A stretch of DNA of 64,000 bases, from contig NZ_AP024718.1 of the NCBI RefSeq assembly GCF_030294985.1, forward strand, positions 1,565,001-1,629,000, given 5' to 3'. The position numbers and the translations under genes are program-made. The notes under the pieces are model-generated. The model worked only from the letters and a program-made list of their open reading frames with translations, was not told the origin of the DNA and searched no databases. Positions within the stretch are counted from its first letter, which is position 1; each line of letters starts with the position of its first letter. Source of the DNA: Methylomarinovum tepidoasis. Lineage in GTDB: Bacteria; Pseudomonadota; Gammaproteobacteria; Methylococcales; Methylothermaceae. This document shows, one piece after another, positions 1 to 64,000 of the stretch.

Positions 1-998
1 ATGCCGAATGCCAGGCAGCGCCGGTAGATGGTGGGAAAGTGGTCGCGGATGAAGCCCGCCGGCTTGTGGGAGATGTCGAGATAGACGCAGTCGATCCCGA
101 GGCGCTTCATCTCGTGGTCGATGGCGCGGGCGACGATGTCGCGCGGCGCCAGTTCGGCGCGGGGGTCGAAGCGGTCCATGAACGGGGTGCCGTCGGGCAG
201 CAGCAGCCGGGCCCCCTCGCCGCGCAGGGCCTCGGAGATCAGGAACGAGCGCGCTTGGGGGTGATACAGGCAGGTGGGATGGAACTGCATGAATTCCATG
301 TTGGCCACCCGGCAGCCGGCGCGCCAGGCCATGGCGATGCCGTCGCCGGTGGCGGTGTCCGGATTGCTGGTGTAGAGATAGACCTTGGCTGCTCCACCGG
401 TGGCCAATACCACCGTTCGGGCCCCGAAAGTCCGCACCTTGCGGGCGTTGCGGTCGAGCACATAGGCGCCCACCACCCGCTGCGGCGCGCGGTCGAGCTT
501 GGCGGTGGTGATGAGGTCGATGGCGTTGTGGTATTCGTAAAGGTCGATGTTGGGGTGGGCTTTGGCCCGGGCCAGCAGCGAGGTCTCCACCGCCTTGCCG
601 GTAGCGTCGGCGGCATGGACCACGCGGCGGTGGCTGTGGCCGCCCTCCCGGGTCAGATGCAGGTGGCGGCCGCCGTCTTCGGCTTCCACTTCGGTGAAGG
701 TGACGCCCTGATCCAGCAGCCACTGGATCGCCGCCTTGCCGCGGGAGACCACCAGGCGCACGATCTCCGGGTCGCACAGGCCGGCGCCGGCCTCCAGGGT
801 GTCTTGGATGTGGGATTCGACCGAATCTTCGGCGTCCACCACCGCGGAAATGCCGCCCTGGGCGTAGAAGGTGCTGCACTCGGACATTTCCGCCTTGGCG
901 AGGACGGCCACCCGGGCGCGATCGGCAAGGCGCAGGGCGACGCCGAGGCCGGCGGCACCGCTGCCGATGATGAGGACGTCGTGATAAGCGTGTGTCAT
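1..998 (-). CDS. nadB: L-aspartate oxidase, N-terminal part (runs off the window)
   Basis: Catalyses the FAD-dependent oxidation of L-aspartate to iminoaspartate, the first step of de novo NAD synthesis in the cytoplasm. The start codon is at 998 on the minus strand and the frame is open to the window edge, so about 332 residues are visible. The N-terminus carries the dinucleotide-binding motif [10 protein letters not shown], followed by the flavoprotein signature [11 protein letters not shown], and further on [10 protein letters not shown] and FMQFHPT, all typical of the succinate dehydrogenase/fumarate reductase flavoprotein superfamily. The combination matches NadB better than SdhA or FrdA. 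It is divergent from rpoE, a neighbourhood also seen in other gammaproteobacteria. The C-terminus is missing only because of the window boundary. Confidence 0.93.
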
Positions 999-1042
999 GG
1001 GCTATTTATAACAGAATCCGCCTGCGGTGGCACAGGCCCGCG

Positions 1043-1071
1043 TTGAACGTGGGGGGGGAAACCGGGATAAT
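1043..1071 (+). promoter_or_regulatory. sigma70-type promoter for rpoE
   Basis: TTGAAC (1043-1048), a 17-nt spacer, then GATAAT (1066-1071). Because the -10 box covers the most upstream in-frame ATG (1070), translation of rpoE must begin further downstream. A sigma-E autoregulatory promoter was not obvious. Confidence 0.65.
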
Positions 1072-1126
1072 GTTCGGTCATCCATTTGACAGGACGGACT
1101 GGTGCACAGTTCGGGCCAATCTGGCG

Positions 1127-1804
1127 ATGCAGGCCGAAGCGACGCTCACAGACGGGGAAAAGGGATTGAAAGCAGAAGGCCAATCGGCGGCGGACGTTGA
1201 CCGCGAGCTGGTCCGGCGCGTCCAGCAGGGGGACAAGAAAGCCTTCGATCTGCTGGTGCTCAAGTATCAGCCCAAGATCGTCCAGCTCATCAGCCGCTAC
1301 ATCCGCGATCCGTCCGAGGCCCTGGACGTCGCCCAGGAAACCTTCATCAAGGCCTACCGGGCGCTGCCCCGTTTCCGCGGGGACAGCGCGTTCTACACCT
1401 GGCTGTACCGGATCGCCATCAATACCGCCAAGAATCACATCGCCGCCCGGGCGCGGCGGCCTTCCGATTCGGAAATCGAACTGGAAACCGCGGAACAATT
1501 CGAAGGGGCCGTTCGTCTAAAGGACCAGGAGACCCCCGAGGGGATCCTGTTGAGCGAGGAGATCGCCGACGCGGTGCGCCAGGCGATCGAGGAGTTGCCC
1601 GACGAATTGCGTACCGCCATCATCCTGCGGGAATTCGAAGGGTTGAGTTACGAGGAAATCGCTCAGGCGATGGGTTGTCCGGTCGGAACGGTGCGTTCGC
1701 GCATCTTCCGGGCCCGGGAGGCGATCGACAAGAAACTGCGGACCTTGCAAAGCGGCATGCGCAAGGATCGCAAAGCGAAAAAATCCGAACCGGTGGAAAA
1801 ATGA
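1127..1804 (+). CDS. rpoE: RNA polymerase sigma factor RpoE (extracytoplasmic function)
   Basis: ECF sigma factor of the envelope-stress response, held at the membrane by RseA. Region 2 is visible around VQQGDKKAFDLLVLKYQ and DVAQETFIKAYRALPRF, and region 4 around LPDELRTAIILREFEGLSYEEIA with the helix-turn-helix GTVRSRIFRAREAI. The 225-residue form from ATG 1127 is longer than typical RpoE (about 190). A TTG at 1166 right after a purine-rich stretch would give a more usual N-terminus, so the start is uncertain. An earlier ATG (1070) is excluded by the promoter -10 box. It leads the operon rpoE-rseA-rseB-mucD. The basic lysine-rich C-terminal tail is slightly longer than usual. Confidence 0.95.
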   Translation: MQAEATLTDGEKGLKAEGQSAADVDRELVRRVQQGDKKAFDLLVLKYQPKIVQLISRYIRDPSEALDVAQETFIKAYRALPRFRGDSAFYTWLYRIAINTAKNHIAARARRPSDSEIELETAEQFEGAVRLKDQETPEGILLSEEIADAVRQAIEELPDELRTAIILREFEGLSYEEIAQAMGCPVGTVRSRIFRAREAIDKKLRTLQSGMRKDRKAKKSEPVEK

Positions 1805-1820
1805 CCAGAGGCATCCGCTC

Positions 1821-2360
1821 ATGCAAGACGATGTGAATTGGAAACTCTCCCTCTTGATGGACGACGAACTGCCTCCCGACGAAGCGATCGCCTTGTTGGA
1901 GCGTCTGCACAACGACTCGAATCTTCAGGATACGTGGTATCAGTACCAGTTGATCCGCCAGGCTGTGCGCCACGGCGCTGGTGCGCACGCCACCGCCGCC
2001 TTTCTCGGGCGGATTCAGGCTGCCCTGGCCGAAGAACCCGCGCCCGAACCGCAGATTCCCCAATGGCAGAGTGACGCCTCCGGACCGCAACCGGATTCCC
2101 TTCCTTTCTGGCGCAATCCGTGGGTGACGGTGCCGATGGCCGTCGCCGCCGGCGTGCTGGTCGCTTTCCTGTGGCGGCAGCCGGATACCCCGGAAACGCC
2201 AGTGCAGAAGACGGCCGAAGCTGCGAGCGTTCCTTCCCGGATAGCGCGGGACGAACGGCTGGAAGACTATCTGCTCGCCCACAGCGAGGACAGCCTTTAC
2301 CTTCCCGGCGCCCAGCAGATGATCAGCTATGCCCGTATCGTCAGTCATGGCGGGCGTTGA
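1821..2360 (+). CDS. rseA: Anti-sigma-E factor RseA (MucA-like)
   Basis: Single-pass inner-membrane protein that sequesters RpoE until cleaved by DegS/RseP under envelope stress. The N-terminal about 80 residues carry the cytoplasmic anti-sigma domain (WKLSLLMDDELPPDEA, LERLHNDSNLQDTWYQYQLI). One transmembrane helix follows at about residues 98-118 (WVTVPMAVAAGVLVAFLW), then a periplasmic tail. At 179 residues it is within the family range. It begins 16 bp after rpoE and ends one base before rseB. The position between rpoE and rseB makes the assignment firm although the sequence family is divergent. Confidence 0.92.
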   Translation: MQDDVNWKLSLLMDDELPPDEAIALLERLHNDSNLQDTWYQYQLIRQAVRHGAGAHATAAFLGRIQAALAEEPAPEPQIPQWQSDASGPQPDSLPFWRNPWVTVPMAVAAGVLVAFLWRQPDTPETPVQKTAEAASVPSRIARDERLEDYLLAHSEDSLYLPGAQQMISYARIVSHGGR

Positions 2361-2361
2361 G

Positions 2362-3312
2362 ATGCCGAAAACCCGTTTTTGCGCTTTGCTGTGGTTGCTC
2401 TGCCACGGCCTGATCGCCTTGGCCGCAGAGCTGAAATCCCCCCAGGACTGGTTGCAGGCGATGAACGAGGCGATGCGGCATCTCGATTATCAGGCCACCG
2501 TGGTCTACAGCCGCGACAACCGGATCCAGACCTTGCGGCTGGTGCATCTGCTCGAAGACGGCGTCGTCCGCGAACGCCTGCAGGCGCTGGACGGGGCCCC
2601 GAGAACCGTGGTGCGCGAATCGGATCAGATCCGCTGTTATTTTCCCGATCGGAAAATGGTCACCGTCGGGTTCCGCCATGGCGACCATCCTCTGTTTGAC
2701 AATACCCTGCCGAGCCGCTGGGACGAGCTGGCGCGCTACTACCGCCTGCGCCTCGGGGCGCAAACCCAGGTGGCCGGGCGTCCGGCCCGGGAAATCGTGA
2801 TCGAACCGCTGGATGCCCACCGCTACGGCCGCCGTCTCTGGATCGACACCGAAACCCGGTTGCCGCTGCGCTTCGAGTTGGTCGACCGCGACGGCGAGGT
2901 TCTGGAATCGTTCGTGGTGACCGATCTCAAGGTGGGTGAGGCGGTGGCGTTGCCCCAGGAAGGCGAGGACCATCAAGGCTGGAAGGTGCTCGATCGCAAG
3001 GAAATTCCGGCCGATATCCGCTGGCGGCTGACCTATCTTCCCCCTGGATTCAAGGAGGTGCGGCGCAGCCGCCACATCGACCCGGAGACCGGTGCGGCCA
3101 TCGATCACCTGCTGCTCAGTGATGGTTTGGCGACCGTTTCGGTGTATATTCGCCAGGCCGATGGCGAGCGCGCCGATGCCCATCGCCAGCGTCTCGGGGC
3201 GGTGAATGTCTACAGCCGCAGGCTGGGTGACCACTGGATCACCGTGCTCGGGGATGTGCCGCCGGACACGGCCGCCCGCATCGGCGAAGGCGTCCGCGGT
3301 GCAGCGCCCTGA
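2362..3312 (+). CDS. rseB: Periplasmic sigma-E regulator RseB (MucB)
   Basis: Periplasmic protein that binds the RseA tail and shields it from DegS until off-pathway lipopolysaccharide or unfolded envelope proteins displace it. I chose ATG 2362, one base after the rseA stop, because it opens a clear signal peptide (MPKTRFCALLWLLCHGLIALAA). An in-frame ATG at 2329 lies inside rseA and would bury it. The mature protein shows the MucB/RseB two-domain layout: an N-terminal LolA-like domain (DWLQAMNEAMRHLDYQATVVYSR) and a C-terminal domain after about residue 215 (WRLTYLPPGFKEVRRSR). The length of 316 residues matches the family. Confidence 0.93.
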   Translation: MPKTRFCALLWLLCHGLIALAAELKSPQDWLQAMNEAMRHLDYQATVVYSRDNRIQTLRLVHLLEDGVVRERLQALDGAPRTVVRESDQIRCYFPDRKMVTVGFRHGDHPLFDNTLPSRWDELARYYRLRLGAQTQVAGRPAREIVIEPLDAHRYGRRLWIDTETRLPLRFELVDRDGEVLESFVVTDLKVGEAVALPQEGEDHQGWKVLDRKEIPADIRWRLTYLPPGFKEVRRSRHIDPETGAAIDHLLLSDGLATVSVYIRQADGERADAHRQRLGAVNVYSRRLGDHWITVLGDVPPDTAARIGEGVRGAAP

Positions 3313-3337
3313 TCTTCAGGTTCCGGCAGGCACGAGG

Positions 3338-3360
3338 GCGGCGGGCTTCAAGCCCGCCGC
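3338..3360. repeat. 10-bp perfect inverted repeat between rseB and mucD
   Basis: Stem 3338-3347 pairs with 3351-3360 around a 3-nt loop and is almost entirely GC. It has no T-run, so it is not a canonical intrinsic terminator. It could stabilise the upstream mRNA or attenuate transcription into mucD. Confidence 0.6.
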
Positions 3361-3419
3361 GTCGTGTCGGCTGGGGTGAAATACGACGGGAATTGGAACT
3401 AGGAACGGCATTCAGGACA

Positions 3420-4835
3420 ATGGCGGATCGACATCGATTGGCGCAGGGGTGTGCAGCCTTGTGGCTGGTGGCATGGGCTGCCTGGGCGCAGGCGGCGCGT
3501 CTGCCCGATTTCACCGAGCTGGTGGCAAAGACCGGCGCTGCGGTCGTCAACATCAGCACCAGCAAGAAGGCCGGGCCGCCGGCGCCGCCGCTCCCCCGCC
3601 GCGAACTTCCCCCGGGCGCGCCTTGGGACGAGCTGTTCAAACGTTTTTTCGGTGATCCGGACACGCCCCGGGAAAGCCGTTCCCTAGGTTCCGGTTTCAT
3701 CATTTCCCCCGACGGCTACATCGTCACCAATCATCATGTGGTGAAGGACGCCGACGAAATCATCGTCCGCCTCCAGGACCGCCGGGAGCTGACCGCCCGT
3801 CTGGTCGGTTCCGACCGCCGCAGCGATCTGGCTCTGTTGAAGATCGAAGCCCAGGGGCTGCCTGCGGTCAGGCCGGGTTCGAGCGCCAGGCTGAAGGTGG
3901 GCGAGTGGGTGGTGGCCATCGGTTCGCCCTTCGGCTTCGACCATTCGGTCACCGCCGGCATCGTCAGCGCCAAGGGGCGCAGCCTACCGGGGGACAATTA
4001 CGTGCCTTTCATCCAGACCGACGTGGCGATCAATCCGGGCAATTCCGGCGGCCCGCTGTTCAATCTGGATGGTGAGGTGGTAGGGGTCAATTCGCAGATC
4101 TACAGCCGCACCGGCGGCTTCATGGGGCTGTCCTTCGCCATCCCCATCGACGTCGCTCTGGAGGTGATCGAACAGCTCAAGGCCCATGGCACAGTCCAGC
4201 GGGGCTGGTTGGGGGTACAGATCCAGGACGTCAGCCGCGAGCTGGCCCAGGCCTTCGCCATGCCCCGTCCCTACGGCGCCTTGGTGGCGCGGGTGCTGCC
4301 CGGCAGCCCGGCGGCTGGCGCCGGGGTCCAGGTGGGGGACGTGATCGTCGCCTACGACGGCCACCCGATCGAAAGCGCGACGGAACTGCCGCCTCAGGTC
4401 GGACTGACGCCGGTGGGCAAGACGGTCACGATCCGGCTCCTGCGCGGCGGCCACGAGGAAACGATGAAGGTGGCGATCGGCCGCCTTCCCGAGGAAAAAC
4501 CGCCCGCCGCCGGGGATCGCACCGAAACGCTGAATTTTCCCGCCCTGGGGCTGGGTCTCGAGGACCTGGACCTGGAAACCCGGCATCGTCTCGGTGTCAA
4601 AGGGGGGGTAAGGGTGCGCCAGGTGGCGGAACCGGCCCGTTCTGCAGGGATCGAGCCCGGTGACGTGATCCTGCGGGTCGGCCGGGTGGCGGTGACCGGC
4701 ATGGCCGACTTCGGGCTGCTGGTGTCCCGCCTGCCGCCGCGGCAGCCGGTCGCGCTGCTGGTGCAGCGGGGCGAGGACGCCCTGTTCGTTGCCATCAAAC
4801 CCGACAAGCATCCAGAGAAAGCCAAACGTGACTGA
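3420..4835 (+). CDS. mucD: Periplasmic serine protease, DegP/DegQ/MucD family
   Basis: HtrA-type protease/chaperone that degrades or refolds damaged envelope proteins; the fourth gene of the sigma-E operon as in Pseudomonas algU-mucABD. ATG 3420 opens a signal peptide ending near AWAQA; the upstream in-frame ATG (3393) adds nine residues and is less likely. The catalytic triad is readable: His106 (TNHHVV), Asp136 (RRSDLALLK) and Ser209 ([10 protein letters not shown]). Two PDZ domains follow, one at about residues 260-355 ([26 protein letters not shown]) and one at about 370-465 ([14 protein letters not shown]). The length of 471 residues is normal. It overlaps the lepA start by 8 bp. Confidence 0.95.
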
Positions 4836-6633
4836 CCTCAGCAAGATTCGCAACTTCTCCATCATCGCCCACATCGACCACGGCAAATCGACCCTGGCCG
4901 ACCGCTTCATCCAGATCTGCGGCGGCCTGTCGGAGCGGGAGATGGAAAGCCAGGTGCTCGACTCCATGGATCTGGAGCGCGAGCGCGGCATCACCATCAA
5001 GGCCCAGAGCGTGACCTTGAACTACACCGCCGCGGATGGGGAAACCTATCAGCTCAACTTCATCGACACCCCGGGCCACGTGGATTTTTCCTACGAGGTG
5101 TCTCGTTCTTTGGCCGCTTGCGAGGGGGCGCTGTTGGTGGTGGACGCCGCCCAGGGGGTGGAGGCGCAGACCGTGGCCAACTGCTACACCGCCATCGACC
5201 AGGGTCTGGAGGTGGTGCCGGTGCTCAACAAGGTGGACCTGCCCTCGGCCGAGCCGGAGCGGGTCAAGCACGAGATCGAGGAGATCATCGGCATTCCCGC
5301 CGACGAGGCCCTGGAGATCAGCGCCAAGACCGGCCAGGGGGTGCGGGACGTGCTGGAACAGATCGTCGCCAAGATTCCCCCGCCCCAGGGCGATTCCGAG
5401 GCGCCCCTGCAGGCGCTCATCATCGACTCCTGGTTCGACAACTACCTGGGAGTGGTGTCACTGGTGCGGGTGGTCAACGGCACCCTGAGGAAACGGCAGA
5501 AGATCACCGTGATGTCCACCGGCCGCAGCTATCAGGTGGATCAGGTGGGGGTGTTCACGCCCAAGCGCACCGAAACCGGGGCGCTGCACGCCGGCGAGGT
5601 GGGTTTCGTGGTCGCCGGCATCAAGGACATCTTCGGGGCCCCGGTGGGCGACACCATCACCGCCGCCGACCGCCCCTGCGCCGAAGCCCTGCCCGGCTTC
5701 CAGAAAGTCCAGCCGCGGGTGTTCGCCGGTCTCTATCCGGTCAGCTCCGACGATTACGAGAACCTGCGCGAGGCGCTGCAGAAACTGCGTCTCAACGACG
5801 CCGCCCTGCAGTTCGAGCCGGAAACCTCCCAGGCGCTCGGTTTCGGCTTCCGCTGCGGCTTCCTGGGAATGCTGCACATGGAGATCGTCCAGGAGCGGCT
5901 GGAGCGGGAATACGATCTCGACCTCATCACCACCGCCCCGTCGGTGATCTACGAGGTCCTGACCACCAAGGGCGAAGTTCTCAAGGTGGACAACCCGGCG
6001 GACCTGCCGCCGCCCAACCAGATCGAGGAGATCCGCGAGCCGATCATCGAGGCCAACATCCTGCTGCCGGCCGATTATCTGGGCGGCGTCATCGGATTGT
6101 GCATCGAAAAGCGCGGGGTGCAGAAGAACCTGCAGTACCTCGGCAACCAGGTGTCGCTGACCTTCGAGCTGCCCCTGAGCGAGGTGGTGCTGGACTTCTT
6201 CGACCGCCTCAAGTCCGTCAGCCGGGGTTTTGCTTCCTTCGATTACGAGTTCAAGCGCTTCCAGGCCGCTCCGATGGTCAAGCTCGACATTCTCATCAAC
6301 GGCGAGCGGGTCGATGCGCTGTCGCTCATCGTTCACCGCGATCTGGCCGAGGCCCGTGGCCGCGAGCTGGTGGAAAAGATGAAGGAGCTGATCCCGCGGC
6401 AGATGTTCGAGGTGGCGATCCAGGCCGCCGTCGGCTCCAAGATCATCGCCCGCTCCACGGTCAAGGCGCTGCGCAAGAACGTCACCGCCAAATGTTACGG
6501 TGGCGACATCACCCGCAAAAAGAAATTGCTGGAGAAGCAGAAAGCCGGTAAAAAGCGCATGAAGCAGGTGGGCAAGGTGGAGATTCCCCAGGAGGCTTTC
6601 CTCGCCGTGCTCAAAGTCAAATCAGAAGGATAA
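4828..6633 (+). CDS. lepA: Elongation factor 4 (back-translocating GTPase LepA)
   Basis: Ribosome-associated GTPase that helps stalled or mistranslocated ribosomes and 30S biogenesis. G1 is AHIDHGKST, switch II is [12 protein letters not shown]4 is NKVDLP; the C-terminal LepA-specific domain is intact ([30 protein letters not shown]). GTG 4828 was chosen because it gives the conserved N-terminus [18 protein letters not shown] and a 601-residue protein close to the family's ~600. An ATG at 4789 would lie wholly inside mucD. The 8-bp overlap with mucD implies translational coupling. The lepA-lepB order is conserved in proteobacteria. Confidence 0.96.
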
Positions 6634-6640
6634 CAACAAC

Positions 6641-7417
6641 ATGGATTTCGATTTCGAGTTCTTTCTGCTGACCGGCACGGTGGTGTCCGGTCTGATCTGG
6701 GGGGGATGGCTGTGGTGGCTGAAGCGCCAGGGCAAACGCCCGGATCAGGAAAAGGAGCCGGTGTGGGTGGAGTACGCCCATTCCTTCTTTCCGGTCCTGC
6801 TCATCGTCCTGCTGCTGCGCTCCTTTTTGCTGGAGCCGTTCCGGATCCCCTCCGGCTCGATGATGCCGACGCTGCTGGTGGGGGATTTCATCCTCGTCAA
6901 CAAGTTCATCTACGGCCTGCGCCTGCCGGTGTTCCACACCAAGATCGTGGACATCTCCGAACCCCGGCGCGGCGACATCGTAGTGTTCCGTTATCCCAAC
7001 GATCCCAGCGTCGATTACATCAAACGGGTGGTCGGCCTGCCCGGCGACCACATCGCCTACTACAATAAAAGACTGTACATCAACGGCGAACCGGTGCCGC
7101 TCAAGCCGCTGGGGCGGTTCGTCGGCACCGGGGACGATGCCCGTTACAACGGGGCTCTGGTGTTCGAGGAGACGCTGGGACAGGTCAGGCACCAGATCAT
7201 GATCATGCCGGGAAGGCCGTCGGTGGAAGGGGAATTCACCGTGCCGGCGGGATACTATTTCGTCATGGGCGACAACCGCGACAACAGCAACGACAGCCGT
7301 TACTGGGGTCCGGTGCCGGAGGCGAACTTCGTCGGCAAGGCCTTCTTCATCTGGATGCACTGGAACCCGAGCGATCCCGGCGAGGTGTTCGACCGCATCG
7401 GCACGGTGTTGCAATGA
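6641..7417 (+). CDS. lepB: Signal peptidase I
   Basis: Inner-membrane Ser/Lys-dyad protease that removes signal peptides of Sec- and Tat-exported proteins. Two N-terminal membrane segments (residues about 8-27 and 46-64) precede the catalytic domain. The nucleophile is Ser73 in IPSGSMMPTL, the general base Lys128 in DYIKRVVGLPGD, and box E is GDNRDNSNDSR. Length 258, compact for a gammaproteobacterial LepB. It lies 7 bp after lepA and its stop codon overlaps the next start as ATGA. Confidence 0.96.
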   Translation: MDFDFEFFLLTGTVVSGLIWGGWLWWLKRQGKRPDQEKEPVWVEYAHSFFPVLLIVLLLRSFLLEPFRIPSGSMMPTLLVGDFILVNKFIYGLRLPVFHTKIVDISEPRRGDIVVFRYPNDPSVDYIKRVVGLPGDHIAYYNKRLYINGEPVPLKPLGRFVGTGDDARYNGALVFEETLGQVRHQIMIMPGRPSVEGEFTVPAGYYFVMGDNRDNSNDSRYWGPVPEANFVGKAFFIWMHWNPSDPGEVFDRIGTVLQ

Positions 7418-7791
7418 GAAATCCATCCCAACAGCGGGGCATGACTCTGATCGGCCTGATCTTCGTCCTTGCGATCTTCGGCTTCTTCGTCCTGTTGATT
7501 CTGAAGATCGGCCCCATCTATCTGGAGCATTTCAAGGTGGTAGGCTCGCTGAAATCCCTTCAGGAGACGCCGGAGCTGGCCAGAAAGTCCCGGCGGGAGA
7601 TCCGCAGCCTGCTGGAAAAGCGCCTCGACATCAACATGGTGGAAAACGTCGCCCCCGAGGACATCGTGGTCAGGAAGGAAGACGGCGTGGTCACGGTGGA
7701 AGTCAGCTACGAGGTGGAAAAACCGGTGCTGGGCAATCTCAGCGTGGTCGCCTATTTCGACGACCGGATCGAAGCCGGCAGCGCACCTTGA
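7414..7791 (+). CDS. DUF4845 family membrane protein
   Basis: A 125-residue protein with one hydrophobic segment at residues 11-31 (TLIGLIFVLAIFGFFVLLIL) preceded by QQRGM, so it looks pilin-like at its N-terminus, followed by a small soluble domain. This is the DUF4845 protein usually found between lepB and rnc in gamma- and betaproteobacteria. Its function is unknown. ATGA overlap with lepB and a 4-bp overlap with rnc place it firmly in the operon. A role in secretion or membrane attachment can only be guessed from position. Confidence 0.88.
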   Translation: MRNPSQQRGMTLIGLIFVLAIFGFFVLLILKIGPIYLEHFKVVGSLKSLQETPELARKSRREIRSLLEKRLDINMVENVAPEDIVVRKEDGVVTVEVSYEVEKPVLGNLSVVAYFDDRIEAGSAP

Positions 7792-8480
7792 GCAAGGATC
7801 TGCAACGTTTCTGCCGCCGTCTCGGGCTGCGTTTCCAGCATCCCGAGCTGCTGCGCGAGGCCCTGACTCACCGCAGCGCCGGCTCCCGCAACAACGAGCG
7901 CCTGGAGTTCCTCGGGGATGCGGTGCTCGGTTTCGTCATCGCCCACGAGCTGTTCCGCCGCTTTCCCAAGGCCAGAGAAGGGGAGCTGAGCCGCATGCGT
8001 GCCAGTCTGGTCAATCAGGCCAGTCTGGCGGAGATCGCTCGGGAGCTGAAACTGGGCGACTGGCTGATCCTGGGGCCGGGGGAGCTGAAAAGCGGCGGTT
8101 TCCGCCGCGATTCCATCCTCTCCGACGCCCTGGAGGCGATCATCGGTGCACTGCTGGAGGATCAGGGGTTCGAAGCCTGCCGCCGCTGGATCCTGGAGCG
8201 GTTCGCCGCCAGGTTGGCCCGTCTCGAGGCGGGAAAGTGGCAGAAGGACCCCAAGACCCGCCTACAGGAATTGCTGCAGGGACGGGGCCTGCCGCTGCCG
8301 CGCTACGAGCTGGTGTCCCAGAGCGGCCCGCCTCACGCCCAGCATTTCGAGGTGGTGTGCCACCTGGAACCGCTGGCGCAACCCTGCCGCGGCGCCGGCA
8401 GCTCGAGAAAACAGGCGGAGCAACAGGCCGCGGCCCAGGCACTGGAAAGACTGTCCCAAGAACTGGATAAGGCATCATGA
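7788..8480 (+). CDS. rnc: Ribonuclease III
   Basis: Double-strand-specific endoribonuclease that processes rRNA precursors and regulatory RNAs. The signature NNERLEFLGDAVLG lies at about residues 35-48, with the second acidic cluster DALEAIIGALLEDQG at about 112-126. A C-terminal double-stranded RNA-binding domain follows from about residue 150 (DPKTRLQELLQGRGL ... ARKQAEQQAAAQAL type). The start is TTG at 7788, overlapping the DUF4845 stop; no in-frame ATG gives the conserved N-terminus. Length 230 matches the family. Confidence 0.95.
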   Translation: MSKDLQRFCRRLGLRFQHPELLREALTHRSAGSRNNERLEFLGDAVLGFVIAHELFRRFPKAREGELSRMRASLVNQASLAEIARELKLGDWLILGPGELKSGGFRRDSILSDALEAIIGALLEDQGFEACRRWILERFAARLARLEAGKWQKDPKTRLQELLQGRGLPLPRYELVSQSGPPHAQHFEVVCHLEPLAQPCRGAGSSRKQAEQQAAAQALERLSQELDKAS

Positions 8481-9358
8481 AAACCGGATACGTGGCGCTG
8501 ATCGGCCGGCCCAATGTCGGCAAATCCACGCTGCTCAACCGCCTGCTGGGCCAGAAGCTCAGCATCGTCTCGCGCAAGCCCCAGACCACCCGCCACCGGA
8601 TTCTCGGTATCAAGACCACCGCCGAATTCCAGGCTGTTTACGTGGATACGCCTGGCATCCACCAGGGCGAGTCGCGTGCCCTCAACCGCTATCTCAACAA
8701 GGCCGCCGCCTCCGCTCTGGTGGGAGTGGACGTGGTGGTCTGGCTCATCGACGCCAAAGGGTTCCGCAAGGACGACGCCTTGGTATTCGAAAAACTGAAG
8801 GCGGTCAAAGCGCCGGTGATTCTGGCGATCAACAAGATCGACAAGGTCAGGGACAAAAAGACCTTGCTGCCCTTGATCGCCAAGGCGGAGCGGCGTTATC
8901 CCTTCGCCGCGATCGTACCCGTCTCGGCCCTGGCTGGCGACAACGTCGAGGCTCTGGAACAGGCGATCGTCACGCACCTGCCGGAAGGCCCGCCCATCTA
9001 TCCCGAAGACCAGATCACCGACAAGCCGGAGCGTTTCTTCGCCGCCGAAATCATCCGCGAGAAACTGCTGTACTACCTGGGCGACGAGATCCCCCACCGG
9101 CTGACGGTGGAAATCGACCAGTTCAAGGAGGAGAACGGCCTGACTTCCATCTACGCGGTCATCTGGGTGGAGCGGGAAAGCCAGAAACCCATCGTCATCG
9201 GCCGCCACGGCGAGCTGCTGAAGAAGGTCGGCCAGCAGGCCCGGCTGGAGCTGGAGGACTTCCTGGACCGCAAGGTCTATCTGAACCTGTGGGTCAAGGT
9301 CAAGAAGGGCTGGTCCGACGACGAACGCCTGCTCAAGCAACTGGGCTACGCCGACTGA
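8477..9358 (+). CDS. era: GTPase Era
   Basis: Essential GTPase that binds the 3' end of 16S rRNA and assists 30S maturation. G1 is GRPNVGKSTLLN, G3 DTPGIH, G4 NKIDKV; the C-terminal KH domain contains VIGRHGELLKKVGQQAR. The 293-residue length is standard. Its ATG overlaps the rnc stop (ATGA), the classic rnc-era pairing. Confidence 0.97.
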   Translation: MKTGYVALIGRPNVGKSTLLNRLLGQKLSIVSRKPQTTRHRILGIKTTAEFQAVYVDTPGIHQGESRALNRYLNKAAASALVGVDVVVWLIDAKGFRKDDALVFEKLKAVKAPVILAINKIDKVRDKKTLLPLIAKAERRYPFAAIVPVSALAGDNVEALEQAIVTHLPEGPPIYPEDQITDKPERFFAAEIIREKLLYYLGDEIPHRLTVEIDQFKEENGLTSIYAVIWVERESQKPIVIGRHGELLKKVGQQARLELEDFLDRKVYLNLWVKVKKGWSDDERLLKQLGYAD

Positions 9359-9360
9359 GA

Positions 9361-10101
9361 TTGGACTGGTACGAGGGTTTCGTCCTCCGCCGCCGCCCCT
9401 GGCGGGAAACCAGCCTGTGGTTCGAAGCCTTCACGCGGGAGGCCGGCAAGGTGGCGCTGATCGCCCGGGGAGCGCGGCGCCGCAAGCGCGCCCCAATCGC
9501 CCTGGAACCGTTCCAGCCGCTGGCGCTGTGCTGGCGGGGACGGGGGGAGCTGGCCACCTTGACTGCCGCCGAAGCCGCCGCGCCGCCGCTGCGTCTCGGC
9601 GGGACTGCCCTGTACTGCGGTTTCTATCTCAACGAACTGATGAGCCGGCTGCTGGCGCGCGACGATCCCCATCCGGCGCTGTTCGATAGTTACCGGGAGA
9701 CTCTGAAAGCTTTGGCCGGTGGCGAGGTGGAGGGGCCGCTGCGCCGCTTCGAGCTGCGGCTGCTGCGGGAAATCGGCTACGCGCCGCTGCTTGACCATGA
9801 GGTAGAATATGCCCGCCCGGTGGTGGCCGAGGCCCGCTACCGCTATCTGCCCGATCGGGGGCCGGTGGCCGATCCGGCGGGCTGGCTGCAGGGCCGGACC
9901 CTGCTGGCCCTGGCGCGGGACGCGCTGGACGACGGGGAAGTCAGGCGCCAGGCGAAACGGCTGTTGCGTCTGCTGATCGACTACCGCCTGCAGGGTAGGC
10001 CGCTGAAAAGCCGCCAACTGTTCCAAACCATGGTGAAAAAGCGTCAACCATCCCTCCCTAAAGGGAGGGGCTTGCGGGAGAACCTGCAAGCCCGGGGTTG
10101 A
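9361..10101 (+). CDS. recO: DNA repair protein RecO with an element-derived C-terminal tail
   Basis: RecFOR-pathway mediator that loads RecA on SSB-coated DNA. The OB-fold N-terminus (DWYEGFVLRRRPWRETSL, KVALIARGARRRK) and C-terminal helices (LRRFELRLLREIGYAPLL, GRPLKSRQLFQTM) are clear. The start is TTG 9361, two bases after the era stop, where alignment to other RecO proteins begins. Unusually, the last about 21 residues after Val225 (KKRQPSLPKGRGLREN...) are encoded by the left part of the HEARO-like element starting at 10037, and the stop codon lies inside one of its stems. RecO normally ends near the KSRQLF motif, so the core should be functional, but the tail is foreign. Confidence 0.92.
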   Translation: MDWYEGFVLRRRPWRETSLWFEAFTREAGKVALIARGARRRKRAPIALEPFQPLALCWRGRGELATLTAAEAAAPPLRLGGTALYCGFYLNELMSRLLARDDPHPALFDSYRETLKALAGGEVEGPLRRFELRLLREIGYAPLLDHEVEYARPVVAEARYRYLPDRGPVADPAGWLQGRTLLALARDALDDGEVRRQAKRLLRLLIDYRLQGRPLKSRQLFQTMVKKRQPSLPKGRGLRENLQARG

Positions 10102-10419
10102 CCAGGGAAAGCCGTAACCAACCGGCTACGTTGCAGGTAAGGCCAAAAGACCCACCCTGGGATGCTTCCTCAGTCCCAGGCTCTGGAAGTCCCGGTTGCA
10201 GACAAGGGCCGGGTACCTGCGAAACGGACTGGGACAGCGGGCCGGCCTGCGACATTCCCGAAGGGAGACACCCTGAAATGGGTGCGTTACCAGGCCCGTA
10301 AGGGCAGAGCCGCAAGGCCCGGCCGGGTGGAAAGCCTGGCACCTATTTCGTGTGTAACAACTTGTACGGAGGCCGCGCTTTCCTCCTTCGCCTTCCGGCG
10401 GGGGAAACCTGCGCGGGAA
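10037..10419 (+). mobile_element. ORF-less HEARO/ISC-like element (IscB-family relic) between recO and pdxJ
   Basis: About 380 bp with no plausible gene, inserted immediately after GTGA (10033-10036), a target type reported for HEARO elements (ATGA or GTGA). The left half is a dense array of hairpins (see the ncRNA entry). The right end is a long imperfect hairpin whose outer arms are CCGCGC (10373-10378) and GCGCGG (10411-10416). This is the organisation I know for IscB-type transposons of the IS200/IS605 group: structured omegaRNA on the left, the nuclease gene, then a right-end hairpin; here the nuclease gene is absent. Removing 10037-10419 joins recO to pdxJ with an ATGA overlap. Family assignment is from memory of the fold and flanks, not a search; the exact right boundary is inferred. 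Confidence 0.6.
10041..10340 (+). ncRNA. Structured RNA candidate, HEARO (omegaRNA-like)
   Basis: Successive helices can be drawn: 10043-10049 with 10096-10102 closes a domain containing hairpins 10052-10069 (7-8 bp) and 10071-10090 (8 bp, loop AGAA); 10156-10162 pairs with 10174-10180; further short GC-rich stems follow up to about 10335. The purine-rich linkers and the overall plan resemble the HEARO RNA class that is equivalent to the guide omegaRNA of IscB nucleases. Without an IscB gene in the window any guide activity would depend on a nuclease encoded elsewhere. A covariance-model search (Rfam HEARO) would settle the identity. Confidence 0.55.
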
Positions 10420-10423
10420 ACAG

Positions 10424-11179
10424 ATGAATCTTAGACCGATCCTGCTCGGCGTCAACATCGACCACATCGCCACCCTGCGCCAAGCCCGCGGCACCCCCTA
10501 TCCAGAGCCGGTCGAGGCCGCCCTGCTGGCGGAGAAGGCCGGGGCCGACGGCATCACCGCCCACCTGCGCGAAGACCGCCGCCACGTCCAGGATCGTGAC
10601 ATCCGCCTGCTGCGGGAGCTGATCCACACCCGCCTGAACCTGGAAATGGCGGTGACCGACGAGATGATCGCCATCGCCTGCCGGGTCCGGCCCGACGCCT
10701 GCTGCCTGGTGCCGGAGAAGCGTGAGGAGCTGACCACCGAGGGCGGACTCGACGTGGCCGGCCAGTTCGAGCGGGTCCGGGCCGCCTGCCAGCGCCTCGG
10801 CGAGGCCGGCATCGAGGTGTCTTTGTTCATCGACCCGGACGAGGCCCAGATCGAGGCGGCGCACCGGGCCGGCGCGCCGGTGGTCGAACTGCATACCGGG
10901 CATTACGCCGATCTCAAGGGCGAGGCCAAAGCGCGGGAGCTGCGACGGATCGAACGGGCCGCACGTCTGGGGGACAGTCTGAACTTGCAGGTCAATGCCG
11001 GCCACGGCCTCAACTATCACAACGTCGAGGCCATCGCCCGGATTCCCCAGATTGTCGAGCTGAACATCGGCCACGCCATCGTCGCCCGTGCGGTGCTGAC
11101 CGGATGGGTCGAGGCGGTGCGGGAGATGAAGCGGCTGATGCGGGCGGCCCGGGCGGAAATGTTGACCGGAACGAACTGA
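10424..11179 (+). CDS. pdxJ: Pyridoxine 5'-phosphate synthase
   Basis: Condenses 1-deoxy-D-xylulose 5-phosphate (product of the Dxs encoded in this window) with 3-amino-2-oxopropyl phosphate to form pyridoxine 5'-phosphate, the precursor of pyridoxal phosphate. The family signature is clear: [16 protein letters not shown] at the N-terminus, [25 protein letters not shown] and [11 protein letters not shown]. Length 251, slightly longer than the 243 of E. coli. In relatives pdxJ directly follows recO; here the HEARO-like element separates them, and its right-end hairpin lies just upstream of the start, with no strong ribosome-binding site between. Confidence 0.96.
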
Positions 11180-11225
11180 TTTGCCATATTGAACCATTCC
11201 CGTTGGGGTTCTTGGGGGATGGCCT

Positions 11226-11888
11226 ATGGAGCGCAAACCGATGAAACCGATGACTCAGGTCGACGATTCGCCGGCGGCAGACAATGAAGCCTTGCTGATG
11301 GCCCGGCTCGCCATGCAGGAGCAGAACCGCTTCGCCCGCCGTCTGGTGGGGGGATTGCTGGCGCTGATGCTGGTCTGGCTGGCGGCGTTGTTGTATTTCA
11401 AGCAGCCCCAGTGGCTGAAGCTTCCCGCCCCGGTGCAGGGTGAAACCATAGCGAAGACGGATTCGGCCGCGCTGCCGCAGGCCAGCCAGGTGGTGGAACT
11501 GAACCGGGAGCTGGCCCGTCTGCAGCAGCAGCTGGGCTCCGCATTGACCCAGAGCCTGACCATGAAACTGGAGGCGCTGGAGGAGCGTATCCGCCTGGGG
11601 CAGGCCGGATTGCAGGATCTGGAATTGCTGCAGTCGATCCGGGAGGACATCCGCACCCTGAGCCGTCAGGCCGATGCCGGCCGCCTGCCGCAGACGACCG
11701 CACCTGGGTCCGATGGCCGTCTGCTGGCCGAACTGGGCCGCCTGGAAAGCCTGCTGTATCTGACCCTGGGATCCTTCGCCCTGATCGTGGTCGCGGGGCT
11801 GGGTTACTGGCTGCGCTGGCACAGTCGACTGCGGCAGCTCGACGCGGATCTGACTCAGGTGCGTTTCCGTCTCGAGCACCGGGATTGA
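11226..11888 (+). CDS. Hypothetical membrane protein with coiled coil
   Basis: I do not recognise this 220-residue protein. It has an N-terminal cytoplasmic stretch, a transmembrane helix at about residues 39-57 (LVGGLLALMLVWLAALLYF), a central region rich in Leu, Gln and Glu heptads (about 90-145) expected to form a coiled coil, and a second transmembrane helix near 178-197 (LYLTLGSFALIVVAGLGYWL), then a short charged tail with more heptads. The topology suggests a periplasmic or cytoplasmic coiled coil tethered at both ends. It sits between pdxJ and a convergent diguanylate cyclase gene, 46 bp after pdxJ. Confidence 0.7.
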   Translation: MERKPMKPMTQVDDSPAADNEALLMARLAMQEQNRFARRLVGGLLALMLVWLAALLYFKQPQWLKLPAPVQGETIAKTDSAALPQASQVVELNRELARLQQQLGSALTQSLTMKLEALEERIRLGQAGLQDLELLQSIREDIRTLSRQADAGRLPQTTAPGSDGRLLAELGRLESLLYLTLGSFALIVVAGLGYWLRWHSRLRQLDADLTQVRFRLEHRD

Positions 11889-11891
11889 GCG

Positions 11892-13025
11892 CTACTCACC
11901 CACCTCGATCCGATCGCGTCCCGCTTGCTTGGCCTGATACAGGGCGCGGTCGGCGCGTTCGATGAAATCCTTCGGCGCCTCACCCTCGCGGTAGCTGACT
12001 ACCCCGGCCGAGAAGCTGGGCAGGGGGAAGGTTTCGCTCTCCGCCTTCAGACTGTGGCCTTTGACGGCCTCACGGATCTTCTCCAGAGCCTTGACCGCCC
12101 CTGCGGTATCGGTGTTCGGCAGCAGGACGATGAACTCTTCGCCGCCGTAGCGGGCGACGTAATCCTGGCGGCGGAAGCCGGAGAAGACGTGCTCGGCGTA
12201 GGTGCACAGGACTTCGTCGCCGAGGGTGTGGCCGTAACGGTCGTTGATCTGCTTGAAATGATCGAGATCGATGATCGCCAGGGTCAAGGGCACCGGGTGG
12301 CGCTGGATCCGGGCCAGTTCCCCTTCGAGGCGCTGCAGGAAAGCGCGGCGGTTGGGCAGGCCGGTCAGTTCGTCGGTCAGGCTCAGGGAACGGGCCCGCT
12401 GCAGCTCCTCGTCCAACTGCCGATTCTCGAGGCGCGCCTGGGCCAGCTGCTGGCGCAGTTCCGCCAGTTGCCGATCCAGCTGTTGCTGGCCTTCGAGCAG
12501 CAAGTGGATATGCTGTTCCAGGGCGGCGCGGATTTCCCCCGTTGGCCGGCTGCCTTCCAGTTCCTCCAGCTGATGCAGCAGCTGTTGCAGCGGCAGGGTG
12601 AACCGGGCGTTGTTGCGTTCCAGGTGCGCGAGGCGGTCGTCGATGTCGCCGATCACCAACGCCTGCGAGGTCGATCGTGCCGCCGTGGCCGGTTGCCCCG
12701 TTGCTCTGGCGTTGATCATCCGCTGCAGTTCCCTCACGCCCTGTTGCAGGGTCTTCAGGTCTTCCAGCGAAGGGCGGGTCAGCAGGCGGTCGAAGAACTG
12801 CAACCGCTGGTGCAGCGGTGATCCGGATTCCGGCAGCAGCTCGGTCAATTGCTGCAGTAATAGACGGATGATGTCCAGATAGTGCTGCTGATAGGTGCGC
12901 TGCAGGGCGTCGAGGGTGTTGAGGTGTTTCTGCAGGTGTTCGATGACCAGGGATTCCACGTCGAAATCGCTTAGAATCTCCAGTTCTTCCAGCAGCCGTT
13001 CGATGTCACAGGAAAGTCGATTCAT
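11892..13025 (-). CDS. Diguanylate cyclase (GGEEF) with helical N-terminal domain
   Basis: Makes the second messenger c-di-GMP from two GTP. The C-terminal about 165 residues form a GGDEF domain: DELTGLPNRRAF, DLDHFKQINDRYGH, and the active-site loop ARYGGEEFIVLL. An RxxD inhibitory site (RRQD) lies exactly five residues before GGEEF, so product inhibition is likely. The N-terminal ~200 residues are predicted helical with long Gln/Leu-rich heptads and no membrane segment, so the input signal is cytoplasmic. The start chosen at 13025 (MNRLSCDIE) leaves room for the divergent dusA; a longer frame up to 13172 would overlap dusA. Confidence 0.9.
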   Translation of the reverse strand: MNRLSCDIERLLEELEILSDFDVESLVIEHLQKHLNTLDALQRTYQQHYLDIIRLLLQQLTELLPESGSPLHQRLQFFDRLLTRPSLEDLKTLQQGVRELQRMINARATGQPATAARSTSQALVIGDIDDRLAHLERNNARFTLPLQQLLHQLEELEGSRPTGEIRAALEQHIHLLLEGQQQLDRQLAELRQQLAQARLENRQLDEELQRARSLSLTDELTGLPNRRAFLQRLEGELARIQRHPVPLTLAIIDLDHFKQINDRYGHTLGDEVLCTYAEHVFSGFRRQDYVARYGGEEFIVLLPNTDTAGAVKALEKIREAVKGHSLKAESETFPLPSFSAGVVSYREGEAPKDFIERADRALYQAKQAGRDRIEVGE

Positions 13026-13080
13026 GGATGGGGTTCGCAAGCAAAGTGATGCGCCAAGGGCTGATTCTTGTTCGGAAACG

Positions 13081-14076
13081 ATGAGCCGGCATGCCGTCCT
13101 CTCGGTCGCGCCGATGCTCGAGTGGACCGACCGCCATTTCCGGTATTTTCTGCGGTTGCTCACCGAGCACACGTTACTTTACACCGAAATGGTCACTTGT
13201 GGGGCACTGCTCCACGGCGATGCAGCGCGGATCCTGGCCTTCGACGCCCGCGAGCGGCCTCTGGTGCTGCAGCTGGGAGGAAGCGATCCCAGGCTGCTGG
13301 CCCGGGCCGTGCGCATCGCCGACGCTTGCGGTTTCGCCGCCTACAATCTCAACGTCGGCTGCCCCAGCGACCGGGTGCAGGAAGGCCGTTTCGGCGCCTG
13401 TCTGATGCGGGAGCCCGAGCGGGTCGCCGAGCTGGTGGCGGCGATGCGGGCCGTCACCCGCCTGCCGGTGTCGGTCAAGTGCCGTATCGGTGTGGACGAA
13501 CGCGACCGCTACGACGATCTGGCCGCTTTCGTCGCCACCGTGGCGCAAGGTGGCTGTGACACGTTCATCGTCCACGCCCGCAAGGCATGGCTCAAGGGGC
13601 TGTCACCGAAGGAAAACCGCACCGTGCCGCCGCTGCGGTACGAACTCGTCCACCGGTTGAAACAGGATTTTCCCGGCCTGACCATCGTGCTCAACGGTGG
13701 CATCGACTCCCTAGATCAGGCCGCCGCCCACCTGGCCTGGGTGGATGGGGTGATGATCGGCCGTGCCGCCTATCACAACCCCTATCTGCTGGCCGAAGCC
13801 GACCGGCGCTTTTTCGGCGGCCGCCGTCCGCCGCCCAGCCGCGAGGACGTGCTGCGGGCCTATCTGCCCTATGTGCGCAAGCAGCTGGCGGCCGGGGTGC
13901 GGCTGCACGCCATGACGCGGCATCTGCTCGGCCTCTACCACGGCCAGCCCGGGGCGCGCCGCTGGCGTCGCCATCTGAGCGGAGCGGGGAGCCGGGCGGG
14001 TGCCGGCATCGAGGTGTTGAGCGCCTGGTTGGCTCGGCAGGAGGCGGTTGACGGCGGCGGGGCAAACGTGGTTTAA
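13081..14076 (+). CDS. dusA: tRNA-dihydrouridine(20/20a) synthase DusA
   Basis: FMN-dependent reductase converting U20/U20a of tRNA to dihydrouridine. It matches DusA rather than DusB or DusC: VAPMLEWTDRHFRYFLRLL near the start, TEMVTCGALLHGD, the catalytic-cysteine segment NLNVGCPSDRVQEGRFGACL, and the DusA-typical HARKAWLKGLSPKENRTVPPL. ATG 13081 gives 331 residues. An in-frame ATG at 13024 would overlap the start of the divergent cyclase gene and adds residues with no DusA similarity. Confidence 0.95.
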   Translation: MSRHAVLSVAPMLEWTDRHFRYFLRLLTEHTLLYTEMVTCGALLHGDAARILAFDARERPLVLQLGGSDPRLLARAVRIADACGFAAYNLNVGCPSDRVQEGRFGACLMREPERVAELVAAMRAVTRLPVSVKCRIGVDERDRYDDLAAFVATVAQGGCDTFIVHARKAWLKGLSPKENRTVPPLRYELVHRLKQDFPGLTIVLNGGIDSLDQAAAHLAWVDGVMIGRAAYHNPYLLAEADRRFFGGRRPPPSREDVLRAYLPYVRKQLAAGVRLHAMTRHLLGLYHGQPGARRWRRHLSGAGSRAGAGIEVLSAWLARQEAVDGGGANVV

Positions 14077-14111
14077 CTTGAATCCATAACGAATAACGAG
14101 AGGAGGCGTGA

Positions 14112-14390
14112 ATGGCCAAAGTGACGCTGCCGGTCAGCGGCATGAAATGCGATGCCTGTGAGAATCTGATTCACGATGCCCTGATGGAAAAGGAAGGTGT
14201 GATCGCCGTCAGGGCCGACCATCAGGCCAAGACCGTGGAGATCGAATACGAGGAGGAAAAGGTCGATCTCGACACCTTGAAACAGGTGATCGCCGATCAG
14301 GGTTTCAAGGTGGAAGGTTTCGGCGAACCTTCCCTGTTGGAGAAGATCAAGGCGTTCTTCGACAGTCTGCTGGCTTTCTTTAAAAGCTGA
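14112..14390 (+). CDS. Heavy-metal-associated domain protein, CopZ-like copper chaperone
   Basis: A 92-residue cytoplasmic protein. Residues 1-68 are an HMA ferredoxin-like fold with the metal-binding motif MKCDAC (Cys13, Cys16), and VIADQGFKVEG closing the fold. A short amphipathic hydrophobic tail (LLEKIKAFFDSLLAFFKS) extends beyond a typical 70-residue CopZ and could dock to membrane or partner. A strong ribosome-binding site (GAGGAGG) precedes the ATG. It is the first of three consecutive HMA-containing genes ending in copA and is followed by its own terminator. Copper is inferred from context; other soft metals are possible. Confidence 0.85.
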   Translation: MAKVTLPVSGMKCDACENLIHDALMEKEGVIAVRADHQAKTVEIEYEEEKVDLDTLKQVIADQGFKVEGFGEPSLLEKIKAFFDSLLAFFKS

Positions 14391-14411
14391 CCCGGTTTCC
14401 GGACGCCACGG

Positions 14412-14446
14412 CGCCCGCTGCGACAATATGCCGCAGCGGGCGTTTT
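14412..14446 (+). terminator. Intrinsic terminator after the CopZ-like gene
   Basis: An 11-bp GC-rich stem (14412-14422 with 14432-14442), 9-nt loop, then TTTT. Confidence 0.85.
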
Positions 14447-14493
14447 CGCGTAACTTTATATAATGATTTCCACCTGCGGCACTTTGACGCCGT

Positions 14494-15987
14494 ATGGTCC
14501 GTCTAACCCATAACGATAACGAATCCCGGCTTTACGGTATGGCCAAGCGTCAAGTGACGTTCCGCGCCGAGGGGATGCACTGCACCAGCTGCGAGAAGGT
14601 GATCGAGCTGGCACTGAGCAAGCTGCCCGGCGTCGATAAAGTGCGTTCCAACTATGCCTCCCAGGTGGTGCAGGTCGTCTTCGATCCGCGCAAGATCTCG
14701 CTGGCGCAGATTTTCGACGTGGTCGAGGGCAAGGGTTACCATTGCCGCCTCATCGATCGTGCGACCCAGCGCAAGGAGCTGTTCAACCGCCTGCTGGGCA
14801 TCGTTCTCGGGGTCGGCGGGATTCTGTTGATCCTCTATGGCGGTTCCCGCTTCATCGACCGCTTCCAGCTCCCGGACCTGGATGTCCAGCTCAGCTATTG
14901 GGCGGTGCTGGTCATCGGTCTTTTGACCGGTTTCCACTGCGTCGGCATGTGCGGCGGTTTCGTTCTCAGTTACACCGCCCGCGGCGCCCAAGAAGGCGTG
15001 CGGACCTACTGGCTGCATCTGCAGTATGCCGCCGGCAAGCTGATTTCCTACACGGTGCTGGGAGCGGCCTTCGGCCTGCTGGGGGCCGTCGTCAGTTTCA
15101 CCCCCACGATCCGGGGCATCGCCGCCATCCTCGCCGGGATCTTCCTGATTCTCTACGGCTTCAACATGCTGCACGTCTTCTCGGCGGTGCGTATCGGTTT
15201 CGCCATGCCGCGCTTCCTGGCCCGCTTCGTGCGCGAGGAGACCCACAAGACCCATCAACCCTTCCTCATCGGTCTGCTCAACGGTCTCATGATCGCCTGC
15301 GGGCCGCTGCAGGCCATGTACGTGATGGCGGCCGGCAGCGGGGATGCCCTGGAGGGCGCGAAGCTGTTGTTCATTTTCGGCCTCGGCACCCTGCCGCTGA
15401 TGTTCGGTTTCGGCTTCCTCGCCAGCCTGGTGTCCCATCGGATGACCCACAAGATCCTCAACGCTTCCGGCGTTCTGGTGATCACCCTGGGACTGGTGAT
15501 GCTCAACCGCGGCCTGGCAATGACCGGTTCCGGGTACGATTTCCATACCCTGATCCAGCGCCATCGCCCGACCGCGACCGAAACCATCGCCGCCAGTCAG
15601 GCGCGAGAGGAGGAACAGATCATCCGCATGGCGGTGGAGGCTGGCGGCTACCGTCCCAACCGCTTCGTGCTCAAACGCGGGGTGCCGGTGAAATGGATCA
15701 TCGAGGGCCGCGAGCTGACCGGCTGCAACCGGGTGATTCTGGTGCCGCAACTGGGGCTGGAGGTGGAGCTCAAGCCGGGCACCCAGGTGGTCGAGTTCAC
15801 GCCCGACAAGGCGGGAACCATTCCCTGGAGCTGCTGGATGGGGATGCTCCACGGTGAATTCATCGTGGTGGACGGTGACGGTGGTCAGGTCGCCCAGACG
15901 GTCCGCCGGCCGTGGATCCGCCGTGGCCGGGTGCGCAGTTCGGCCGCCTCGCTGCGGCGCTGTGCCACCTGTCTGACGCCACCTTGA
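14494..15987 (+). CDS. HMA / TauE-SafE-like (UreH-type) membrane / cupredoxin fusion protein
   Basis: Three modules are fused in 497 residues. An N-terminal HMA domain carries GMHCTSC (Cys30, Cys33). A six-helix membrane domain (residues about 100-340) of the sulfite exporter TauE/SafE or DsbD_2/UreH type shows LLTGFHCVGMCGGFVLSY and a second similar half around GLLNGLMIACGPLQAMYVMAA. A C-terminal cupredoxin-like domain (about 380-460) ends with IPWSCWMGMLHGEFIVV, where Cys and Met residues could bind copper. It probably moves or hands over copper across the inner membrane alongside the adjacent CopA. An alternative start at 14539 (MAKRQVTF) would trim 15 residues; neither start has a clear Shine-Dalgarno. 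The last about 40 Arg-rich residues look unstructured. Confidence 0.82.
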   Translation: MVRLTHNDNESRLYGMAKRQVTFRAEGMHCTSCEKVIELALSKLPGVDKVRSNYASQVVQVVFDPRKISLAQIFDVVEGKGYHCRLIDRATQRKELFNRLLGIVLGVGGILLILYGGSRFIDRFQLPDLDVQLSYWAVLVIGLLTGFHCVGMCGGFVLSYTARGAQEGVRTYWLHLQYAAGKLISYTVLGAAFGLLGAVVSFTPTIRGIAAILAGIFLILYGFNMLHVFSAVRIGFAMPRFLARFVREETHKTHQPFLIGLLNGLMIACGPLQAMYVMAAGSGDALEGAKLLFIFGLGTLPLMFGFGFLASLVSHRMTHKILNASGVLVITLGLVMLNRGLAMTGSGYDFHTLIQRHRPTATETIAASQAREEEQIIRMAVEAGGYRPNRFVLKRGVPVKWIIEGRELTGCNRVILVPQLGLEVELKPGTQVVEFTPDKAGTIPWSCWMGMLHGEFIVVDGDGGQVAQTVRRPWIRRGRVRSSAASLRRCATCLTPP

Positions 15988-16050
15988 CGTCTGATCCATT
16001 CGCGTTCCCGGCCCCCTCTGATGAGCGGTAAGCCGATATCGTGCTGAAGT

Positions 16051-16079
16051 TTGCTTTGCCCCTGGCTTTGGGCGAGAAT
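16051..16079 (+). promoter_or_regulatory. Possible promoter for copA
   Basis: TTGCTT (16051-16056), 17-nt spacer, GAGAAT (16074-16079). No CueR-type dyad with the expected long spacer was recognised. Confidence 0.4.
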
Positions 16080-16114
16080 TGGAAAATTTCCACCGTATTC
16101 GAGAGGGTAGGATC

Positions 16115-18367
16115 ATGGCGGTAGCAGTCGATCAGGCAGGCCATCCACAGGAGGCGCCCAGCCTTCGCCTTTCCATCATCGGCATGCGCTGCGCTGGGTG
16201 CGTCAAGACCGTGGAGAACGCGATCCGCAGCGTGCCCGGCGTGAAGGACGTGACGGTCAACTTCGCCGACCATTCGGCGGAAGTGATCGGTGAGGTCGAT
16301 CCCGAAGCCCTGCGCGCCGCCCTTCAGGAAGTGGGGTACGACGCCGCGGTCATGGAGAGCTTCGAGGATCTCGAGGCCCAGGAGCGCATGGAAGAGGCCC
16401 GCTATCAGTCCTTGTTGCGCAAATCCGCCATCGCCGCGAGCTGGGGCATTCCCCTGATGGTCGGCGGCTGGCTCGATCTGTGGCCGCCCATCGGCACGCC
16501 CCAGGGCACCGACTTCTGGTCCATCGTCTCCCTGGTCACCTTCCTGGTGATGTACTATGCCGGCGGTCACTTCTTCAGCGGGGCGCTCAAGGCGTTGCGC
16601 GGCGGGGCGGCCAACATGGACACCCTGATCGCCATGGGAACCGGATCGGCCTGGCTGTATTCCACCCTCGTCATCGATTTCGCCGACGTGTTGCCGCCGG
16701 AGGCGACCCATCCCTATTTCGAGGCGGCGGTCATCATCATCGCCTTCGTCACCCTGGGAGGCGCCCTGGAAACCCGCGCCCGCGGCCGGGCGTCGGCGGC
16801 GATCCGCAAACTCATCGGCCTTCAGCCCAAGACCGCGCGGGTGGTGCGCAACGGCAAGGAATTCGACGTCCCCATCGAGCAGGTGGGGGTGGGCGAGATC
16901 ATCCGCGTGCGGCCGGGCGAGAAGATCCCGGTGGACGGGATCATCGTCGAGGGGCATTCGAGCGTCGACGAATCCATGCTCACCGGAGAATCGATTCCGG
17001 TGGAAAAAAGCGTCGGCGACGAGGTCATCGGCGGCACCGTGAACCTGCGTGGCACCTTCCTGATGGAGGCGACCCGCATCGGCAAGGATACGGTGCTGGC
17101 CCAGATCATCGAATCGGTGCGCCGCGCCCAGAGCAGCAAGCCGGAGATTGGCCGCCTGGTGGACCAGATCGCCGCGGTGTTCGTGCCGGTGGTGGTGACC
17201 ATCGCCGCGCTGACCTTCCTGACCTGGTGGACCTTCGGTCCCGAGCCGTCCCTCGGCTATGCCTTCGTCACCTCCATGACGGTGCTGGTCATCGCCTGTC
17301 CCTGCGCCCTGGGGTTGGCGACGCCGATTTCCATCATGGTGGCGGTGGGCCGGGCGGCCCAGAGCGGCATTCTGATCCGTAACGGCGACGCCCTGCAGAC
17401 CGCCGGTCGTCTCACCACGGTCGTGCTCGACAAGACCGGTACCGTGACCGAAGGCAAGCCCAAAGTGGTGGCCGTGGTGCCGCTGAAGCGCTGGCAGGAA
17501 GACGAGGTGCTTGCGTGGGCCGCCAGTATCGAAGCCGGTTCCGAGCATCCCCTGGCCGGCGCCATCGTCGCCGAGGCCGAGGCGCGGGGGCTGGAACCGG
17601 CGCCGGTGACTGACTTCGAAGCCGTGACCGGCAAGGGCGTGCGGGCCAAACGTGAGGGCAAGACGGTCCTGTTCGGCAATCTGGCCCTGATGGAGGCGGA
17701 AGGCGTCGATTGCCGCGCCATCGTCGCCCGCCTGGACGGGTTCGCCGAAGCCGGACAGACGCCGATGATTCTGGTGGTGGACAAGGAAGTGGTCGGAATC
17801 ATCGCCGTGGCCGACACCATCAAGCCGGATTCCAAGGAAGCGATCCGTCAGCTCAAGGCCCTGGGGATCAAAGTCTGGATGGTGACCGGCGACAACGAAA
17901 AGACCGCCCGCGCCATCGCCCGCGAAGCCGGGATCGACGAGGTGCGGGCCGAAGTGCTGCCGGAGGACAAGGCGCAGGTGGTGCGCGAGCTGCAGCGCCG
18001 TGGCGAGATCGTCGGCATGGTGGGGGACGGCATCAACGACGCCCCGGCCCTGGCCCAGGCCAACGTCGGCTTCGCCATCGGCACCGGCACCGACATCGCC
18101 ATCGAAAGCGGCGACGTGGTCATCATGCAGGGATCGCTGCTGAAGGTGGCGGAAACCGTCAAGCTGTCGCGGGCCACCATCCGCAACATCAAGCAGAACC
18201 TGCTTGGGGCTTTCGTCTACAACATCATGGCCATTCCCATCGCCGCCGGTGTGCTGTATCCCTTCTTCGGCATCCTGCTCAATCCGATGATCGCCGGGGC
18301 GGCGATGGCGATGTCGTCGGTGACGGTGGTGACCAACGCCAACCGGCTGCGTTACATCAGGCTCTGA
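16115..18367 (+). CDS. copA: Copper-translocating P1B-type ATPase
   Basis: Inner-membrane ATPase expelling Cu(I) from the cytoplasm. One N-terminal HMA domain has MRCAGC (Cys26, Cys29). The transport site is CPC (Cys395-Pro-Cys397), characteristic of Cu(I) pumps; the phosphorylated Asp is in DKTGT (Asp439); the actuator motif TGES and the P-domain [10 protein letters not shown] are present, and the SEHPLA nucleotide-binding motif is intact. At 750 residues it is a normal single-HMA CopA. ATG 16115 has a good ribosome-binding site (GAGGGTAGGA); an upstream ATG at 16079 lies in the putative -10 region. It closes the copper block and shares a terminator with the convergent gene. Confidence 0.95.
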
Positions 18368-18389
18368 CGCCAATACCGTATCTAGATGA

Positions 18390-18420
18390 CGAGAAACCCC
18401 GCGGCAAGCGGGGTTTCTCG
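18390..18420. terminator. Bidirectional intrinsic terminator between copA and DUF502 gene
   Basis: A perfect 13-bp stem (18390-18402 with 18408-18420) with a GGCAA loop and AAA/TTT within the arms, placed between two convergent genes. Confidence 0.85.
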
Positions 18421-18426
18421 TGCCGG

Positions 18427-19026
18427 TCAACCGTGCAGCTTGAGGCGTTTGACTTCCTCCGGTCGGGGATAGTCGGCGCCGATGCTGATGATGAAGCTGG
18501 CCGCCTCCTCAATACTCAGATCCGAATGGACCACCTTGGATTCATGGACGATGACGGTGAACCCGGAGGTCGGATTGGGGGAGGTGGGGACGAACAGGAT
18601 GTAGGTGTCGCCGATCTTGTTGGTCACGTAAGCCGGCACCCAGACTTCTTCCTTGGGGTATTCCACGTACACCACCTCGCGTTTGGCCACTTCCTCCGCG
18701 GTGGTGAACATGGCGATCACCTTTTTGCTGACCCGGTAGATAGTGTTGAGCAGCGGGATCTTCTCGATGACGGCGTCGATGGCGGAAATGATGAGGGAAC
18801 GGCGGTAGCGGGTGATGGAATAGCCGATGTAGGTCAGCAGGGCGATGCTGAGCACTAGCAGGCTGGTGGTGAAGGAATAGCTGGCCGAGTAACCGTACAG
18901 GCTCACGATCAGATCGGTGAGCAGTTCCTTGGTGAACAGCACGATCTGGATGGTGATCAGGATCGGGATGACGGCCAGCACCCCGAGTAGGAAATATTTG
19001 AACAGCTGTTTGATCGCTTGGAACAT
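18427..19026 (-). CDS. DUF502 family membrane protein
   Basis: A 199-residue inner-membrane protein with two transmembrane helices (about residues 10-32, FKYFLLGVLAVIPILITIQIV, and about 53-75, TTSLLVLSIALLTYIGY), then a soluble domain with PLLNTIYRVSKKVI and LFVPTSPNPTSGF, both conserved in DUF502. The function of the family is not established; plant members are trafficking-related. It has a good ribosome-binding site (GAGGAG) and reads toward copA, ending at their shared terminator. Confidence 0.9.
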   Translation of the reverse strand: MFQAIKQLFKYFLLGVLAVIPILITIQIVLFTKELLTDLIVSLYGYSASYSFTTSLLVLSIALLTYIGYSITRYRRSLIISAIDAVIEKIPLLNTIYRVSKKVIAMFTTAEEVAKREVVYVEYPKEEVWVPAYVTNKIGDTYILFVPTSPNPTSGFTVIVHESKVVHSDLSIEEAASFIISIGADYPRPEEVKRLKLHG

Positions 19027-19091
19027 CGGGTGTCACTCCTCGTTGGTGTTTTTGTGTAGGCCATCATTGTACTGAAGCCGGGGCATTGGGC

Positions 19092-19119
19092 TTGAAATTT
19101 GCGCGCCAGACGCTATATT
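19092..19119 (+). promoter_or_regulatory. groL promoter (sigma70, with a heat-shock-like -35)
   Basis: TTGAAA (19092-19097), 16-nt spacer, TATATT (19114-19119). The -35 also reads CTTGAAA, the sigma32 consensus; the downstream sigma32 -10 is poor. Confidence 0.7.
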
Positions 19120-19121
19120 TT

Positions 19122-19148
19122 TTGGCAGCCAATTAGAGAGAGTGCTAA
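19122..19148. promoter_or_regulatory. Degenerate CIRCE-like operator (HrcA site)
   Basis: A perfect right half GAGTGCTAA (19140-19148) is separated by 9 nt from TTGGCAGCC (19122-19130), which matches the CIRCE left half at 6 of 9 positions. It lies right at the expected transcription start of groL. HrcA binding is plausible but the left half is weak. Confidence 0.45.
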
Positions 19149-19171
19149 CAAATCTGAGCTTGCTGGGATAA

Positions 19172-20821
<1,650 letters not shown>

Positions 20822-20847
20822 TTCTGGCGGAAGAGCGAATCCATTCG

Positions 20848-20876
20848 GCCCCGCTTCGGCGGGGCTTCGTTTTTTT
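20848..20876 (+). terminator. Intrinsic terminator of groL
   Basis: A 7-bp GC stem (20848-20854 with 20859-20865), TTCG tetraloop, then a run of seven T. Confidence 0.92.
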
Positions 20877-20887
20877 GCGGGTGCGGT

Positions 20888-20913
20888 AAAAAAAGACCCG
20901 CCGGAGGCGGGTC
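20888..20913 (-). terminator. Intrinsic terminator of the 31-codon micro-gene
   Basis: On the minus strand: an 8-bp stem (20913-20906 with 20902-20895), 3-nt loop, then seven T (20894-20888). It faces the groL terminator, so convergent transcription ends from both sides. Confidence 0.88.
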
Positions 20914-20968
20914 GAAAAGCGTCAAGTGCAAGAAGGAGGTTTAACGCTACTAGAGGAGGAGGAATCAA

Positions 20969-21064
20969 TCAGCGCTGCTGTCGGTAATGGTTGAGACAAA
21001 AACGGACCGTGAAGATGACCGTCGCGATCATGGTGGCGATCAGTACGAGTTCCAAGGGGGTCAT
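20969..21064 (-). CDS. 31-residue single-pass membrane micro-protein
   Basis: Not a family I recognise. The translation begins MTPLELVLIATMIATV, continues as one hydrophobic helix (residues about 4-20), and ends in a basic tail (HYRQQR). Support for expression: a Shine-Dalgarno GAGGGA 8 nt before the ATG, a promoter at 21103-21130 in the AT-rich region upstream, and a strong intrinsic terminator 55 nt after the stop. The gene is therefore a complete transcription unit, too small for ordinary gene finders. The 3' UTR between the stop and terminator contains two CU-rich, anti-Shine-Dalgarno-like stretches (see findings). Confidence 0.6.
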   Translation of the reverse strand: MTPLELVLIATMIATVIFTVRFCLNHYRQQR

Positions 21065-21102
21065 GGTTGCATTCCCTCATCAATCAATCGAATCTGATTC
21101 TA

Positions 21103-21130
21103 ATTATATGACTGGTTTTTTTATTTACAA
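21103..21130 (-). promoter_or_regulatory. Promoter of the micro-gene, inside an AT-rich spacer
   Basis: On the minus strand TTGTAA (21130-21125), 16-nt spacer, perfect TATAAT (21108-21103). The surrounding stretch 21090-21200 is the most AT-rich of the window and holds no other gene. Confidence 0.65.
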
Positions 21131-21220
21131 TATCCACATTCTGTTTATTTATACAACTTTTAGTTTCTAAATATAAAATAATTTTCATTCCGGTCTTCTG
21201 CCGTCTTACTCGTATCCGAA

Positions 21221-21784
21221 CTAAACCCGTTGGCGTCCGCCCCACGGGCTCAGGCCCGTGGCGATGATATGGCTGGTTCGCAGGGGCTCGGGAATCCGGC
21301 TGTGAATCGCAGTCGCGCGGATGACGGCGGCTGCGGTTTCCCGGTCCAGGCCGGCCCGTTGCACGTAGATTCCTTCCAGGGCCTCCATTTCACCGGCCCG
21401 CTGAATCAGACCCCACTTGCGCTTTCCTCCGGGGACGCGCGTCAGCAGTGCCCGGCGGATCGCGGTATAGTCGGGGCGTTTGCGGCATACGACCAGTACT
21501 GGCAGGTCGGTCTCGTGATGGAGTTTCCAGATATCGACGACGTTGAAGCCGGCCAGGGCGATTCCCTGCAGCATGATCAGCTGCAGGTGGCCGTGGAAAC
21601 GCGAGTCCTGGATCGCCGCTGCCAGCCGGTGGGTGCTGTTGGCCCCATCACGGCGGATCTTGGTCAGCAGGACGCCGTCAAGACGGGCGGCGGTGAAAAC
21701 CGTGCCGATGACGCCGACATCGCCGCGGTGTCCGGGTGGGAAGGGCATATCGTCAAAGCCGACGATGTGGGTCGGGATGGTCAT
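21221..21784 (-). CDS. DUF99 family protein (endonuclease V-like fold)
   Basis: A 187-residue protein beginning MTIPTHIVGFDDMPFPP, the VxGFDD motif that opens the DUF99/UPF0215 family, with VIGTVFTAARLDGVLLTKI and LQGIALAGFNVVDI further on. DUF99 is mostly archaeal and structurally resembles endonuclease V, but its activity is not established. The gene ends at 21221 and reads divergently from the MlaC-like gene. Presence in a proteobacterium hints at old transfer, although base composition is like the neighbours. Confidence 0.78.
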   Translation of the reverse strand: MTIPTHIVGFDDMPFPPGHRGDVGVIGTVFTAARLDGVLLTKIRRDGANSTHRLAAAIQDSRFHGHLQLIMLQGIALAGFNVVDIWKLHHETDLPVLVVCRKRPDYTAIRRALLTRVPGGKRKWGLIQRAGEMEALEGIYVQRAGLDRETAAAVIRATAIHSRIPEPLRTSHIIATGLSPWGGRQRV

Positions 21785-21802
21785 GAACGGAGGGTTTCAG
21801 GA

Positions 21803-21832
21803 AGGACAATTTCCGCAGGAAGACAGTAGAAT
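21803..21832 (+). promoter_or_regulatory. Possible promoter for the MlaC/HpnM-like gene
   Basis: AGGACA (21803-21808), 18-nt spacer, TAGAAT (21827-21832), about 40 nt before the start codon's ribosome-binding site. Confidence 0.45.
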
Positions 21833-21878
21833 ACAGCCATTCGTCTCGATCCATCATCCGCGTAGGGAGGAAGTTTCA

Positions 21879-22550
21879 ATGGTTTCAATCGTCAAACGAG
21901 GATTCGTGGCAGCCGGATTGGCGCTGTGGGGCTTGTCGGCCTGGGGCGAGAACCAGGCACCGGCTCCACCACCAGCCGCGGCCGAGGCCGCGACCCAAGC
22001 CCAGGTCGAGGCGACGTCGGTCATCGAGCGCCTGAATCGAGCCCTGCTCGAAGCCATGCGCCGCGGCAAGGCGCTGGGTTACCAAGGCCGTTACCAGCTG
22101 TTGGCGCCGGTGTTGCAGGAGATTTACGATTTCCGCACCATTTCCCGTTATGTCCTTGGGAGCCATTGGAAGCAGCTGAACGAGGCCCAGCGGCAGCAGA
22201 TGATCGATCGGATGACCCGTTACGGAATCGCCGCCTATGCCGCCCAGTTCGACGAATACAACGGCGAGACTTTCCGGATCGTGGAGGAAAAGCCGTTCCG
22301 CAAGCGTTTCCGCCTGGTCAAGGCGGTGCTGGAGGTGCCCGATGGCGACGACGTCGAATTCACCTACGTGCTGCGGCGGACCAAGGACGGTTGGAAGATC
22401 ATCGATGTCCGCTACGATGGCGTCAGCGACCTGGCCCTCAAGCGCAGCCAGTTCGCCAAGATCCTTCAGGAGGAAGGCTTCGAGGCGCTGTTGGCCAGGC
22501 TCGACGAAAAGATCGCCGATTACGCCGAGGAGAAGGAAGCTCAGGGTTGA
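21879..22550 (+). CDS. MlaC/Ttg2D-family periplasmic lipid-binding protein (HpnM candidate)
   Basis: A 223-residue secreted protein. A signal peptide (MVSIVKRGFVAAGLALWGLSAWG) is followed by a Pro/Ala-rich linker and the toluene-tolerance/MlaC fold: YQLLAPVLQEIYDFRTISRYVLGSHWKQL, RYGIAAYAAQFDEYNGETF, FTYVLRRTKDGWKIIDVRYDGVSDL. MlaC ferries phospholipid across the periplasm; a paralogue, HpnM, is associated with hopanoid loci. The hopanoid operon 3.5 kb away and the absence of mlaD/E/F neighbours favour HpnM, but this is inference. ATG 21879 has the ribosome-binding site AGGGAGGAAG. Confidence 0.82.
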   Translation: MVSIVKRGFVAAGLALWGLSAWGENQAPAPPPAAAEAATQAQVEATSVIERLNRALLEAMRRGKALGYQGRYQLLAPVLQEIYDFRTISRYVLGSHWKQLNEAQRQQMIDRMTRYGIAAYAAQFDEYNGETFRIVEEKPFRKRFRLVKAVLEVPDGDDVEFTYVLRRTKDGWKIIDVRYDGVSDLALKRSQFAKILQEEGFEALLARLDEKIADYAEEKEAQG

Positions 22551-22561
22551 AACGCAGCCCC

Positions 22562-24226
22562 TCAGTAGAGGGGCTCGTCATAGAACATCAGGAGCAGACC
22601 GATCAGCAGCATTGAGGCCATCGACGCGATACCGGCCCAGGTGGAAGCCGGTGGTTCCAGCTTCAGTTCCAGCCACCGGCCGGCGGCCATGAAGATCGCC
22701 AGCAGGCCCATGACCGTATGGGTGGACTGGATCAGATATTCGGTCTTGAGCTCGAAGCCGCCGTGGGCGTGGGTCAGCAGCAGGATGCCGCCCACCGCAC
22801 ACAGGATCGGGAACATGTAGCGCAAATGTGCGGCCTTGGGGCTGGTGCGGGCGCGGGTTTCCAGGCCGCCGAGCACCAGGACCAGGAAGGTGGCGAGCCG
22901 ATGCTGCAGGATTTCCCCGTCGCCGAAGGTGCTCTCCCAGAATCCCAGTGGTCCCAGGGGCCAGGCCTGGGCGTCGGAGCGGAAGAACAGGAAGACGCCC
23001 AGGGCGATGAAGCCCGCAGGCCAGTAGCGGGTCCAACGCCAGCGGAAGAGGTAACCGGCCAGGGCGGTCAGGGCCATGACGGTCAGAAACAGGCCGGAGA
23101 CGTTGTGGTTGAAGTTGGACCATTCGGTCGCGGCGATGGGGGCTTCCTTGCCGACGATGGTGGCGCGCTGCGCCTCGCCGACCAGCAGCGCTTCGTGGCT
23201 GGGAGAGGTCAGGGTCGGCCATTTGGGACTGAACATGTGCCAGACCTCTTCCGCCGAGGCGGTCAACTGGGGGATGTCGGTGGCTGGCGGCTGGCTCGAC
23301 AGGGTGGCGGCCACGAACAGGGCGCTCACCAATAGAAAGGACTCCGCCTCGATCAGGTGGGGGATGGTGCGGTACAGCGCCGGGTCGTCGCCCCGCTGTT
23401 CCCAGCGCCTGCCGGCCCGGTGGTTGAGCCAGGCCAGTCCCAGCGCTCCCAGCATCAGGGCGATCTTGGTCAGCAGCAGGCTGCCGTAGCCGGTGCCGAT
23501 CAGGGCGGTGAGGCTGTCGATGTAGTGCCATGCCAGGGGAATTCCGGTCGTCAGCAGGCCGAACACCGCTAGCGCTCCCCAGGTGGAGAAGCGGCGGATC
23601 ACCCGCGGCCAGTAGGGTTTCAGCTCCGGCGCCTTCTGCAGCACGCGCCAGAAGACGATGAGTTGAACCACGCCCCCGAACCACAGGGCGCCGGCCACCT
23701 GGTGGATCACGGTCATGGTCATCAGCAGGGTGCGGGCCTCGAAGCGGCCGACGCCGTGGGTCAGCCAGGCGCCGCAGACGGTGATCGCCACCATCAAGCC
23801 CCAGATCAGGCGCCAGCGTAGCGGATCGTGCGGATGGGAAATCAGGCTGCGGCCGGCGAATCCCAGGGCAAAGGCCAGCAGCATGCGGATGAAGCCGGCC
23901 TTGAACTGGACCGTTCCCAGATAGGCGCCCCAGGGCAGCACGCCTAAGGTCTCCTTCAGTACCCACCCCTTGGCGATCAAGGCCACCGCATGGCTGGCGG
24001 CCAGGGCGAAGGCGCCGATGTAGAGCCATTGCAGGCTGTAGCGGGCCAGCCGTTCCTTGACCTGGCTTTCCGGCACCACCGGTGCCAGTATCCAGCGGCT
24101 CCACAACAGGGCGCCCAGGGAAAGGGCGAAGCTGATGAGGGCGAATCCTCCCATTAGGTCGTCGAGAAAGTTGGCCAGCCCTTCCAGGCCGCCGACAGCG
24201 ATGGCAGGTCGAATGGTTTCCGGCAT
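22562..24226 (-). CDS. copD: CopD-domain copper resistance/uptake membrane protein
   Basis: A 554-residue multi-pass inner-membrane protein with about 12 predicted helices. The first half shows the CopD pattern (SHAVALIAKGWVL, TVIHQVAGALWFGGVVQL, WHYIDSLTALIGTGYGSLLLTKIALM), with His residues placed for copper. The second half (from about residue 340) adds helices around NFNHNVSGLFLTVMAL and HAHGGFELKTEYLIQSTHTVMG. CopD with periplasmic CopC imports copper in several bacteria, which would suit an organism with a high copper demand. It is directly downstream of copC (4 bp), and together they form a small operon. Confidence 0.85.
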   Translation of the reverse strand: MPETIRPAIAVGGLEGLANFLDDLMGGFALISFALSLGALLWSRWILAPVVPESQVKERLARYSLQWLYIGAFALAASHAVALIAKGWVLKETLGVLPWGAYLGTVQFKAGFIRMLLAFALGFAGRSLISHPHDPLRWRLIWGLMVAITVCGAWLTHGVGRFEARTLLMTMTVIHQVAGALWFGGVVQLIVFWRVLQKAPELKPYWPRVIRRFSTWGALAVFGLLTTGIPLAWHYIDSLTALIGTGYGSLLLTKIALMLGALGLAWLNHRAGRRWEQRGDDPALYRTIPHLIEAESFLLVSALFVAATLSSQPPATDIPQLTASAEEVWHMFSPKWPTLTSPSHEALLVGEAQRATIVGKEAPIAATEWSNFNHNVSGLFLTVMALTALAGYLFRWRWTRYWPAGFIALGVFLFFRSDAQAWPLGPLGFWESTFGDGEILQHRLATFLVLVLGGLETRARTSPKAAHLRYMFPILCAVGGILLLTHAHGGFELKTEYLIQSTHTVMGLLAIFMAAGRWLELKLEPPASTWAGIASMASMLLIGLLLMFYDEPLY

Positions 24227-24230
24227 GGTC

Positions 24231-24587
24231 TTATTCCTCGGTGACGGTGAACTTGAGGACGTCTTCGGTGATGTGGCCGTCGGCGGCGAAAACCTTGTAC
24301 TGCAGGGCGTATTCCCCCGGCGCCAGCGGCGGCAGGGCCACGATCAGTTCGCCGGGACGGGCGCCGTGGCGCAGTTCCAGGGATTGCTTGCGATCGCCGG
24401 CGCTGACCAGATAGACGATGGACAACAGCGGTTCCACGTCGGAATTGAAGAACAAGTGGACTTCGGTGGCCTGGCCCGGTGCCGGCGCCTGCTGATCCAG
24501 GGAGGAGCGGACCACGACCGCATGGGCCTGGACGGCGGGGGGCAGGATGGCGAAAGCCATGAGGAAAACAAGGAAAAGCGCACGCAT
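24231..24587 (-). CDS. copC: Periplasmic copper-binding protein CopC
   Basis: 118 residues with a signal peptide (MRALFLVFLMAFAILPPAVQA) whose cleavage leaves His as residue 1 of the mature protein (HAVVVRSS), as in CopC, where that His ligates Cu(II). The second half of the site is in the C-terminal motif AADGHITEDVLKFTV. I used ATG 24587 because GAGGTG precedes it at good distance; a GTG three codons earlier is an alternative. Partner of the adjacent CopD. Confidence 0.88.
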   Translation of the reverse strand: MRALFLVFLMAFAILPPAVQAHAVVVRSSLDQQAPAPGQATEVHLFFNSDVEPLLSIVYLVSAGDRKQSLELRHGARPGELIVALPPLAPGEYALQYKVFAADGHITEDVLKFTVTEE

Positions 24588-24618
24588 GAGGATCACCTCG
24601 TCGGTTGAATACGGAAAG

Positions 24619-26010
24619 TCAGGCGGATTTTCGGGCCTTGAGGGCGTGACCGGCCAGGGTCCTGCCCAGATCCCAGATGGCGCCGGGCACCTGGTGGCAG
24701 TCGGCGAGGACGTCGTCCATGGCCGCGACGATCCAGCGCCGGTCGTCGTCGCCGATCACCAGTGGCGGCAGGAACTTGACCACGTTCATGCCGTGGCCGG
24801 CCACCTGGCTCAGGATGCGGTGCTTCTTGAACAGGGGAATGGTGACCATCTGGCTGAACAGGCCCTTGTTGGCGGTTTCCAGCAGGTTCCAGGCGGTCTT
24901 GAGCTTGAAGCTTTCGGGTTTGCCGAATTCCAGCGCCAGCATCAGCCCCTTGCCGCGGACCTGGTGAAAGAATTCGTAACGGTCCACCAGCGCGCCCAGT
25001 TCCGCCAGCAGCGCCTCCCCCTGGCGGGCGGCGTTCTCGATCAGACGCTCGCTTTCCAGCACCTCCAGGGTCGCCAGACCCGCGGCCATGGCCATGTTGT
25101 TCTTGGAGAAAGTGGAACCGTGGACCACCGCTCGGTCCATGCGGTTGAAGACCTTGTCCATGATCCGGCCGGTCATCGCCACCGCCCCCACCGGCACGAA
25201 ACCGCCGGACAGGGCCTTGGCCATCAGCAGCATGTCCGGTTCCACGTTCCAATGCTCGATGGCCCACAGTTTGCCGGTGCGCCCCAGGCCGGTCTGGATC
25301 TCGTCGGCCACGAACAGGGCCCCGTGGCGGCGGCACAGGCGCGCGGCCTCGGCCAGATATTCGTCGTCGGGCAGATTGACCCCCTTGCCCTGGATGGGCT
25401 CGACGATGAAGGCGGCCGTCTCTTTCGCCCGTAGCGCGCGTTCCAGGGCTTCCAGGTCGTTGAAGGGGATCGGATCGCAGTCCGGCAGCAGGGGGCCGAA
25501 GCCCTGGCGGAAGATTTCCTCGCCGTTGAGGGACAGGGCCCCCAGGGTCAGGCCGTGGAAAGCGTGTTCGCAGTAGAGGATGCGGCTGCGGCCGGTGGTG
25601 TAGCGGGCGAACTTGATCGCCGCCTCCACCGCCTCGGCGCCGGAGTTGCAGAAGAACAGGCGGGTCAGGGGTTCGGGGGTGCGCGCGACCAGTTTCTCCG
25701 CCAGCACCCCGGCGAGCAGGGAGACGTCCATCTGCACCAGATCGGGCAGGTCCAGTTCCAGCACTTCCTTGAGGGTCGCCTTGACCGTGGGATGATTGCG
25801 CCCGAGGGCGAAAACCCCGAAACCGCTGAGCAGGTCGAGATAGCGGTTGCCCTGGTCGTCGAACAGGTAGGGGCCTTCGGCCCGGGTGTAGACCCGGTCG
25901 TAGCCGATGGTGCGCAGGACCCGCACCATCTGGGGATTGAGGTACTGTTCGTGGAGGGTGAAGTTTTCCTGGCGTCGGGTTTCGATCAGATCGGCGAGTT
26001 TCAATGTCAT
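24619..26010 (-). CDS. hpnO: Class III aminotransferase, probable hopanoid aminotransferase HpnO
   Basis: PLP-dependent fold I transaminase of 463 residues, similar to acetylornithine/ornithine aminotransferases: LFFCNSGAEAVEAAIKFAR, HAFHGLTLGALSLNG, DEIQTGLGRTGKLWA, and the PLP lysine in LMAKALSGGFVPVGAV. Position decides the role: its ATG overlaps (ATGA) the stop of the HpnN-like transporter at the end of the hopanoid operon, where hpnO is known in bacteria making aminobacteriohopanetriol and related aminohopanoids. An upstream in-frame ATG at 26064 would lie inside hpnN. Confidence 0.85.
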   Translation of the reverse strand: MTLKLADLIETRRQENFTLHEQYLNPQMVRVLRTIGYDRVYTRAEGPYLFDDQGNRYLDLLSGFGVFALGRNHPTVKATLKEVLELDLPDLVQMDVSLLAGVLAEKLVARTPEPLTRLFFCNSGAEAVEAAIKFARYTTGRSRILYCEHAFHGLTLGALSLNGEEIFRQGFGPLLPDCDPIPFNDLEALERALRAKETAAFIVEPIQGKGVNLPDDEYLAEAARLCRRHGALFVADEIQTGLGRTGKLWAIEHWNVEPDMLLMAKALSGGFVPVGAVAMTGRIMDKVFNRMDRAVVHGSTFSKNNMAMAAGLATLEVLESERLIENAARQGEALLAELGALVDRYEFFHQVRGKGLMLALEFGKPESFKLKTAWNLLETANKGLFSQMVTIPLFKKHRILSQVAGHGMNVVKFLPPLVIGDDDRRWIVAAMDDVLADCHQVPGAIWDLGRTLAGHALKARKSA

Positions 26011-28628
26011 GGGCGTGTTTCCGCGGTAGTGGCCGCAAAGGCCGGAAGAACGAAGAAGGTGCACATCAGATTGAGAATCAGGCCGACGGTCAGAAGCTGA
26101 CCGATGCTGGCGATTCCCGCGTGGGAGACGAAGCCCAGGCTGGCGAAACTGAACAGGGTCGTCAGCGCGCTGAAGAATATGCCGCGGGCGGTGCTGGTGG
26201 TCAAGATCGAATCGCCCGCCGGCAGCTGGTGCATGCGGTGGATCATGTGGATGCCGTTGTCCACCCCGAGGCCGAACAGCAGGGGCAGAACGATGACGTT
26301 GGCGTAATTGAGGGGCAGTTCCAGAATCGCCATGGCGGCGCCGGTGAACAGCGCGCCCAGCCCTAACGGCAGCAGCACCAGGAAAGTATCGCGGCTGCTG
26401 CGCAAGAGAAGCAGCAGCAGCCCGCTGATGAGGGCCACGGCGCTGGCGAACGCCTGTTTGAACGAACCGATGATCACCGCCATCGATTCGATGTAGATCA
26501 CCGGTAGACCGGTGATGTCCGGATAGGCGTTACGGACTTCGCGGACGAATTCCCGCATGTTGTCGAGTACATTCATGTCCTTGGCGGGCAGGACGTCGAT
26601 GCGGTAGATGCCGGAGGGCGAGACCCAGCGACTGCGGATGTCCTCCGGCAGATCGGTGATTTCCAGGGGTGCGGCGGTCAGGCCCAGACGCAGTTTCTCC
26701 ATCACCCGCGGAAAGGTGGCCAGAATGCGGAACTGGAGTTGCCCGATCTGCCGCTGGCAGTCTGCGGCATCAAGCCGGCGGCACACACTCAAGAACCGGT
26801 CCAGGGCGGCCTGCAATCGGGCGCGGGTTTCGGGCGCCAGGGCCTTGGCGGCGGCGGGGAGGGCCAGTTCGGCCTGAAAGTTCTCCAGGTCTTCGAGGTG
26901 GGTTTGACCGCCGCGGGCGTCGAGAGGCTGCTCCAGCTGCGGTCCCAGGATCAGCGCCATTTCGTCGATGACGGCCAGTTTGGCCTCCTGATCCCCGGGG
27001 ATCAGGTCGAAGATCGACATGGCCGCTTCCACCACCGGCAATTGCTCGAAACGCTGTTCCAGGAGCCGGGTTTCGGCCGGATTTTCCGCCAAGGCGGTCA
27101 GGAACATGGGAGAGGCTTCCTTGAGCCGCAGCAGTTCCTTGAAGGTTTTGACCGATTCGCTGTTAGGGTCGCGGAGGTTGACGGGGTTGAAGTCCACGCG
27201 GATGGCGCACAGCGTTCCCAAAGCGGCGAGTGCCAGGAAAAAGGTCAGACGTTTGATTCCCCTGGCATGGCGATAGGGAAAACGGGCCAGCTCGGGGGGC
27301 AGAAACAGGGTCCGGCGCAGGCGCCAGTGGCTTACGGGTTCCAGGCGCATGAGACTGAGCAGCGCCGGCATCGCCGTCAGGGTGACGAAGGCCACGATGA
27401 ACATACTGGAGCCGGCGATGAGGCCCAGTTCCGAGATGCCCTGGTAATGGGTGGGAACGAAGGCGTAGAGCGCCAAGGCGGTGGTCAGGGCGCACAGCAG
27501 CAGCGCCGGGGAGACGCTCTTGACGCTGTGCCACAGGGCCTCTTCGTAGGTCCGGTCCTCGAGCAGGTATTCGCGGTAGCGTAGTGCCAGATGGGTGGCG
27601 TAATCGACACCCATGCCGATGTAGAGCACTGCGAAAGCGACGGAGATCATGTTGAGAGAGCCGATGGCGGCGGCGGCGAAACCCATGGAGAAGAGCAGGC
27701 CGAGCGCCAGCGTGATCAGGGTGGCCAGGGCCAGCTTCCAGGAACGGAAACTGAGCAGCAGCGCCAGACAGACCAGCGCGAGGGACACCAACCCGGCCAC
27801 TTCGGTGCCGTGGGTGATGCTCAGCATCTCCTCGTACTCCAGCACCGGTTCGCCGGTCATCCGTACGGTGACGGCAATACCGTCGAGGGTGCGGACTTGG
27901 GCGATGGCTCTGCGGATGGTTTCGATCGCTTTTTCCGCCGGCAGCATGCGCTCGAAGTCGAGCACGGGGGAGACGACCACGAAGTGCAGGGTATGGCCGA
28001 TCTCCCGCTTGGGCTGGAACAGCAGATCGCTCCAGGACAGCAGGTAAGGACGGTCTTCCAGTTGGGCTTCGATGGCGGTGGCGAGACGGCCGGCGACAGG
28101 GTCCAGTTTCACCGGCATCTCCGTTTGGTGTTGCAGTGCCTTCACCAGCAGGCGCAGCAGGCTGCCCAGACTGAAGTCCTCATAGAGCCGGGCGATGAAG
28201 GGCTGGGCCCGGGCCAGGTCGTTGGCCAGCCGCTCCAGCTCGGGGGTGTCCAGATAGAGTAGTCCGTAGCGGTCGAAAAAGGGGTGGGCGGTGGGCAGAT
28301 AGACCGAGGCGATCGTATCCGTGTGCGGCGCCAGCAGTTCCTTGAGCCGGCGCGCGGCGGCCTCGCTGACCTCGGGGACCGGGGATTCCACCATCAGCAG
28401 GATGGCGCGCTTGTCCTGGGGAAACAGCCGTTCCAGCTCGAAGCGTTTCTGCATGAAGGACAGTTCCGGATCGAGCATCTTGTCGGTATCGGTGTTCACC
28501 TCCAGGTGGGTGGCGGCGTAGAAGCCGCTCAGGGCCGCGGCCAGAAACAGCAGCGCCAGCGTCCACAGCGGATGGCGCTGGGAGCAGCGGGCGATGGAGA
28601 GAACGCGATCGAGGAGGATATGAGTCAT
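26007..28628 (-). CDS. hpnN: RND-family hopanoid transporter HpnN
   Basis: An 873-residue inner-membrane protein of the MMPL/RND type. After the first helix (LWTLALLFLAAALSGFYAAT) comes the conserved periplasmic VNTDTDKMLDPEL, then a first block of helices containing GMGVDYATHLALRY and a second with FGLGVDNGIHMIHRMHQ, the duplicated RND motifs. HpnN carries hopanoids to the outer membrane. Start at 28628 gives an ATGA overlap with hpnG; a longer open frame to 28883 lies antisense-like inside hpnG and is rejected. It ends with an ATGA overlap with hpnO. Confidence 0.9.
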   Translation of the reverse strand: MTHILLDRVLSIARCSQRHPLWTLALLFLAAALSGFYAATHLEVNTDTDKMLDPELSFMQKRFELERLFPQDKRAILLMVESPVPEVSEAAARRLKELLAPHTDTIASVYLPTAHPFFDRYGLLYLDTPELERLANDLARAQPFIARLYEDFSLGSLLRLLVKALQHQTEMPVKLDPVAGRLATAIEAQLEDRPYLLSWSDLLFQPKREIGHTLHFVVVSPVLDFERMLPAEKAIETIRRAIAQVRTLDGIAVTVRMTGEPVLEYEEMLSITHGTEVAGLVSLALVCLALLLSFRSWKLALATLITLALGLLFSMGFAAAAIGSLNMISVAFAVLYIGMGVDYATHLALRYREYLLEDRTYEEALWHSVKSVSPALLLCALTTALALYAFVPTHYQGISELGLIAGSSMFIVAFVTLTAMPALLSLMRLEPVSHWRLRRTLFLPPELARFPYRHARGIKRLTFFLALAALGTLCAIRVDFNPVNLRDPNSESVKTFKELLRLKEASPMFLTALAENPAETRLLEQRFEQLPVVEAAMSIFDLIPGDQEAKLAVIDEMALILGPQLEQPLDARGGQTHLEDLENFQAELALPAAAKALAPETRARLQAALDRFLSVCRRLDAADCQRQIGQLQFRILATFPRVMEKLRLGLTAAPLEITDLPEDIRSRWVSPSGIYRIDVLPAKDMNVLDNMREFVREVRNAYPDITGLPVIYIESMAVIIGSFKQAFASAVALISGLLLLLLRSSRDTFLVLLPLGLGALFTGAAMAILELPLNYANVIVLPLLFGLGVDNGIHMIHRMHQLPAGDSILTTSTARGIFFSALTTLFSFASLGFVSHAGIASIGQLLTVGLILNLMCTFFVLPAFAATTAETRP

Positions 28629-29329
28629 GGCCGGCAGAAATGCTGGGGACGCAGGGTAGCCGCGGCCTGTTGCAGCCGCCGGCGGGCGGCGCCGAACTGG
28701 CGGCCCAGGCGGAGCAGCGTCGGTATTTGACCGGGCTGGCCCAACAGGGCGGCGAGCAGGCGCCGGAGGTCGATTCGGCCGCAGGCGTCGGTGGCGGCGG
28801 TGGCGGCGGCGGGAATGGCCGTGTCGGCGGTGTCGGCCACGGCGCGGACGGCGGCAAAGGGAAGATTCTGTTTGGCGGCCCAAGCGGCCAGGAAGGCGCT
28901 TTCCATATCGGCGGCAGCGGCCCTGCTGCGGTCGGCCAGGGTGTGTTTGGCCGCGCCGGTCACCAGGGCGGTTGCGGTGCCTGCCAACGGCCCGGTGTCG
29001 GGCGCAAGATCGCTCAAGGTGCAGGCCAAACGCCGATGCCAGGCGGGATCGGCGCCGGTCCGCTCCCCGTGGGGAAGGACGAATTCCGCCGGCAACAGCA
29101 GGCGGCCGGCTTCGACGTCGGGCCGCAGGGCTGCCGCACAGCCCCAGTTGAGTAGGGCGGTGGCGCCGGCCCGGTGGAGCTGGGTAGCGCCTTCCAACGC
29201 GCGCTCGTGGCCCATGCCGGTGACGATGAGCCGCGCTCCCGTCGCCAAATCAATCGCCCGTCCCAGGGGGACGGGCGAGCGTGTCAGGGTGCGGGCCTCG
29301 ATCGGCAGGGCGACGATGATGCCTAGCAC
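28625..29329 (-). CDS. hpnG: Hopanoid nucleoside phosphorylase HpnG
   Basis: Member of the purine nucleoside phosphorylase/MTA-SAH nucleosidase superfamily that removes adenine from adenosylhopane, giving phosphoribosyl/ribosylhopane. Conserved pieces: MLGIIVALPIEARTL at the N-terminus, ALLNWGCAAALRPDVEAGRLLLP, and AAADMESAFLAAWAAKQNLPFAAVRAVADTA where the Met-Glu pair contacts ribose. 234 residues. It overlaps shc by 7 bp and hpnN by 4 bp, so the whole arm is translationally coupled. Confidence 0.88.
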   Translation of the reverse strand: MLGIIVALPIEARTLTRSPVPLGRAIDLATGARLIVTGMGHERALEGATQLHRAGATALLNWGCAAALRPDVEAGRLLLPAEFVLPHGERTGADPAWHRRLACTLSDLAPDTGPLAGTATALVTGAAKHTLADRSRAAAADMESAFLAAWAAKQNLPFAAVRAVADTADTAIPAAATAATDACGRIDLRRLLAALLGQPGQIPTLLRLGRQFGAARRRLQQAAATLRPQHFCRP

Positions 29330-31284
29330 CTGCCCGCGGTTTCGTTACGGTAGCGGGCCAAGGCCCACAGTGGGAAGAAACGATCGTAACCGTAATACTT
29401 CAGGTAGAACACCCGCGGGAAGCCGGGGGCGTTGAAGTACTCGTCGCGCCAGAGGCCGTTTTCCTGCTGGTTACGCAGCAGAAATTCGATTCCGCGGCGG
29501 ACCGCCTCGGTGTCCGTCTCGCCGGCGGCCATCAACGCCAACAAGGCCCAAGCCGTGTGGCAAGCCATGCTGGTGTGGAAGCGGCCCCGGATGGCAGGAT
29601 CGTTGCGGTCCTCGTAGCTGTCGTTGCTCTCGCCCCAGCCGCCGTCTTGACGCTGGACCGACTTGAGCCAGGCGACCGCCTTGCGGATGCGGGGATCGTC
29701 CTTGGGGATGCCGCATTCCTCGATCCCCATCAGGACCGACCAGGTGCCGTAGATGTAGTTGGTGCCCCAACGGCCGAACCAGCTGCCGTCATCCTCCTGC
29801 TCGTTCCAAAGGAACGCCAGGCACTTGTCGCGTACCTGGGCGAAATAGGGAACCTCGTCGGCCAGCTCCGCCAGCAGCATGACGCAGCGGGCGCTGACGT
29901 CGGCCTCCGGTGGGTCGAGGAGGGCGCCGTGGTCTGCGAAGGGGATGTGATTGAGATAGTAGTAAGTATTGTCCGGGTCGAAGGCCCCGTAACCGCCGTT
30001 TTTCGACTGCATGCCGGCGATCCAGCGGGCCGCTCGCCAGGCCGCCTCCCGGTGGTGGGGCCGGTCGCTTTTCAGCAGCGCGTGGGCGACCACGGCGGTG
30101 TCGTCCACGTCCGGATAGTAGGCGTTGTTGAATTGGAAGGCCCAGCCGCCGCCTTCCAGATGCGGGCGGCGCACGCGCCAGTCGCCCGGTTCGTCCCGCA
30201 GCTGTTTGCCGACCAGCCAGTCCAAGGCCTTGTCGATGGCTTCACGGGTCGGTTCGTGGTCCTCGCCCTCCGCGACTTCCTGCAGGGCCTGGATCGCCAG
30301 ACCGGTATCCCAGACCGGAGACAGACACGGTTGACAGTAGGATTCGTGATCGCGGTGGATCAGCAGTTTCTGCAGGGCCTTCTTGGCGGTCTGGCGGCGC
30401 GGATCCTCCGGCGGGATGCCCATGGCGTCCATGGCCTCGTAAAGATTGACCATCGCCGGAAAGATGCCGCCGAGGCCGTCCTCGCCGTTGGCCCGTTCCA
30501 GGCTCCAGGCCAGAGCTTTTTCCAAGGCCCGCTGGCGGATGCGGAAGGGGATGAAGGGCTCCAGTCTCAGGCCGATGCGTTCCAACACCAGGATGAATTT
30601 GCCGATGGGCGTTTTGACGTGGGAGAAGTAACCTTTCTCCTGCTCCGGCGGGGTGACGAACAGCTCACGGATGTGAACGTTTTTGGGATTTCTGGCCTCG
30701 ACTTTCAGGGAGCAGAGAATGAACAGCGGCACCATCACGGTGCGCGACCAGTAGGAAACCTTGTCCAGGTGGAACGGGAACCACTTGGGGAACAGCATGA
30801 TCTCCACCGGGATGAAGGGCACTCCCCGCCAGGGGATCTGCCGGAACATGGCCAGCATGATGCGGGTGAAGACGTTGGCCTTGGCGGCTCCCCCTTGCGA
30901 GAGAATGAAGTCGCGCGCTTTGCGCATGTGGGGGGCGTCGGGGGAGTCGCCGGCCAGCTTGAGGGCGTAATAGGCCTTGACCGAACAGCTGATGTCGCCA
31001 CGGCCGCCGGTGTAAAGGGGCCAGCTGCCGTCAGCCTGCTGGCGGGCACGGATGTAGTTGGCCAGTCTGGCCTGCAGGATCTCGTCCACCTCGTCCATGT
31101 GGTGCATCATCAGGATGTACTCGGACGGGATGGTGCAATCGGCTTCGAACTCGTACAGCCAGTACCCTTCCGGATGCTGGTCGGCAATCAGGGCGTCGCG
31201 GGCCCGGGTGATCGCCTGATCCAGCAGGTCCCGGGCAGTGTCAAGCGCGGCTTGGCGTTGTTGTAATGCGGAGAGCTGGGTCAT
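29323..31284 (-). CDS. shc: Squalene-hopene cyclase
   Basis: Membrane-associated terpene cyclase turning squalene into hopene/diplopterol. The catalytic acid motif DVDDTA lies near residue 392. Several QW repeats are visible (for example QADGSWPLYTGGRGD, QSKNGGYGAFD, QEDDGSWFGRWGTNYIYGTW, QRQDGGWGES, QQENGLWRD). The product is 653 residues from ATG 31284, preceded by AGAGG; an in-frame ATG at 31338 adds 18 weakly fitting residues. The start lies within the last 44 bp of the squalene synthase gene, an unusually long overlap. Confidence 0.96.
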   Translation of the reverse strand: MTQLSALQQRQAALDTARDLLDQAITRARDALIADQHPEGYWLYEFEADCTIPSEYILMMHHMDEVDEILQARLANYIRARQQADGSWPLYTGGRGDISCSVKAYYALKLAGDSPDAPHMRKARDFILSQGGAAKANVFTRIMLAMFRQIPWRGVPFIPVEIMLFPKWFPFHLDKVSYWSRTVMVPLFILCSLKVEARNPKNVHIRELFVTPPEQEKGYFSHVKTPIGKFILVLERIGLRLEPFIPFRIRQRALEKALAWSLERANGEDGLGGIFPAMVNLYEAMDAMGIPPEDPRRQTAKKALQKLLIHRDHESYCQPCLSPVWDTGLAIQALQEVAEGEDHEPTREAIDKALDWLVGKQLRDEPGDWRVRRPHLEGGGWAFQFNNAYYPDVDDTAVVAHALLKSDRPHHREAAWRAARWIAGMQSKNGGYGAFDPDNTYYYLNHIPFADHGALLDPPEADVSARCVMLLAELADEVPYFAQVRDKCLAFLWNEQEDDGSWFGRWGTNYIYGTWSVLMGIEECGIPKDDPRIRKAVAWLKSVQRQDGGWGESNDSYEDRNDPAIRGRFHTSMACHTAWALLALMAAGETDTEAVRRGIEFLLRNQQENGLWRDEYFNAPGFPRVFYLKYYGYDRFFPLWALARYRNETAGRC

Positions 31285-32413
31285 GGATTGGGCCTCTGTT
31301 ATGGGTATGATCGGGTTTGGGATGGGCGCCGATGGCACTTAGATCGAGCCATTCGGCCTTTGCCGGCCCCGGTAGCCCACGGCTGGCGAGGGCGAACAGG
31401 GCGCGCAGAAAGTCGTCGTGGCGGTGGCAGACGCGGGTGGTGACGATGGTGGCCTTGACGCTGCGGCGCGAGATCTTGACCTCGTCCCCGTGGCGGTAAT
31501 AGGGATGCGCATTGATCCTGCGCAGGGTCAGCACCGCCATTCCCAAGGCCCACAGGCAGAAATCCCGCAAACCGGTTTCGTATTCCGGAATCAGCAGGGT
31601 GTATTCCAGGGCGTTGCGCAGATGGCCGTGGGCGATGGCGATGAGATCCCGCAGTCCGGCGGCGAAGCGGGGATCGTTGTGGCCGGGCCTGAGTTTGTCC
31701 AGGGAAAAGCAGTGGCGCTGAAAGATATCTCGGGGCAGCCAGCAAACCCCACGTTCCAGATCGGTCCAGACGTCCTTGAGGATGTTGGTCATCTGCAGCC
31801 CCTGACCGAAGGAAACCGCCAGCGGCATCATTTCGTCGCGGTGCTGGGCGATGTACTGGGAATAGTTGCAGAACACCCGGGTCAGCATCTCGCCCACGAC
31901 ACCGGCCACGTAGTAACAGTAGCGGTTCATGTCCTGTAGGGTCGGCAGGCCGCGGCTCAAATCGCGATCCTGGAAGTCGGCCATACCGTGTCCCATGATG
32001 TCCACGCAGGTGGCAAGCGCTTCGCGGTCGTCCCGGGAAAAACCGTGGGTGATGGCGATGACCCGGGGGATGACCCGAATCAGCTCGTGTTCGGCCGGCG
32101 GTGTCTGCTCGGAGAGCTGGGCGGCGAACGCCTGGGCGAAGGATTCGGCGTCGGCCCGCCCCTGGACCACGGCGACGAAACGTTCGCAGAATCGGCGCTT
32201 GGCGTCACGGTCGAGCAGGGGTTCGTCCTCGATGGTATCGACGATGCGGCACAACAAGTAGCCATTGGCGACCACTTGGTGGACCGGCTCGGGAAGCTGG
32301 GGGATCGTCAGGGCGAAGGTGCGAGAAACCCCTTCGAGCAAATGGGCCTGAAAGGCCGCGTCATTCAACGCGTTCAAGTCCCTGGCGACGCTGGCTGCAG
32401 CGCTTCCATTCAT
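31241..32413 (-). CDS. Squalene synthase (eukaryote-like single-enzyme type)
   Basis: Couples two farnesyl diphosphates to squalene. 390 residues with both aspartate motifs, DTIED (59-63) and DVWTD (214-218), and MNRYCYYVAGVVGEML, a segment typical of eukaryotic-type squalene synthases (YCxYVAGxVG). It is longer than HpnC or HpnD (about 280), and neither those nor the oxidoreductase HpnE are nearby, so this single enzyme probably does the whole reaction, as known for Methylococcus. ATG 32413 was taken; a GTG at 32419 is equally possible. First gene of the leftward hopanoid arm, with its own promoter upstream. Confidence 0.9.
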   Translation of the reverse strand: MNGSAAASVARDLNALNDAAFQAHLLEGVSRTFALTIPQLPEPVHQVVANGYLLCRIVDTIEDEPLLDRDAKRRFCERFVAVVQGRADAESFAQAFAAQLSEQTPPAEHELIRVIPRVIAITHGFSRDDREALATCVDIMGHGMADFQDRDLSRGLPTLQDMNRYCYYVAGVVGEMLTRVFCNYSQYIAQHRDEMMPLAVSFGQGLQMTNILKDVWTDLERGVCWLPRDIFQRHCFSLDKLRPGHNDPRFAAGLRDLIAIAHGHLRNALEYTLLIPEYETGLRDFCLWALGMAVLTLRRINAHPYYRHGDEVKISRRSVKATIVTTRVCHRHDDFLRALFALASRGLPGPAKAEWLDLSAIGAHPKPDHTHNRGPIHDPALRITTTPSRA

Positions 32414-32472
32414 CGACACGAATCAATTTCCCCCTTGAGGATGCCGCGACGGGCAAGCTGATGGAACAGCTT

Positions 32473-32500
32473 ATTCTAGATGTTTTGCCCGGACGGTCAA
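32473..32500 (-). promoter_or_regulatory. Promoter of the leftward hopanoid operon
   Basis: On the minus strand TTGACC (32500-32495), 16-nt spacer, TAGAAT (32478-32473), close to consensus at both boxes. It lies in the 282-bp divergent spacer before hpnH. Confidence 0.7.
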
Positions 32501-32506
32501 GGGATG

Positions 32507-32534
32507 TTGTTTTTTCGCCTAAAGCCGCTAAACT
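32507..32534 (+). promoter_or_regulatory. Possible promoter of hpnH-hpnB
   Basis: TTGTTT (32507-32512), 16-nt spacer, TAAACT (32529-32534), back-to-back with the leftward promoter; it leaves a leader of about 155 nt before hpnH in which I see no recognised regulatory element. Confidence 0.45.
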
Positions 32535-32695
32535 AGGCCGCCAAGGTTTCCATCGACCTGACAGGCTTTTCCTGTGGCGCAGATGCAACAGGCCGGATCT
32601 GCCCCGGCGCTTGATTCTGCGGCCCAAACAGAGCTAAACAGTAGGAAATTGCCGCGCGGGTCAGCCGCCGAAGAATACCAAAACGGAGAGAGAAA

Positions 32696-33790
32696 ATGGG
32701 CATCCCATTGAAACAACAAGCCGCCGTCGCCCGCTATCTGGTCACGCAGAAACTCAAGGGGGTGAAGCGCTACCCGCTGGTGTTGATGCTCGAACCGCTG
32801 TTCCAGTGCAACCTGGCCTGCGCCGGTTGCGGCAAGATCGATCACCCCGATGAAATCCTCAAGCGCCGCCTGTCGGTGGAGGAGTGCCTGGAGGCGGTGG
32901 ATGAGTGCGGCGCCCCCATCGTGTCCATTCCCGGTGGTGAGCCGCTGCTTCACAAGGAGATGCCCCAGATCGTCGAGGGCATCGTCGCCCGCAAAAAATT
33001 CGTCTATCTGTGCACCAACGCTCTCCTGCTCAAGAAGCGGATGAAGGATTACACCCCGTCGCCCTATCTGACCTTCTCGGTGCACCTCGACGGGTTGAAG
33101 GAACGCCACGACGCTTCCGTCTGTCAGGAAGGGGTGTTCGAGCGTGCCGTCGACGCCATCCAGGAGGCGCTGGCGCGCGGCTTCCGGGTCACGGTCAACT
33201 GTACCCTGTTCCAGGGTGAGTCGGCCGAGGAGATCGCCGAGTTCCTCGATTTCTGCAACGATCTTGGAATCGAGGCGGTGACCATCTCTCCGGGGTTCCA
33301 GTACGAAAAGGCGCCGCGCCAGGACGTCTTCATCCGCAATTCCGAAACCAAGGAACTGTTCCGGCGGTTGTTCCGCATCGGCAAGGAAAAGAAGGCCAAG
33401 TGGCGGTTGAACCACTCCTCCTTCTATCTCGATTTTCTCGCCGGCAACCGCGCCTACAGCTGTACCCCGTGGGGTAATCCCACCCGCAACGTGTTCGGCT
33501 GGCAGAAACCGTGCTATTTCCTCGCCGACGAAGGTTACGCCAAGACCTTCAAGGAGCTGATGGAAACCACGCCCTGGGACAAGTACGGCACTTCCAGGAA
33601 TCCCAAGTGCGCCAACTGCATGGCCCACTGCGGTTACGAGCCCACGGCGGTGGAAGACGCCATGGCCCATCCCCTGCAGGCGGCCTGGGTGGCGCTGATG
33701 GGGCCGCGCACCGAAGGCCCGATGGTGCCGGACCCGGAAATGGCCCGCAAGGCCAAGGAGGCCGACTCCCTGGCCGAAGCGGTCGAATAA
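32696..33790 (+). CDS. hpnH: Adenosylhopane synthase HpnH (radical SAM)
   Basis: Radical SAM enzyme that joins a 5'-deoxyadenosyl group to hopene, the first step of side-chain extension. The iron-sulfur motif CNLACAGC (Cys38, Cys42, Cys45) is followed by VSIPGGEPLLH and a C-terminal cysteine-rich SPASM-like region (PKCANCMAHCGYEP). 364 residues, typical for HpnH. Ribosome-binding site GGAGAGAG. First gene of the rightward hopanoid arm, 18 bp before hpnB. Confidence 0.96.
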   Translation: MGIPLKQQAAVARYLVTQKLKGVKRYPLVLMLEPLFQCNLACAGCGKIDHPDEILKRRLSVEECLEAVDECGAPIVSIPGGEPLLHKEMPQIVEGIVARKKFVYLCTNALLLKKRMKDYTPSPYLTFSVHLDGLKERHDASVCQEGVFERAVDAIQEALARGFRVTVNCTLFQGESAEEIAEFLDFCNDLGIEAVTISPGFQYEKAPRQDVFIRNSETKELFRRLFRIGKEKKAKWRLNHSSFYLDFLAGNRAYSCTPWGNPTRNVFGWQKPCYFLADEGYAKTFKELMETTPWDKYGTSRNPKCANCMAHCGYEPTAVEDAMAHPLQAAWVALMGPRTEGPMVPDPEMARKAKEADSLAEAVE

Positions 33791-33808
33791 TTCCGGCTGA
33801 TTTCGGCG

Positions 33809-34915
33809 ATGCCTTGGTTCGAGGGCGCCGCAGCTTTGGCTGCGGCGCTTTGGATTGTAGTGCTGCTGCTTCCCTGGCAGTCGTGGCGCAACCGGGAGGT
33901 GCTGGAACCGCAGCCGGGGGAGGCGGCCGATACGGCTGGTCTGACGGTGCTCATTCCCGCCCGCAACGAAGCTGCAGTCATCGCCCGAACGCTGGCGGCG
34001 CTGGCGGATCAGGCCCCGGGCCTTCGGGTCGTGGTGGTGGACGACGGCTCCGACGACGGCACCGCCGAGGTTGCCCGCGGGGTGGCGGGACTGCGTTTGA
34101 CCGTGGTGCCAGGCGCGCCTTTGCCATCGGGATGGAGCGGCAAGCTCTGGGCCTTGGAGCAGGGCCTGCGGCGCATCGAAACCCCGGACGTGTTGCTGCT
34201 CGACGCCGATATCGAACTCAAGCCCGGCATGCTGGCGGCGTTGCTGGCCAAACAGGCGGAAGGCTGGGATCTGGTCTCCATCATGGCTCTGCTGCGCACC
34301 CGGTCCCGATGGGAAAAGCTGCTGATGCCGGCGTTCGTCTATTTTTTCAAGTTCATCTATCCCTTCGCCCTGGCCAGTTCCCCCCGGGTTTCCTGGGTCG
34401 CCGCCGCCGCCGGCGGCTGCATTCTGGTCCGTACCGAAGCCCTGCGGCGCTGTGGCGCTTTCGCCAGTCTTCGGGACGCCCTCATCGACGACTGCACCCT
34501 GGCGACCCGGGTCAAGGCGCTGGGCTACCGCACCTGGATCGGCCTGTCCCACGGCGTGGTCAGCCAGCGGTCTTACGACGATCTGGAGACGATCTGGAAC
34601 ATGGTGGCGCGTACTGCTTATACCCAGTTGGGTTATTCGCCGCTGTTACTGGGAATTTGCACCCTGATGCTGGGGTGGATGTTCCTGGTGCCGGTATTGG
34701 CGGCCACCGTTCCTGAAACCCGCCTGTGGGGGATGGCGGCCTGGGGGGCGATGACGCTTTCCTTTCTGCCTACGGTGCGTTTCTACCGGCTGTCACTCCT
34801 GTGGGCGTTGCCGCTACCGGCGATCGCTTCGCTCTATCTGGCGATGACCTGGAGCTCCGCCTGGCGCTATTGGCATGGCATCCGCAGCCGCTGGAAGGGG
34901 CGGGTGTACGATTAG
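33809..34915 (+). CDS. hpnB: Hopanoid-associated glycosyltransferase HpnB
   Basis: Family 2 glycosyltransferase with an N-terminal membrane helix and C-terminal helices (about residues 290-360). LTVLIPARNEAAVI opens the GT-A fold; VVVVDDGSDDGTAEV and LLLDADIEL supply the nucleotide-sugar and metal-binding aspartates; ALIDDCTLATRVKALGY is the acceptor-side motif. HpnB is present in many hopanoid operons. Its exact sugar and acceptor are not clear from sequence. Its stop overlaps the convergent apt stop by 4 bp. Confidence 0.9.
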   Translation: MPWFEGAAALAAALWIVVLLLPWQSWRNREVLEPQPGEAADTAGLTVLIPARNEAAVIARTLAALADQAPGLRVVVVDDGSDDGTAEVARGVAGLRLTVVPGAPLPSGWSGKLWALEQGLRRIETPDVLLLDADIELKPGMLAALLAKQAEGWDLVSIMALLRTRSRWEKLLMPAFVYFFKFIYPFALASSPRVSWVAAAAGGCILVRTEALRRCGAFASLRDALIDDCTLATRVKALGYRTWIGLSHGVVSQRSYDDLETIWNMVARTAYTQLGYSPLLLGICTLMLGWMFLVPVLAATVPETRLWGMAAWGAMTLSFLPTVRFYRLSLLWALPLPAIASLYLAMTWSSAWRYWHGIRSRWKGRVYD

Positions 34916-35442
34916 AAGTGTAAGAGGCTATGGACCGGATAAGGCGCCAGCTGCGTCCGGCCGCCTAGTTCATCCAGCTCGATGACAAAGGCGAGGGCGT
35001 GCACTTCGGCGCCCAGCCGTTCTACCAGCTCGCAGCTGGCCTTGGCGGTGCCGCCGGTGGCGAGCAGATCGTCCACCAGCAGCACCCGGTCGCCGGGGCC
35101 GCAGGCGTCGATGTGGGCCTCCAGCGTGTTTTCCCCGTATTCCAGGGCGTAGGAGACGCTCTGGACGTCGTAGGGGAGCTTGCCCGGTTTGCGCAGGGGG
35201 ATGAAGCCGACCCCCAGTTCCCAGGCCGCCAGGCTACCGAAGATGAATCCCCGTGCCTCCATACCGGCCACCGCGGTGATCGGGGCGCCGACGAAGGGGT
35301 GGATGAGGTGGTGGAGCGCCAGGCGCAGGGTCGCCGAATCGCGCACCAGCGGTGTGATGTCCTTGAACAGAATCCCGGGTTTGGGAAAGTCGGGGATGTC
35401 GCGGATTTTTTCCCGCAGCCGGGTCTGCCAGTCCGGGGTCAT
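34912..35442 (-). CDS. apt: Adenine phosphoribosyltransferase
   Basis: Salvages adenine to AMP with PRPP. The PRPP-binding loop [18 protein letters not shown] is near residue 118, and [17 protein letters not shown] and [11 protein letters not shown] are typical Apt motifs. 176 residues. ATG 35442 overlaps the dxs stop (ATGA). Location beside the hopanoid genes is suggestive because HpnG releases adenine from adenosylhopane, which Apt could recycle; that link is inference. Confidence 0.95.
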
Positions 35443-37325
35443 GCGATGACCTTGAGCTTGTCGTGTTGTTGGAGGAAATGTTCGATGTTGCGGCGGATGC
35501 CGTCGGCGTCCAGTTCCACTTCGCTGAGCAGCTCCTCGCGGCTGCCGTGCTCGACGTAGCGGTCCGGCAGGCCCAGATTGAGCACCGGCAGCGGCAGGCC
35601 ATGGGCCACCAGGCATTCGTTGACGGCGCTGCCGGCGCCGCCCATGACGGCGTTTTCCTCTATCGTGACCAGATAGTCGTGGCTGCGGGCCAGCTCCGCC
35701 ACCAGGTCTTCATCCAGCGGCTTGACGAAGCGCATGTTGGCGACGGTGGCGTCGAGGCGTTCTGCCGCTTCCAAGGCAGGCGCCACCATGGCGCCAAAGG
35801 CAAGGATGGCCACCCGTTTGCCGTGGCGGCGGATTTCCCCCTTGCCCAGCGGCAGGGTGGTGGCGTCTCGCTGCAGGCGGGCGCCGGGACCGGTGCCGCG
35901 GGGGTAGCGTACCGCTGCCGGCCGCCTCGAGGCGAGGGCGGTGTTGAGCATCTGATAGCATTCGTTCTCGTCCGCCGGGGCCATGACGATCATGTTGGGA
36001 ATGCAGCGCAGGAAGCTGAGATCGTAGGCGCCGGCGTGGGTAGGGCCGTCGGGACCGACCAGGCCGGCGCGGTCGATGGCGAACACCACCGGCAGGTTCT
36101 GCAGCGCCACGTCGTGGATCAGCTGATCGTAACCGCGTTGCAGGAAGGTGGAATAGATCGCCACCACCGGTTTCAGCCCCTCGCAGGCCATGCCCGCGGC
36201 CACGGTGACGGCGTGCTGTTCGGCGATGCCGACGTCGAAATAGCGTTCGGGGAAGCGGTCGGAAAATTCCACCAGCCCCGAGCCTTCGCGCATCGCCGGG
36301 GTGATGCCGACCAGCTTGGGTTCACGCTCGGCGGCGTCGCACAGCCAGCGGCTGAACACCTGGGTGTAGCTCAGTCCCTTGCTGGGCGCCTTGGTCATGC
36401 GGTCCTTGGACGGATCGAAGGGAGAGACGCCGTGGTAGGTCACCGGATCGCGCTCGGCCGGCAGATAGCCTTTGCCCTTTTTGGTGATGACGTGGAGGAA
36501 CTGCGGCCCCTTCAATTCACGGATGTTGCGCAGGGTCGTGATCAGGGTGTCCAGATCGTGGCCATCGATAGGGCCGATGTAGTTGAAACCCAGTTCCTCG
36601 AACAGGGTGCCCGGCGCCACCATGCCCTTGACGTGCTCCTCGGCGCGGCGGGCCAGCTCCCATACCTCCGGCACCCGCGACAGGATCTGCTTGCTGCCCT
36701 GGCGCACGGTGGTGTAGAGCTTGCTCGACAGGATCTTGGCCAGGTAGTTGGTCATCGCCCCGACATTGGGGGAGATGGACATTTCGTTGTCGTTGAGGAT
36801 CACCAGCAGGTTGGCGTCCAGGGCGCCGGCGTGGTTGAGGGCCTCGAAGGCCATGCCGCCGGTGAGTCCGCCGTCGCCGATGATCGCCACCGCGCGCTGG
36901 TCGCGACCTTCCAGGGAAGCAGCGATGGCCATCCCCAGGGCGGCGGAGATGGAGGTGCTCGAGTGGCCCACGCCGAAAGCGTCGTAGGGACTTTCGCTGC
37001 GTTTGGGGAACGGCGTCAGACCGCCGTGTTTACGGATGGTGGGCAGACGGTCACGGCGGCCGGTGAGGATCTTGTGGGGATAGGCCTGATGGCCCACGTC
37101 CCAGACCAGGCGGTCGTGGGGGGTGTTGTAAACGTAATGGAGGGCGATGGTCAGTTCCACCGTGCCCAGACCGGCGGCGAGATGGCCGCCGGAGCGGCTC
37201 ACGCTCTCCAGCAGAAAATGGCGTACTTCCTCGGCCAGCTGCGTCAACTCGGCTTCGCTGAGCTGGCGCAGGTCGTCGGGAGAATTGATGCGGCTGAGCA
37301 GGGGATAGTTCTTGAGATCGATCAT
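35439..37325 (-). CDS. dxs: 1-deoxy-D-xylulose-5-phosphate synthase
   Basis: Thiamine-diphosphate enzyme making DXP from pyruvate and glyceraldehyde 3-phosphate, the entry of the MEP isoprenoid route that feeds squalene and hopanoids, and also PdxJ. Markers: [13 protein letters not shown], the ThDP motif [18 protein letters not shown] ... [10 protein letters not shown], and the C-terminal transketolase domain with [12 protein letters not shown] and [15 protein letters not shown]. 628 residues. Clustered with the hopanoid genes and overlapping apt. Confidence 0.97.
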
Positions 37326-37400
37326 AAACGGTATGGGCTGGCGGGGGTGTCAGGTGGAATGGAAGCCATTATCCAACGCGGCCTGGTGCGGTGCAAGCGC

Positions 37401-37568
37401 CTAGCCGTCCTGGTGTTCCAGGCGGATGCCGATGATTTCCAGGACGATGGCGACCATCAGGATGGCTAGGCTACCGGCCCACAGTTCCGGCGCCAGCCAC
37501 AACAGCAGGGCGCCGAGACCGACCAACATCGAGCCCAGCAGGCGGCGGCGGAGGGTGTTTCTCAGCAT
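37401..37568 (-). CDS. Small two-helix membrane protein (55 residues)
   Basis: Not a named family. After a basic start (MLRNTLRRRLLG) come two hydrophobic segments, about residues 13-30 and 32-49 (AGSLAILMVAIVLEIIGI), and a short charged end (RLEHQDG). It satisfies the positive-inside rule. The ribosome-binding site is weak. It lies alone between dxs and the divergent DUF6781 gene. The same frame stays open upstream to 38447, but that part is antisense shadow of the next gene. Confidence 0.55.
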   Translation of the reverse strand: MLRNTLRRRLLGSMLVGLGALLLWLAPELWAGSLAILMVAIVLEIIGIRLEHQDG

Positions 37569-37600
37569 GAGCTTGCAGTCCCCAGAATGCAGATCGATTA

Positions 37601-37628
37601 TTGTAACATTCCGAAACGACGGTATGCT
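37601..37628 (+). promoter_or_regulatory. Possible promoter for the DUF6781 gene
   Basis: TTGTAA (37601-37606), 16-nt spacer, TATGCT (37623-37628). Confidence 0.5.
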
Positions 37629-37691
37629 TGCAGTTTGCCGGGGATTTGGCCACCATAGCCGCGAGATTGCAATTCCTGAAGGAGCGAGTCG

Positions 37692-38456
37692 ATGAGCCAA
37701 GACAACACCCACGAATCGAAACCGCAAGCGGGCGCCGAGCCCCCCAAGGCGGATGAAACCCCTCAGGCCGAGTCCCAGGGGCAGCGCGAAGAAGCCATGG
37801 CCCAGCTGGAAGCCTCGGTGCGCGAGGCGGTAACCAGGGGGGAGGATATCCGTGAAACCGTCCGGCGTCTGACCGTCGAGGCCCTGTCCGAAGGCCGTCT
37901 GAATGCCGAGGAAGTGCGTCAGGTGATCGAATCGGTCCTGAAAGGAGCCGGGGCCGGGATCGAGAAGCACGGATCCCGGGCCCGGGAGGCATTGGAGGAA
38001 GTCCTGCGCGGTCTCGAGGACGGTCTCATCAAAGCGGCGGAGGCCTCCAAACTGGCGTTGGAGGAGGCTGCCGGCCGGGCACAGGAATTTGCCGAGCAGG
38101 ATGTCAAACTGGCCCTGGAGCAGTTGCGCGATCTGGAACAGGTCTATCTCGACACCCTCACCGAGGTAGCGAAACGGGGGTCCGAGCAGTTCCGCACCAT
38201 TCTCGACGATCTGGTCCGTCACGCCCGCAACAGCGGCACCGCCATCGGCGAGTATCTGGCGGATGTGATGGAGGATCTGCCGCGCAAACTCCAGGAAGCA
38301 GGGGAATGGGGGCTGAAGGCGGTCAGTGAAAGCGCCCGGGTGGCCGGTTCCCAATTGGCAGCCATCGCCAGCGGCTTCCTTGCCGGTATCGCCGATGCCC
38401 TGGACCGTCAGGCCAAGCGCTTGGGTGGAGAAGACGAGCGCCGTCACAAGAGCTGA
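37692..38456 (+). CDS. DUF6781-like helical protein
   Basis: A 254-residue, highly charged, Ala/Glu-rich protein predicted almost wholly helical. An acidic disordered N-terminus (residues 1-35) is followed by repeated amphipathic helices with TRGEDIRETVRRLTVEAL and RLNAEEVRQVIESVL, the pattern of DUF6781, then phasin-like heptads (LALEQLRDLEQVYLDTL). The C-terminal part (GSQLAAIASGFLAGIADAL) is more hydrophobic. Function unknown; polymer-granule or membrane-surface binding is only suggested by the amphipathic pattern. Its stop overlaps the kinase start by one base. Confidence 0.7.
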   Translation: MSQDNTHESKPQAGAEPPKADETPQAESQGQREEAMAQLEASVREAVTRGEDIRETVRRLTVEALSEGRLNAEEVRQVIESVLKGAGAGIEKHGSRAREALEEVLRGLEDGLIKAAEASKLALEEAAGRAQEFAEQDVKLALEQLRDLEQVYLDTLTEVAKRGSEQFRTILDDLVRHARNSGTAIGEYLADVMEDLPRKLQEAGEWGLKAVSESARVAGSQLAAIASGFLAGIADALDRQAKRLGGEDERRHKS

Positions 38457-40153
38457 TGTGGCTGGAGGCCGTCACCGCGGTCCATGACCTGGGGCGTCTG
38501 TATGATCTGAGCATCATCCTGATCCGCTATGGGTTTGCCGGGGCCGTGCGCCGGCTCGGATTGGCGCACGTGTTCGAACAGGCGGGCAGGGCGCTCCATT
38601 GGAAAGGGGTGGAGGAGCTGGTCTCGCTCGATACCCCCCAGCGTATCCGCCGGGCCCTGGAGGAAATGGGGCCGACTTTCATCAAGCTGGGACAGGTTCT
38701 CGCCACCCGCGTCGATCTGTTTCCGCCGGACTGGATCGCTGAATTCGAGAAGCTCCAGGACCAGGTGCCGCCGCTGCCCTTCGAACAGCTGCGTCCGCAG
38801 CTGGAAGAAGACCTCGGCGCGCCGGTAGAGGAAGTCTTCGCCGAATTCGAATACCAGTCCCTGGCCGCCGCCTCCATCGCTCAGGTACACCGGGCACGGC
38901 TCTACAGCGGCGAACGGGTCATCGTCAAGATCCGCCGCCCCGGCATCGAGGAAATCGTCGAGGCCGACCTGCGCCTGGTCGAGCGCCTGGCGCGCATCGC
39001 CGAACGCGAGATCAAGGAGCTGCGGCGCTATCGGCCGGTGGAGATCGTCCACCAGTTCGCCTCCTCCCTGCGCCGGGAGATGGACCTGGAGAACGAGGCC
39101 CGCAACGCCGAGCGTATGGCCGGCAACTTCGCCCGCGACCCCTGGATTGTGATCCCGAAGATGTACTGGCAGTGGTGCTGCGAGCGTCTCAACGTGCAGG
39201 AGTACATCGAGGGGATTCCAGCACGCAAACTGCAGCTGGCCGAGGCCGCCGGACTCAACCGCAAGATCTTGGCCCGGCGCGGTTGCGATGCAGTGTTGAA
39301 GATGATTCTCATCGACGGTTTCTTCCATGCCGATCCCCATCCCGGCAATCTGATCTTCCTGCCCGGCAACCGCATCGCCTTCATCGACTTCGGCATGGTC
39401 GGGCGACTGTCGGAGACGCGCCGTTACCAGATCGTGGACATGCTGGCGGCGGTGATCGACCGTGACGCCCGCACCGCGGTCAACGTGTTGCTCGACTGGG
39501 CCGGTGACGTCCACGTGGACGTGGACGCTCTGACCGCCGACGTGGACATTTTCATCGACACTTACCACGGTCTGCCCCTCAAGCAGCTCAAGATCGCCAA
39601 CATCCTCACCGATCTCACCAATCTGATGCGCAGCTACGATCTGGTGCTACCGCCCGATCTGGCCTTGCTGTTCAAGGCGCTGCTCACCCTCGACGGCATG
39701 GGGCGCCAGGTGGATCCGGATTTCGATCTCATCGCCGCCGCCACCCCCCACGTGCGCCGGGCCCTGCTCAATCGCTACCGGCCCGACGTCGTCCTCAGAC
39801 GTGGCTGGCGCACCACCGCCGACATGCTCGACGTCGTCCAGGCGCTGCCCAACGACCTGCGCCAGCTCATCAAGGCCCTCAAGACCGGCTCGTTGCGTTT
39901 CAACGTCGATGTCAACCAGCTCGACTACTTCGGTTGGATCATCGACCGCGCCGCCAGCCGGCTGGCCGTGGGCATGGTGACCTCGTCGCTGATCATCGGC
40001 TCGGCCATCGTCATGACCGTTCCCGGCGGTCCGACCCTGTGGGGGCTGCCGCTGCTCGGCGTGCTGGGATTCGCCGGCGCTGGCATCGGCGGGGTGTGGC
40101 TGCTGATTTCGATCTGGCGGGGAGGGCATTTGCCCCATGGAGAGGAAGATTGA
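38456..40153 (+). CDS. ABC1/AarF/UbiB-family atypical kinase
   Basis: A 565-residue protein of the UbiB/ADCK family, linked to quinone or isoprenoid lipid metabolism. The invariant KxGQ motif occurs as FIKLGQVLATR; the Ala-rich loop as LAAASIAQVHRA; VKIRRPG holds the ATP lysine; catalytic elements are FFHADPHPGNL and AFIDFGMVGRL. Two C-terminal hydrophobic helices (about residues 500-555: VTSSLIIGSAIVMTV and LGVLGFAGAGIGGVWLLI) anchor it. No ubiE or ubiJ is adjacent, so it need not be the ubiquinone UbiB; proximity to isoprenoid genes is noted. Confidence 0.88.
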   Translation: MWLEAVTAVHDLGRLYDLSIILIRYGFAGAVRRLGLAHVFEQAGRALHWKGVEELVSLDTPQRIRRALEEMGPTFIKLGQVLATRVDLFPPDWIAEFEKLQDQVPPLPFEQLRPQLEEDLGAPVEEVFAEFEYQSLAAASIAQVHRARLYSGERVIVKIRRPGIEEIVEADLRLVERLARIAEREIKELRRYRPVEIVHQFASSLRREMDLENEARNAERMAGNFARDPWIVIPKMYWQWCCERLNVQEYIEGIPARKLQLAEAAGLNRKILARRGCDAVLKMILIDGFFHADPHPGNLIFLPGNRIAFIDFGMVGRLSETRRYQIVDMLAAVIDRDARTAVNVLLDWAGDVHVDVDALTADVDIFIDTYHGLPLKQLKIANILTDLTNLMRSYDLVLPPDLALLFKALLTLDGMGRQVDPDFDLIAAATPHVRRALLNRYRPDVVLRRGWRTTADMLDVVQALPNDLRQLIKALKTGSLRFNVDVNQLDYFGWIIDRAASRLAVGMVTSSLIIGSAIVMTVPGGPTLWGLPLLGVLGFAGAGIGGVWLLISIWRGGHLPHGEED

Positions 40154-40160
40154 GGCAAAA

Positions 40161-40186
40161 GAAAACCCGGCATCGGCCGGGTTTTC
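40161..40186. terminator. Bidirectional intrinsic terminator
   Basis: A perfect 11-bp stem (40161-40171 with 40176-40186), loop ATCG, with AAAA/TTTT at the outer part of the arms, between convergent genes. Confidence 0.85.
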
Positions 40187-40204
40187 CAGAGGTGGGCGTC
40201 AGGA

Positions 40205-40561
40205 TTACCCCAGGGCGATGCCGAAGGTGTTGGCCGCCAGGATCAGATAGCAGATCACCGCCAGGGCGGCATGGGCTAGAATCAGCCCCTTCTGCACTTG
40301 CCCGGTCTCATAGCGTTTGTGCCCGGCCATCACCCCGAGGATGACGATGACCACCACCAGGGCGATGTTGACATAGACGCGCTTGTCCCCCTGCAGCGCG
40401 GCGCCGATGGCCAGCAGAGCGCCCAGAACAGCGATGCCGGCATGGGTGAGGATGAATTGGCGTTCCACCGACCGGCCGCGGAGCAGGTCGGCGGCGATCA
40501 GTACCCCCAGGACGGCGACAACGGTGAAAGCAGCCAGCGAAGCGGTCAGCAATACGCTCAT
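40205..40561 (-). CDS. Hypothetical four-helix membrane protein
   Basis: 118 residues with four hydrophobic stretches (about 5-25, 38-58, 65-82 and 92-113) and two short basic loops (LLRGRSVERQ, GHKRYETGQ). I do not recognise a named family, though a layout of two helical hairpins like this is common in small respiratory or stress membrane proteins. A TATAAT box on the minus strand (40613-40608) lies 45 nt before the start without a clear -35. Confidence 0.7.
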   Translation of the reverse strand: MSVLLTASLAAFTVVAVLGVLIAADLLRGRSVERQFILTHAGIAVLGALLAIGAALQGDKRVYVNIALVVVIVILGVMAGHKRYETGQVQKGLILAHAALAVICYLILAANTFGIALG

Positions 40562-40712
40562 CGGTTTACCTCCCTTGCTATTGGTTTCAAATTCGGTCGA
40601 GTCGCGAATTATACGACCGGCGGCTCCAGCAGGCTACCGGAACCCTGCGCTTCCAGCAGCCCACTTGATCCGAAAATCTGCGTAGCCCCCTATTCATTGG
40701 CGATCCAAAATG

Positions 40713-40736
40713 AAAAGGGCAGTCTTTGACTGCCCT
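40713..40736 (-). terminator. Intrinsic terminator of the Bax-inhibitor-like gene
   Basis: On the minus strand a 9-bp stem (40736-40728 with 40724-40716) with a 3-nt loop followed by TTTT (including the last arm base). Confidence 0.82.
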
Positions 40737-40757
40737 CGGGTTCCGGTATGGGGGCGG

Positions 40758-41426
40758 TTACTCGTCGCCTGCCAGAAAGCCCAGGATGTGAAGCAGGCTG
40801 GTGAACAGGTTGTAGATGGCCACGTACAGGGTCACGGTGGCGAGGATGTAGTTGGTTTCGCCGCCGTGGACGATCTGGCTGGTTTCGAACAGGATCAGCC
40901 CGGCCATCAGCACCATGAACATGGCCGACACCGCCAGGGCCAGCCCCGGCAGCTGGAAGAAGATCGCCCCCAATCCTGCGAGAAAGGCGACCAGAATGCC
41001 GGCGAACAGGAAACCGCCCAGGAAACTGAAGTCCCGCCGCGATACCAGTGCATAGCCCGACATGCCGAGAAAGATCAGCCCGGTGCCGCCCAGGGCCATC
41101 ATCACGATCTGATGGCCGTTGGGAATGAATTTCAGGTACAGGCTCAGGATCGGCCCCAGGGTCATGCCCATAAAGCCGGTGAGCAGGAACACGAACAGCA
41201 GGCCCCAGGCGCTGTTGCTGAACTTCTGGGTCAAAAACAGCAGGCCGAAATACCCCACCAGAGTGACGATCAGGCCCGGATGGGGCAGGTTCAGGGCCAT
41301 CGACAGCCAGGCGGTGAAGGCGCTGAACAACAGGGTCATCGCCAGCAGGGCGTAGGTGTTGCGCAGCACTTTGTTGGTTTGCAGAACCCCGACCTGGGGT
41401 TGGCGCATGACGCGGACTCGACTCAT
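40758..41426 (-). CDS. Bax inhibitor-1/YccA family membrane protein
   Basis: A 222-residue protein with seven predicted transmembrane helices. It belongs to the BI-1 (LFG/TMBIM) family: TNKVLRNTYALLAMTLLFSA at the start, GLLFVFLLTGFMGMTLGPIL, and the C-terminal YILATVTLYVAIYNLFTSLLHILG with the family's conserved aspartate-type region. E. coli YccA modulates the FtsH protease; whether this copy does is unknown. A good ribosome-binding site (CGGAGG) supports ATG 41426. Confidence 0.9.
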   Translation of the reverse strand: MSRVRVMRQPQVGVLQTNKVLRNTYALLAMTLLFSAFTAWLSMALNLPHPGLIVTLVGYFGLLFLTQKFSNSAWGLLFVFLLTGFMGMTLGPILSLYLKFIPNGHQIVMMALGGTGLIFLGMSGYALVSRRDFSFLGGFLFAGILVAFLAGLGAIFFQLPGLALAVSAMFMVLMAGLILFETSQIVHGGETNYILATVTLYVAIYNLFTSLLHILGFLAGDE

Positions 41427-41522
41427 GAATGGAACCTCCGGAAATGTTGCGATATCGAATGTCGGACCTGTAAAGCGTAGCGAAGTTGCCCGCGGATTGA
41501 TAGTCGTCCCAGGGCTTCGTCC

Positions 41523-41551
41523 TTGCAAATCGAGCTCCAGACCGGGATAAT
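41523..41551 (+). promoter_or_regulatory. Promoter for the 4.5S RNA gene
   Basis: TTGCAA (41523-41528), 17-nt spacer, GATAAT (41546-41551). Transcription would begin about 40 nt before the mature RNA, implying 5' processing. Confidence 0.6.
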
Positions 41552-41597
41552 ACAGCGCTTTCCTGCAGGCGCGATGCCGGCACATGAACGATTCCAT

Positions 41598-41709
<112 letters not shown>

Positions 41710-41732
41710 GCCTTTATCTTCCCGGTTGCTCC

Positions 41733-43241
41733 ATGAGCTATCTGGCCCTGGCCCGCAAGTGGCGTCCCAAGCGCTTTGCCGAGATCACCGGGCAGTCCCA
41801 CGTGGTCAAGGTGCTGCAGGGGGCGTTGATCCACGACCGCATCCACCACGCCTATCTCTTCACCGGCACCCGCGGTGTGGGCAAGACCACCCTGGCGCGC
41901 ATTTTCGCCAAGGCTCTCAACTGCGACCGGGTCAGCGACGGCGAGCCCTGCGGCCGCTGCCAGACCTGCCGGGAGGTGGACGAAGGCCGCTTCGCCGATC
42001 TGATCGAAGTGGACGCCGCTTCCCGCACCCGGGTGGAGGACACCCGGGAACTGCTGGAGAACGCCCAGTTCGCGCCCGCGGCGGGGCGCTACAAGATCTA
42101 TCTGATCGACGAAGTCCACATGCTCTCCGGGCACAGTTTCAACGCCCTGCTCAAGACCCTGGAGGAGCCGCCGCCCCACGTCAAGTTCCTGCTGGCGACC
42201 ACCGATCCGCAGAAGATACCGGTCACGGTGCTCTCGCGCTGCCTGCAGTTCAACCTGACCCGCTTGAGTCCGGCCCAGATCGAGCGGCGGCTGGCGGAGA
42301 TCCTCACGGCGGAAAACATCCCCTTCGAAGCGGAGGCGCTGAAGCTGCTGGCCCAGGCCGCCGACGGCAGTCTGCGCGACGCTCTCAGCCTGCTGGATCA
42401 GGCCATCGTCTATGGAGATGAGGTGGTGCGCGGGGCTGCGGTGGCGGAAATGCTAGGCGGGGTGACCCGCCGCGCCGTCCAGGGATTGGTGGAGGCGTTG
42501 GCGGCCGCGGACGCCCAGGCGGTGATGGCCGAGGTCGGGCGGCTGGCCGAACAGGCCGCCGACTTCGGGGAAGTGCTCAAGACCCTGTTGGGCCTGTTGC
42601 ACCGCATCGCCCTGGCCCAGCAACTGCCGGAAACCGCCGAGCAGGACGAGGTCCGCGACTGGCTGCTGGCCCAGGCGCAGGCGTTGACCCCGGAGGACGT
42701 GCAGCTGTATTACCAGATCGGGCTTCTGGGGCAGAAGGATCTGCCCTGGGCGCCGGATCCCCGGACCGGTCTGGAGATGACGCTGCTGCGGATGCCGGTG
42801 AGGAAGCCGGCCGCGGCAGGGGCGCCGGCTGTGCAGGAAGAAACGCCCGCGCCGGACGCGCTGCCCGTCTGGAACGATCTGGTCCAGCGGATGCGTCTGC
42901 CGGGGATGGTCCAGGAACTCGCCCATCACTGCGTGCTTGAAAAGCTGGAAGGCGATCGCTGCGAGCTGGTGCTCGATCCGGCCTTCGAACACCTTGCCAG
43001 CGACCGTCTCAAGGCCCGGCTGGCGGAAGCGCTGGCAGAAGCGCTCGGGTGGCCGGTGAAGCTGACGATCCGCATCGGTGAGGTGAACCAGGAGACGCCG
43101 GCGGCGGTGCGGGAACGGGAGCAGACGGCGAGACAGCAGGCGGCGGAGCGGGCGATCGCCGGGGACGAGACGGTCAAACTGATTATGGAAACCTTCGATG
43201 CCCGCATCGTGCCGGGCTCGATTCAGCCGCGGAAAGATTGA
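41733..43241 (+). CDS. dnaX: DNA polymerase III subunits gamma/tau
   Basis: Clamp-loader ATPase of the replicase. LARKWRPKRFAEITGQSHVV at the N-terminus, Walker A GTRGVGKTT, the zinc site CGRCQTCREVD, Walker B LIDEVHMLS, and sensor motif LLATTDPQKIPVTVLSRC. At 502 residues it is short for a tau protein (E. coli 643), with a shortened linker before the C-terminal domain. ATG 41733 gives the conserved start; upstream frame is inside the 4.5S RNA gene. I did not find an obvious slippery run for producing a separate gamma. Confidence 0.95.
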   Translation: MSYLALARKWRPKRFAEITGQSHVVKVLQGALIHDRIHHAYLFTGTRGVGKTTLARIFAKALNCDRVSDGEPCGRCQTCREVDEGRFADLIEVDAASRTRVEDTRELLENAQFAPAAGRYKIYLIDEVHMLSGHSFNALLKTLEEPPPHVKFLLATTDPQKIPVTVLSRCLQFNLTRLSPAQIERRLAEILTAENIPFEAEALKLLAQAADGSLRDALSLLDQAIVYGDEVVRGAAVAEMLGGVTRRAVQGLVEALAAADAQAVMAEVGRLAEQAADFGEVLKTLLGLLHRIALAQQLPETAEQDEVRDWLLAQAQALTPEDVQLYYQIGLLGQKDLPWAPDPRTGLEMTLLRMPVRKPAAAGAPAVQEETPAPDALPVWNDLVQRMRLPGMVQELAHHCVLEKLEGDRCELVLDPAFEHLASDRLKARLAEALAEALGWPVKLTIRIGEVNQETPAAVREREQTARQQAAERAIAGDETVKLIMETFDARIVPGSIQPRKD

Positions 43242-43259
43242 GAAATTGAGGAGGTGGCG

Positions 43260-43586
43260 ATGAAAAATCCCCTAGGCGCCTTGATGCAGCAAGCGCAGGA
43301 AATGCAGGAGAAGTTCAAACAGCTCCAGGAGGAGCTGGAGCGAGCCGAGGTGGAAGGCGAAGCCGGCGGCGGCCTGGTGAGGGTGGTGATGAACGGCAAG
43401 CGCGAAGTGCTGCGCCTGTCCATCGATTCCAGTCTGTTCAAGGAGGAGGAAAAGGAGATCCTCGAGGATCTGGTAGCGGCGGCGGTCAACGACGCGGTCC
43501 ACAAGGTCGAACGCATGAAGCAGGAGAAAATGGCCGAGCTGGCCGGGGGCATGCAGCTGCCCGGTGGGATGCAGCTGCCCTTCTGA
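43260..43586 (+). CDS. Nucleoid-associated protein YbaB/EbfC
   Basis: A 108-residue DNA-binding protein conserved between dnaX and rec[27 protein letters not shown] forms the N-terminal helix, [24 protein letters not shown] the core strands. ATG 43260 follows GAGGAGG; the C-terminal Gly-Met-Gln-Leu-Pro repeats ([13 protein letters not shown]) are typical of the family. Confidence 0.95.
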
Positions 43587-43587
43587 G

Positions 43588-44184
43588 ATGGACCGTGGCG
43601 ACAGCCTTCAGCGCCTGATGGAAGCCTTGCGCTGCCTGCCGGGGGTCGGCCCGCGCAGCGCCCAGCGCATGGCCTTTCACCTGCTGCAGCAGGACCGCGA
43701 CGCCGCCAGCCGGCTGCACCAGTGTCTCGGCGAGGCGCTGGAGAAGATCCGCCGCTGCCGGGTCTGCCGCACCCTGACGGAAGACGAGGTCTGCGGCCGT
43801 TGCTGCGATCCGCGCCGCGATCGCAGCCTGCTGTGCGTGGTGGAGACGCCCGCCGACGTCCTGGCCGTCGACCAGGCCACCGTGTTCCAGGGGCTGTTCT
43901 TCGTGCTCCACGGCCATCTGTCGCCGCTCGACGGCGTCGGCCCCGAGGATCTGGGGCTGGACCGTCTGGAACGGCGTCTGGCCGAAGGCGAGGTGAAGGA
44001 GTTGATCCTGGCCACCAATTCCACCGTCGAGGGCGAGGCCACCGCCCATTACATCGCCGAGCTGGCACGCCGCCACGGAATCACCGTCAGCCGCATCGCC
44101 CATGGCGTGCCGGTGGGTGGGGAACTGGAATACCTGGATGCCAACACCCTCGCCTATGCCTTCGAAGGGCGGCGGCAGTTCTAG
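43588..44184 (+). CDS. recR: Recombination protein RecR
   Basis: RecFOR-pathway partner of RecO. A helix-hairpin-helix ([17 protein letters not shown]), a four-cysteine zinc finger ([18 protein letters not shown]), and a Toprim domain ([16 protein letters not shown] ... [16 protein letters not shown]) are all present. 198 residues. It starts one base after the ybaB stop, the usual dnaX-ybaB-recR unit. Confidence 0.97.
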
Positions 44185-44194
44185 CCCGGCGTTT

Positions 44195-45091
44195 TCAGGA
44201 GATTTCCGGCAGCTTCTCCAGCAGCTTCAGATAGCGCCGGTAGCGTGCCTGACTGATCTTGCCCTTCTCCACCGCCTCGCGTACTGCACACCCCAGATCG
44301 TCAACGTGACGGCAGTCGTTGAAACGGCAGCGGGGAACGTAGGGGCGGAATTCCCGGTAGCCGTGGGCCAGTTGACGCTGGTCGATACTGGCCAGACCGA
44401 AGACGGCCACCCCTGGGGTGTCGATGAGAATGCCGCCCTCGGGCAGATGGAACAGCATCGCGGTGGTGGTGGTGTGGCGGCCGCGGCGGGTGGTGGCCGA
44501 CAGCTCGCCGATGCGCACGTCGCGGTCAGGAATCAGGGTCCGCAGCAGCGAGGATTTGCCGACGCCGGACTGGCCGGCGAACATCGACGCCTTGTCTTTC
44601 AGGGCGTCCCGCAGGGCGGTGATGCCGAGGCCGGTCTTGGCGCTGACCTCGAGGACGGGATAGAGCACCCGGTAGGGGGCGAGATCGTCGTCGAGCCGTT
44701 GCCGGCGGGCGGGATCGAGCAGGTCGATCTTGTTGACCACGATCAGGGGGGTCAGGTCGTGGTTTTCGCACACCACCAGATACTGATCCACCAGCAGCAA
44801 ATCGTAAAGGGGCTCGGGGGCGATGACGACGAGGACCTGATCGAGGTTGGCCGCTACCGGCCGCGGGCGGCCGCTGCGGCCGGGGCGGGTCAGTAGGGTC
44901 TTGCGCGGCAGAACCTCGACGATACGGCCGTGACCCGGATCGGTCTGCTCCCAGCGCACCCGGTCGCCCACGCAGGGAAGGGGAATACGCCGCAGGGCAT
45001 GGCAGAGGAAAATTTCCCCCTGTTCGTCCTCGACGGCCCAGCCTCTGCCGTAGTGGGCGACGACCAGGCCGGTACGCCGGGCTGCACTCAC
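44195..45091 (-). CDS. rsgA: Ribosome small-subunit-dependent GTPase RsgA
   Basis: Circularly permuted GTPase that checks late 30S maturation. An OB-fold N-terminus (VVAHYGRGWAVEDEQGEIFLC), then the permuted G motifs G4 (VVNKIDLLD), G1 (AGQSGVGKSSLLR) and G3 (DTPGVAVFG), and the C-terminal zinc site (CRFNDCRHVDDLGCAV). Start is GTG 45091, overlapping the protease stop as GTGA; it gives 298 residues, somewhat shorter than the 350 of E. coli. Confidence 0.94.
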   Translation of the reverse strand: MSAARRTGLVVAHYGRGWAVEDEQGEIFLCHALRRIPLPCVGDRVRWEQTDPGHGRIVEVLPRKTLLTRPGRSGRPRPVAANLDQVLVVIAPEPLYDLLLVDQYLVVCENHDLTPLIVVNKIDLLDPARRQRLDDDLAPYRVLYPVLEVSAKTGLGITALRDALKDKASMFAGQSGVGKSSLLRTLIPDRDVRIGELSATTRRGRHTTTTAMLFHLPEGGILIDTPGVAVFGLASIDQRQLAHGYREFRPYVPRCRFNDCRHVDDLGCAVREAVEKGKISQARYRRYLKLLEKLPEIS

Positions 45092-46353
45092 GCCGTCACG
45101 GTTTCCCGTTTGCCGCCGGTCCGTTTCAGGTGCGCGATGCGGATCGCCGCCGGCGGATGACTGTAGTGGAAGGCGGCGTACAACGGATCGGGCGTCAGGG
45201 TGGCGGCGTTGTCCCGATAGAGTTTCACCAGCGACCGCACCAGCGGATCGGCACCGGTGAGGGCGGCGGCGAATTCGTCGGCCTCGAACTCGTACTTGCG
45301 CTGGATCCATGCCAGCACTGGCTGCAGAAAGGTGCCAAGCACCGGTAGGATCAGCATGAACAGGAGCAGGGCGGTGGCGTTGGCGGGGTGCGAAACCCCA
45401 AGGCCCTCGTAGAACCAGGGCTGCTGGGCCAGCCAGCCAAGCAGAGCCAGCCCCACGAAACTGAGGGCCGCGCTGGTGAACAGCATCTTGACCACGTGTC
45501 TGCGTTTGAAGTGGCCCAGTTCGTGAGCCAGCACCGCCTCCAGTTCCTCCGGTTTCAGCGCTTCCATCAGGGTATCGAAGAAGACGATGCGCTTGTTGCT
45601 CCCCAGGCCGGTGAAATAGGCGTTGCCGTGGCCGCTGCGGCGCGAGCCGTCCATGACGAAGATTCCCTGGCTCTTGAAGCCACAGCGCTGCAGCAGGCGC
45701 TGAATGCGCGCGCGCAGCTGGGCGTCTTCCAACGGCGTGAACTTGTTGAACAGGGGGGCGATGAGGGTGGGATAGGCCCAGCTCATCAGTAGCGAGAATC
45801 CCATCAGGATGGCCCAGGCGATCACCCACCACCAGGGGCCGGCGCTGTCCATCACCCACAGGATCAGGGCCAGGAGTGGCGCCCCGATGGCCAGCGAGAG
45901 CGCTCCCTGGAGCAGCAGATCCTTGACGAACTGGGCCGGGGTGGTGCGGTTGAAGCCGAATTTCTCCTCCACCACGAAGGTCTGATAGATCGACAACGGC
46001 AGATCCGCCAGGCTCATGAGCAGCATCACCGTCAGGATCAAGGCGACGCCGTGAGAGATGGGGCCGAGATCGAAGCGGTCGAGCCAGCGGTCGATGGCGT
46101 CGATGCCGCCGCCAAGGGTGAAAATCAGCAGCAGGACGGCGTTCCAGGCGCGGCCGGCCTCGATGACCTTGAGCTTGGCCAGGGTGTAGTCGGCGGCCTT
46201 GCGATGGGCTTCCGGGGTGATGACACCGCTGAATTCCTCGGGAACCCGGTCGCGGTGGGTGCGCACGTGATGGGCGTGGCGCTTGGCGAGCCAGAATTCC
46301 AGGGCCAGGGAGGCGAACAGGGCGGCGAGAAAGATCAGCGTGAACGTGTTCAT
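45088..46353 (-). CDS. M48 family metallopeptidase, Ste24 (CAAX protease)-like
   Basis: A 421-residue inner-membrane zinc protease. It carries the zinc motif HELGHFKRRH, the downstream ligand Glu in YEFEADEFAAAL, and several membrane helices; the long N-terminal part (about 200 residues with VEEKFGFNRTTPAQFVKDLL) is typical of Ste24/CAAX protease 1 rather than the shorter HtpX. It probably removes damaged membrane proteins. It precedes rsgA in the same direction with a GTGA overlap. Confidence 0.9.
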   Translation of the reverse strand: MNTFTLIFLAALFASLALEFWLAKRHAHHVRTHRDRVPEEFSGVITPEAHRKAADYTLAKLKVIEAGRAWNAVLLLIFTLGGGIDAIDRWLDRFDLGPISHGVALILTVMLLMSLADLPLSIYQTFVVEEKFGFNRTTPAQFVKDLLLQGALSLAIGAPLLALILWVMDSAGPWWWVIAWAILMGFSLLMSWAYPTLIAPLFNKFTPLEDAQLRARIQRLLQRCGFKSQGIFVMDGSRRSGHGNAYFTGLGSNKRIVFFDTLMEALKPEELEAVLAHELGHFKRRHVVKMLFTSAALSFVGLALLGWLAQQPWFYEGLGVSHPANATALLLFMLILPVLGTFLQPVLAWIQRKYEFEADEFAAALTGADPLVRSLVKLYRDNAATLTPDPLYAAFHYSHPPAAIRIAHLKRTGGKRETVTA

Positions 46354-46387
46354 GTCAGGGACCGCGCAAGTGGCTAACGAGTGCCAA

Positions 46388-46416
46388 AGCTTAGCCTCTG
46401 CTACAATCGCTGACAA
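46388..46416 (-). promoter_or_regulatory. Possible promoter for the protease-rsgA operon
   Basis: Minus strand TTGTCA (46416-46411), 17-nt spacer, TAAGCT (46393-46388). The divergent orn has TACAAT at 46402-46407 in the same spacer. Confidence 0.45.
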
Positions 46417-46443
46417 GCGACAAACCATAAGGATACCGACTTC

Positions 46444-46995
46444 ATGAGCGACAGCCCTGAAAACCTCAACCTGATCTGGATCGACCTGGAGATGACCGGT
46501 CTCGATCCCGACCGCGACGTCATCATCGAAATCGCCACCGTCGTCACCGACAAGGATCTCAACGTGCTCGCCACCGGCCCGGTGATCGCGATCCACCAGC
46601 CGGAGGAACGGCTGGCGGCGATGGACAAGTGGAATCAGGAGCATCACGGGGCCTCCGGCCTGATCGAGCGGGTGCGCAGGAGTCAGGTGCGGGAGCGCGA
46701 GGCCGAGCGCCAGACCCTCGAATTCCTCAAGCGCTGGGTGCCACCGGGCGAATCCCCCATGTGCGGCAACAGCGTGTGCCAGGACCGCCGTTTTATGGCC
46801 CGCTGGATGCCGAACCTGGAAGCCTATTTCCATTACCGCAACCTCGACGTCTCCACCCTCAAGGAGCTGGTGCGCCGCTGGGCGCCTGATCTGAAGGAGG
46901 GATTCAAGAAGAAGAACGCCCACGAAGCCCTGGCCGACATCCTCGAGTCCATCGAGGAGCTGAAGTACTACCGCGCGCACTTCATAAGATATTGA
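46444..46995 (+). CDS. orn: Oligoribonuclease
   Basis: 3'-5' exoribonuclease degrading 2-5 nt RNAs, including pGpG left from c-di-GMP turnover (the window also encodes a diguanylate cyclase). DEDDh residues are visible: [11 protein letters not shown], and the later [12 protein letters not shown] and [12 protein letters not shown]. 183 residues. Ribosome-binding region is weak. The sequence [14 protein letters not shown] is characteristic of Orn. Confidence 0.96.
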
Positions 46996-47037
46996 TTGCG
47001 CAGAACTTGTGCGGTTTTTCCGCGTCCAATCCCAGAG

Positions 47038-47046
47038 TGTTATAAT
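47038..47046 (+). promoter_or_regulatory. Extended -10 promoter for gyrA
   Basis: TGT followed by a perfect TATAAT (47041-47046), with a poor -35 upstream (TTCCGC at 47018-47023, 17-nt spacer). The extended -10 explains the weak -35. Confidence 0.65.
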
Positions 47047-47074
47047 TTCCCGATTTGTTCTGGTTGGAGGCGTC

Positions 47075-47137
47075 GTGCCCAGCCGGGAGATCAAAAACAC
47101 CCTGTGCCGCCTGATCAGACAGCAGTTGGGAATCTGA
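47075..47137 (+). CDS. Possible 20-residue leader peptide upstream of gyrA
   Basis: A GTG-started frame of 20 sense codons ending with TGA 7 nt before gyrA. The peptide begins [10 protein letters not shown] and contains [14 protein letters not shown] (47066-47070) lies 4 nt before the GTG, a better ribosome-binding site than the one directly before gyrA. Position and signals suggest translational coupling or attenuation of gyrA. No homologue is known to me; it could be chance. Confidence 0.4.
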
Positions 47138-47144
47138 AAGTCAT

Positions 47145-49682
47145 ATGAGCGAATTCGCCAAGGAAATCCTGCCCGTCTCCCTCGAAGAGGAGATGAAACA
47201 GTCCTATCTCGATTACGCCATGAGCGTGATCGTGGGGCGGGCCCTGCCCGACGTGCGCGACGGCCTCAAACCGGTGCACCGGCGGGTTCTGTACTCCATG
47301 CACGAGCTGGGCAACGATTGGAACAAGCCCTACAAGAAGTCGGCCCGCGTGGTCGGGGACGTGATCGGCAAGTATCACCCTCACGGCGATTCGGCGGTGT
47401 ACGACACCATCGTGCGCATGGCCCAGCCGTTCTCGATGCGCTACGTGCTCATCGACGGCCAGGGCAACTTCGGCTCGGTGGATGGCGACCCGCCGGCGGC
47501 GATGCGGTATACGGAGGTGCGCATGGCCCGCATTGCCCATGAGCTTTTGGCCGATCTCGACAAGGAGACCGTGGATTTCGTCCCCAATTACGACGAATCC
47601 GAGTCGGAGCCTGCGGTGTTGCCCGCCAAGGTGCCCAACCTGCTGGTCAACGGTTCGGCCGGGATCGCGGTGGGGATGGCCACCAACATTCCGCCCCACA
47701 ACCTGACCGAGGTCATCAACGGGATCCTGGCGCTGATCGACGACCCCGACATTACCATCGACGGTTTGATGGCCCACATCCCCGGGCCGGATTTCCCCAC
47801 CGGCGCCATCATCAACGGCGCCAAGGGCATCCGCCAGGCTTACGAGACCGGCCGCGGCCGCATCTATCTGCGCGCCTGTTCCCACGTGGAGACGGCCGGC
47901 GGCAGCGGCCGCCAGAGCATCGTGGTCACCGAGCTGCCCTATCAGGTCAACAAGGCCCGGCTGATCGAGAAGATCGCAGGGCTGGTCAAGGAAGGCAAGC
48001 TGGAAGGGATCGCCGCCCTGCGCGACGAGTCCGACAAGGACGGCATGCGTATGGTCATCGAGCTCAAGCGCGGCGAGCAGCCCGACGTCATCCTCAACAA
48101 CCTTTACCAGCACACTCAGCTGCAGAACGTCTTCGGCATCAACATGGTGGCGCTGGTGGACGGGCGGCCCCGCTGCCTCAACCTCAAGGAAATCCTCGAG
48201 GCCTTCGTCGATCACCGCCGCGAGGTGGTGACCCGCCGTACCCTCTACGAACTGCGCAAGGCCCGCGAGCGGGTTCACGTGCTGGAAGGGTTGGCGGTGG
48301 CCCTGGCCAACATCGACGAGATGATCGAGCTGATCAAATCCTCGCCGAGTCCTGCCGAAGCCAAGGAGGCGATGCTGGCGCGGGTCTGGAAACCGGGGGT
48401 GGTGCAGGCTTACCTGGAGCGGGCCGGTGCCGATCGCACCCGGCCCGAGGAGCTGGCGCCGGAGTACGGTCTCGGTCCCGACGGCTACCGGTTGTCTCCG
48501 GTGCAGGCCCAGGCGATCCTCGACCTGCGTCTGCACCGCCTGACCGGTCTGGAGCAGGACAAGATCGTCAAGGAATACGAGGATCTTCTGGCCAAAATCG
48601 ACGCGCTGCTGGCCATTCTCGGCAGTGACGAGCGCCTGCTGGAAGTGATCCGCGAGGAGCTGATCGCCCTGCGCGACCAGTTCGGCGACGCGCGTCGCAC
48701 CGAGATCTACCAGGAGGAGCGCAGCCTGTCGCGCGAGGACCTGATCTCCGAGGAGGCGGTGGTGGTGACCCTGACCCACGCCGGCTACGCCAAGGCCCAG
48801 CCCTTGTCGGAATACCGCGCCCAGCGCCGCGGTGGGCGGGGCAAGGCGGCGGCGGCCACCAAGGAGGAGGATTTCGTCGAGAAGCTCCTCGTCGCCAACA
48901 CCCATGACACCCTGTTGTGCTTCTCCAGCCAGGGCAAGGTCTACGGCCTCAAGGTCTACGAGCTGCCGATGGCCGGCCGCACCTCGCGCGGCAAGCCCAT
49001 CGTCAACCTGCTTCCCCTGGAGGAGAACGAGCGCATCAACGCCGTGCTGCCGGTGCGCGACTTTGCCGCCGGCGGCTTCATCTTCATGGCCACCGCCGCG
49101 GGCGTGGTGAAGAAGACCCCGCTGAAGGAATTCGATAACCTGCGCAGCAACGGCAAGATCGCCATCGACCTCAAGCCGGGGGATGTGCTGGTCAAGGCCG
49201 ATCTTACCGACGGCCGCCAGGACGTGATGTTGTTCTCCAGCGGCGGCAAGGCGGTGTGCTTCAACGAGGCCGAGGTTCGCTCCATGGGCCGGACCGCCGG
49301 CGGCGTGCGAGGCATGAAGCTGCCGGAAGGCGACAGGGTGATCGCCATGATCATCGGCACCGAAGGCACGGTGTTGACGGTGACCGAGAACGGTTACGGC
49401 AAGCGCACCCGCCTCGACGAGTTTCCGCGCCACAAACGCGGCGGTCAGGGGGTCATCGCCATCCAGCCGTCGGAGCGTAACGGCAAGCTGGTGGGAGCGG
49501 TGCTGGTTCACGACGACGATGAAATCATGCTGATCACCACCGGCGGCACCCTGGTGCGCACCCGGGTGCGGGAAATTCCCGTGCTGGGGCGCAACACCCA
49601 GGGGGTGCGCATCATCCGCCTGGGCAAGGGGGAGAAGCTGGTGGGGGTCGACCGGATCGAACAATGGGAGGAAGAAGAATAA
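47145..49682 (+). CDS. gyrA: DNA gyrase subunit A
   Basis: Breakage-rejoining subunit of the supercoiling type II topoisomerase. Catalytic Tyr122 is in [10 protein letters not shown]. The quinolone-determining region reads [17 protein letters not shown] with Ser83 and Asp87, the drug-sensitive residues. C-terminal beta-pinwheel repeats ([32 protein letters not shown]) contain the GyrA-box-like [13 protein letters not shown] that distinguishes gyrase from topoisomerase IV. 845 residues. It starts the long operon gyrA-serC-serA-pheA and onward; its own ribosome-binding site is weak. Confidence 0.97.
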
Positions 49683-50759
49683 ATGCGCGTGTACAACTTC
49701 AGCGCCGGCCCGTCCATGCTGCCGGAGCCGGTTTTGCAACGGGCCCGGGAGGAAATGCTCGACTGGCACGGAAGCGGCATGTCGGTGATGGAAATGAGCC
49801 ATCGCGGCCCGCATTTCAGGCAGATCGCCGAGAACACGGAAGCGTTGCTGCGGGAGCTGCTCGGGGTTTCCGACGAATATCACTGCCTGTTCCTGCAGGG
49901 TGGGGCTACCGGCCAGTTCGCCGCCATCCCCATGAACCTGCTCGGCGACCGCCGTATCATGAGTTACGTCCTCACCGGTTCCTGGGGCAAGAAGGCCGCC
50001 GCCGAGGCGAAAAAATACGGCGAGGTGATGATCGCCGCCAGCAGCGAGGACGCCAAGTTCACCACCATCCCCGATCCGGCCGCCTGGGACGTGGACCCGG
50101 AGGCGGTCTATCTCCACTACACCAGCAACGAGACCATCGGCGGGGTGGAGTTTCCCTTCGTTCCCGAGGTGGACGTGCCGCTGGTATGCGACATGTCCTC
50201 CGACATCCTGTCGCGGCCGGTGGATGTCAGCCGCTTCGGGGTCATCTACGCCGGGGCCCAGAAGAACATGGGGCCGGCGGGGATCACGGTGGTCATCGTG
50301 CGCAAGGACCTGCTGCGGCCGCCGCATCCGGCCACGCCCCAGGTGTTCGACTACGCCAAGCAGGCCGAAGCCGGTTCCATGCTCAACACCCCGCCCACCT
50401 ACAACTGGTACCTGCTGGGGTTGGTGCTGGAATGGCTCCGGGATCAGGGCGGGGTCGAAGGGATCGAGAAGCGCAACATCGAAAAAGCCGGGCTGCTCTA
50501 CGGCGCCATCGACGCTTCCGATTTTTATTACAACCCCGTCGATCCCCGTTATCGCTCGTGCATGAACGTACCCTTCACCCTTGCCGATCCGTCCCTGGAC
50601 GGTCTGTTCCTTAAGGAGGCCGAGGCCGAGGGCCTGGTGAACCTCAAGGGCCACCGCTCCGTCGGCGGCATGCGGGCAAGCATTTACAACGTCATGCCTC
50701 TGGAAGGGGTGCAGGCACTGGTGCAATTCATGCAGGAGTTCGAAAGACGTCATGGCTGA
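49683..50759 (+). CDS. serC: Phosphoserine aminotransferase
   Basis: Converts 3-phosphohydroxypyruvate to phosphoserine in serine synthesis (also a step of pyridoxine synthesis). VYNFSAGPSMLPEPVLQ opens the family; the PLP-lysine region is VIYAGAQKNMGPAGITVVI. 358 residues. It starts directly after the gyrA stop (TAAATG) and overlaps serA by 8 bp. Confidence 0.97.
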   Translation: MRVYNFSAGPSMLPEPVLQRAREEMLDWHGSGMSVMEMSHRGPHFRQIAENTEALLRELLGVSDEYHCLFLQGGATGQFAAIPMNLLGDRRIMSYVLTGSWGKKAAAEAKKYGEVMIAASSEDAKFTTIPDPAAWDVDPEAVYLHYTSNETIGGVEFPFVPEVDVPLVCDMSSDILSRPVDVSRFGVIYAGAQKNMGPAGITVVIVRKDLLRPPHPATPQVFDYAKQAEAGSMLNTPPTYNWYLLGLVLEWLRDQGGVEGIEKRNIEKAGLLYGAIDASDFYYNPVDPRYRSCMNVPFTLADPSLDGLFLKEAEAEGLVNLKGHRSVGGMRASIYNVMPLEGVQALVQFMQEFERRHG

Positions 50760-51927
50760 ATTCAAGATCCGGACCTACAACAACATCGCCATCGCCGGGT
50801 TGGAGCGCTTTCCCCGTGATCGTTATGAAGTGGCTTCGGAGATCCAGCATCCCGACGCCATCATCCTCCGTTCCCACAACCTTCACGACGAGCCGCTGCC
50901 GGAGACGGTCAAGGCCATCGGCCGCGCCGGAGCCGGGGTCAACAACATCCCGGTGGCCGAATGCAGCCGGCGCGGCATCGTGGTGTTCAACACCCCGGGC
51001 GCCAACGCCAACGCGGTCAAGGAACTGGTGATCGCTGCCATGCTGCTGGCGGCGCGCAACATCTGCCAGGGCTGGGACTACGTCCGCCATCTGGAGGGCG
51101 ACGACCATCAGCTCCATAAGCAGGTGGAGGCGGGCAAGAAGCGCTTCGCCGGTTTCGAGCTGGCGGGCAAGATGCTCGGCGTGGTCGGTTTGGGCGCCAT
51201 CGGCGTGCGGGTGGCCAACAAGGCGCTGGCGTTGGGGATGAACGTCAGCGGTTACGACCCTTACGTCACCGTGGAGCGGGCCTGGCAGCTGTCGTCGTCG
51301 GTGATCCAGGCGTCCAGCCTCGACGAGCTGCTGGGGATCTGCGATTTCGTCACCCTCCACATGCCGCTCACCGATCAGACCCGCGGCTGCATCGACCAGG
51401 GTCGCCTGGCGTCCATGAAGGACGGGGCAGTGCTGCTCAACTTCTCCCGCGGCGAACTGGTGGACGAGACCGCGGTGCTGGAAGCGCTCGATTCCGGCAA
51501 GCTCCACGCCTACGTCACCGATTTTCCCACCAATGCCCTGAAACGCCATCCCAAAGCCATCTGCCTGCCCCATCTGGGCGCCTCCACCCGCGAAGCGGAA
51601 GAGAACTGCGCGGTGATGGTGGCCGACCAGATCCGCGATTTTCTCGAGAACGGCAACATCCGCCATTCGGTCAACTTCCCCGAGGCGGTGATGGCGCGGG
51701 CGCCGGGGACGACGCGGTTCTCCATCCCCCACGCCAACGTTCCGGCGATGGTGAGCCAGATCTCCGCCTGCCTGGGGGAAAAGGGCATCAACATCGTCGA
51801 GCTGCTCAACAAGTCGCGGGACAAGGTAGCCTACACCCTGATCGACGCCGAGGGTGAGGTGGACGAGGACGTGGTCGAGCACATCCGCGCCATCGATGGC
51901 GTGTTGGCGGCACGGCGGATTCCTTAA
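50752..51927 (+). CDS. serA: D-3-phosphoglycerate dehydrogenase
   Basis: First step of serine synthesis from 3-phosphoglycerate, supplying SerC. A substrate domain (AGAGVNNIPVAECSRRGIVVFNTPGANA), the NAD motif GVVGLGAIGVRVAN, and LGASTREAEENCA. The C-terminal ACT domain (VPAMVSQISACLGEKGINIVELLNKSR) could give serine feedback inhibition. 391 residues, the short form with one ACT domain. It is rare to find serC and serA fused into one operon with aro genes in this order, although serC-pheA neighbours are common. Confidence 0.95.
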   Translation: MAEFKIRTYNNIAIAGLERFPRDRYEVASEIQHPDAIILRSHNLHDEPLPETVKAIGRAGAGVNNIPVAECSRRGIVVFNTPGANANAVKELVIAAMLLAARNICQGWDYVRHLEGDDHQLHKQVEAGKKRFAGFELAGKMLGVVGLGAIGVRVANKALALGMNVSGYDPYVTVERAWQLSSSVIQASSLDELLGICDFVTLHMPLTDQTRGCIDQGRLASMKDGAVLLNFSRGELVDETAVLEALDSGKLHAYVTDFPTNALKRHPKAICLPHLGASTREAEENCAVMVADQIRDFLENGNIRHSVNFPEAVMARAPGTTRFSIPHANVPAMVSQISACLGEKGINIVELLNKSRDKVAYTLIDAEGEVDEDVVEHIRAIDGVLAARRIP

Positions 51928-51940
51928 GCGGAGTCTTGCG

Positions 51941-53026
51941 ATGGCAGGGGAGGACAAGCTGCGGCCGTTGCGGGAGCGTATCGACGCCATCGATGCGGAG
52001 ATCCTGGCACTGATCGCCGAGCGTGCCCGTATCGCCCAGGAGGTCGGCCGGGTCAAGCAGGAAGCCGGCGAGCGCGACAACTTCTACCGCCCCGAGCGTG
52101 AGGCCCAAATACTGCGGCGGGTGCGCGACGCCAATCCCGGTCCCCTGGATGACGAAACCGTGGTGCGGATCTTCCGTGAGATCATGTCCGCCTGCCTGGC
52201 GCTGGAAAAACCCTTGCAGGTCGCCTTTCTGGGTCCGGAGGGTACCTTCACCCAACAGGCGGCCTACAAGCATTTCGGTCAGTCGGTTCAGGTCCACCCC
52301 TTCCCGGCCATCGACGAGATCTTCCGCGCCGTCGCCTCGGGCGCCTGTCACTTCGGCGTGGTGCCGGTGGAGAACTCCAGCGAGGGGGTGGTGACCCATA
52401 CCCTGGACAGTTTCCTCGGCACCTCGCTGTTGATTTCCGGCGAGGTGGTGCTGCGTATCCATCACGCGCTGCTGAGCCGCTGCCGGTCCCTCGACGAAGT
52501 GCAGGAAGTGTTGGCCCACAGCCAGGCCCTGGCCCAGTGCCGCGAATGGCTCGACCGTTTCCTTCCCAACGTCAAGCGCACGCCGGTGAGCAGCAACGCC
52601 GAGGCAGCCAGGTTGGCAGCCATCGTCCCCGGCAGTGCCGCCATCGCCGGCGAGGTGGCGGCCCGGCTCTACGAACTCAACGTCCTCGAACGCAACATCG
52701 AAGACGATCCGGACAACACCACCCGCTTTTTGGTCGTCGGCCGCCAGGCGGTCGGTCCCACCGGCGACGACAAGACTTCGCTGCTGGTGTCCACCGGCAA
52801 CCGTCCCGGTGCGCTGTATCAGATCCTCCAGCCCTTCGCCGTTCACGGCATCAGCATGACCAAGATCGAATCGCGTCCGAGCCGGCGGGGTATGTGGGAT
52901 TACGTGTTCTTCATCGACATCGAGGGCCACCGGGACGATCCCGAGGTGGCCCGGGCCTTGCGAGATCTGGAGCAGAAGGCGCAGATGGTGAAATGGCTGG
53001 GATCTTATCCGAAGGCGGTGATTTGA
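51941..53026 (+). CDS. pheA: Bifunctional chorismate mutase/prephenate dehydratase
   Basis: Turns chorismate to prephenate and then phenylpyruvate. The first about 90 residues are an AroQ-type chorismate mutase (LRPLRERIDAIDAEILALIAERARIAQEVG), followed by the dehydratase (VAFLGPEGTFTQQAAYKHFG, the catalytic-type VPVENSSEGVV) and a C-terminal ACT domain (SLLVSTGNRPGALYQIL, KIESRPSRRGMWDYVFFID) for phenylalanine feedback. ATG 51941 gives 361 residues. Its stop is next to the TTG start of hicA. Confidence 0.96.
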   Translation: MAGEDKLRPLRERIDAIDAEILALIAERARIAQEVGRVKQEAGERDNFYRPEREAQILRRVRDANPGPLDDETVVRIFREIMSACLALEKPLQVAFLGPEGTFTQQAAYKHFGQSVQVHPFPAIDEIFRAVASGACHFGVVPVENSSEGVVTHTLDSFLGTSLLISGEVVLRIHHALLSRCRSLDEVQEVLAHSQALAQCREWLDRFLPNVKRTPVSSNAEAARLAAIVPGSAAIAGEVAARLYELNVLERNIEDDPDNTTRFLVVGRQAVGPTGDDKTSLLVSTGNRPGALYQILQPFAVHGISMTKIESRPSRRGMWDYVFFIDIEGHRDDPEVARALRDLEQKAQMVKWLGSYPKAVI

Positions 53027-53224
53027 TTGGCCGCCGTCAAGGTCCGTGATTTAATCAAGCGTCTGGAGGCCGACGGTTGGGTTCAAGTCAGAATGCGTGG
53101 CAGTCACCGCCAGTTCCGCCATCCGAACAAGCCGGGAACGGTGACCATTTCGGGAAAACCCGGTGCAGACGTGCCGCCGGGAACGTTGCGCAGTGTGTTG
53201 CGTCAGGCAGGATGGGAAAAATGA
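53027..53224 (+). CDS. hicA: HicA-type mRNA interferase toxin
   Basis: 65 residues forming the double-stranded-RNA-binding-like HicA fold: VRDLIKRLEADGWVQVRMRGSHRQFRHP with the catalytic His in GSH, then VTISGKPGADVPPGTLRSVLRQAG. It cleaves mRNA when free of HicB. The start is TTG 53027 immediately after the pheA stop; no ATG is available. Its stop overlaps hicB (ATGA). The gene is embedded without spacing between pheA and hisC. Confidence 0.9.
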   Translation: MAAVKVRDLIKRLEADGWVQVRMRGSHRQFRHPNKPGTVTISGKPGADVPPGTLRSVLRQAGWEK

Positions 53225-53436
53225 AATATACGGTAATCATCGAGCGAGGGGAACAGGGATATGGTGCTTATGTGCCGGATCTTCCCGGCTGTATCGCCGT
53301 GGCGGACAGTCGGGAGGAGGTCATGCGTTTGATCCGCGAGGCGATCCCGTTCCATATCGAGGGCTTGAAGGACGCCGGGCAGCCGGTGCCTCAGCCGTCG
53401 TGTGATGTGGTGCAGGTGGAAGTGGAGGCGGCATGA
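53221..53436 (+). CDS. hicB: HicB-type antitoxin
   Basis: 71 residues with the HicB partial RNase-H-like fold: MKYTVIIERGEQGYGAYVPDLPGCIAVADSREEVMRLIREAI. The C-terminus lacks a recognisable ribbon-helix-helix or helix-turn-helix, so it may neutralise HicA without strong DNA binding; autoregulation through its own promoter is then doubtful, and expression should follow the host operon. An earlier in-frame ATG at 53077 would lie inside hicA. The ATG of hisC overlaps its stop. Confidence 0.9.
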   Translation: MKYTVIIERGEQGYGAYVPDLPGCIAVADSREEVMRLIREAIPFHIEGLKDAGQPVPQPSCDVVQVEVEAA

Positions 53437-54554
53437 TCGATTTCCACATGCTTGCCGTGCAGCCGGTGTTGGGTCTGACGCCCTACCAGCCAGGCAAACC
53501 CATCGAGGAACTGGCCCGCGAACTGGGGCTGGAGCCGGCGAAAATCGTCAAGCTGGCCTCTAACGAGAATCCCCTCGGACCCCCGCCCAAAGCCCTGGAA
53601 GCGATACGCCGGGCATTGCCGGAAACCGCCCGCTATCCCGACGGCAGCGGTTTTTCCCTCAAGCACAAACTGGCGCGGAAACTGGGGGTGCAGCCGCAGC
53701 AGATCACCCTGGGCAACGGTTCCAACGACGTCTTGGATCTGATCGCCCGGGTGTTTCTGGGGCCGGGGCGCGGTGCGGTGTTTTCCGAGCACGCCTTCGC
53801 CGTCTATCCCATCGCCACCCAGGCGGTGGGCGCCGGGGCGAGGGTCGCCCCGGCCCACGACGGCAGCCGCGGACCCCGTTACGGCCATGATCTGGGGGCG
53901 ATGCTCGACCAGGTGAGCGGTGACACCACGGTGGCGTTCATCGCCAATCCCAACAATCCCACCGGCACCTATGTCACCCGCAAGCAACTGGAAGATTTCC
54001 TCACCGCCTTGCCGGAGCGGGTGATCGCCGTGGTGGACGAGGCCTATTCCGAGTACGTCGAGCGCGATGACTATCCGGACGCTCTGGCCTGGCTCGACCG
54101 CTTTCCCAACCTGATCGTCACCCGGACCTTTTCCAAAGCTTACGGGCTGGCGGGATTGCGGGTCGGTTACGCCGTCTCCCATCCTCAGGTGGCCGAACTG
54201 CTCAACCGGGTGCGCCAGCCCTTCAACGTCAACCATCTGGCGCTGGCCGCCGCAGAAGCAGCCCTGGACGACGAGGCCCATCTGCGCAAGACCTGCCGGA
54301 CGAACCGGGAAGGGCTGATGCAGCTGGAAGCCGCCTTTCAACGTCTGGGGCTGGACTACATTCCTTCCATCGGCAACTTCATCACCGTGGACGTGGGCCG
54401 TGAGGCGGTGCCGGTGTTCGATGCTCTGCTGCGACAGGGCGTGATCGTGCGCCCGGTGGCCAACTACGGCCTGCCTAATCATTTGCGTGTGTCGGTGGGG
54501 ACGGCGGCGGAAAACGACGCTTTCATCACCGCGCTGGAGCGGGTGCTGGGGTGA
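53433..54554 (+). CDS. hisC: Histidinol-phosphate/aromatic aminotransferase
   Basis: PLP enzyme of fold type I, 373 residues. KLASNENPLGPPPKALEAI at the start, FIANPNNPTGTYVTRKQL, VVDEAYSEY and the PLP lysine in RTFSKAYGLAGLRVGY. It can transaminate histidinol phosphate and, in this position between pheA and tyrA, probably phenylpyruvate and hydroxyphenylpyruvate too. ATGA overlap with hicB, GTGA overlap with tyrA. Confidence 0.94.
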   Translation: MIDFHMLAVQPVLGLTPYQPGKPIEELARELGLEPAKIVKLASNENPLGPPPKALEAIRRALPETARYPDGSGFSLKHKLARKLGVQPQQITLGNGSNDVLDLIARVFLGPGRGAVFSEHAFAVYPIATQAVGAGARVAPAHDGSRGPRYGHDLGAMLDQVSGDTTVAFIANPNNPTGTYVTRKQLEDFLTALPERVIAVVDEAYSEYVERDDYPDALAWLDRFPNLIVTRTFSKAYGLAGLRVGYAVSHPQVAELLNRVRQPFNVNHLALAAAEAALDDEAHLRKTCRTNREGLMQLEAAFQRLGLDYIPSIGNFITVDVGREAVPVFDALLRQGVIVRPVANYGLPNHLRVSVGTAAENDAFITALERVLG

Positions 54555-55417
54555 TTCAGCGCCTCTGCGTCATCGGTATCGGCCTGATCGGCGGTTCCGT
54601 GGCCCTGGCGGCGCGGGCCCAAGGGCTGTGTCGGGAGGTCGTCGCCGCCGACCGGGAGGAGGAAGCGCTGCGGCAGGCGGAAAAGTGCGGTGTCATCGAC
54701 CGCGGCTATCGGGACCTCAGCGAAGCGGCGAGGGGGGCGGATGCCGTGGTGATCGCCACGCCGGTGGGCAGGATGACGGCGGTGTTCGAAGCCCTGAAGC
54801 CGGTCTGGTCGACCCGGGCCTTCTATACCGACGTGGGCAGTACCAAGGCCAGCGTGGTGCAGGCGGCGGAAAGCGTGTTCGGCCGGGTGCCGGAAAATTT
54901 CGTCCCCGCCCATCCCATCGCCGGGAGGGAGTTGAGCGGCGTGGCGGCGGCGCTTGCGGATCTGTTCACCGGCAAGAAGGTGATCCTGACGCCGCTGCCC
55001 CACACCGACGTCCGCGTGCTCGAGCGGGTTAGGGTTTTCTGGCAGAGACTGGGCGCCGAGGTCCACGACATGAGCGTGGCGCATCACGATCACGTGCTGG
55101 CGGCCACCAGCCACCTGCCCCACGTGATCGCCTACTGCCTGACCCACCTGCTCGGACGCAAGGATGAGAAGGACGAGATCTTCCAGTACGCCGCCGGCGG
55201 TTTCCGGGACTTTTCCCGCATCGCCGGCAGTTGTCCTGTGATGTGGGCCGACATCTGTCTGGCCAACCGCGACGAGATTCTCAAACTGCTGCGCCAGTTC
55301 GAAGGGGAATTGCAGCGGTTCGACGAACTTTTGAGCCGCGGCGACCGCCAGGCCATCCACGATTATTTCGCCGAGGCCCGCACGGCCCGGCAACGGTTTT
55401 TGGATCGACACAGCTAA
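54551..55417 (+). CDS. tyrA: Prephenate dehydrogenase
   Basis: NAD(P)-dependent oxidative decarboxylation of prephenate (or arogenate) toward tyrosine. The Rossmann motif CVIGIGLIGGSVALAA starts the protein; AHPIAGRELSGV and HDHVLAATSHLPHVIAY are conserved in the monofunctional TyrA/TyrC family. 288 residues. Start is GTG 54551, overlapping hisC; it is 6 bp before aroA. No chorismate mutase or ACT domain is attached. Confidence 0.94.
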   Translation: MIQRLCVIGIGLIGGSVALAARAQGLCREVVAADREEEALRQAEKCGVIDRGYRDLSEAARGADAVVIATPVGRMTAVFEALKPVWSTRAFYTDVGSTKASVVQAAESVFGRVPENFVPAHPIAGRELSGVAAALADLFTGKKVILTPLPHTDVRVLERVRVFWQRLGAEVHDMSVAHHDHVLAATSHLPHVIAYCLTHLLGRKDEKDEIFQYAAGGFRDFSRIAGSCPVMWADICLANRDEILKLLRQFEGELQRFDELLSRGDRQAIHDYFAEARTARQRFLDRHS

Positions 55418-55423
55418 AGAGAC

Positions 55424-56743
55424 ATGAGCGAACGCATCGACTTCATCGCCCGTCCCGGCGGGCATCTGGAAGGCCAGGCCCGGGTGCCGGGGGACAAGTC
55501 CATTTCCCACCGCGCCATCATGCTCGGTTCCATCGCCGAGGGAGAGACCTGCGTGCAGGGTTTTCTTGAGGCCGAGGACGCCCTGGCGACGCTGGCGGCC
55601 TTCCGGCAGATGGGGGTCAGGATCGAGGGGCCGGACCAGGGCCGCGTGACCATCCACGGGGTCGGCATGCACGGTCTTGAGGCACCCGGGGAACCCTTGT
55701 ATCTGGGCAATTCCGGCACCTCCATGCGCCTGCTCTGCGGCCTGCTGGCCGGCCAGCCTTTCGACAGCGTTCTCACCGGTGACGAATCCCTGTCGCGCCG
55801 TCCCATGCGCCGGGTCACCGAGCCGCTGCGGCAGATGGGGGCGGAGATCGACACCACCCCCGACGGCACCGCCCCGCTCCACATCCACGGCGGCCGCAAG
55901 CTCCACGGCATCCGCTACGACATGCCGGTGGCCAGCGCCCAGGTCAAGTCGGCGTTGCTGCTGGCGGGGCTGTATGCGGAAGGGGAAACCTGCGTCACCG
56001 AACCGGCGCCGACCCGCGACCACACCGAACGCATGCTCGACGGCCTGGGTTACGAAGTGCGGCGGCAGGGGAACCGGGTCTGCCTTCGGGGCGGCGGCAG
56101 GCTGACCGCCGCCGATCTGGACGTGCCGGCGGACATCTCCTCGGCGGCGTTCTTTCTGGTGGGGGCCAGCATCGCTCCCGGTTCCGAGCTGATTCTGGAA
56201 CACGTGGGCATCAATCCCACCCGCACCGGCGTCATCGACATCCTGCGCCTGATGGGCGCCAAGATCGAAGTGCTCAATCCCCGCATGGTGGGGGGGGAAC
56301 CGGTGGCGGATCTGCGGGTGGTGCACCGTCCCCTGAAGGGCATTCACATCCCGGAAAAGTTCGTGCCCCTGGCCATCGACGAATTTCCGGTGCTGTTCGT
56401 CGCCGCCGCCTGCGCCGAGGGGGAGACGGTGCTGACCGGCGCCGAAGAGCTGCGGGTCAAGGAAAGCGACCGCATCCAGTCCATGGCCGACGGCCTGCAG
56501 ATCCTCGGCATCGACGCCCGCCCCACGCCCGACGGCATGATCATCCAGGGCGGCCGTATCGGCGGCGGCCGGGTCCGCTCCCATGGCGACCACCGGATCG
56601 CCATGGCCTTCGCCATCGCCGCCCTCAGAGCCTCGGGGCCGATCGAAATTGAGGACTGCGCCAACGTCAACACCTCCTTCCCCGGCTTTGCCGAGCTGGC
56701 CGGGCGTCTGGGGCTGGCGATCGAGGTGGTGGAACATGACTGA
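55424..56743 (+). CDS. aroA: 3-phosphoshikimate 1-carboxyvinyltransferase (EPSP synthase)
   Basis: Adds phosphoenolpyruvate to shikimate 3-phosphate. PGDKSISHRAIMLGSIAEG, LYLGNSGTSMRLLCGLLAGQ, and the later RVRSHGDHRIAMAFAIAALR are signatures. The segment NSGTSMRLL, with an extra Ser-Met pattern, resembles class II-type enzymes, but this cannot be decided by eye. 439 residues. Overlaps cmk by 8 bp. Confidence 0.96.
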   Translation: MSERIDFIARPGGHLEGQARVPGDKSISHRAIMLGSIAEGETCVQGFLEAEDALATLAAFRQMGVRIEGPDQGRVTIHGVGMHGLEAPGEPLYLGNSGTSMRLLCGLLAGQPFDSVLTGDESLSRRPMRRVTEPLRQMGAEIDTTPDGTAPLHIHGGRKLHGIRYDMPVASAQVKSALLLAGLYAEGETCVTEPAPTRDHTERMLDGLGYEVRRQGNRVCLRGGGRLTAADLDVPADISSAAFFLVGASIAPGSELILEHVGINPTRTGVIDILRLMGAKIEVLNPRMVGGEPVADLRVVHRPLKGIHIPEKFVPLAIDEFPVLFVAAACAEGETVLTGAEELRVKESDRIQSMADGLQILGIDARPTPDGMIIQGGRIGGGRVRSHGDHRIAMAFAIAALRASGPIEIEDCANVNTSFPGFAELAGRLGLAIEVVEHD

Positions 56744-57431
56744 CGTCCCGGTGCTCACCATCGACGGGCCCAGCGGGGCGGGGAAGGGAACTGTCAGCCG
56801 TCTCATCGCCAAGCGCCTGGGCTGGCATTTCCTCGACAGTGGCGCCATCTACCGGGCCCTGGCCTGGGCGGTGCGGCGGCGCGGGGTGGATCTGGATGAC
56901 GAAGATGCCGTGGCCCGGGTCGCCAGCGATATGAAGCTGGAATTTGTCTGCAACGATGCCGTCCGAGTCATCGTGGACGGTGAGGATGTGACCGACCGCC
57001 TCGCGACTGAAGACGTGGGGCGGATCGCCTCGAAGATCGCCGCCTATCCCAAGGTCCGCCAGGCCCTGCTGGAGAAGCAGCGCGCCTTCCGCCGCCCCCC
57101 GGGGCTGGTGGCCGACGGCCGCGATATGGGAACGGTGGTGTTCCCCGATGCGCCTTGCAAGGTCTTTCTCACCGCCAGCGCCGAGGAAAGGGCCAGGCGC
57201 CGCTTTTTGCAGTTGAAAGCCCAGGGATTGGATGTTAATCTTGACCAAATAATCAAGGACTTGGAAGAGCGGGATCGGCGCGACCGGGAACGCAAGGAGT
57301 CGCCGTTGGTGCCGGCCGGGGATGCGGTCGTCATCGACTCCTCGAATCTCACGGTCGACGAAGTCGTCGAACGGATTCTGGCCCGGTTGCCGCAGGCGCT
57401 GAAAAGTCCGCGTGGGGCCTCCGCTTCGTAG
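56736..57431 (+). CDS. cmk: Cytidylate kinase
   Basis: Phosphorylates CMP and dCMP. P-loop DGPSGAGKGTVSRLIA, LDSGAIYRALAWA, and VADGRDMGTVVFPDAP (NMP-binding) are intact; the lid DRRDRERKESPLVPA is conserved. 231 residues. The aroA-cmk-rpsA-ihfB order is standard for gammaproteobacteria. Confidence 0.96.
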   Translation: MTDVPVLTIDGPSGAGKGTVSRLIAKRLGWHFLDSGAIYRALAWAVRRRGVDLDDEDAVARVASDMKLEFVCNDAVRVIVDGEDVTDRLATEDVGRIASKIAAYPKVRQALLEKQRAFRRPPGLVADGRDMGTVVFPDAPCKVFLTASAEERARRRFLQLKAQGLDVNLDQIIKDLEERDRRDRERKESPLVPAGDAVVIDSSNLTVDEVVERILARLPQALKSPRGASAS

Positions 57432-57511
57432 GAAGCGGGGGTGTCGTTCAACCTAACGAAATTTAGATCGTTTTGACAGACCCGGCCTGGCCGGGCGTGG
57501 AAGTTATCAAC

Positions 57512-59182
<1,671 letters not shown>

Positions 59183-59203
59183 GCCCCTTGCCGGCCAAAC
59201 GAC

Positions 59204-59232
59204 GAGGGGGCGTCAGCGCCCCCTCTTTCTTT
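59204..59232 (+). terminator. Intrinsic terminator of rpsA
   Basis: A 9-bp GC stem (59204-59212 with 59217-59225), 4-nt loop, then TTTCTTT. Confidence 0.82.
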
Positions 59233-59246
59233 GTGGGGCGGCAATC

Positions 59247-59564
59247 GTGAACAAATCCGAACTGATCGAGAATCTGGTCGAGCGCCTGGCCAAGGAAAAG
59301 GGCATCGAACTCAACGTCAAGGACGTGGAACTGGCGGTCAAGCACATCATCGACTATATGACCGACGCCCTGGCCTCGGGCCAGCGGATCGAGATCCGCG
59401 GCTTCGGCAGCTTTTCGCTGCGTTACCGGCCGCCGCGGATGGGGCGCAATCCCCGCACCGGCGAGCCGGTGCCGCTGCCGGCCAAACACGTGCCGCATTT
59501 CAAACCCGGCAAGGATCTGCGCGAGCGGGTCAACGCCGCGGCTCAAGGCAGGACGAAGGAATAA
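59247..59564 (+). CDS. ihfB: Integration host factor subunit beta
   Basis: Sequence-specific DNA-bending protein, works with Ihf[21 protein letters not shown] starts the HU/IHF fold; [28 protein letters not shown] is the DNA-binding arm with the intercalating proline (RNPRTG). 105 residues. Start is GTG 59247. Location after rpsA identifies it as the beta subunit. Its start is only 15 bp after the rpsA terminator, so read-through probably supplies it. Confidence 0.95.
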
Positions 59565-60842
<1,278 letters not shown>

Positions 60843-60867
60843 GTTTGAGAACATCGGTTGAATCAGC

Positions 60868-60971
60868 AGTGTCCGGAGGCTCGTCTGTAGGGCGTACCCG
60901 GCCTGGATGGCCGGGTTTCGAGCGTACAGGGATGTGTTTACAGCGTCCCGGAAGACGAGTCTCCGGACACT
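60868..60971. repeat. Intergenic repeat, copy 1 (between serS and adk)
   Basis: A 19-nt arm (60868-60886) pairs fully with 60953-60971 (one G-U). Between them lies a 66-nt core (60887-60952) that contains an inner hairpin (60897-60903 with 60909-60915) and a second (GGGATG ... CGTCCC). The core matches copy 2 at 60 of 66 positions, but the arms are unrelated in sequence to those of copy 2. Confidence 0.9.
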
Positions 60972-60985
60972 ACCATCAGGAGTGA

Positions 60986-61642
<657 letters not shown>

Positions 61643-61656
61643 ATGAGGGTACGGGT

Positions 61657-61752
61657 ATCCCGCTTTCCTCCGAAGGGCGTACCCGGCCTGGATGGCCGGG
61701 TTTCGAGCGTCCAGGGATGGATTCACAGCGTCCCTGAGGAGGAAGGCGGGAT
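61657..61752. repeat. Intergenic repeat, copy 2 (between adk and leuC)
   Basis: Arms 61657-61671 and 61738-61752 pair over 15 bp (one G-U) and can extend outward with wobble pairs. The 66-nt core (61672-61737) is 60/66 identical to copy 1, with the inner hairpin intact. The arms differ from copy 1 yet remain self-complementary. Confidence 0.9.
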
Positions 61753-61832
61753 GCTCGGGCTTTGTCCGATCTGAGCAACTTCGATTTTCCCCGTCGGTCG
61801 AACCGACAATAACCTGACCGCAAGACGAGAAT

Positions 61833-63233
61833 ATGGCAAAAACCTTATACGACAAGATCTGGGACGCCCATGTCATCCGCACCGAGGAGGACGGCAGCTC
61901 CCTGCTTTACATCGACCGCCAGCTGATCCACGAGGTCACCTCGCCCCAAGCCTTCGAGGGACTGCGCCTGGCCGGGCGCAAACCCTGGCGTCCCGATGCC
62001 AATCTGGCGGTGGCCGACCACAACGTGCCCACCAAGGACCGCGACCGGGGTATCGCAGATCCGGTTTCCCGCCTGCAGGTGGAAACCCTGGAAAAGAACT
62101 GCCGCGAATTCGGCATTCCGGTGTTCTCCATGAGCGACCACCGCCAGGGCATCGTCCACGTGGTGGGGCCGGAGGAGGGTTTCACCCTGCCCGGTATCAC
62201 CCTGGTGTGCGGCGACTCCCACACCTCCACCCACGGCGCCCTGGGGGCGCTGGCCTTCGGCATCGGCACCTCGGAGGTGGAGCACGTGCTCGCCACCCAG
62301 ACCCTGTGGATGAAGAAGGCCAAGAACATGCTCGTCAAGGTCAACGGCCACGTGGGACCGGGGGTGACGGCCAAGGACATCGTCCTGGCCATCATCGGCG
62401 AGATCGGCACCGCCGGCGGCACCGGTTACACCATCGAATTCGCCGGCGAGGCCATCGAGGCCCTGTCGGTGGAAGGGCGCATGACGGTGTGCAACATGGC
62501 CATCGAGGCCGGTGCCCGCGCCGGGCTGATCGCCGTGGACGACGCCACCATCGAATACCTGGAAGGCCGCCCCCTGGCCCCCAAAGGGGAACTGTGGGAC
62601 CGGGCCGTCAGCGCCTGGCAGGACCTTCACAGCGATCCCGACGCCCAGTTCGACAAGGTGGTGGAGCTGGATGCCGACGCCATCGAACCCCAGGTGACCT
62701 GGGGCACGTCGCCGGAAATGGTGGTGCCGGTCAGCGGCCGGGTGCCCGATCCGGCTCGGGAAACGGATCCCACCAAGCGCAAGGGCATGGAACGGGCCCT
62801 GGAATACATGGGCCTGGCACCCAACACCCCGATCGAGGCCATTCCGCTGGACAAGGTCTTCATCGGCTCCTGCACCAACTCGCGCATCGAAGACCTGCGA
62901 GCGGCGGCGGCGGTCATCAAGGGCCGCAAGGTGGCCGACAGCATCAAACTGGCGTTAGTGGTGCCCGGTTCCGGGTTGGTGAAGGAACAGGCCGAAGCCG
63001 AGGGGCTGGACAAAGTCTTCCGGGAAGCCGGTTTCGAGTGGCGCGATCCGGGTTGTTCCATGTGCCTGGCCATGAACGCCGACCGCCTGGAGCCCGGGGA
63101 GCGCTGCGCCTCCACCTCCAACCGCAACTTCGAAGGGCGCCAGGGCTACGGCGGCCGCACCCATCTGGTGAGTCCGGCCATGGCGGCCGCGGCCGCGATC
63201 GCCGGTCATTTCGTCGACGTGAGGAAGTTCTGA
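61833..63233 (+). CDS. leuC: 3-isopropylmalate dehydratase, large subunit
   Basis: Iron-sulfur aconitase-family enzyme of leucine synthesis. Cluster cysteines are in GSCTNSR and [31 protein letters not shown] is the family signature. 466 residues. ATG 61833; no ribosome-binding site of note. The stop overlaps leuD by one base. The 80 bp upstream after repeat copy 2 shows no leader attenuator. Confidence 0.97.
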
Positions 63234-63877
63234 TGCTAGCATTCGATCGAGTCAAATCCCAGGTGATCCCGCTGGACCGCGCCAACGTGGACACCGACGC
63301 CATCATCCCCAAGCAGTTTTTGAAATCCATCCGCCGTACCGGGTTCGGGCCGTTCCTGTTCGACGAGTGGCGCTATTTGGACCGGGGCGAGCCGGACATG
63401 GACTGCAGCAACCGGCCCAAAAATCCCGACTTCGTCCTCAACAAGCCGGAATACGCCCACGGCCAGATCCTCCTGACCCGGGAGAACTTCGGCTGCGGCT
63501 CCTCGCGCGAGCATGCCCCCTGGGCCCTGGCCGATTACGGCATCCGCGTCATCATCGCCCCCAGCTTCGCCGACATCTTCTACAACAACTGCTTCAAGAA
63601 CGGCATCCTGCCCATCGTCCTCGACGCCGAGACGGTGGATCAGTTGTTTCGCGAAGTGGGGCCCGGCTACGAGTTGGAAGTGGTGCTGGAAACCCAGACC
63701 ATCACCAAGCCCGACGGCACCGTGATTGGCTTCGACATCGATCCCTCGCGCAAGGAGCGCCTCCTCAAGGGTCTGGACGACATCGCCCTGACCTTGGCCT
63801 TCGCTGAGGACATCCGCGCCTACGAGAACCGGCGCCGCGAAGAGGCGCCGTGGCTGTTCGCTCCCATTCAACCCTGA
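63233..63877 (+). CDS. leuD: 3-isopropylmalate dehydratase, small subunit
   Basis: Swivelling-domain partner of Leu[37 protein letters not shown], and [13 protein letters not shown] are typical. 214 residues, the proteobacterial length. It overlaps leuC (TGATG) and lies 15 bp before leuB. Confidence 0.97.
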
Positions 63878-63892
63878 AGTAAAAAAGAGAAC

Positions 63893-64000
63893 ATGAGCAA
63901 GAAAATCGCAGTGTTGCCCGGTGATGGCATCGGCCCGGAGATTGTCCGCGAAGCCCTGAAAGTGCTCGACTGCCTGCGTCAGGAATTCGGCGTCGCGGTG
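63893..64000 (+). CDS. leuB: 3-isopropylmalate dehydrogenase, N-terminus (runs off the window)
   Basis: 36 codons are visible, beginning [18 protein letters not shown], the LeuB/isocitrate-dehydrogenase family opening, in the expected leuCDB order. The rest lies beyond the window edge. Confidence 0.92.

Follow-up and report, generated by a model that had tools for sequence, protein, structure and literature searches.

The window analysed here (64,000 nucleotides of the Methylomarinovum tepidoasis genome) contains recO followed by the vitamin B6 gene pdxJ. No gene was found between the two, and no ORF lies inside the element which separates them (Table 1). Scanning the whole window against Rfam gave two hits. 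The first is a HEARO RNA (RF02033, E = 7e-24) in this space, which covers the model completely from position 1 to 211 and exceeds the curated cut-off of 83 bits. The second lies far off and is an ordinary bacterial small SRP RNA (41607-41703, 76.8 bits). HEARO RNA is said to have been described by Weinberg et al. in 2009. The RNA fold of the complete element has an energy of -182.9 kcal/mol (z = -4.0 against shuffled sequences). An earlier examination of the letters (the sequence-only reading) had described this space as free of genes and densely structured and had named the HEARO/omegaRNA family from the fold and the target rule; the fold score bears out the former, and the Rfam score together with six genomic copies bears out the latter.

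Table 1. Features at the recO-pdxJ junction (window positions) and the evidence for each.
Feature	Position	Strand	Evidence
recO, with a C-terminal extension of 19 element-derived codons	9361..10101	+	Pfam RecO_N and RecO_C; reading frame
Predicted guide, 16 nt, ACCATGGTGAAAAAGC, at the recO 3' end outside the element	10027..10042	+	Inferred by analogy to OgeuIscB (PMC9640706)
Whole ORF-less HEARO element, 381 bp	10043..10423	+	Six-copy alignment; empty site in sister species G003
omegaRNA scaffold core (HEARO RNA)	10043..10273	+	RF02033, 118.6 bits, full model
Left subterminal palindrome CCCTCCCTAAAGGGAGGG	10052..10069	+	Sequence; paired in the HEARO model
Structured 3' domain of ORF-less copies	10286..10377	+	Covariance model R1; compensatory changes
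Right-end hairpin	10373..10416	-	DNA fold -16.0 kcal/mol, z = -2.7
Target ATGA = predicted TAM = pdxJ start codon	10424..10427	+	Right end of 8/8 copies; empty site
pdxJ, immediately 3' of the insertion	10424..11179	+	Pfam PdxJ, E = 2e-106

The ends of the element were determined from the alignment of the six copies and from the empty recO-pdxJ site of the sister species G003. The aligned copies start with GTCAACC, finish with GGGAAA(C/T)AG and are followed by ATGA every time. The limits first proposed, 10037-10419, placed the element correctly at the junction, but both exact ends were shifted. The GTGA at 10033-10036, taken as the target at that stage, belongs to the recO coding region and lies 6 nt away from the left end of the element; the target is the ATGA at the right end. 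In G003, the empty site reads CCAAACCATGGTGAAAAAGC/ATGAACCTTAG, with the right side opening ATGAACC; the 20 nt left of the window copy are identical to the left part of this site, and no target duplication accompanies the insertion. Comparison of the junction in relatives, which had been suggested as a check, showed that none of the eight congeners with an identified pdxJ (G003 included) carries the insert, so that the assumed insertion between recO and pdxJ is substantiated by empty sites. In the sister species the end of recO overlaps pdxJ, and the insertion has broken this overlap. The recO frame now enters the element for 59 nt up to a stop codon at 10099-10101, whereby element codons take the place of the RecO terminus, which reads HES in the inferred empty site. 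RecO of G003 ends MVKKHEP before the stop, i.e., with HEP.

Six HEARO copies with scores of 117-126 bits are present in the genome (2.44 Mb, two contigs). One of them, L001 (C1:773185; 126.4 bits vs. 118.6 bits for the window copy), is followed by an intact iscB of 451 AA. Its product matches RRXRR (238 bits) and NCBIfam guided_IscB (462.9 bits), carries an HNH domain and is homologous to TbaIscB (PDB 9k30) and OgeuIscB over the RuvC/HNH region, so an intact IscB is available in this genome for the predicted OMEGA system. The five others, including the window copy, are ORF-less, about 381 bp long, 92-97% identical and situated at unrelated loci. The search for further copies and for iscB, also suggested beforehand, thus yielded five additional HEARO copies and one intact iscB, in agreement with the earlier statement that the nuclease gene is missing from the element itself. 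The window element is confirmed as a HEARO carrying the guide RNA of the Cas9-like nuclease IscB without a nuclease gene. It resembles HEARO RF02033 in the complete model match above the cut-off, in the [AG]TGA at one end and in the occurrence of several copies per genome; it differs in that the usual, although not universal, ORF for an HNH nuclease is missing from the window copy and present in L001 only.

Among 41 genomes of the genus and order (own genome included), HEARO was found, besides the own genome, only in G003, where two copies are present. L007, which carries iscB, is 90.6% identical to L001 across 1.67 kb; L008 is ORF-less and shares its insertion site 5' of gltX with L003. The accA site is empty in G003 (CTGTTCAACGCCCG/ATGAAAAACC). 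As neither the pdxJ nor the accA insertion is present in the sister species, they are not ancient. For L004, which has 16 substitutions, 55 of 58 standard pairs are kept, compared to a null mean of 49.8; the signal is uneven among the diverged copies (L006, P = 0.07; L007, P = 0.28). Substitutions among the copies tend to preserve base pairs, and the pairing is largely retained.

These data bear on the question whether the element is a fossil, i.e., an immobile deletion derivative devoid of partner activity and tolerated between two genes. The absence of a nuclease or transposase gene inside the element agrees with this explanation, as does the lack of a detectable cognate TnpA in the genome (see below). 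We nevertheless regard it as unlikely: five ORF-less copies with one common internal structure are found at separate sites, which implies that the ORF-less form itself has spread; the core of the window copy scores close to that of the iscB copy; base pairing is largely kept among the copies; and the insertions are not ancient. For the same reasons of core score and pairing, the term 'relic' used in the sequence-only reading is doubtful. Five such elements together with a single intact IscB in one genome argue for a well-preserved member of the family rather than for a relic without a partner.

All ORF-less copies have a 3' sequence in common which is missing from the resident iscB copy. Due to this additional sequence, simple deletion from the resident iscB element does not account for them, and a recent loss of iscB from that copy is unsupported. 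A homologous 3' stretch was found in ORF-less elements of Chromatiaceae and Ectothiorhodospira. In the hairpins of this 3' domain, 6 of 18 pairs show changes on both sides (RNAalifold). The covariance model R1 gives 84.8 bits for the 3' domain of the window copy, which was part of the training set; it picks up all five ORF-less copies but misses the one with iscB. Searching 369 genomes with the 3'-domain model produced one further gammaproteobacterial match, shortly 5' of a clpX-like ATGA start. This match (L160, genome G271) lies between clpP-like and clpX-like genes. The assumption that the domain is exclusive to ORF-less elements was weakened, as the model also weakly matches some loci with IscB at the corresponding position; these matches suggest that the domain descends from the 3' region of the omegaRNA.

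Non-autonomous IS200/IS605 derivatives (PATE- or MITE-like) have subterminal palindromes at both ends, contain no transposase gene and cause no target duplication. The window element also has such palindromes and likewise neither a transposase gene nor a target duplication; it differs in holding a complete guide-RNA scaffold between its ends. When read on the minus strand, the right-end hairpin is situated about 10 nt past TCAT, which is the left-end layout of IS200/IS605. The window element is most likely a non-autonomous HEARO of the IS200/IS605 type. A search for tnpA, proposed along with the other checks, detected a single Y1 TnpA in the genome; a cognate TnpA of the HEARO elements was found in neither of the two element-carrying genomes. 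The one Y1 TnpA is encoded on the small contig, in a tnpA-tnpB element; judged by eye, the visible ends of that element are unlike HEARO ends, and their appearance lends no support to this TnpA as a possible mover. No Y1 TnpA was found in G003. HEARO nucleases are only sparsely linked to TnpA (PMC9755519).

Taken as a whole, the window element is probably a non-autonomous HEARO which has all parts required in cis and no protein gene, and whose omegaRNA serves the resident IscB in trans. The core fold, subterminal palindromes, exact insertion, six copies and empty sites are direct observations; the mode of action would be as follows. In IscB systems, the 5' segment of the omegaRNA serves as a guide of about 16-17 nt, and a TAM follows 3' of the target; for OgeuIscB, its rule is NNRR (PMC9640706). 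A Y1 transposase encoded elsewhere would insert the element 5' of ATGA. The operon transcript would then yield an omegaRNA beginning with ~16 nt of recO; this RNA would be loaded in trans into IscB from the copy upstream of accA. The complex would cut empty recO-pdxJ sites, consisting of the protospacer ending in GGTGAAAAAGC and the TAM ATGA, e.g., after excision or on an incoming allele, and repair off an occupied copy would keep the element in place. The occupied site would be spared because the element places GTCA instead of ATGA beside the protospacer: ATGA fits NNRR, the OgeuIscB rule, whereas GTCA does not. No other near matches to the predicted guide were found in the genome.

A system of this kind is known, as standalone omegaRNAs able to function with IscB have been reported (PMC9581776, citing Altae-Tran et al. 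2021). These resemble the present case in being omegaRNA loci without an own nuclease and with IscB elsewhere in the genome; here, each copy is a separate element whose two ends can be defined, empty sites are seen, and the function with IscB is a predicted one. Concerning the solved structures of OgeuIscB (PMC9640706) and TbaIscB (9k30), the likeness comprises the homologous RuvC/HNH region of the resident IscB and the HEARO-type omegaRNA; in difference to these, the IscB of the window element must act in trans and the TAM is a predicted one. With one iscB, five nuclease-less omegaRNA elements and the empty sites of the sister species, nature offers a compact and clearly delimited setting in which it could be tested directly whether a guide acting in trans keeps a nuclease-less element in place.

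ATGA directly adjoins the right end in 8/8 copies of the two genomes, and all seven independent insertions are situated directly 5' of an ATGA start codon. The genes starting there are pdxJ, accA, gltX (two orthologous copies), csm3, fumC, a narI-like and a porin-like gene; except for pdxJ, names were assigned by reading the proteins, with Pfam backing for csm2/csm3 only. The ORF-less L004 (C1:1341301) separates csm2 from csm3 in a type III-A CRISPR operon (Pfam domains RAMP and Csm2), its right end directly abutting the csm3 start codon. L002 (C1:51319) and L006 (C1:52415), both ORF-less, are 1.1 kb apart at the starts of the consecutive narI-like and porin-like genes. ATGA targeting would put elements onto the starts of genes in operons, and their being tolerated in compact genomes would thereby be explained. 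The pattern might reflect nothing element-specific, merely ATGA targeting combined with purifying selection in a compact genome, and we consider the chances of this explanation to be even. According to a simple gene call, the ATGA sites of the window comprise 342 genic sites, 32 intergenic sites and 26 gene starts; starts already make up 26/58 (45%) of the non-genic sites. Given this share, however, the probability of finding 7/7 independent insertions at starts is about 0.004. A further argument against targeting alone comes from IscB-bearing relatives, in which 21 of 27 right ends, placed by hand, are followed by a frame that starts there and runs for 60 or more codons, compared to 25% of all ATGA in the same HEARO-like loci.

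This last comparison is based on a pattern scan of public genomes, which retrieved 118 HEARO-like stretches; the covariance model was run on part of them only, and a few are probably chance hits. An IscB ORF is present in 61, whereas 35 lack it although their right flank extends for 450 nt or more, i.e., about a third of the loci with enough flank have no nuclease ORF. Among ORF-less loci with placed right ends, such a frame of 60 or more codons starts in 14/25; manual placement may favour ATGA, a bias of which the two-genome set is free. At L023, L038 and L054, and at L027 and L129, the frame containing iscB stops on ATGA or TGATG at the right end, a layout that would suit translational coupling of the gene downstream.

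Chromatiaceae ORF-less elements (L041, L065, L138, L093) end with GGAGGAACTG immediately before ATGA, which provides a strong Shine-Dalgarno sequence at proper spacing. In several other lineages AGGAG or AAGGAG is found at the right end, and many proteobacterial IscB-bearing elements have no Shine-Dalgarno sequence there. The end of the window element gives a Shine-Dalgarno pairing energy of -4.3 kcal/mol, no better than random 22-mers of the window (mean -3.05, sd 2.7). A portable ribosome-binding site as a general rule was rejected: the signal is strong in Chromatiaceae and in some other groups, many proteobacterial IscB elements lack it, and that of the window element is weak. The pairing value also concerns the idea that the element was kept in the recO-pdxJ operon because its RNA regulates pdxJ in cis. 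It does form the entire pdxJ leader and parts pdxJ from recO; yet it is absent from the eight congeners examined for pdxJ, the same element sits before functionally unrelated genes and the Shine-Dalgarno pairing of its end does not surpass chance, which renders this role highly improbable.

The start-codon placement and the right-end Shine-Dalgarno sequence of some relatives are the less familiar features. Tentatively, and with doubts prevailing, HEARO/IscB may be seen as a class of mobile elements which prefers start codons and re-supplies the 5' leader of the entered gene, in some lineages with a terminal Shine-Dalgarno sequence rendering the insertion translationally neutral; ORF-less forms would then make up a lineage of their own, which is stable, evolves separately and has a structured 3' domain. 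In Dolichospermum (L025), an ORF-less HEARO lies immediately 5' of an ATGA start, and the predicted product of this frame reads like the N-terminus of TnpB.

Follow-up and report, generated by a model that had tools for sequence, protein, structure and literature searches.

A conserved micro-protein gene of Methylococcales whose transcript carries a putative anti-Shine-Dalgarno RNA element at its 3' end

The window, the whole 64,000-nt stretch of DNA analysed here (G000:C1:1565001-1629000), lies within the 2.44-Mb genome of a methanotroph of the Methylothermaceae, order Methylococcales. Read from the sequence, a promoter, a Shine-Dalgarno sequence (SD), a 31-codon frame and a terminator follow one another on its minus strand (window 21130-20888), which raises the question of whether so small a unit is a gene and, if so, whether a peptide is all that it makes. 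The initial annotation had described it as a peptide transcription unit lying between groEL and a DUF99 gene. We located each of the four elements in that order on the minus strand (Table 1), and Pfam matched the two neighbours as Cpn60 and Endo_dU (PF01949, formerly DUF99). Transcription is predicted to start near 21096, which would give an RNA of ~209 nt.

Table 1. Features of the predicted transcription unit (window coordinates).
Feature	Position	Strand	Details and support
Degenerate copy of a GTTTC-N7-GAAAC-type dyad, possible operator	21161..21183	-	Intact dyad in related loci
Promoter, sigma-70-type, TTGTAA-16-TATAAT	21103..21130	-	-35 TTGTAA at 21130-21125, -10 TATAAT at 21108-21103, spacer 16 nt; 10/12 consensus; hexamers and spacing conserved in aligned relatives
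Shine-Dalgarno GAGGG	21074..21078	-	Sequence; purine stretch here in most relatives
31-codon frame, predicted single-pass membrane micro-protein	20969..21064	-	MTPLELVLIATMIATVIFTVRFCLNHYRQQR; ATG 21064, stop ends 20969; E, C and Y invariant in the A1 set
CU-rich anti-SD strand CCUCCUCCUC	20953..20962	-	CTCCTC in 9/9 genus UTRs
Hairpin, loop carries ACCUCCUU (20940-20933)	20918..20948	-	Predicted fold; 98.1% of cells paired
Intrinsic terminator with T7	20888..20913	-	GACCCGCC-TCC-GGCGGGTC at 20913-20895, T7 running to 20888; two compensatory pairs; 3' end of the mRNA and of the proposed sRNA

The purine stretch at the SD position is weak in some relatives, for example G006 and G004. Further upstream, a GTTTC-N7-GAAAC dyad lies ~100 nt 5' of the ATG in L052, L053, L054, L056, L059, L071, L078 and L079. 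Of 23 related upstream regions, eight have the pattern TTTC-N6-10-GAAA intact, against a mean of 0.46 in shuffled sequences, the dyad having been spotted by eye and then tested on those same sequences. Five of the nine genus loci are among them, with the dyad some 97 to 119 nt upstream of the ATG, and the copy in the window fails the strict pattern. This dyad is a possible operator.

The unit exceeds what chance would produce: in the 64 kb of the window, only one ATG frame of 25-45 codons combines SD-like purines with a 19-residue segment of hydropathy of at least 1.8, and it is this one. Residues 6-24 have a mean hydropathy of 2.34 and are followed by a basic tail, in agreement with the single transmembrane helix and basic tail proposed before. 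A search with the single peptide gave strong matches in 9 of 10 genomes of the genus, and a 12-row profile (A1) recovered the same nine (E 1e-20 to 1e-17). The tenth, G008, holds a paralogue only; there the unit is either absent or missing from the draft assembly. Across 311 genomes of the order, 48 had an A1 match at E <= 0.05, and the convincing ones were confined to two families, f1 (Methylothermaceae) and f4, which is probably Methylococcaceae. A second profile (A4), run on 274 genomes of the class, matched convincingly only G000 and G012, both within the order, with partial matches (E 0.004-0.01) in five other genomes. In two loci, L068 (G066) and L070 (G033), a ~520-codon frame without Pfam match has the peptide motif at its N-terminus.

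Codon comparisons point to selection on the protein. The dN/dS ratio was 0.136 for G005-G009, 0.031 for G007-G002 and 0.121 across six g4 genomes, and 0.97 for G000-G003, the last value resting on four differences only. Counted by codon position, variable columns were 20/8/26 (of 27) for the genus, and for g4 they were 3/2/12. Conservation of the frame above the nucleotide level in relatives, the check for which the initial annotation had called, is therefore borne out: nine of the ten genus genomes keep the frame, and dN/dS is 0.03-0.14 in three of four comparisons. Across 22 aligned members, E5, C23 and Y27 show at least 90% conservation; distant single-pass paralogues in two families of the order have E-L...C...Y in common, and paralogues such as that at G000:C1:1749400-1749486 (MSSVELVLTGSLLTTIAASVGYCWHHYRHLSARHR) share L8. 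The profile libraries scanned contained no Pfam or NCBIfam family matching the peptide, and no PDB family match was obtained; PDB matches to RAMP2 and to the succinate receptor were set aside as chance. Comparison of relatives thus shows the 5' half of the predicted transcript to be the mRNA of a putative membrane micro-protein under purifying selection, which adds to two Methylococcales families an uncharacterised micro-protein family unmatched in the scanned libraries.

The initial annotation had overlooked what lies behind the stop codon. Mean identity among aligned relatives, calculated without the two closest sequence pairs, was 0.844 in the 3' UTR, 0.657 in the frame, 0.439 in the leader and 0.375 downstream, so that the 3' UTR is the best-conserved part of the transcript. 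It contains, in order, CCUCCUCCUC, then AGCGUUAA, the ACCUCCUU loop and UUGACGCU, then the terminator, and the string TAGCGTT..ACCTCCT is invariant across nine sequences. The loop octamer ACCUCCUU is identical to the anti-SD core of 16S rRNA. Of the two helices, the terminator is paired in 100% of cells and the first hairpin in 98.1%; both compensatory pairs fall in the terminator, and the aligned genus UTRs hold none in the first hairpin. By this comparison the final ~74 nt are shown to be a conserved element, predicted to consist of a CU-rich strand, the ACCUCCUU hairpin and an intrinsic terminator. The tiny transcription unit proposed before is thus real and encodes a conserved single-pass micro-protein, but it is probably not merely a peptide gene, because its best-conserved part is this 3' anti-SD RNA element.

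Peptide and RNA element also occur together beyond the genus. TCCTCC or CTCCTC plus T6 was found within 150 nt of the stop at 23 of 49 family loci, which are phylogenetically non-independent, versus 2 of 214 control frames (open frames of at least 200 codons, some antisense). The 49 loci are the 50 A1 matches at E <= 6.3e-4 minus that of G008 (L031), which has no motif; the 23 span eight genus labels (g1, g4, g9, g15, g16, g23, g24 and g26). A model (R1) built solely from the nine genus UTRs scored next to the peptide gene in nine f4 genomes that had not contributed to its training (G012, G019, G024, G027, G042, G048, G057, G060 and G094). R1 alone is unspecific, with some match at E <= 1 in 167 of 311 genomes, many of them plain terminators. 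Many family members and paralogues are without the RNA element, and this coexistence of both forms makes it possible to study how an mRNA gains or loses an sRNA.

We consider it probable, by analogy of anatomy, that the ~209-nt transcript is a dual-function RNA: it would encode the micro-protein as an mRNA, and its 3' end, either as it stands or after processing, would be an anti-SD sRNA occluding purine-rich SDs. This reading is preferred because the anatomy matches that of sRNAs which occlude SDs. The 5' half would be translated into the membrane micro-protein kept by purifying selection, while the 3' ~74 nt, with CU-rich strand, ACCUCCUU hairpin and terminator, would act either within the full transcript or after cleavage, as a 75-80-nt sRNA held by Hfq, the gene for which is present in the genome. 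As the matching anatomy of studied sRNAs suggests, this element would pair with purine-rich SDs of other mRNAs, block ribosome binding and lower translation. In the last and weakest step, we infer that peptide and RNA could serve one response, the peptide acting within the membrane, where it might associate with a complex as a small partner. Two properties of coding sRNAs are found here: the codon analysis indicates protein-coding selection on the frame, and a separate RNA segment is conserved; as for base pairing in trans, complementarity to start regions is seen, and no more. Several observations count against the dual-function reading: scores against known sRNA families of Rfam fall far under the cut-offs, the first hairpin is without compensatory changes, the complementarity to pmoC (see below) shows no covariation in G004, dN/dS for G000-G003 is 0.97, and G008, at least in its draft assembly, is without the unit.

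The alternative that holds up best, though we judge it unlikely, is control in cis only: the CU-rich 3' UTR would fold onto its own SD and limit or time translation, and no trans-acting sRNA would exist. Such a fold-back of a 3' UTR on its own SD is the cis control of hok mRNA. Here, of 15 transcripts folded to minimum energy, eight, including that of the window, have the CU motif paired to the SD region and seven do not, so that the fold-back is not consistent. Moreover, conservation is poor in the leader (0.439) but almost complete in the CU motif, and a second CU motif sits in the loop of a hairpin of its own.

If the dual-function transcript acts in trans, start regions of other mRNAs would be its targets. 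All four pmoC copies found in G000 carry at their start AAGGAGGU, which complements the loop exactly over 8 nt; the start region of the Pfam-assigned pmoB carries GAGGAGGAAAU. We did not retain pmoC as a target: in G004 the loop is ACCUCCUG and both pmoC copies have GAGGAGGU, that is, no matching change. It is only a weak lead, because strong SDs resemble such sites anyway and G004 shows no such change. AAGGAGGT-N3-12-ATG was not enriched genome-wide (23 sites versus 21 in a reversed control), and four of the 23 are the G000 pmoC copies. GAGGAGGA is frequent before ATG (49 versus 6 in the control); as a target signal this abundance was rejected, since it simply reflects a favoured SD, and five of the loci read belong to a single repeated transposase-like gene. 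At least five such near-identical genes occur in G000 (L225, L237, L238, L249 and L250), with the SD GAGGAGGAAGTC before the ATG; these copies represent an insertion sequence that is active or was so recently. Among complements preceding a start, the longest one noticed was CAAGAAGGAGGU, at L200, which encodes a 134-residue protein without Pfam match. We find it doubtful that this is a methanotroph-specific family of dual-function RNAs whose two products, the micro-protein and the anti-SD sRNA, together control the membrane-bound machinery of methane oxidation, with the sRNA restraining translation of particulate methane monooxygenase (pmoC) and the peptide located in or near the same membranes. 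If the RNA does act on methane monooxygenase, it would constitute a post-transcriptional control point in methane oxidation.

It is quite improbable that the peptide alone matters, the 3' UTR then being a terminator region like any other. Such a view would accommodate the 26 of 49 family loci which have no motif plus T6, but not the fact that conservation is highest in the 3' UTR and that members under eight genus labels keep the motif. A chromosomal unit resembling type I toxin-antitoxin systems, in which RNA pairing restrains translation of a toxic hydrophobic peptide, is very improbable. The size, the single membrane segment and the predicted masking of the SD in 8 of 15 transcripts would fit; however, the gene occupies a single locus with stable neighbours genus-wide, E, C and Y are strongly conserved, and a consensus scan found no antisense promoter over the frame. 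The nearby promoter-like sites on the plus strand seen in that scan face away from the peptide gene. The converse of the peptide-only view, that the RNA alone matters and the frame is a chance or decaying one within a non-coding sRNA precursor, has a slim chance at best: the RF02278-like loci read (see below) do have sRNAs without such a frame, but purifying selection acts on the codons and family members without the RNA element exist.

Finally, the initial annotation had suggested a stress-linked function from the proximity of groEL. In the genus, the gene order is CopC-CopD, MlaC (on the opposite strand), Endo_dU and the peptide gene, Endo_dU being the usual neighbour (in seven of the eight genus relatives with a fetched locus, the exception being G009). 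In f4 the location differs, with ClpB and endonuclease V nearby in L041 and a rhodanese gene adjoining in L043. That the peptide gene is a stress-linked satellite of groEL has next to no probability, for although groEL adjoins it in the window and in G003, the loci fetched from the other seven of the eight relatives contain no groEL, the two genes are convergent with separate terminators, and the promoter is of the sigma-70 type, no heat-shock promoter being seen by eye at the locus. The unit appears from its surroundings to be autonomous, outside any groEL operon, because groEL is a neighbour only in G003 and the f4 gene is located elsewhere.

Other RNA elements were seen during this work. 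Outside the window, L181 (G000:C1:1530144-1530226, minus strand) is a second candidate sRNA of the anti-SD type, with TTACCTCC...TCCTCCTC followed by a hairpin and a terminator, relatives in L177, L178 and L179, a conserved upstream region (GAAACAA...GGGAACAAA), weak matches to anti-hemB and suhB/mmgR, and no small frame noticed. In family f8, L142 (G207) and L151 (G206) carry a hydrophobic frame of another kind (53 codons in L142 and, counted from the start chosen, 29 in L151), then GTACCTCCCTCGTTG and a terminator, perhaps an independent unit of peptide plus CU-rich RNA; RNA excerpts of truncated loci such as L137, L139 and L154, possibly misplaced, were left out. Within the window, a full-length HEARO RNA (RF02033, 118.6 bits) lies before pdxJ at 10043-10273 on the plus strand; the ORFs checked beside it (PdxJ, an Era-like GTPase, RNase III, GGDEF and an unmatched 220-residue frame) include no IsrB/IscB nuclease, and it is apparently an orphan copy. 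A bacterial small SRP RNA (RF00169, 76.8 bits) lies at 41607-41703, also on the plus strand.

How does the proposed dual-function transcript compare with known systems? SgrS/SgrT and AzuCR are dual-function sRNAs in which one RNA is both translated and base-pairing, as we propose here; unlike them, the present unit has a pairing region of the anti-SD type and another host group, and we know of no sequence relation to either. CcaF1 is a DUF1127 protein. In Rhodobacter CcaF1-CcsR, a small protein gene is followed by CU-rich sRNAs (CCUCCUCCC), a similar arrangement, but CcaF1 is described as a small RNA-binding protein, whereas the gene upstream of the element here encodes a predicted membrane helix without Pfam match and not a DUF1127 protein. 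Covariance matches to anti-hemB (RF02837, 23.6 versus 49.5 bits) and suhB/mmgR (RF00519, 13.6 versus 41 bits) were full-length but weak, and fall short of membership. In the alpha-r14 sRNAs (RF02344), anti-SD motifs lie in unpaired regions, as here, and NfeR1 silences ntrBC through them by SD occlusion (PMC10746234). These RNAs differ in having three hairpins, each with CCUCCUCCC, as against one CU strand and one loop; the RF02344 score was 19.6 against a cut-off of 58.8 bits, the three CCUCCUCCC hairpins are not found here, and the available part of the source describes no peptide (PMC10746234).

The closest likeness is to S17/bdhR1 (RF02278, the betaproteobacterial 'toxic small RNA'). Bordetella S17 is a 190-nt transcript with a putative 32-residue frame, from which RNase E-dependent processing yields an sRNA of 67 nt; its CU-rich 5' end and the first of its loops match, and face, translation starts (PMC11722255). 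The two share a sigma-70-type promoter, a length of ~190-209 nt, a frame of 31-32 codons, and a CU-rich strand, CU-rich loop and intrinsic terminator (PMC11722255). They differ in that the 5' end of the S17 sRNA lies inside the frame, whereas the CU motif here is 3' of the stop. Burkholderia members of RF02278 contain unpaired stretches rich in C and U, and their name refers to growth inhibition of E. coli (PMC4603805, PMC5688073). Over the full model our element scored 20.8 bits against a gathering cut-off of 50, below membership, with the family architecture of CU-rich 5' strand, CU-rich hairpin loop and terminator present.

Anti-SD sRNAs resembling RF02278 (with a CTCCTCCATCCTCCTTTGGTGG core) are widespread among the Gammaproteobacteria, with matches at E <= 0.001 in 82 of the 274 class genomes; only two exceeded the Rfam cut-off, and the family is, judging by these matches, broader than its Rfam name. 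Unlike the unit described here, they mostly stand alone. We read 29 of the 30 loci fetched (L097-L126; L106, whose excerpt was without the motif, was left out): none had a frame resembling the peptide, five had an SD-preceded frame of 20-70 codons ending near the motif, and many showed, by eye, promoter-like sequence directly 5' of the RNA. A literature search, mostly outside subscription journals, turned up no publication describing an RNA or a peptide of this kind in Methylococcales. What appears to be new here is the peptide family, the placement of the RNA element 3' of the stop codon and the gammaproteobacterial methanotroph hosts. All together, comparison makes the locus a clear example, from outside the Alpha- and Betaproteobacteria, of a peptide gene joined to a putative anti-SD RNA element.
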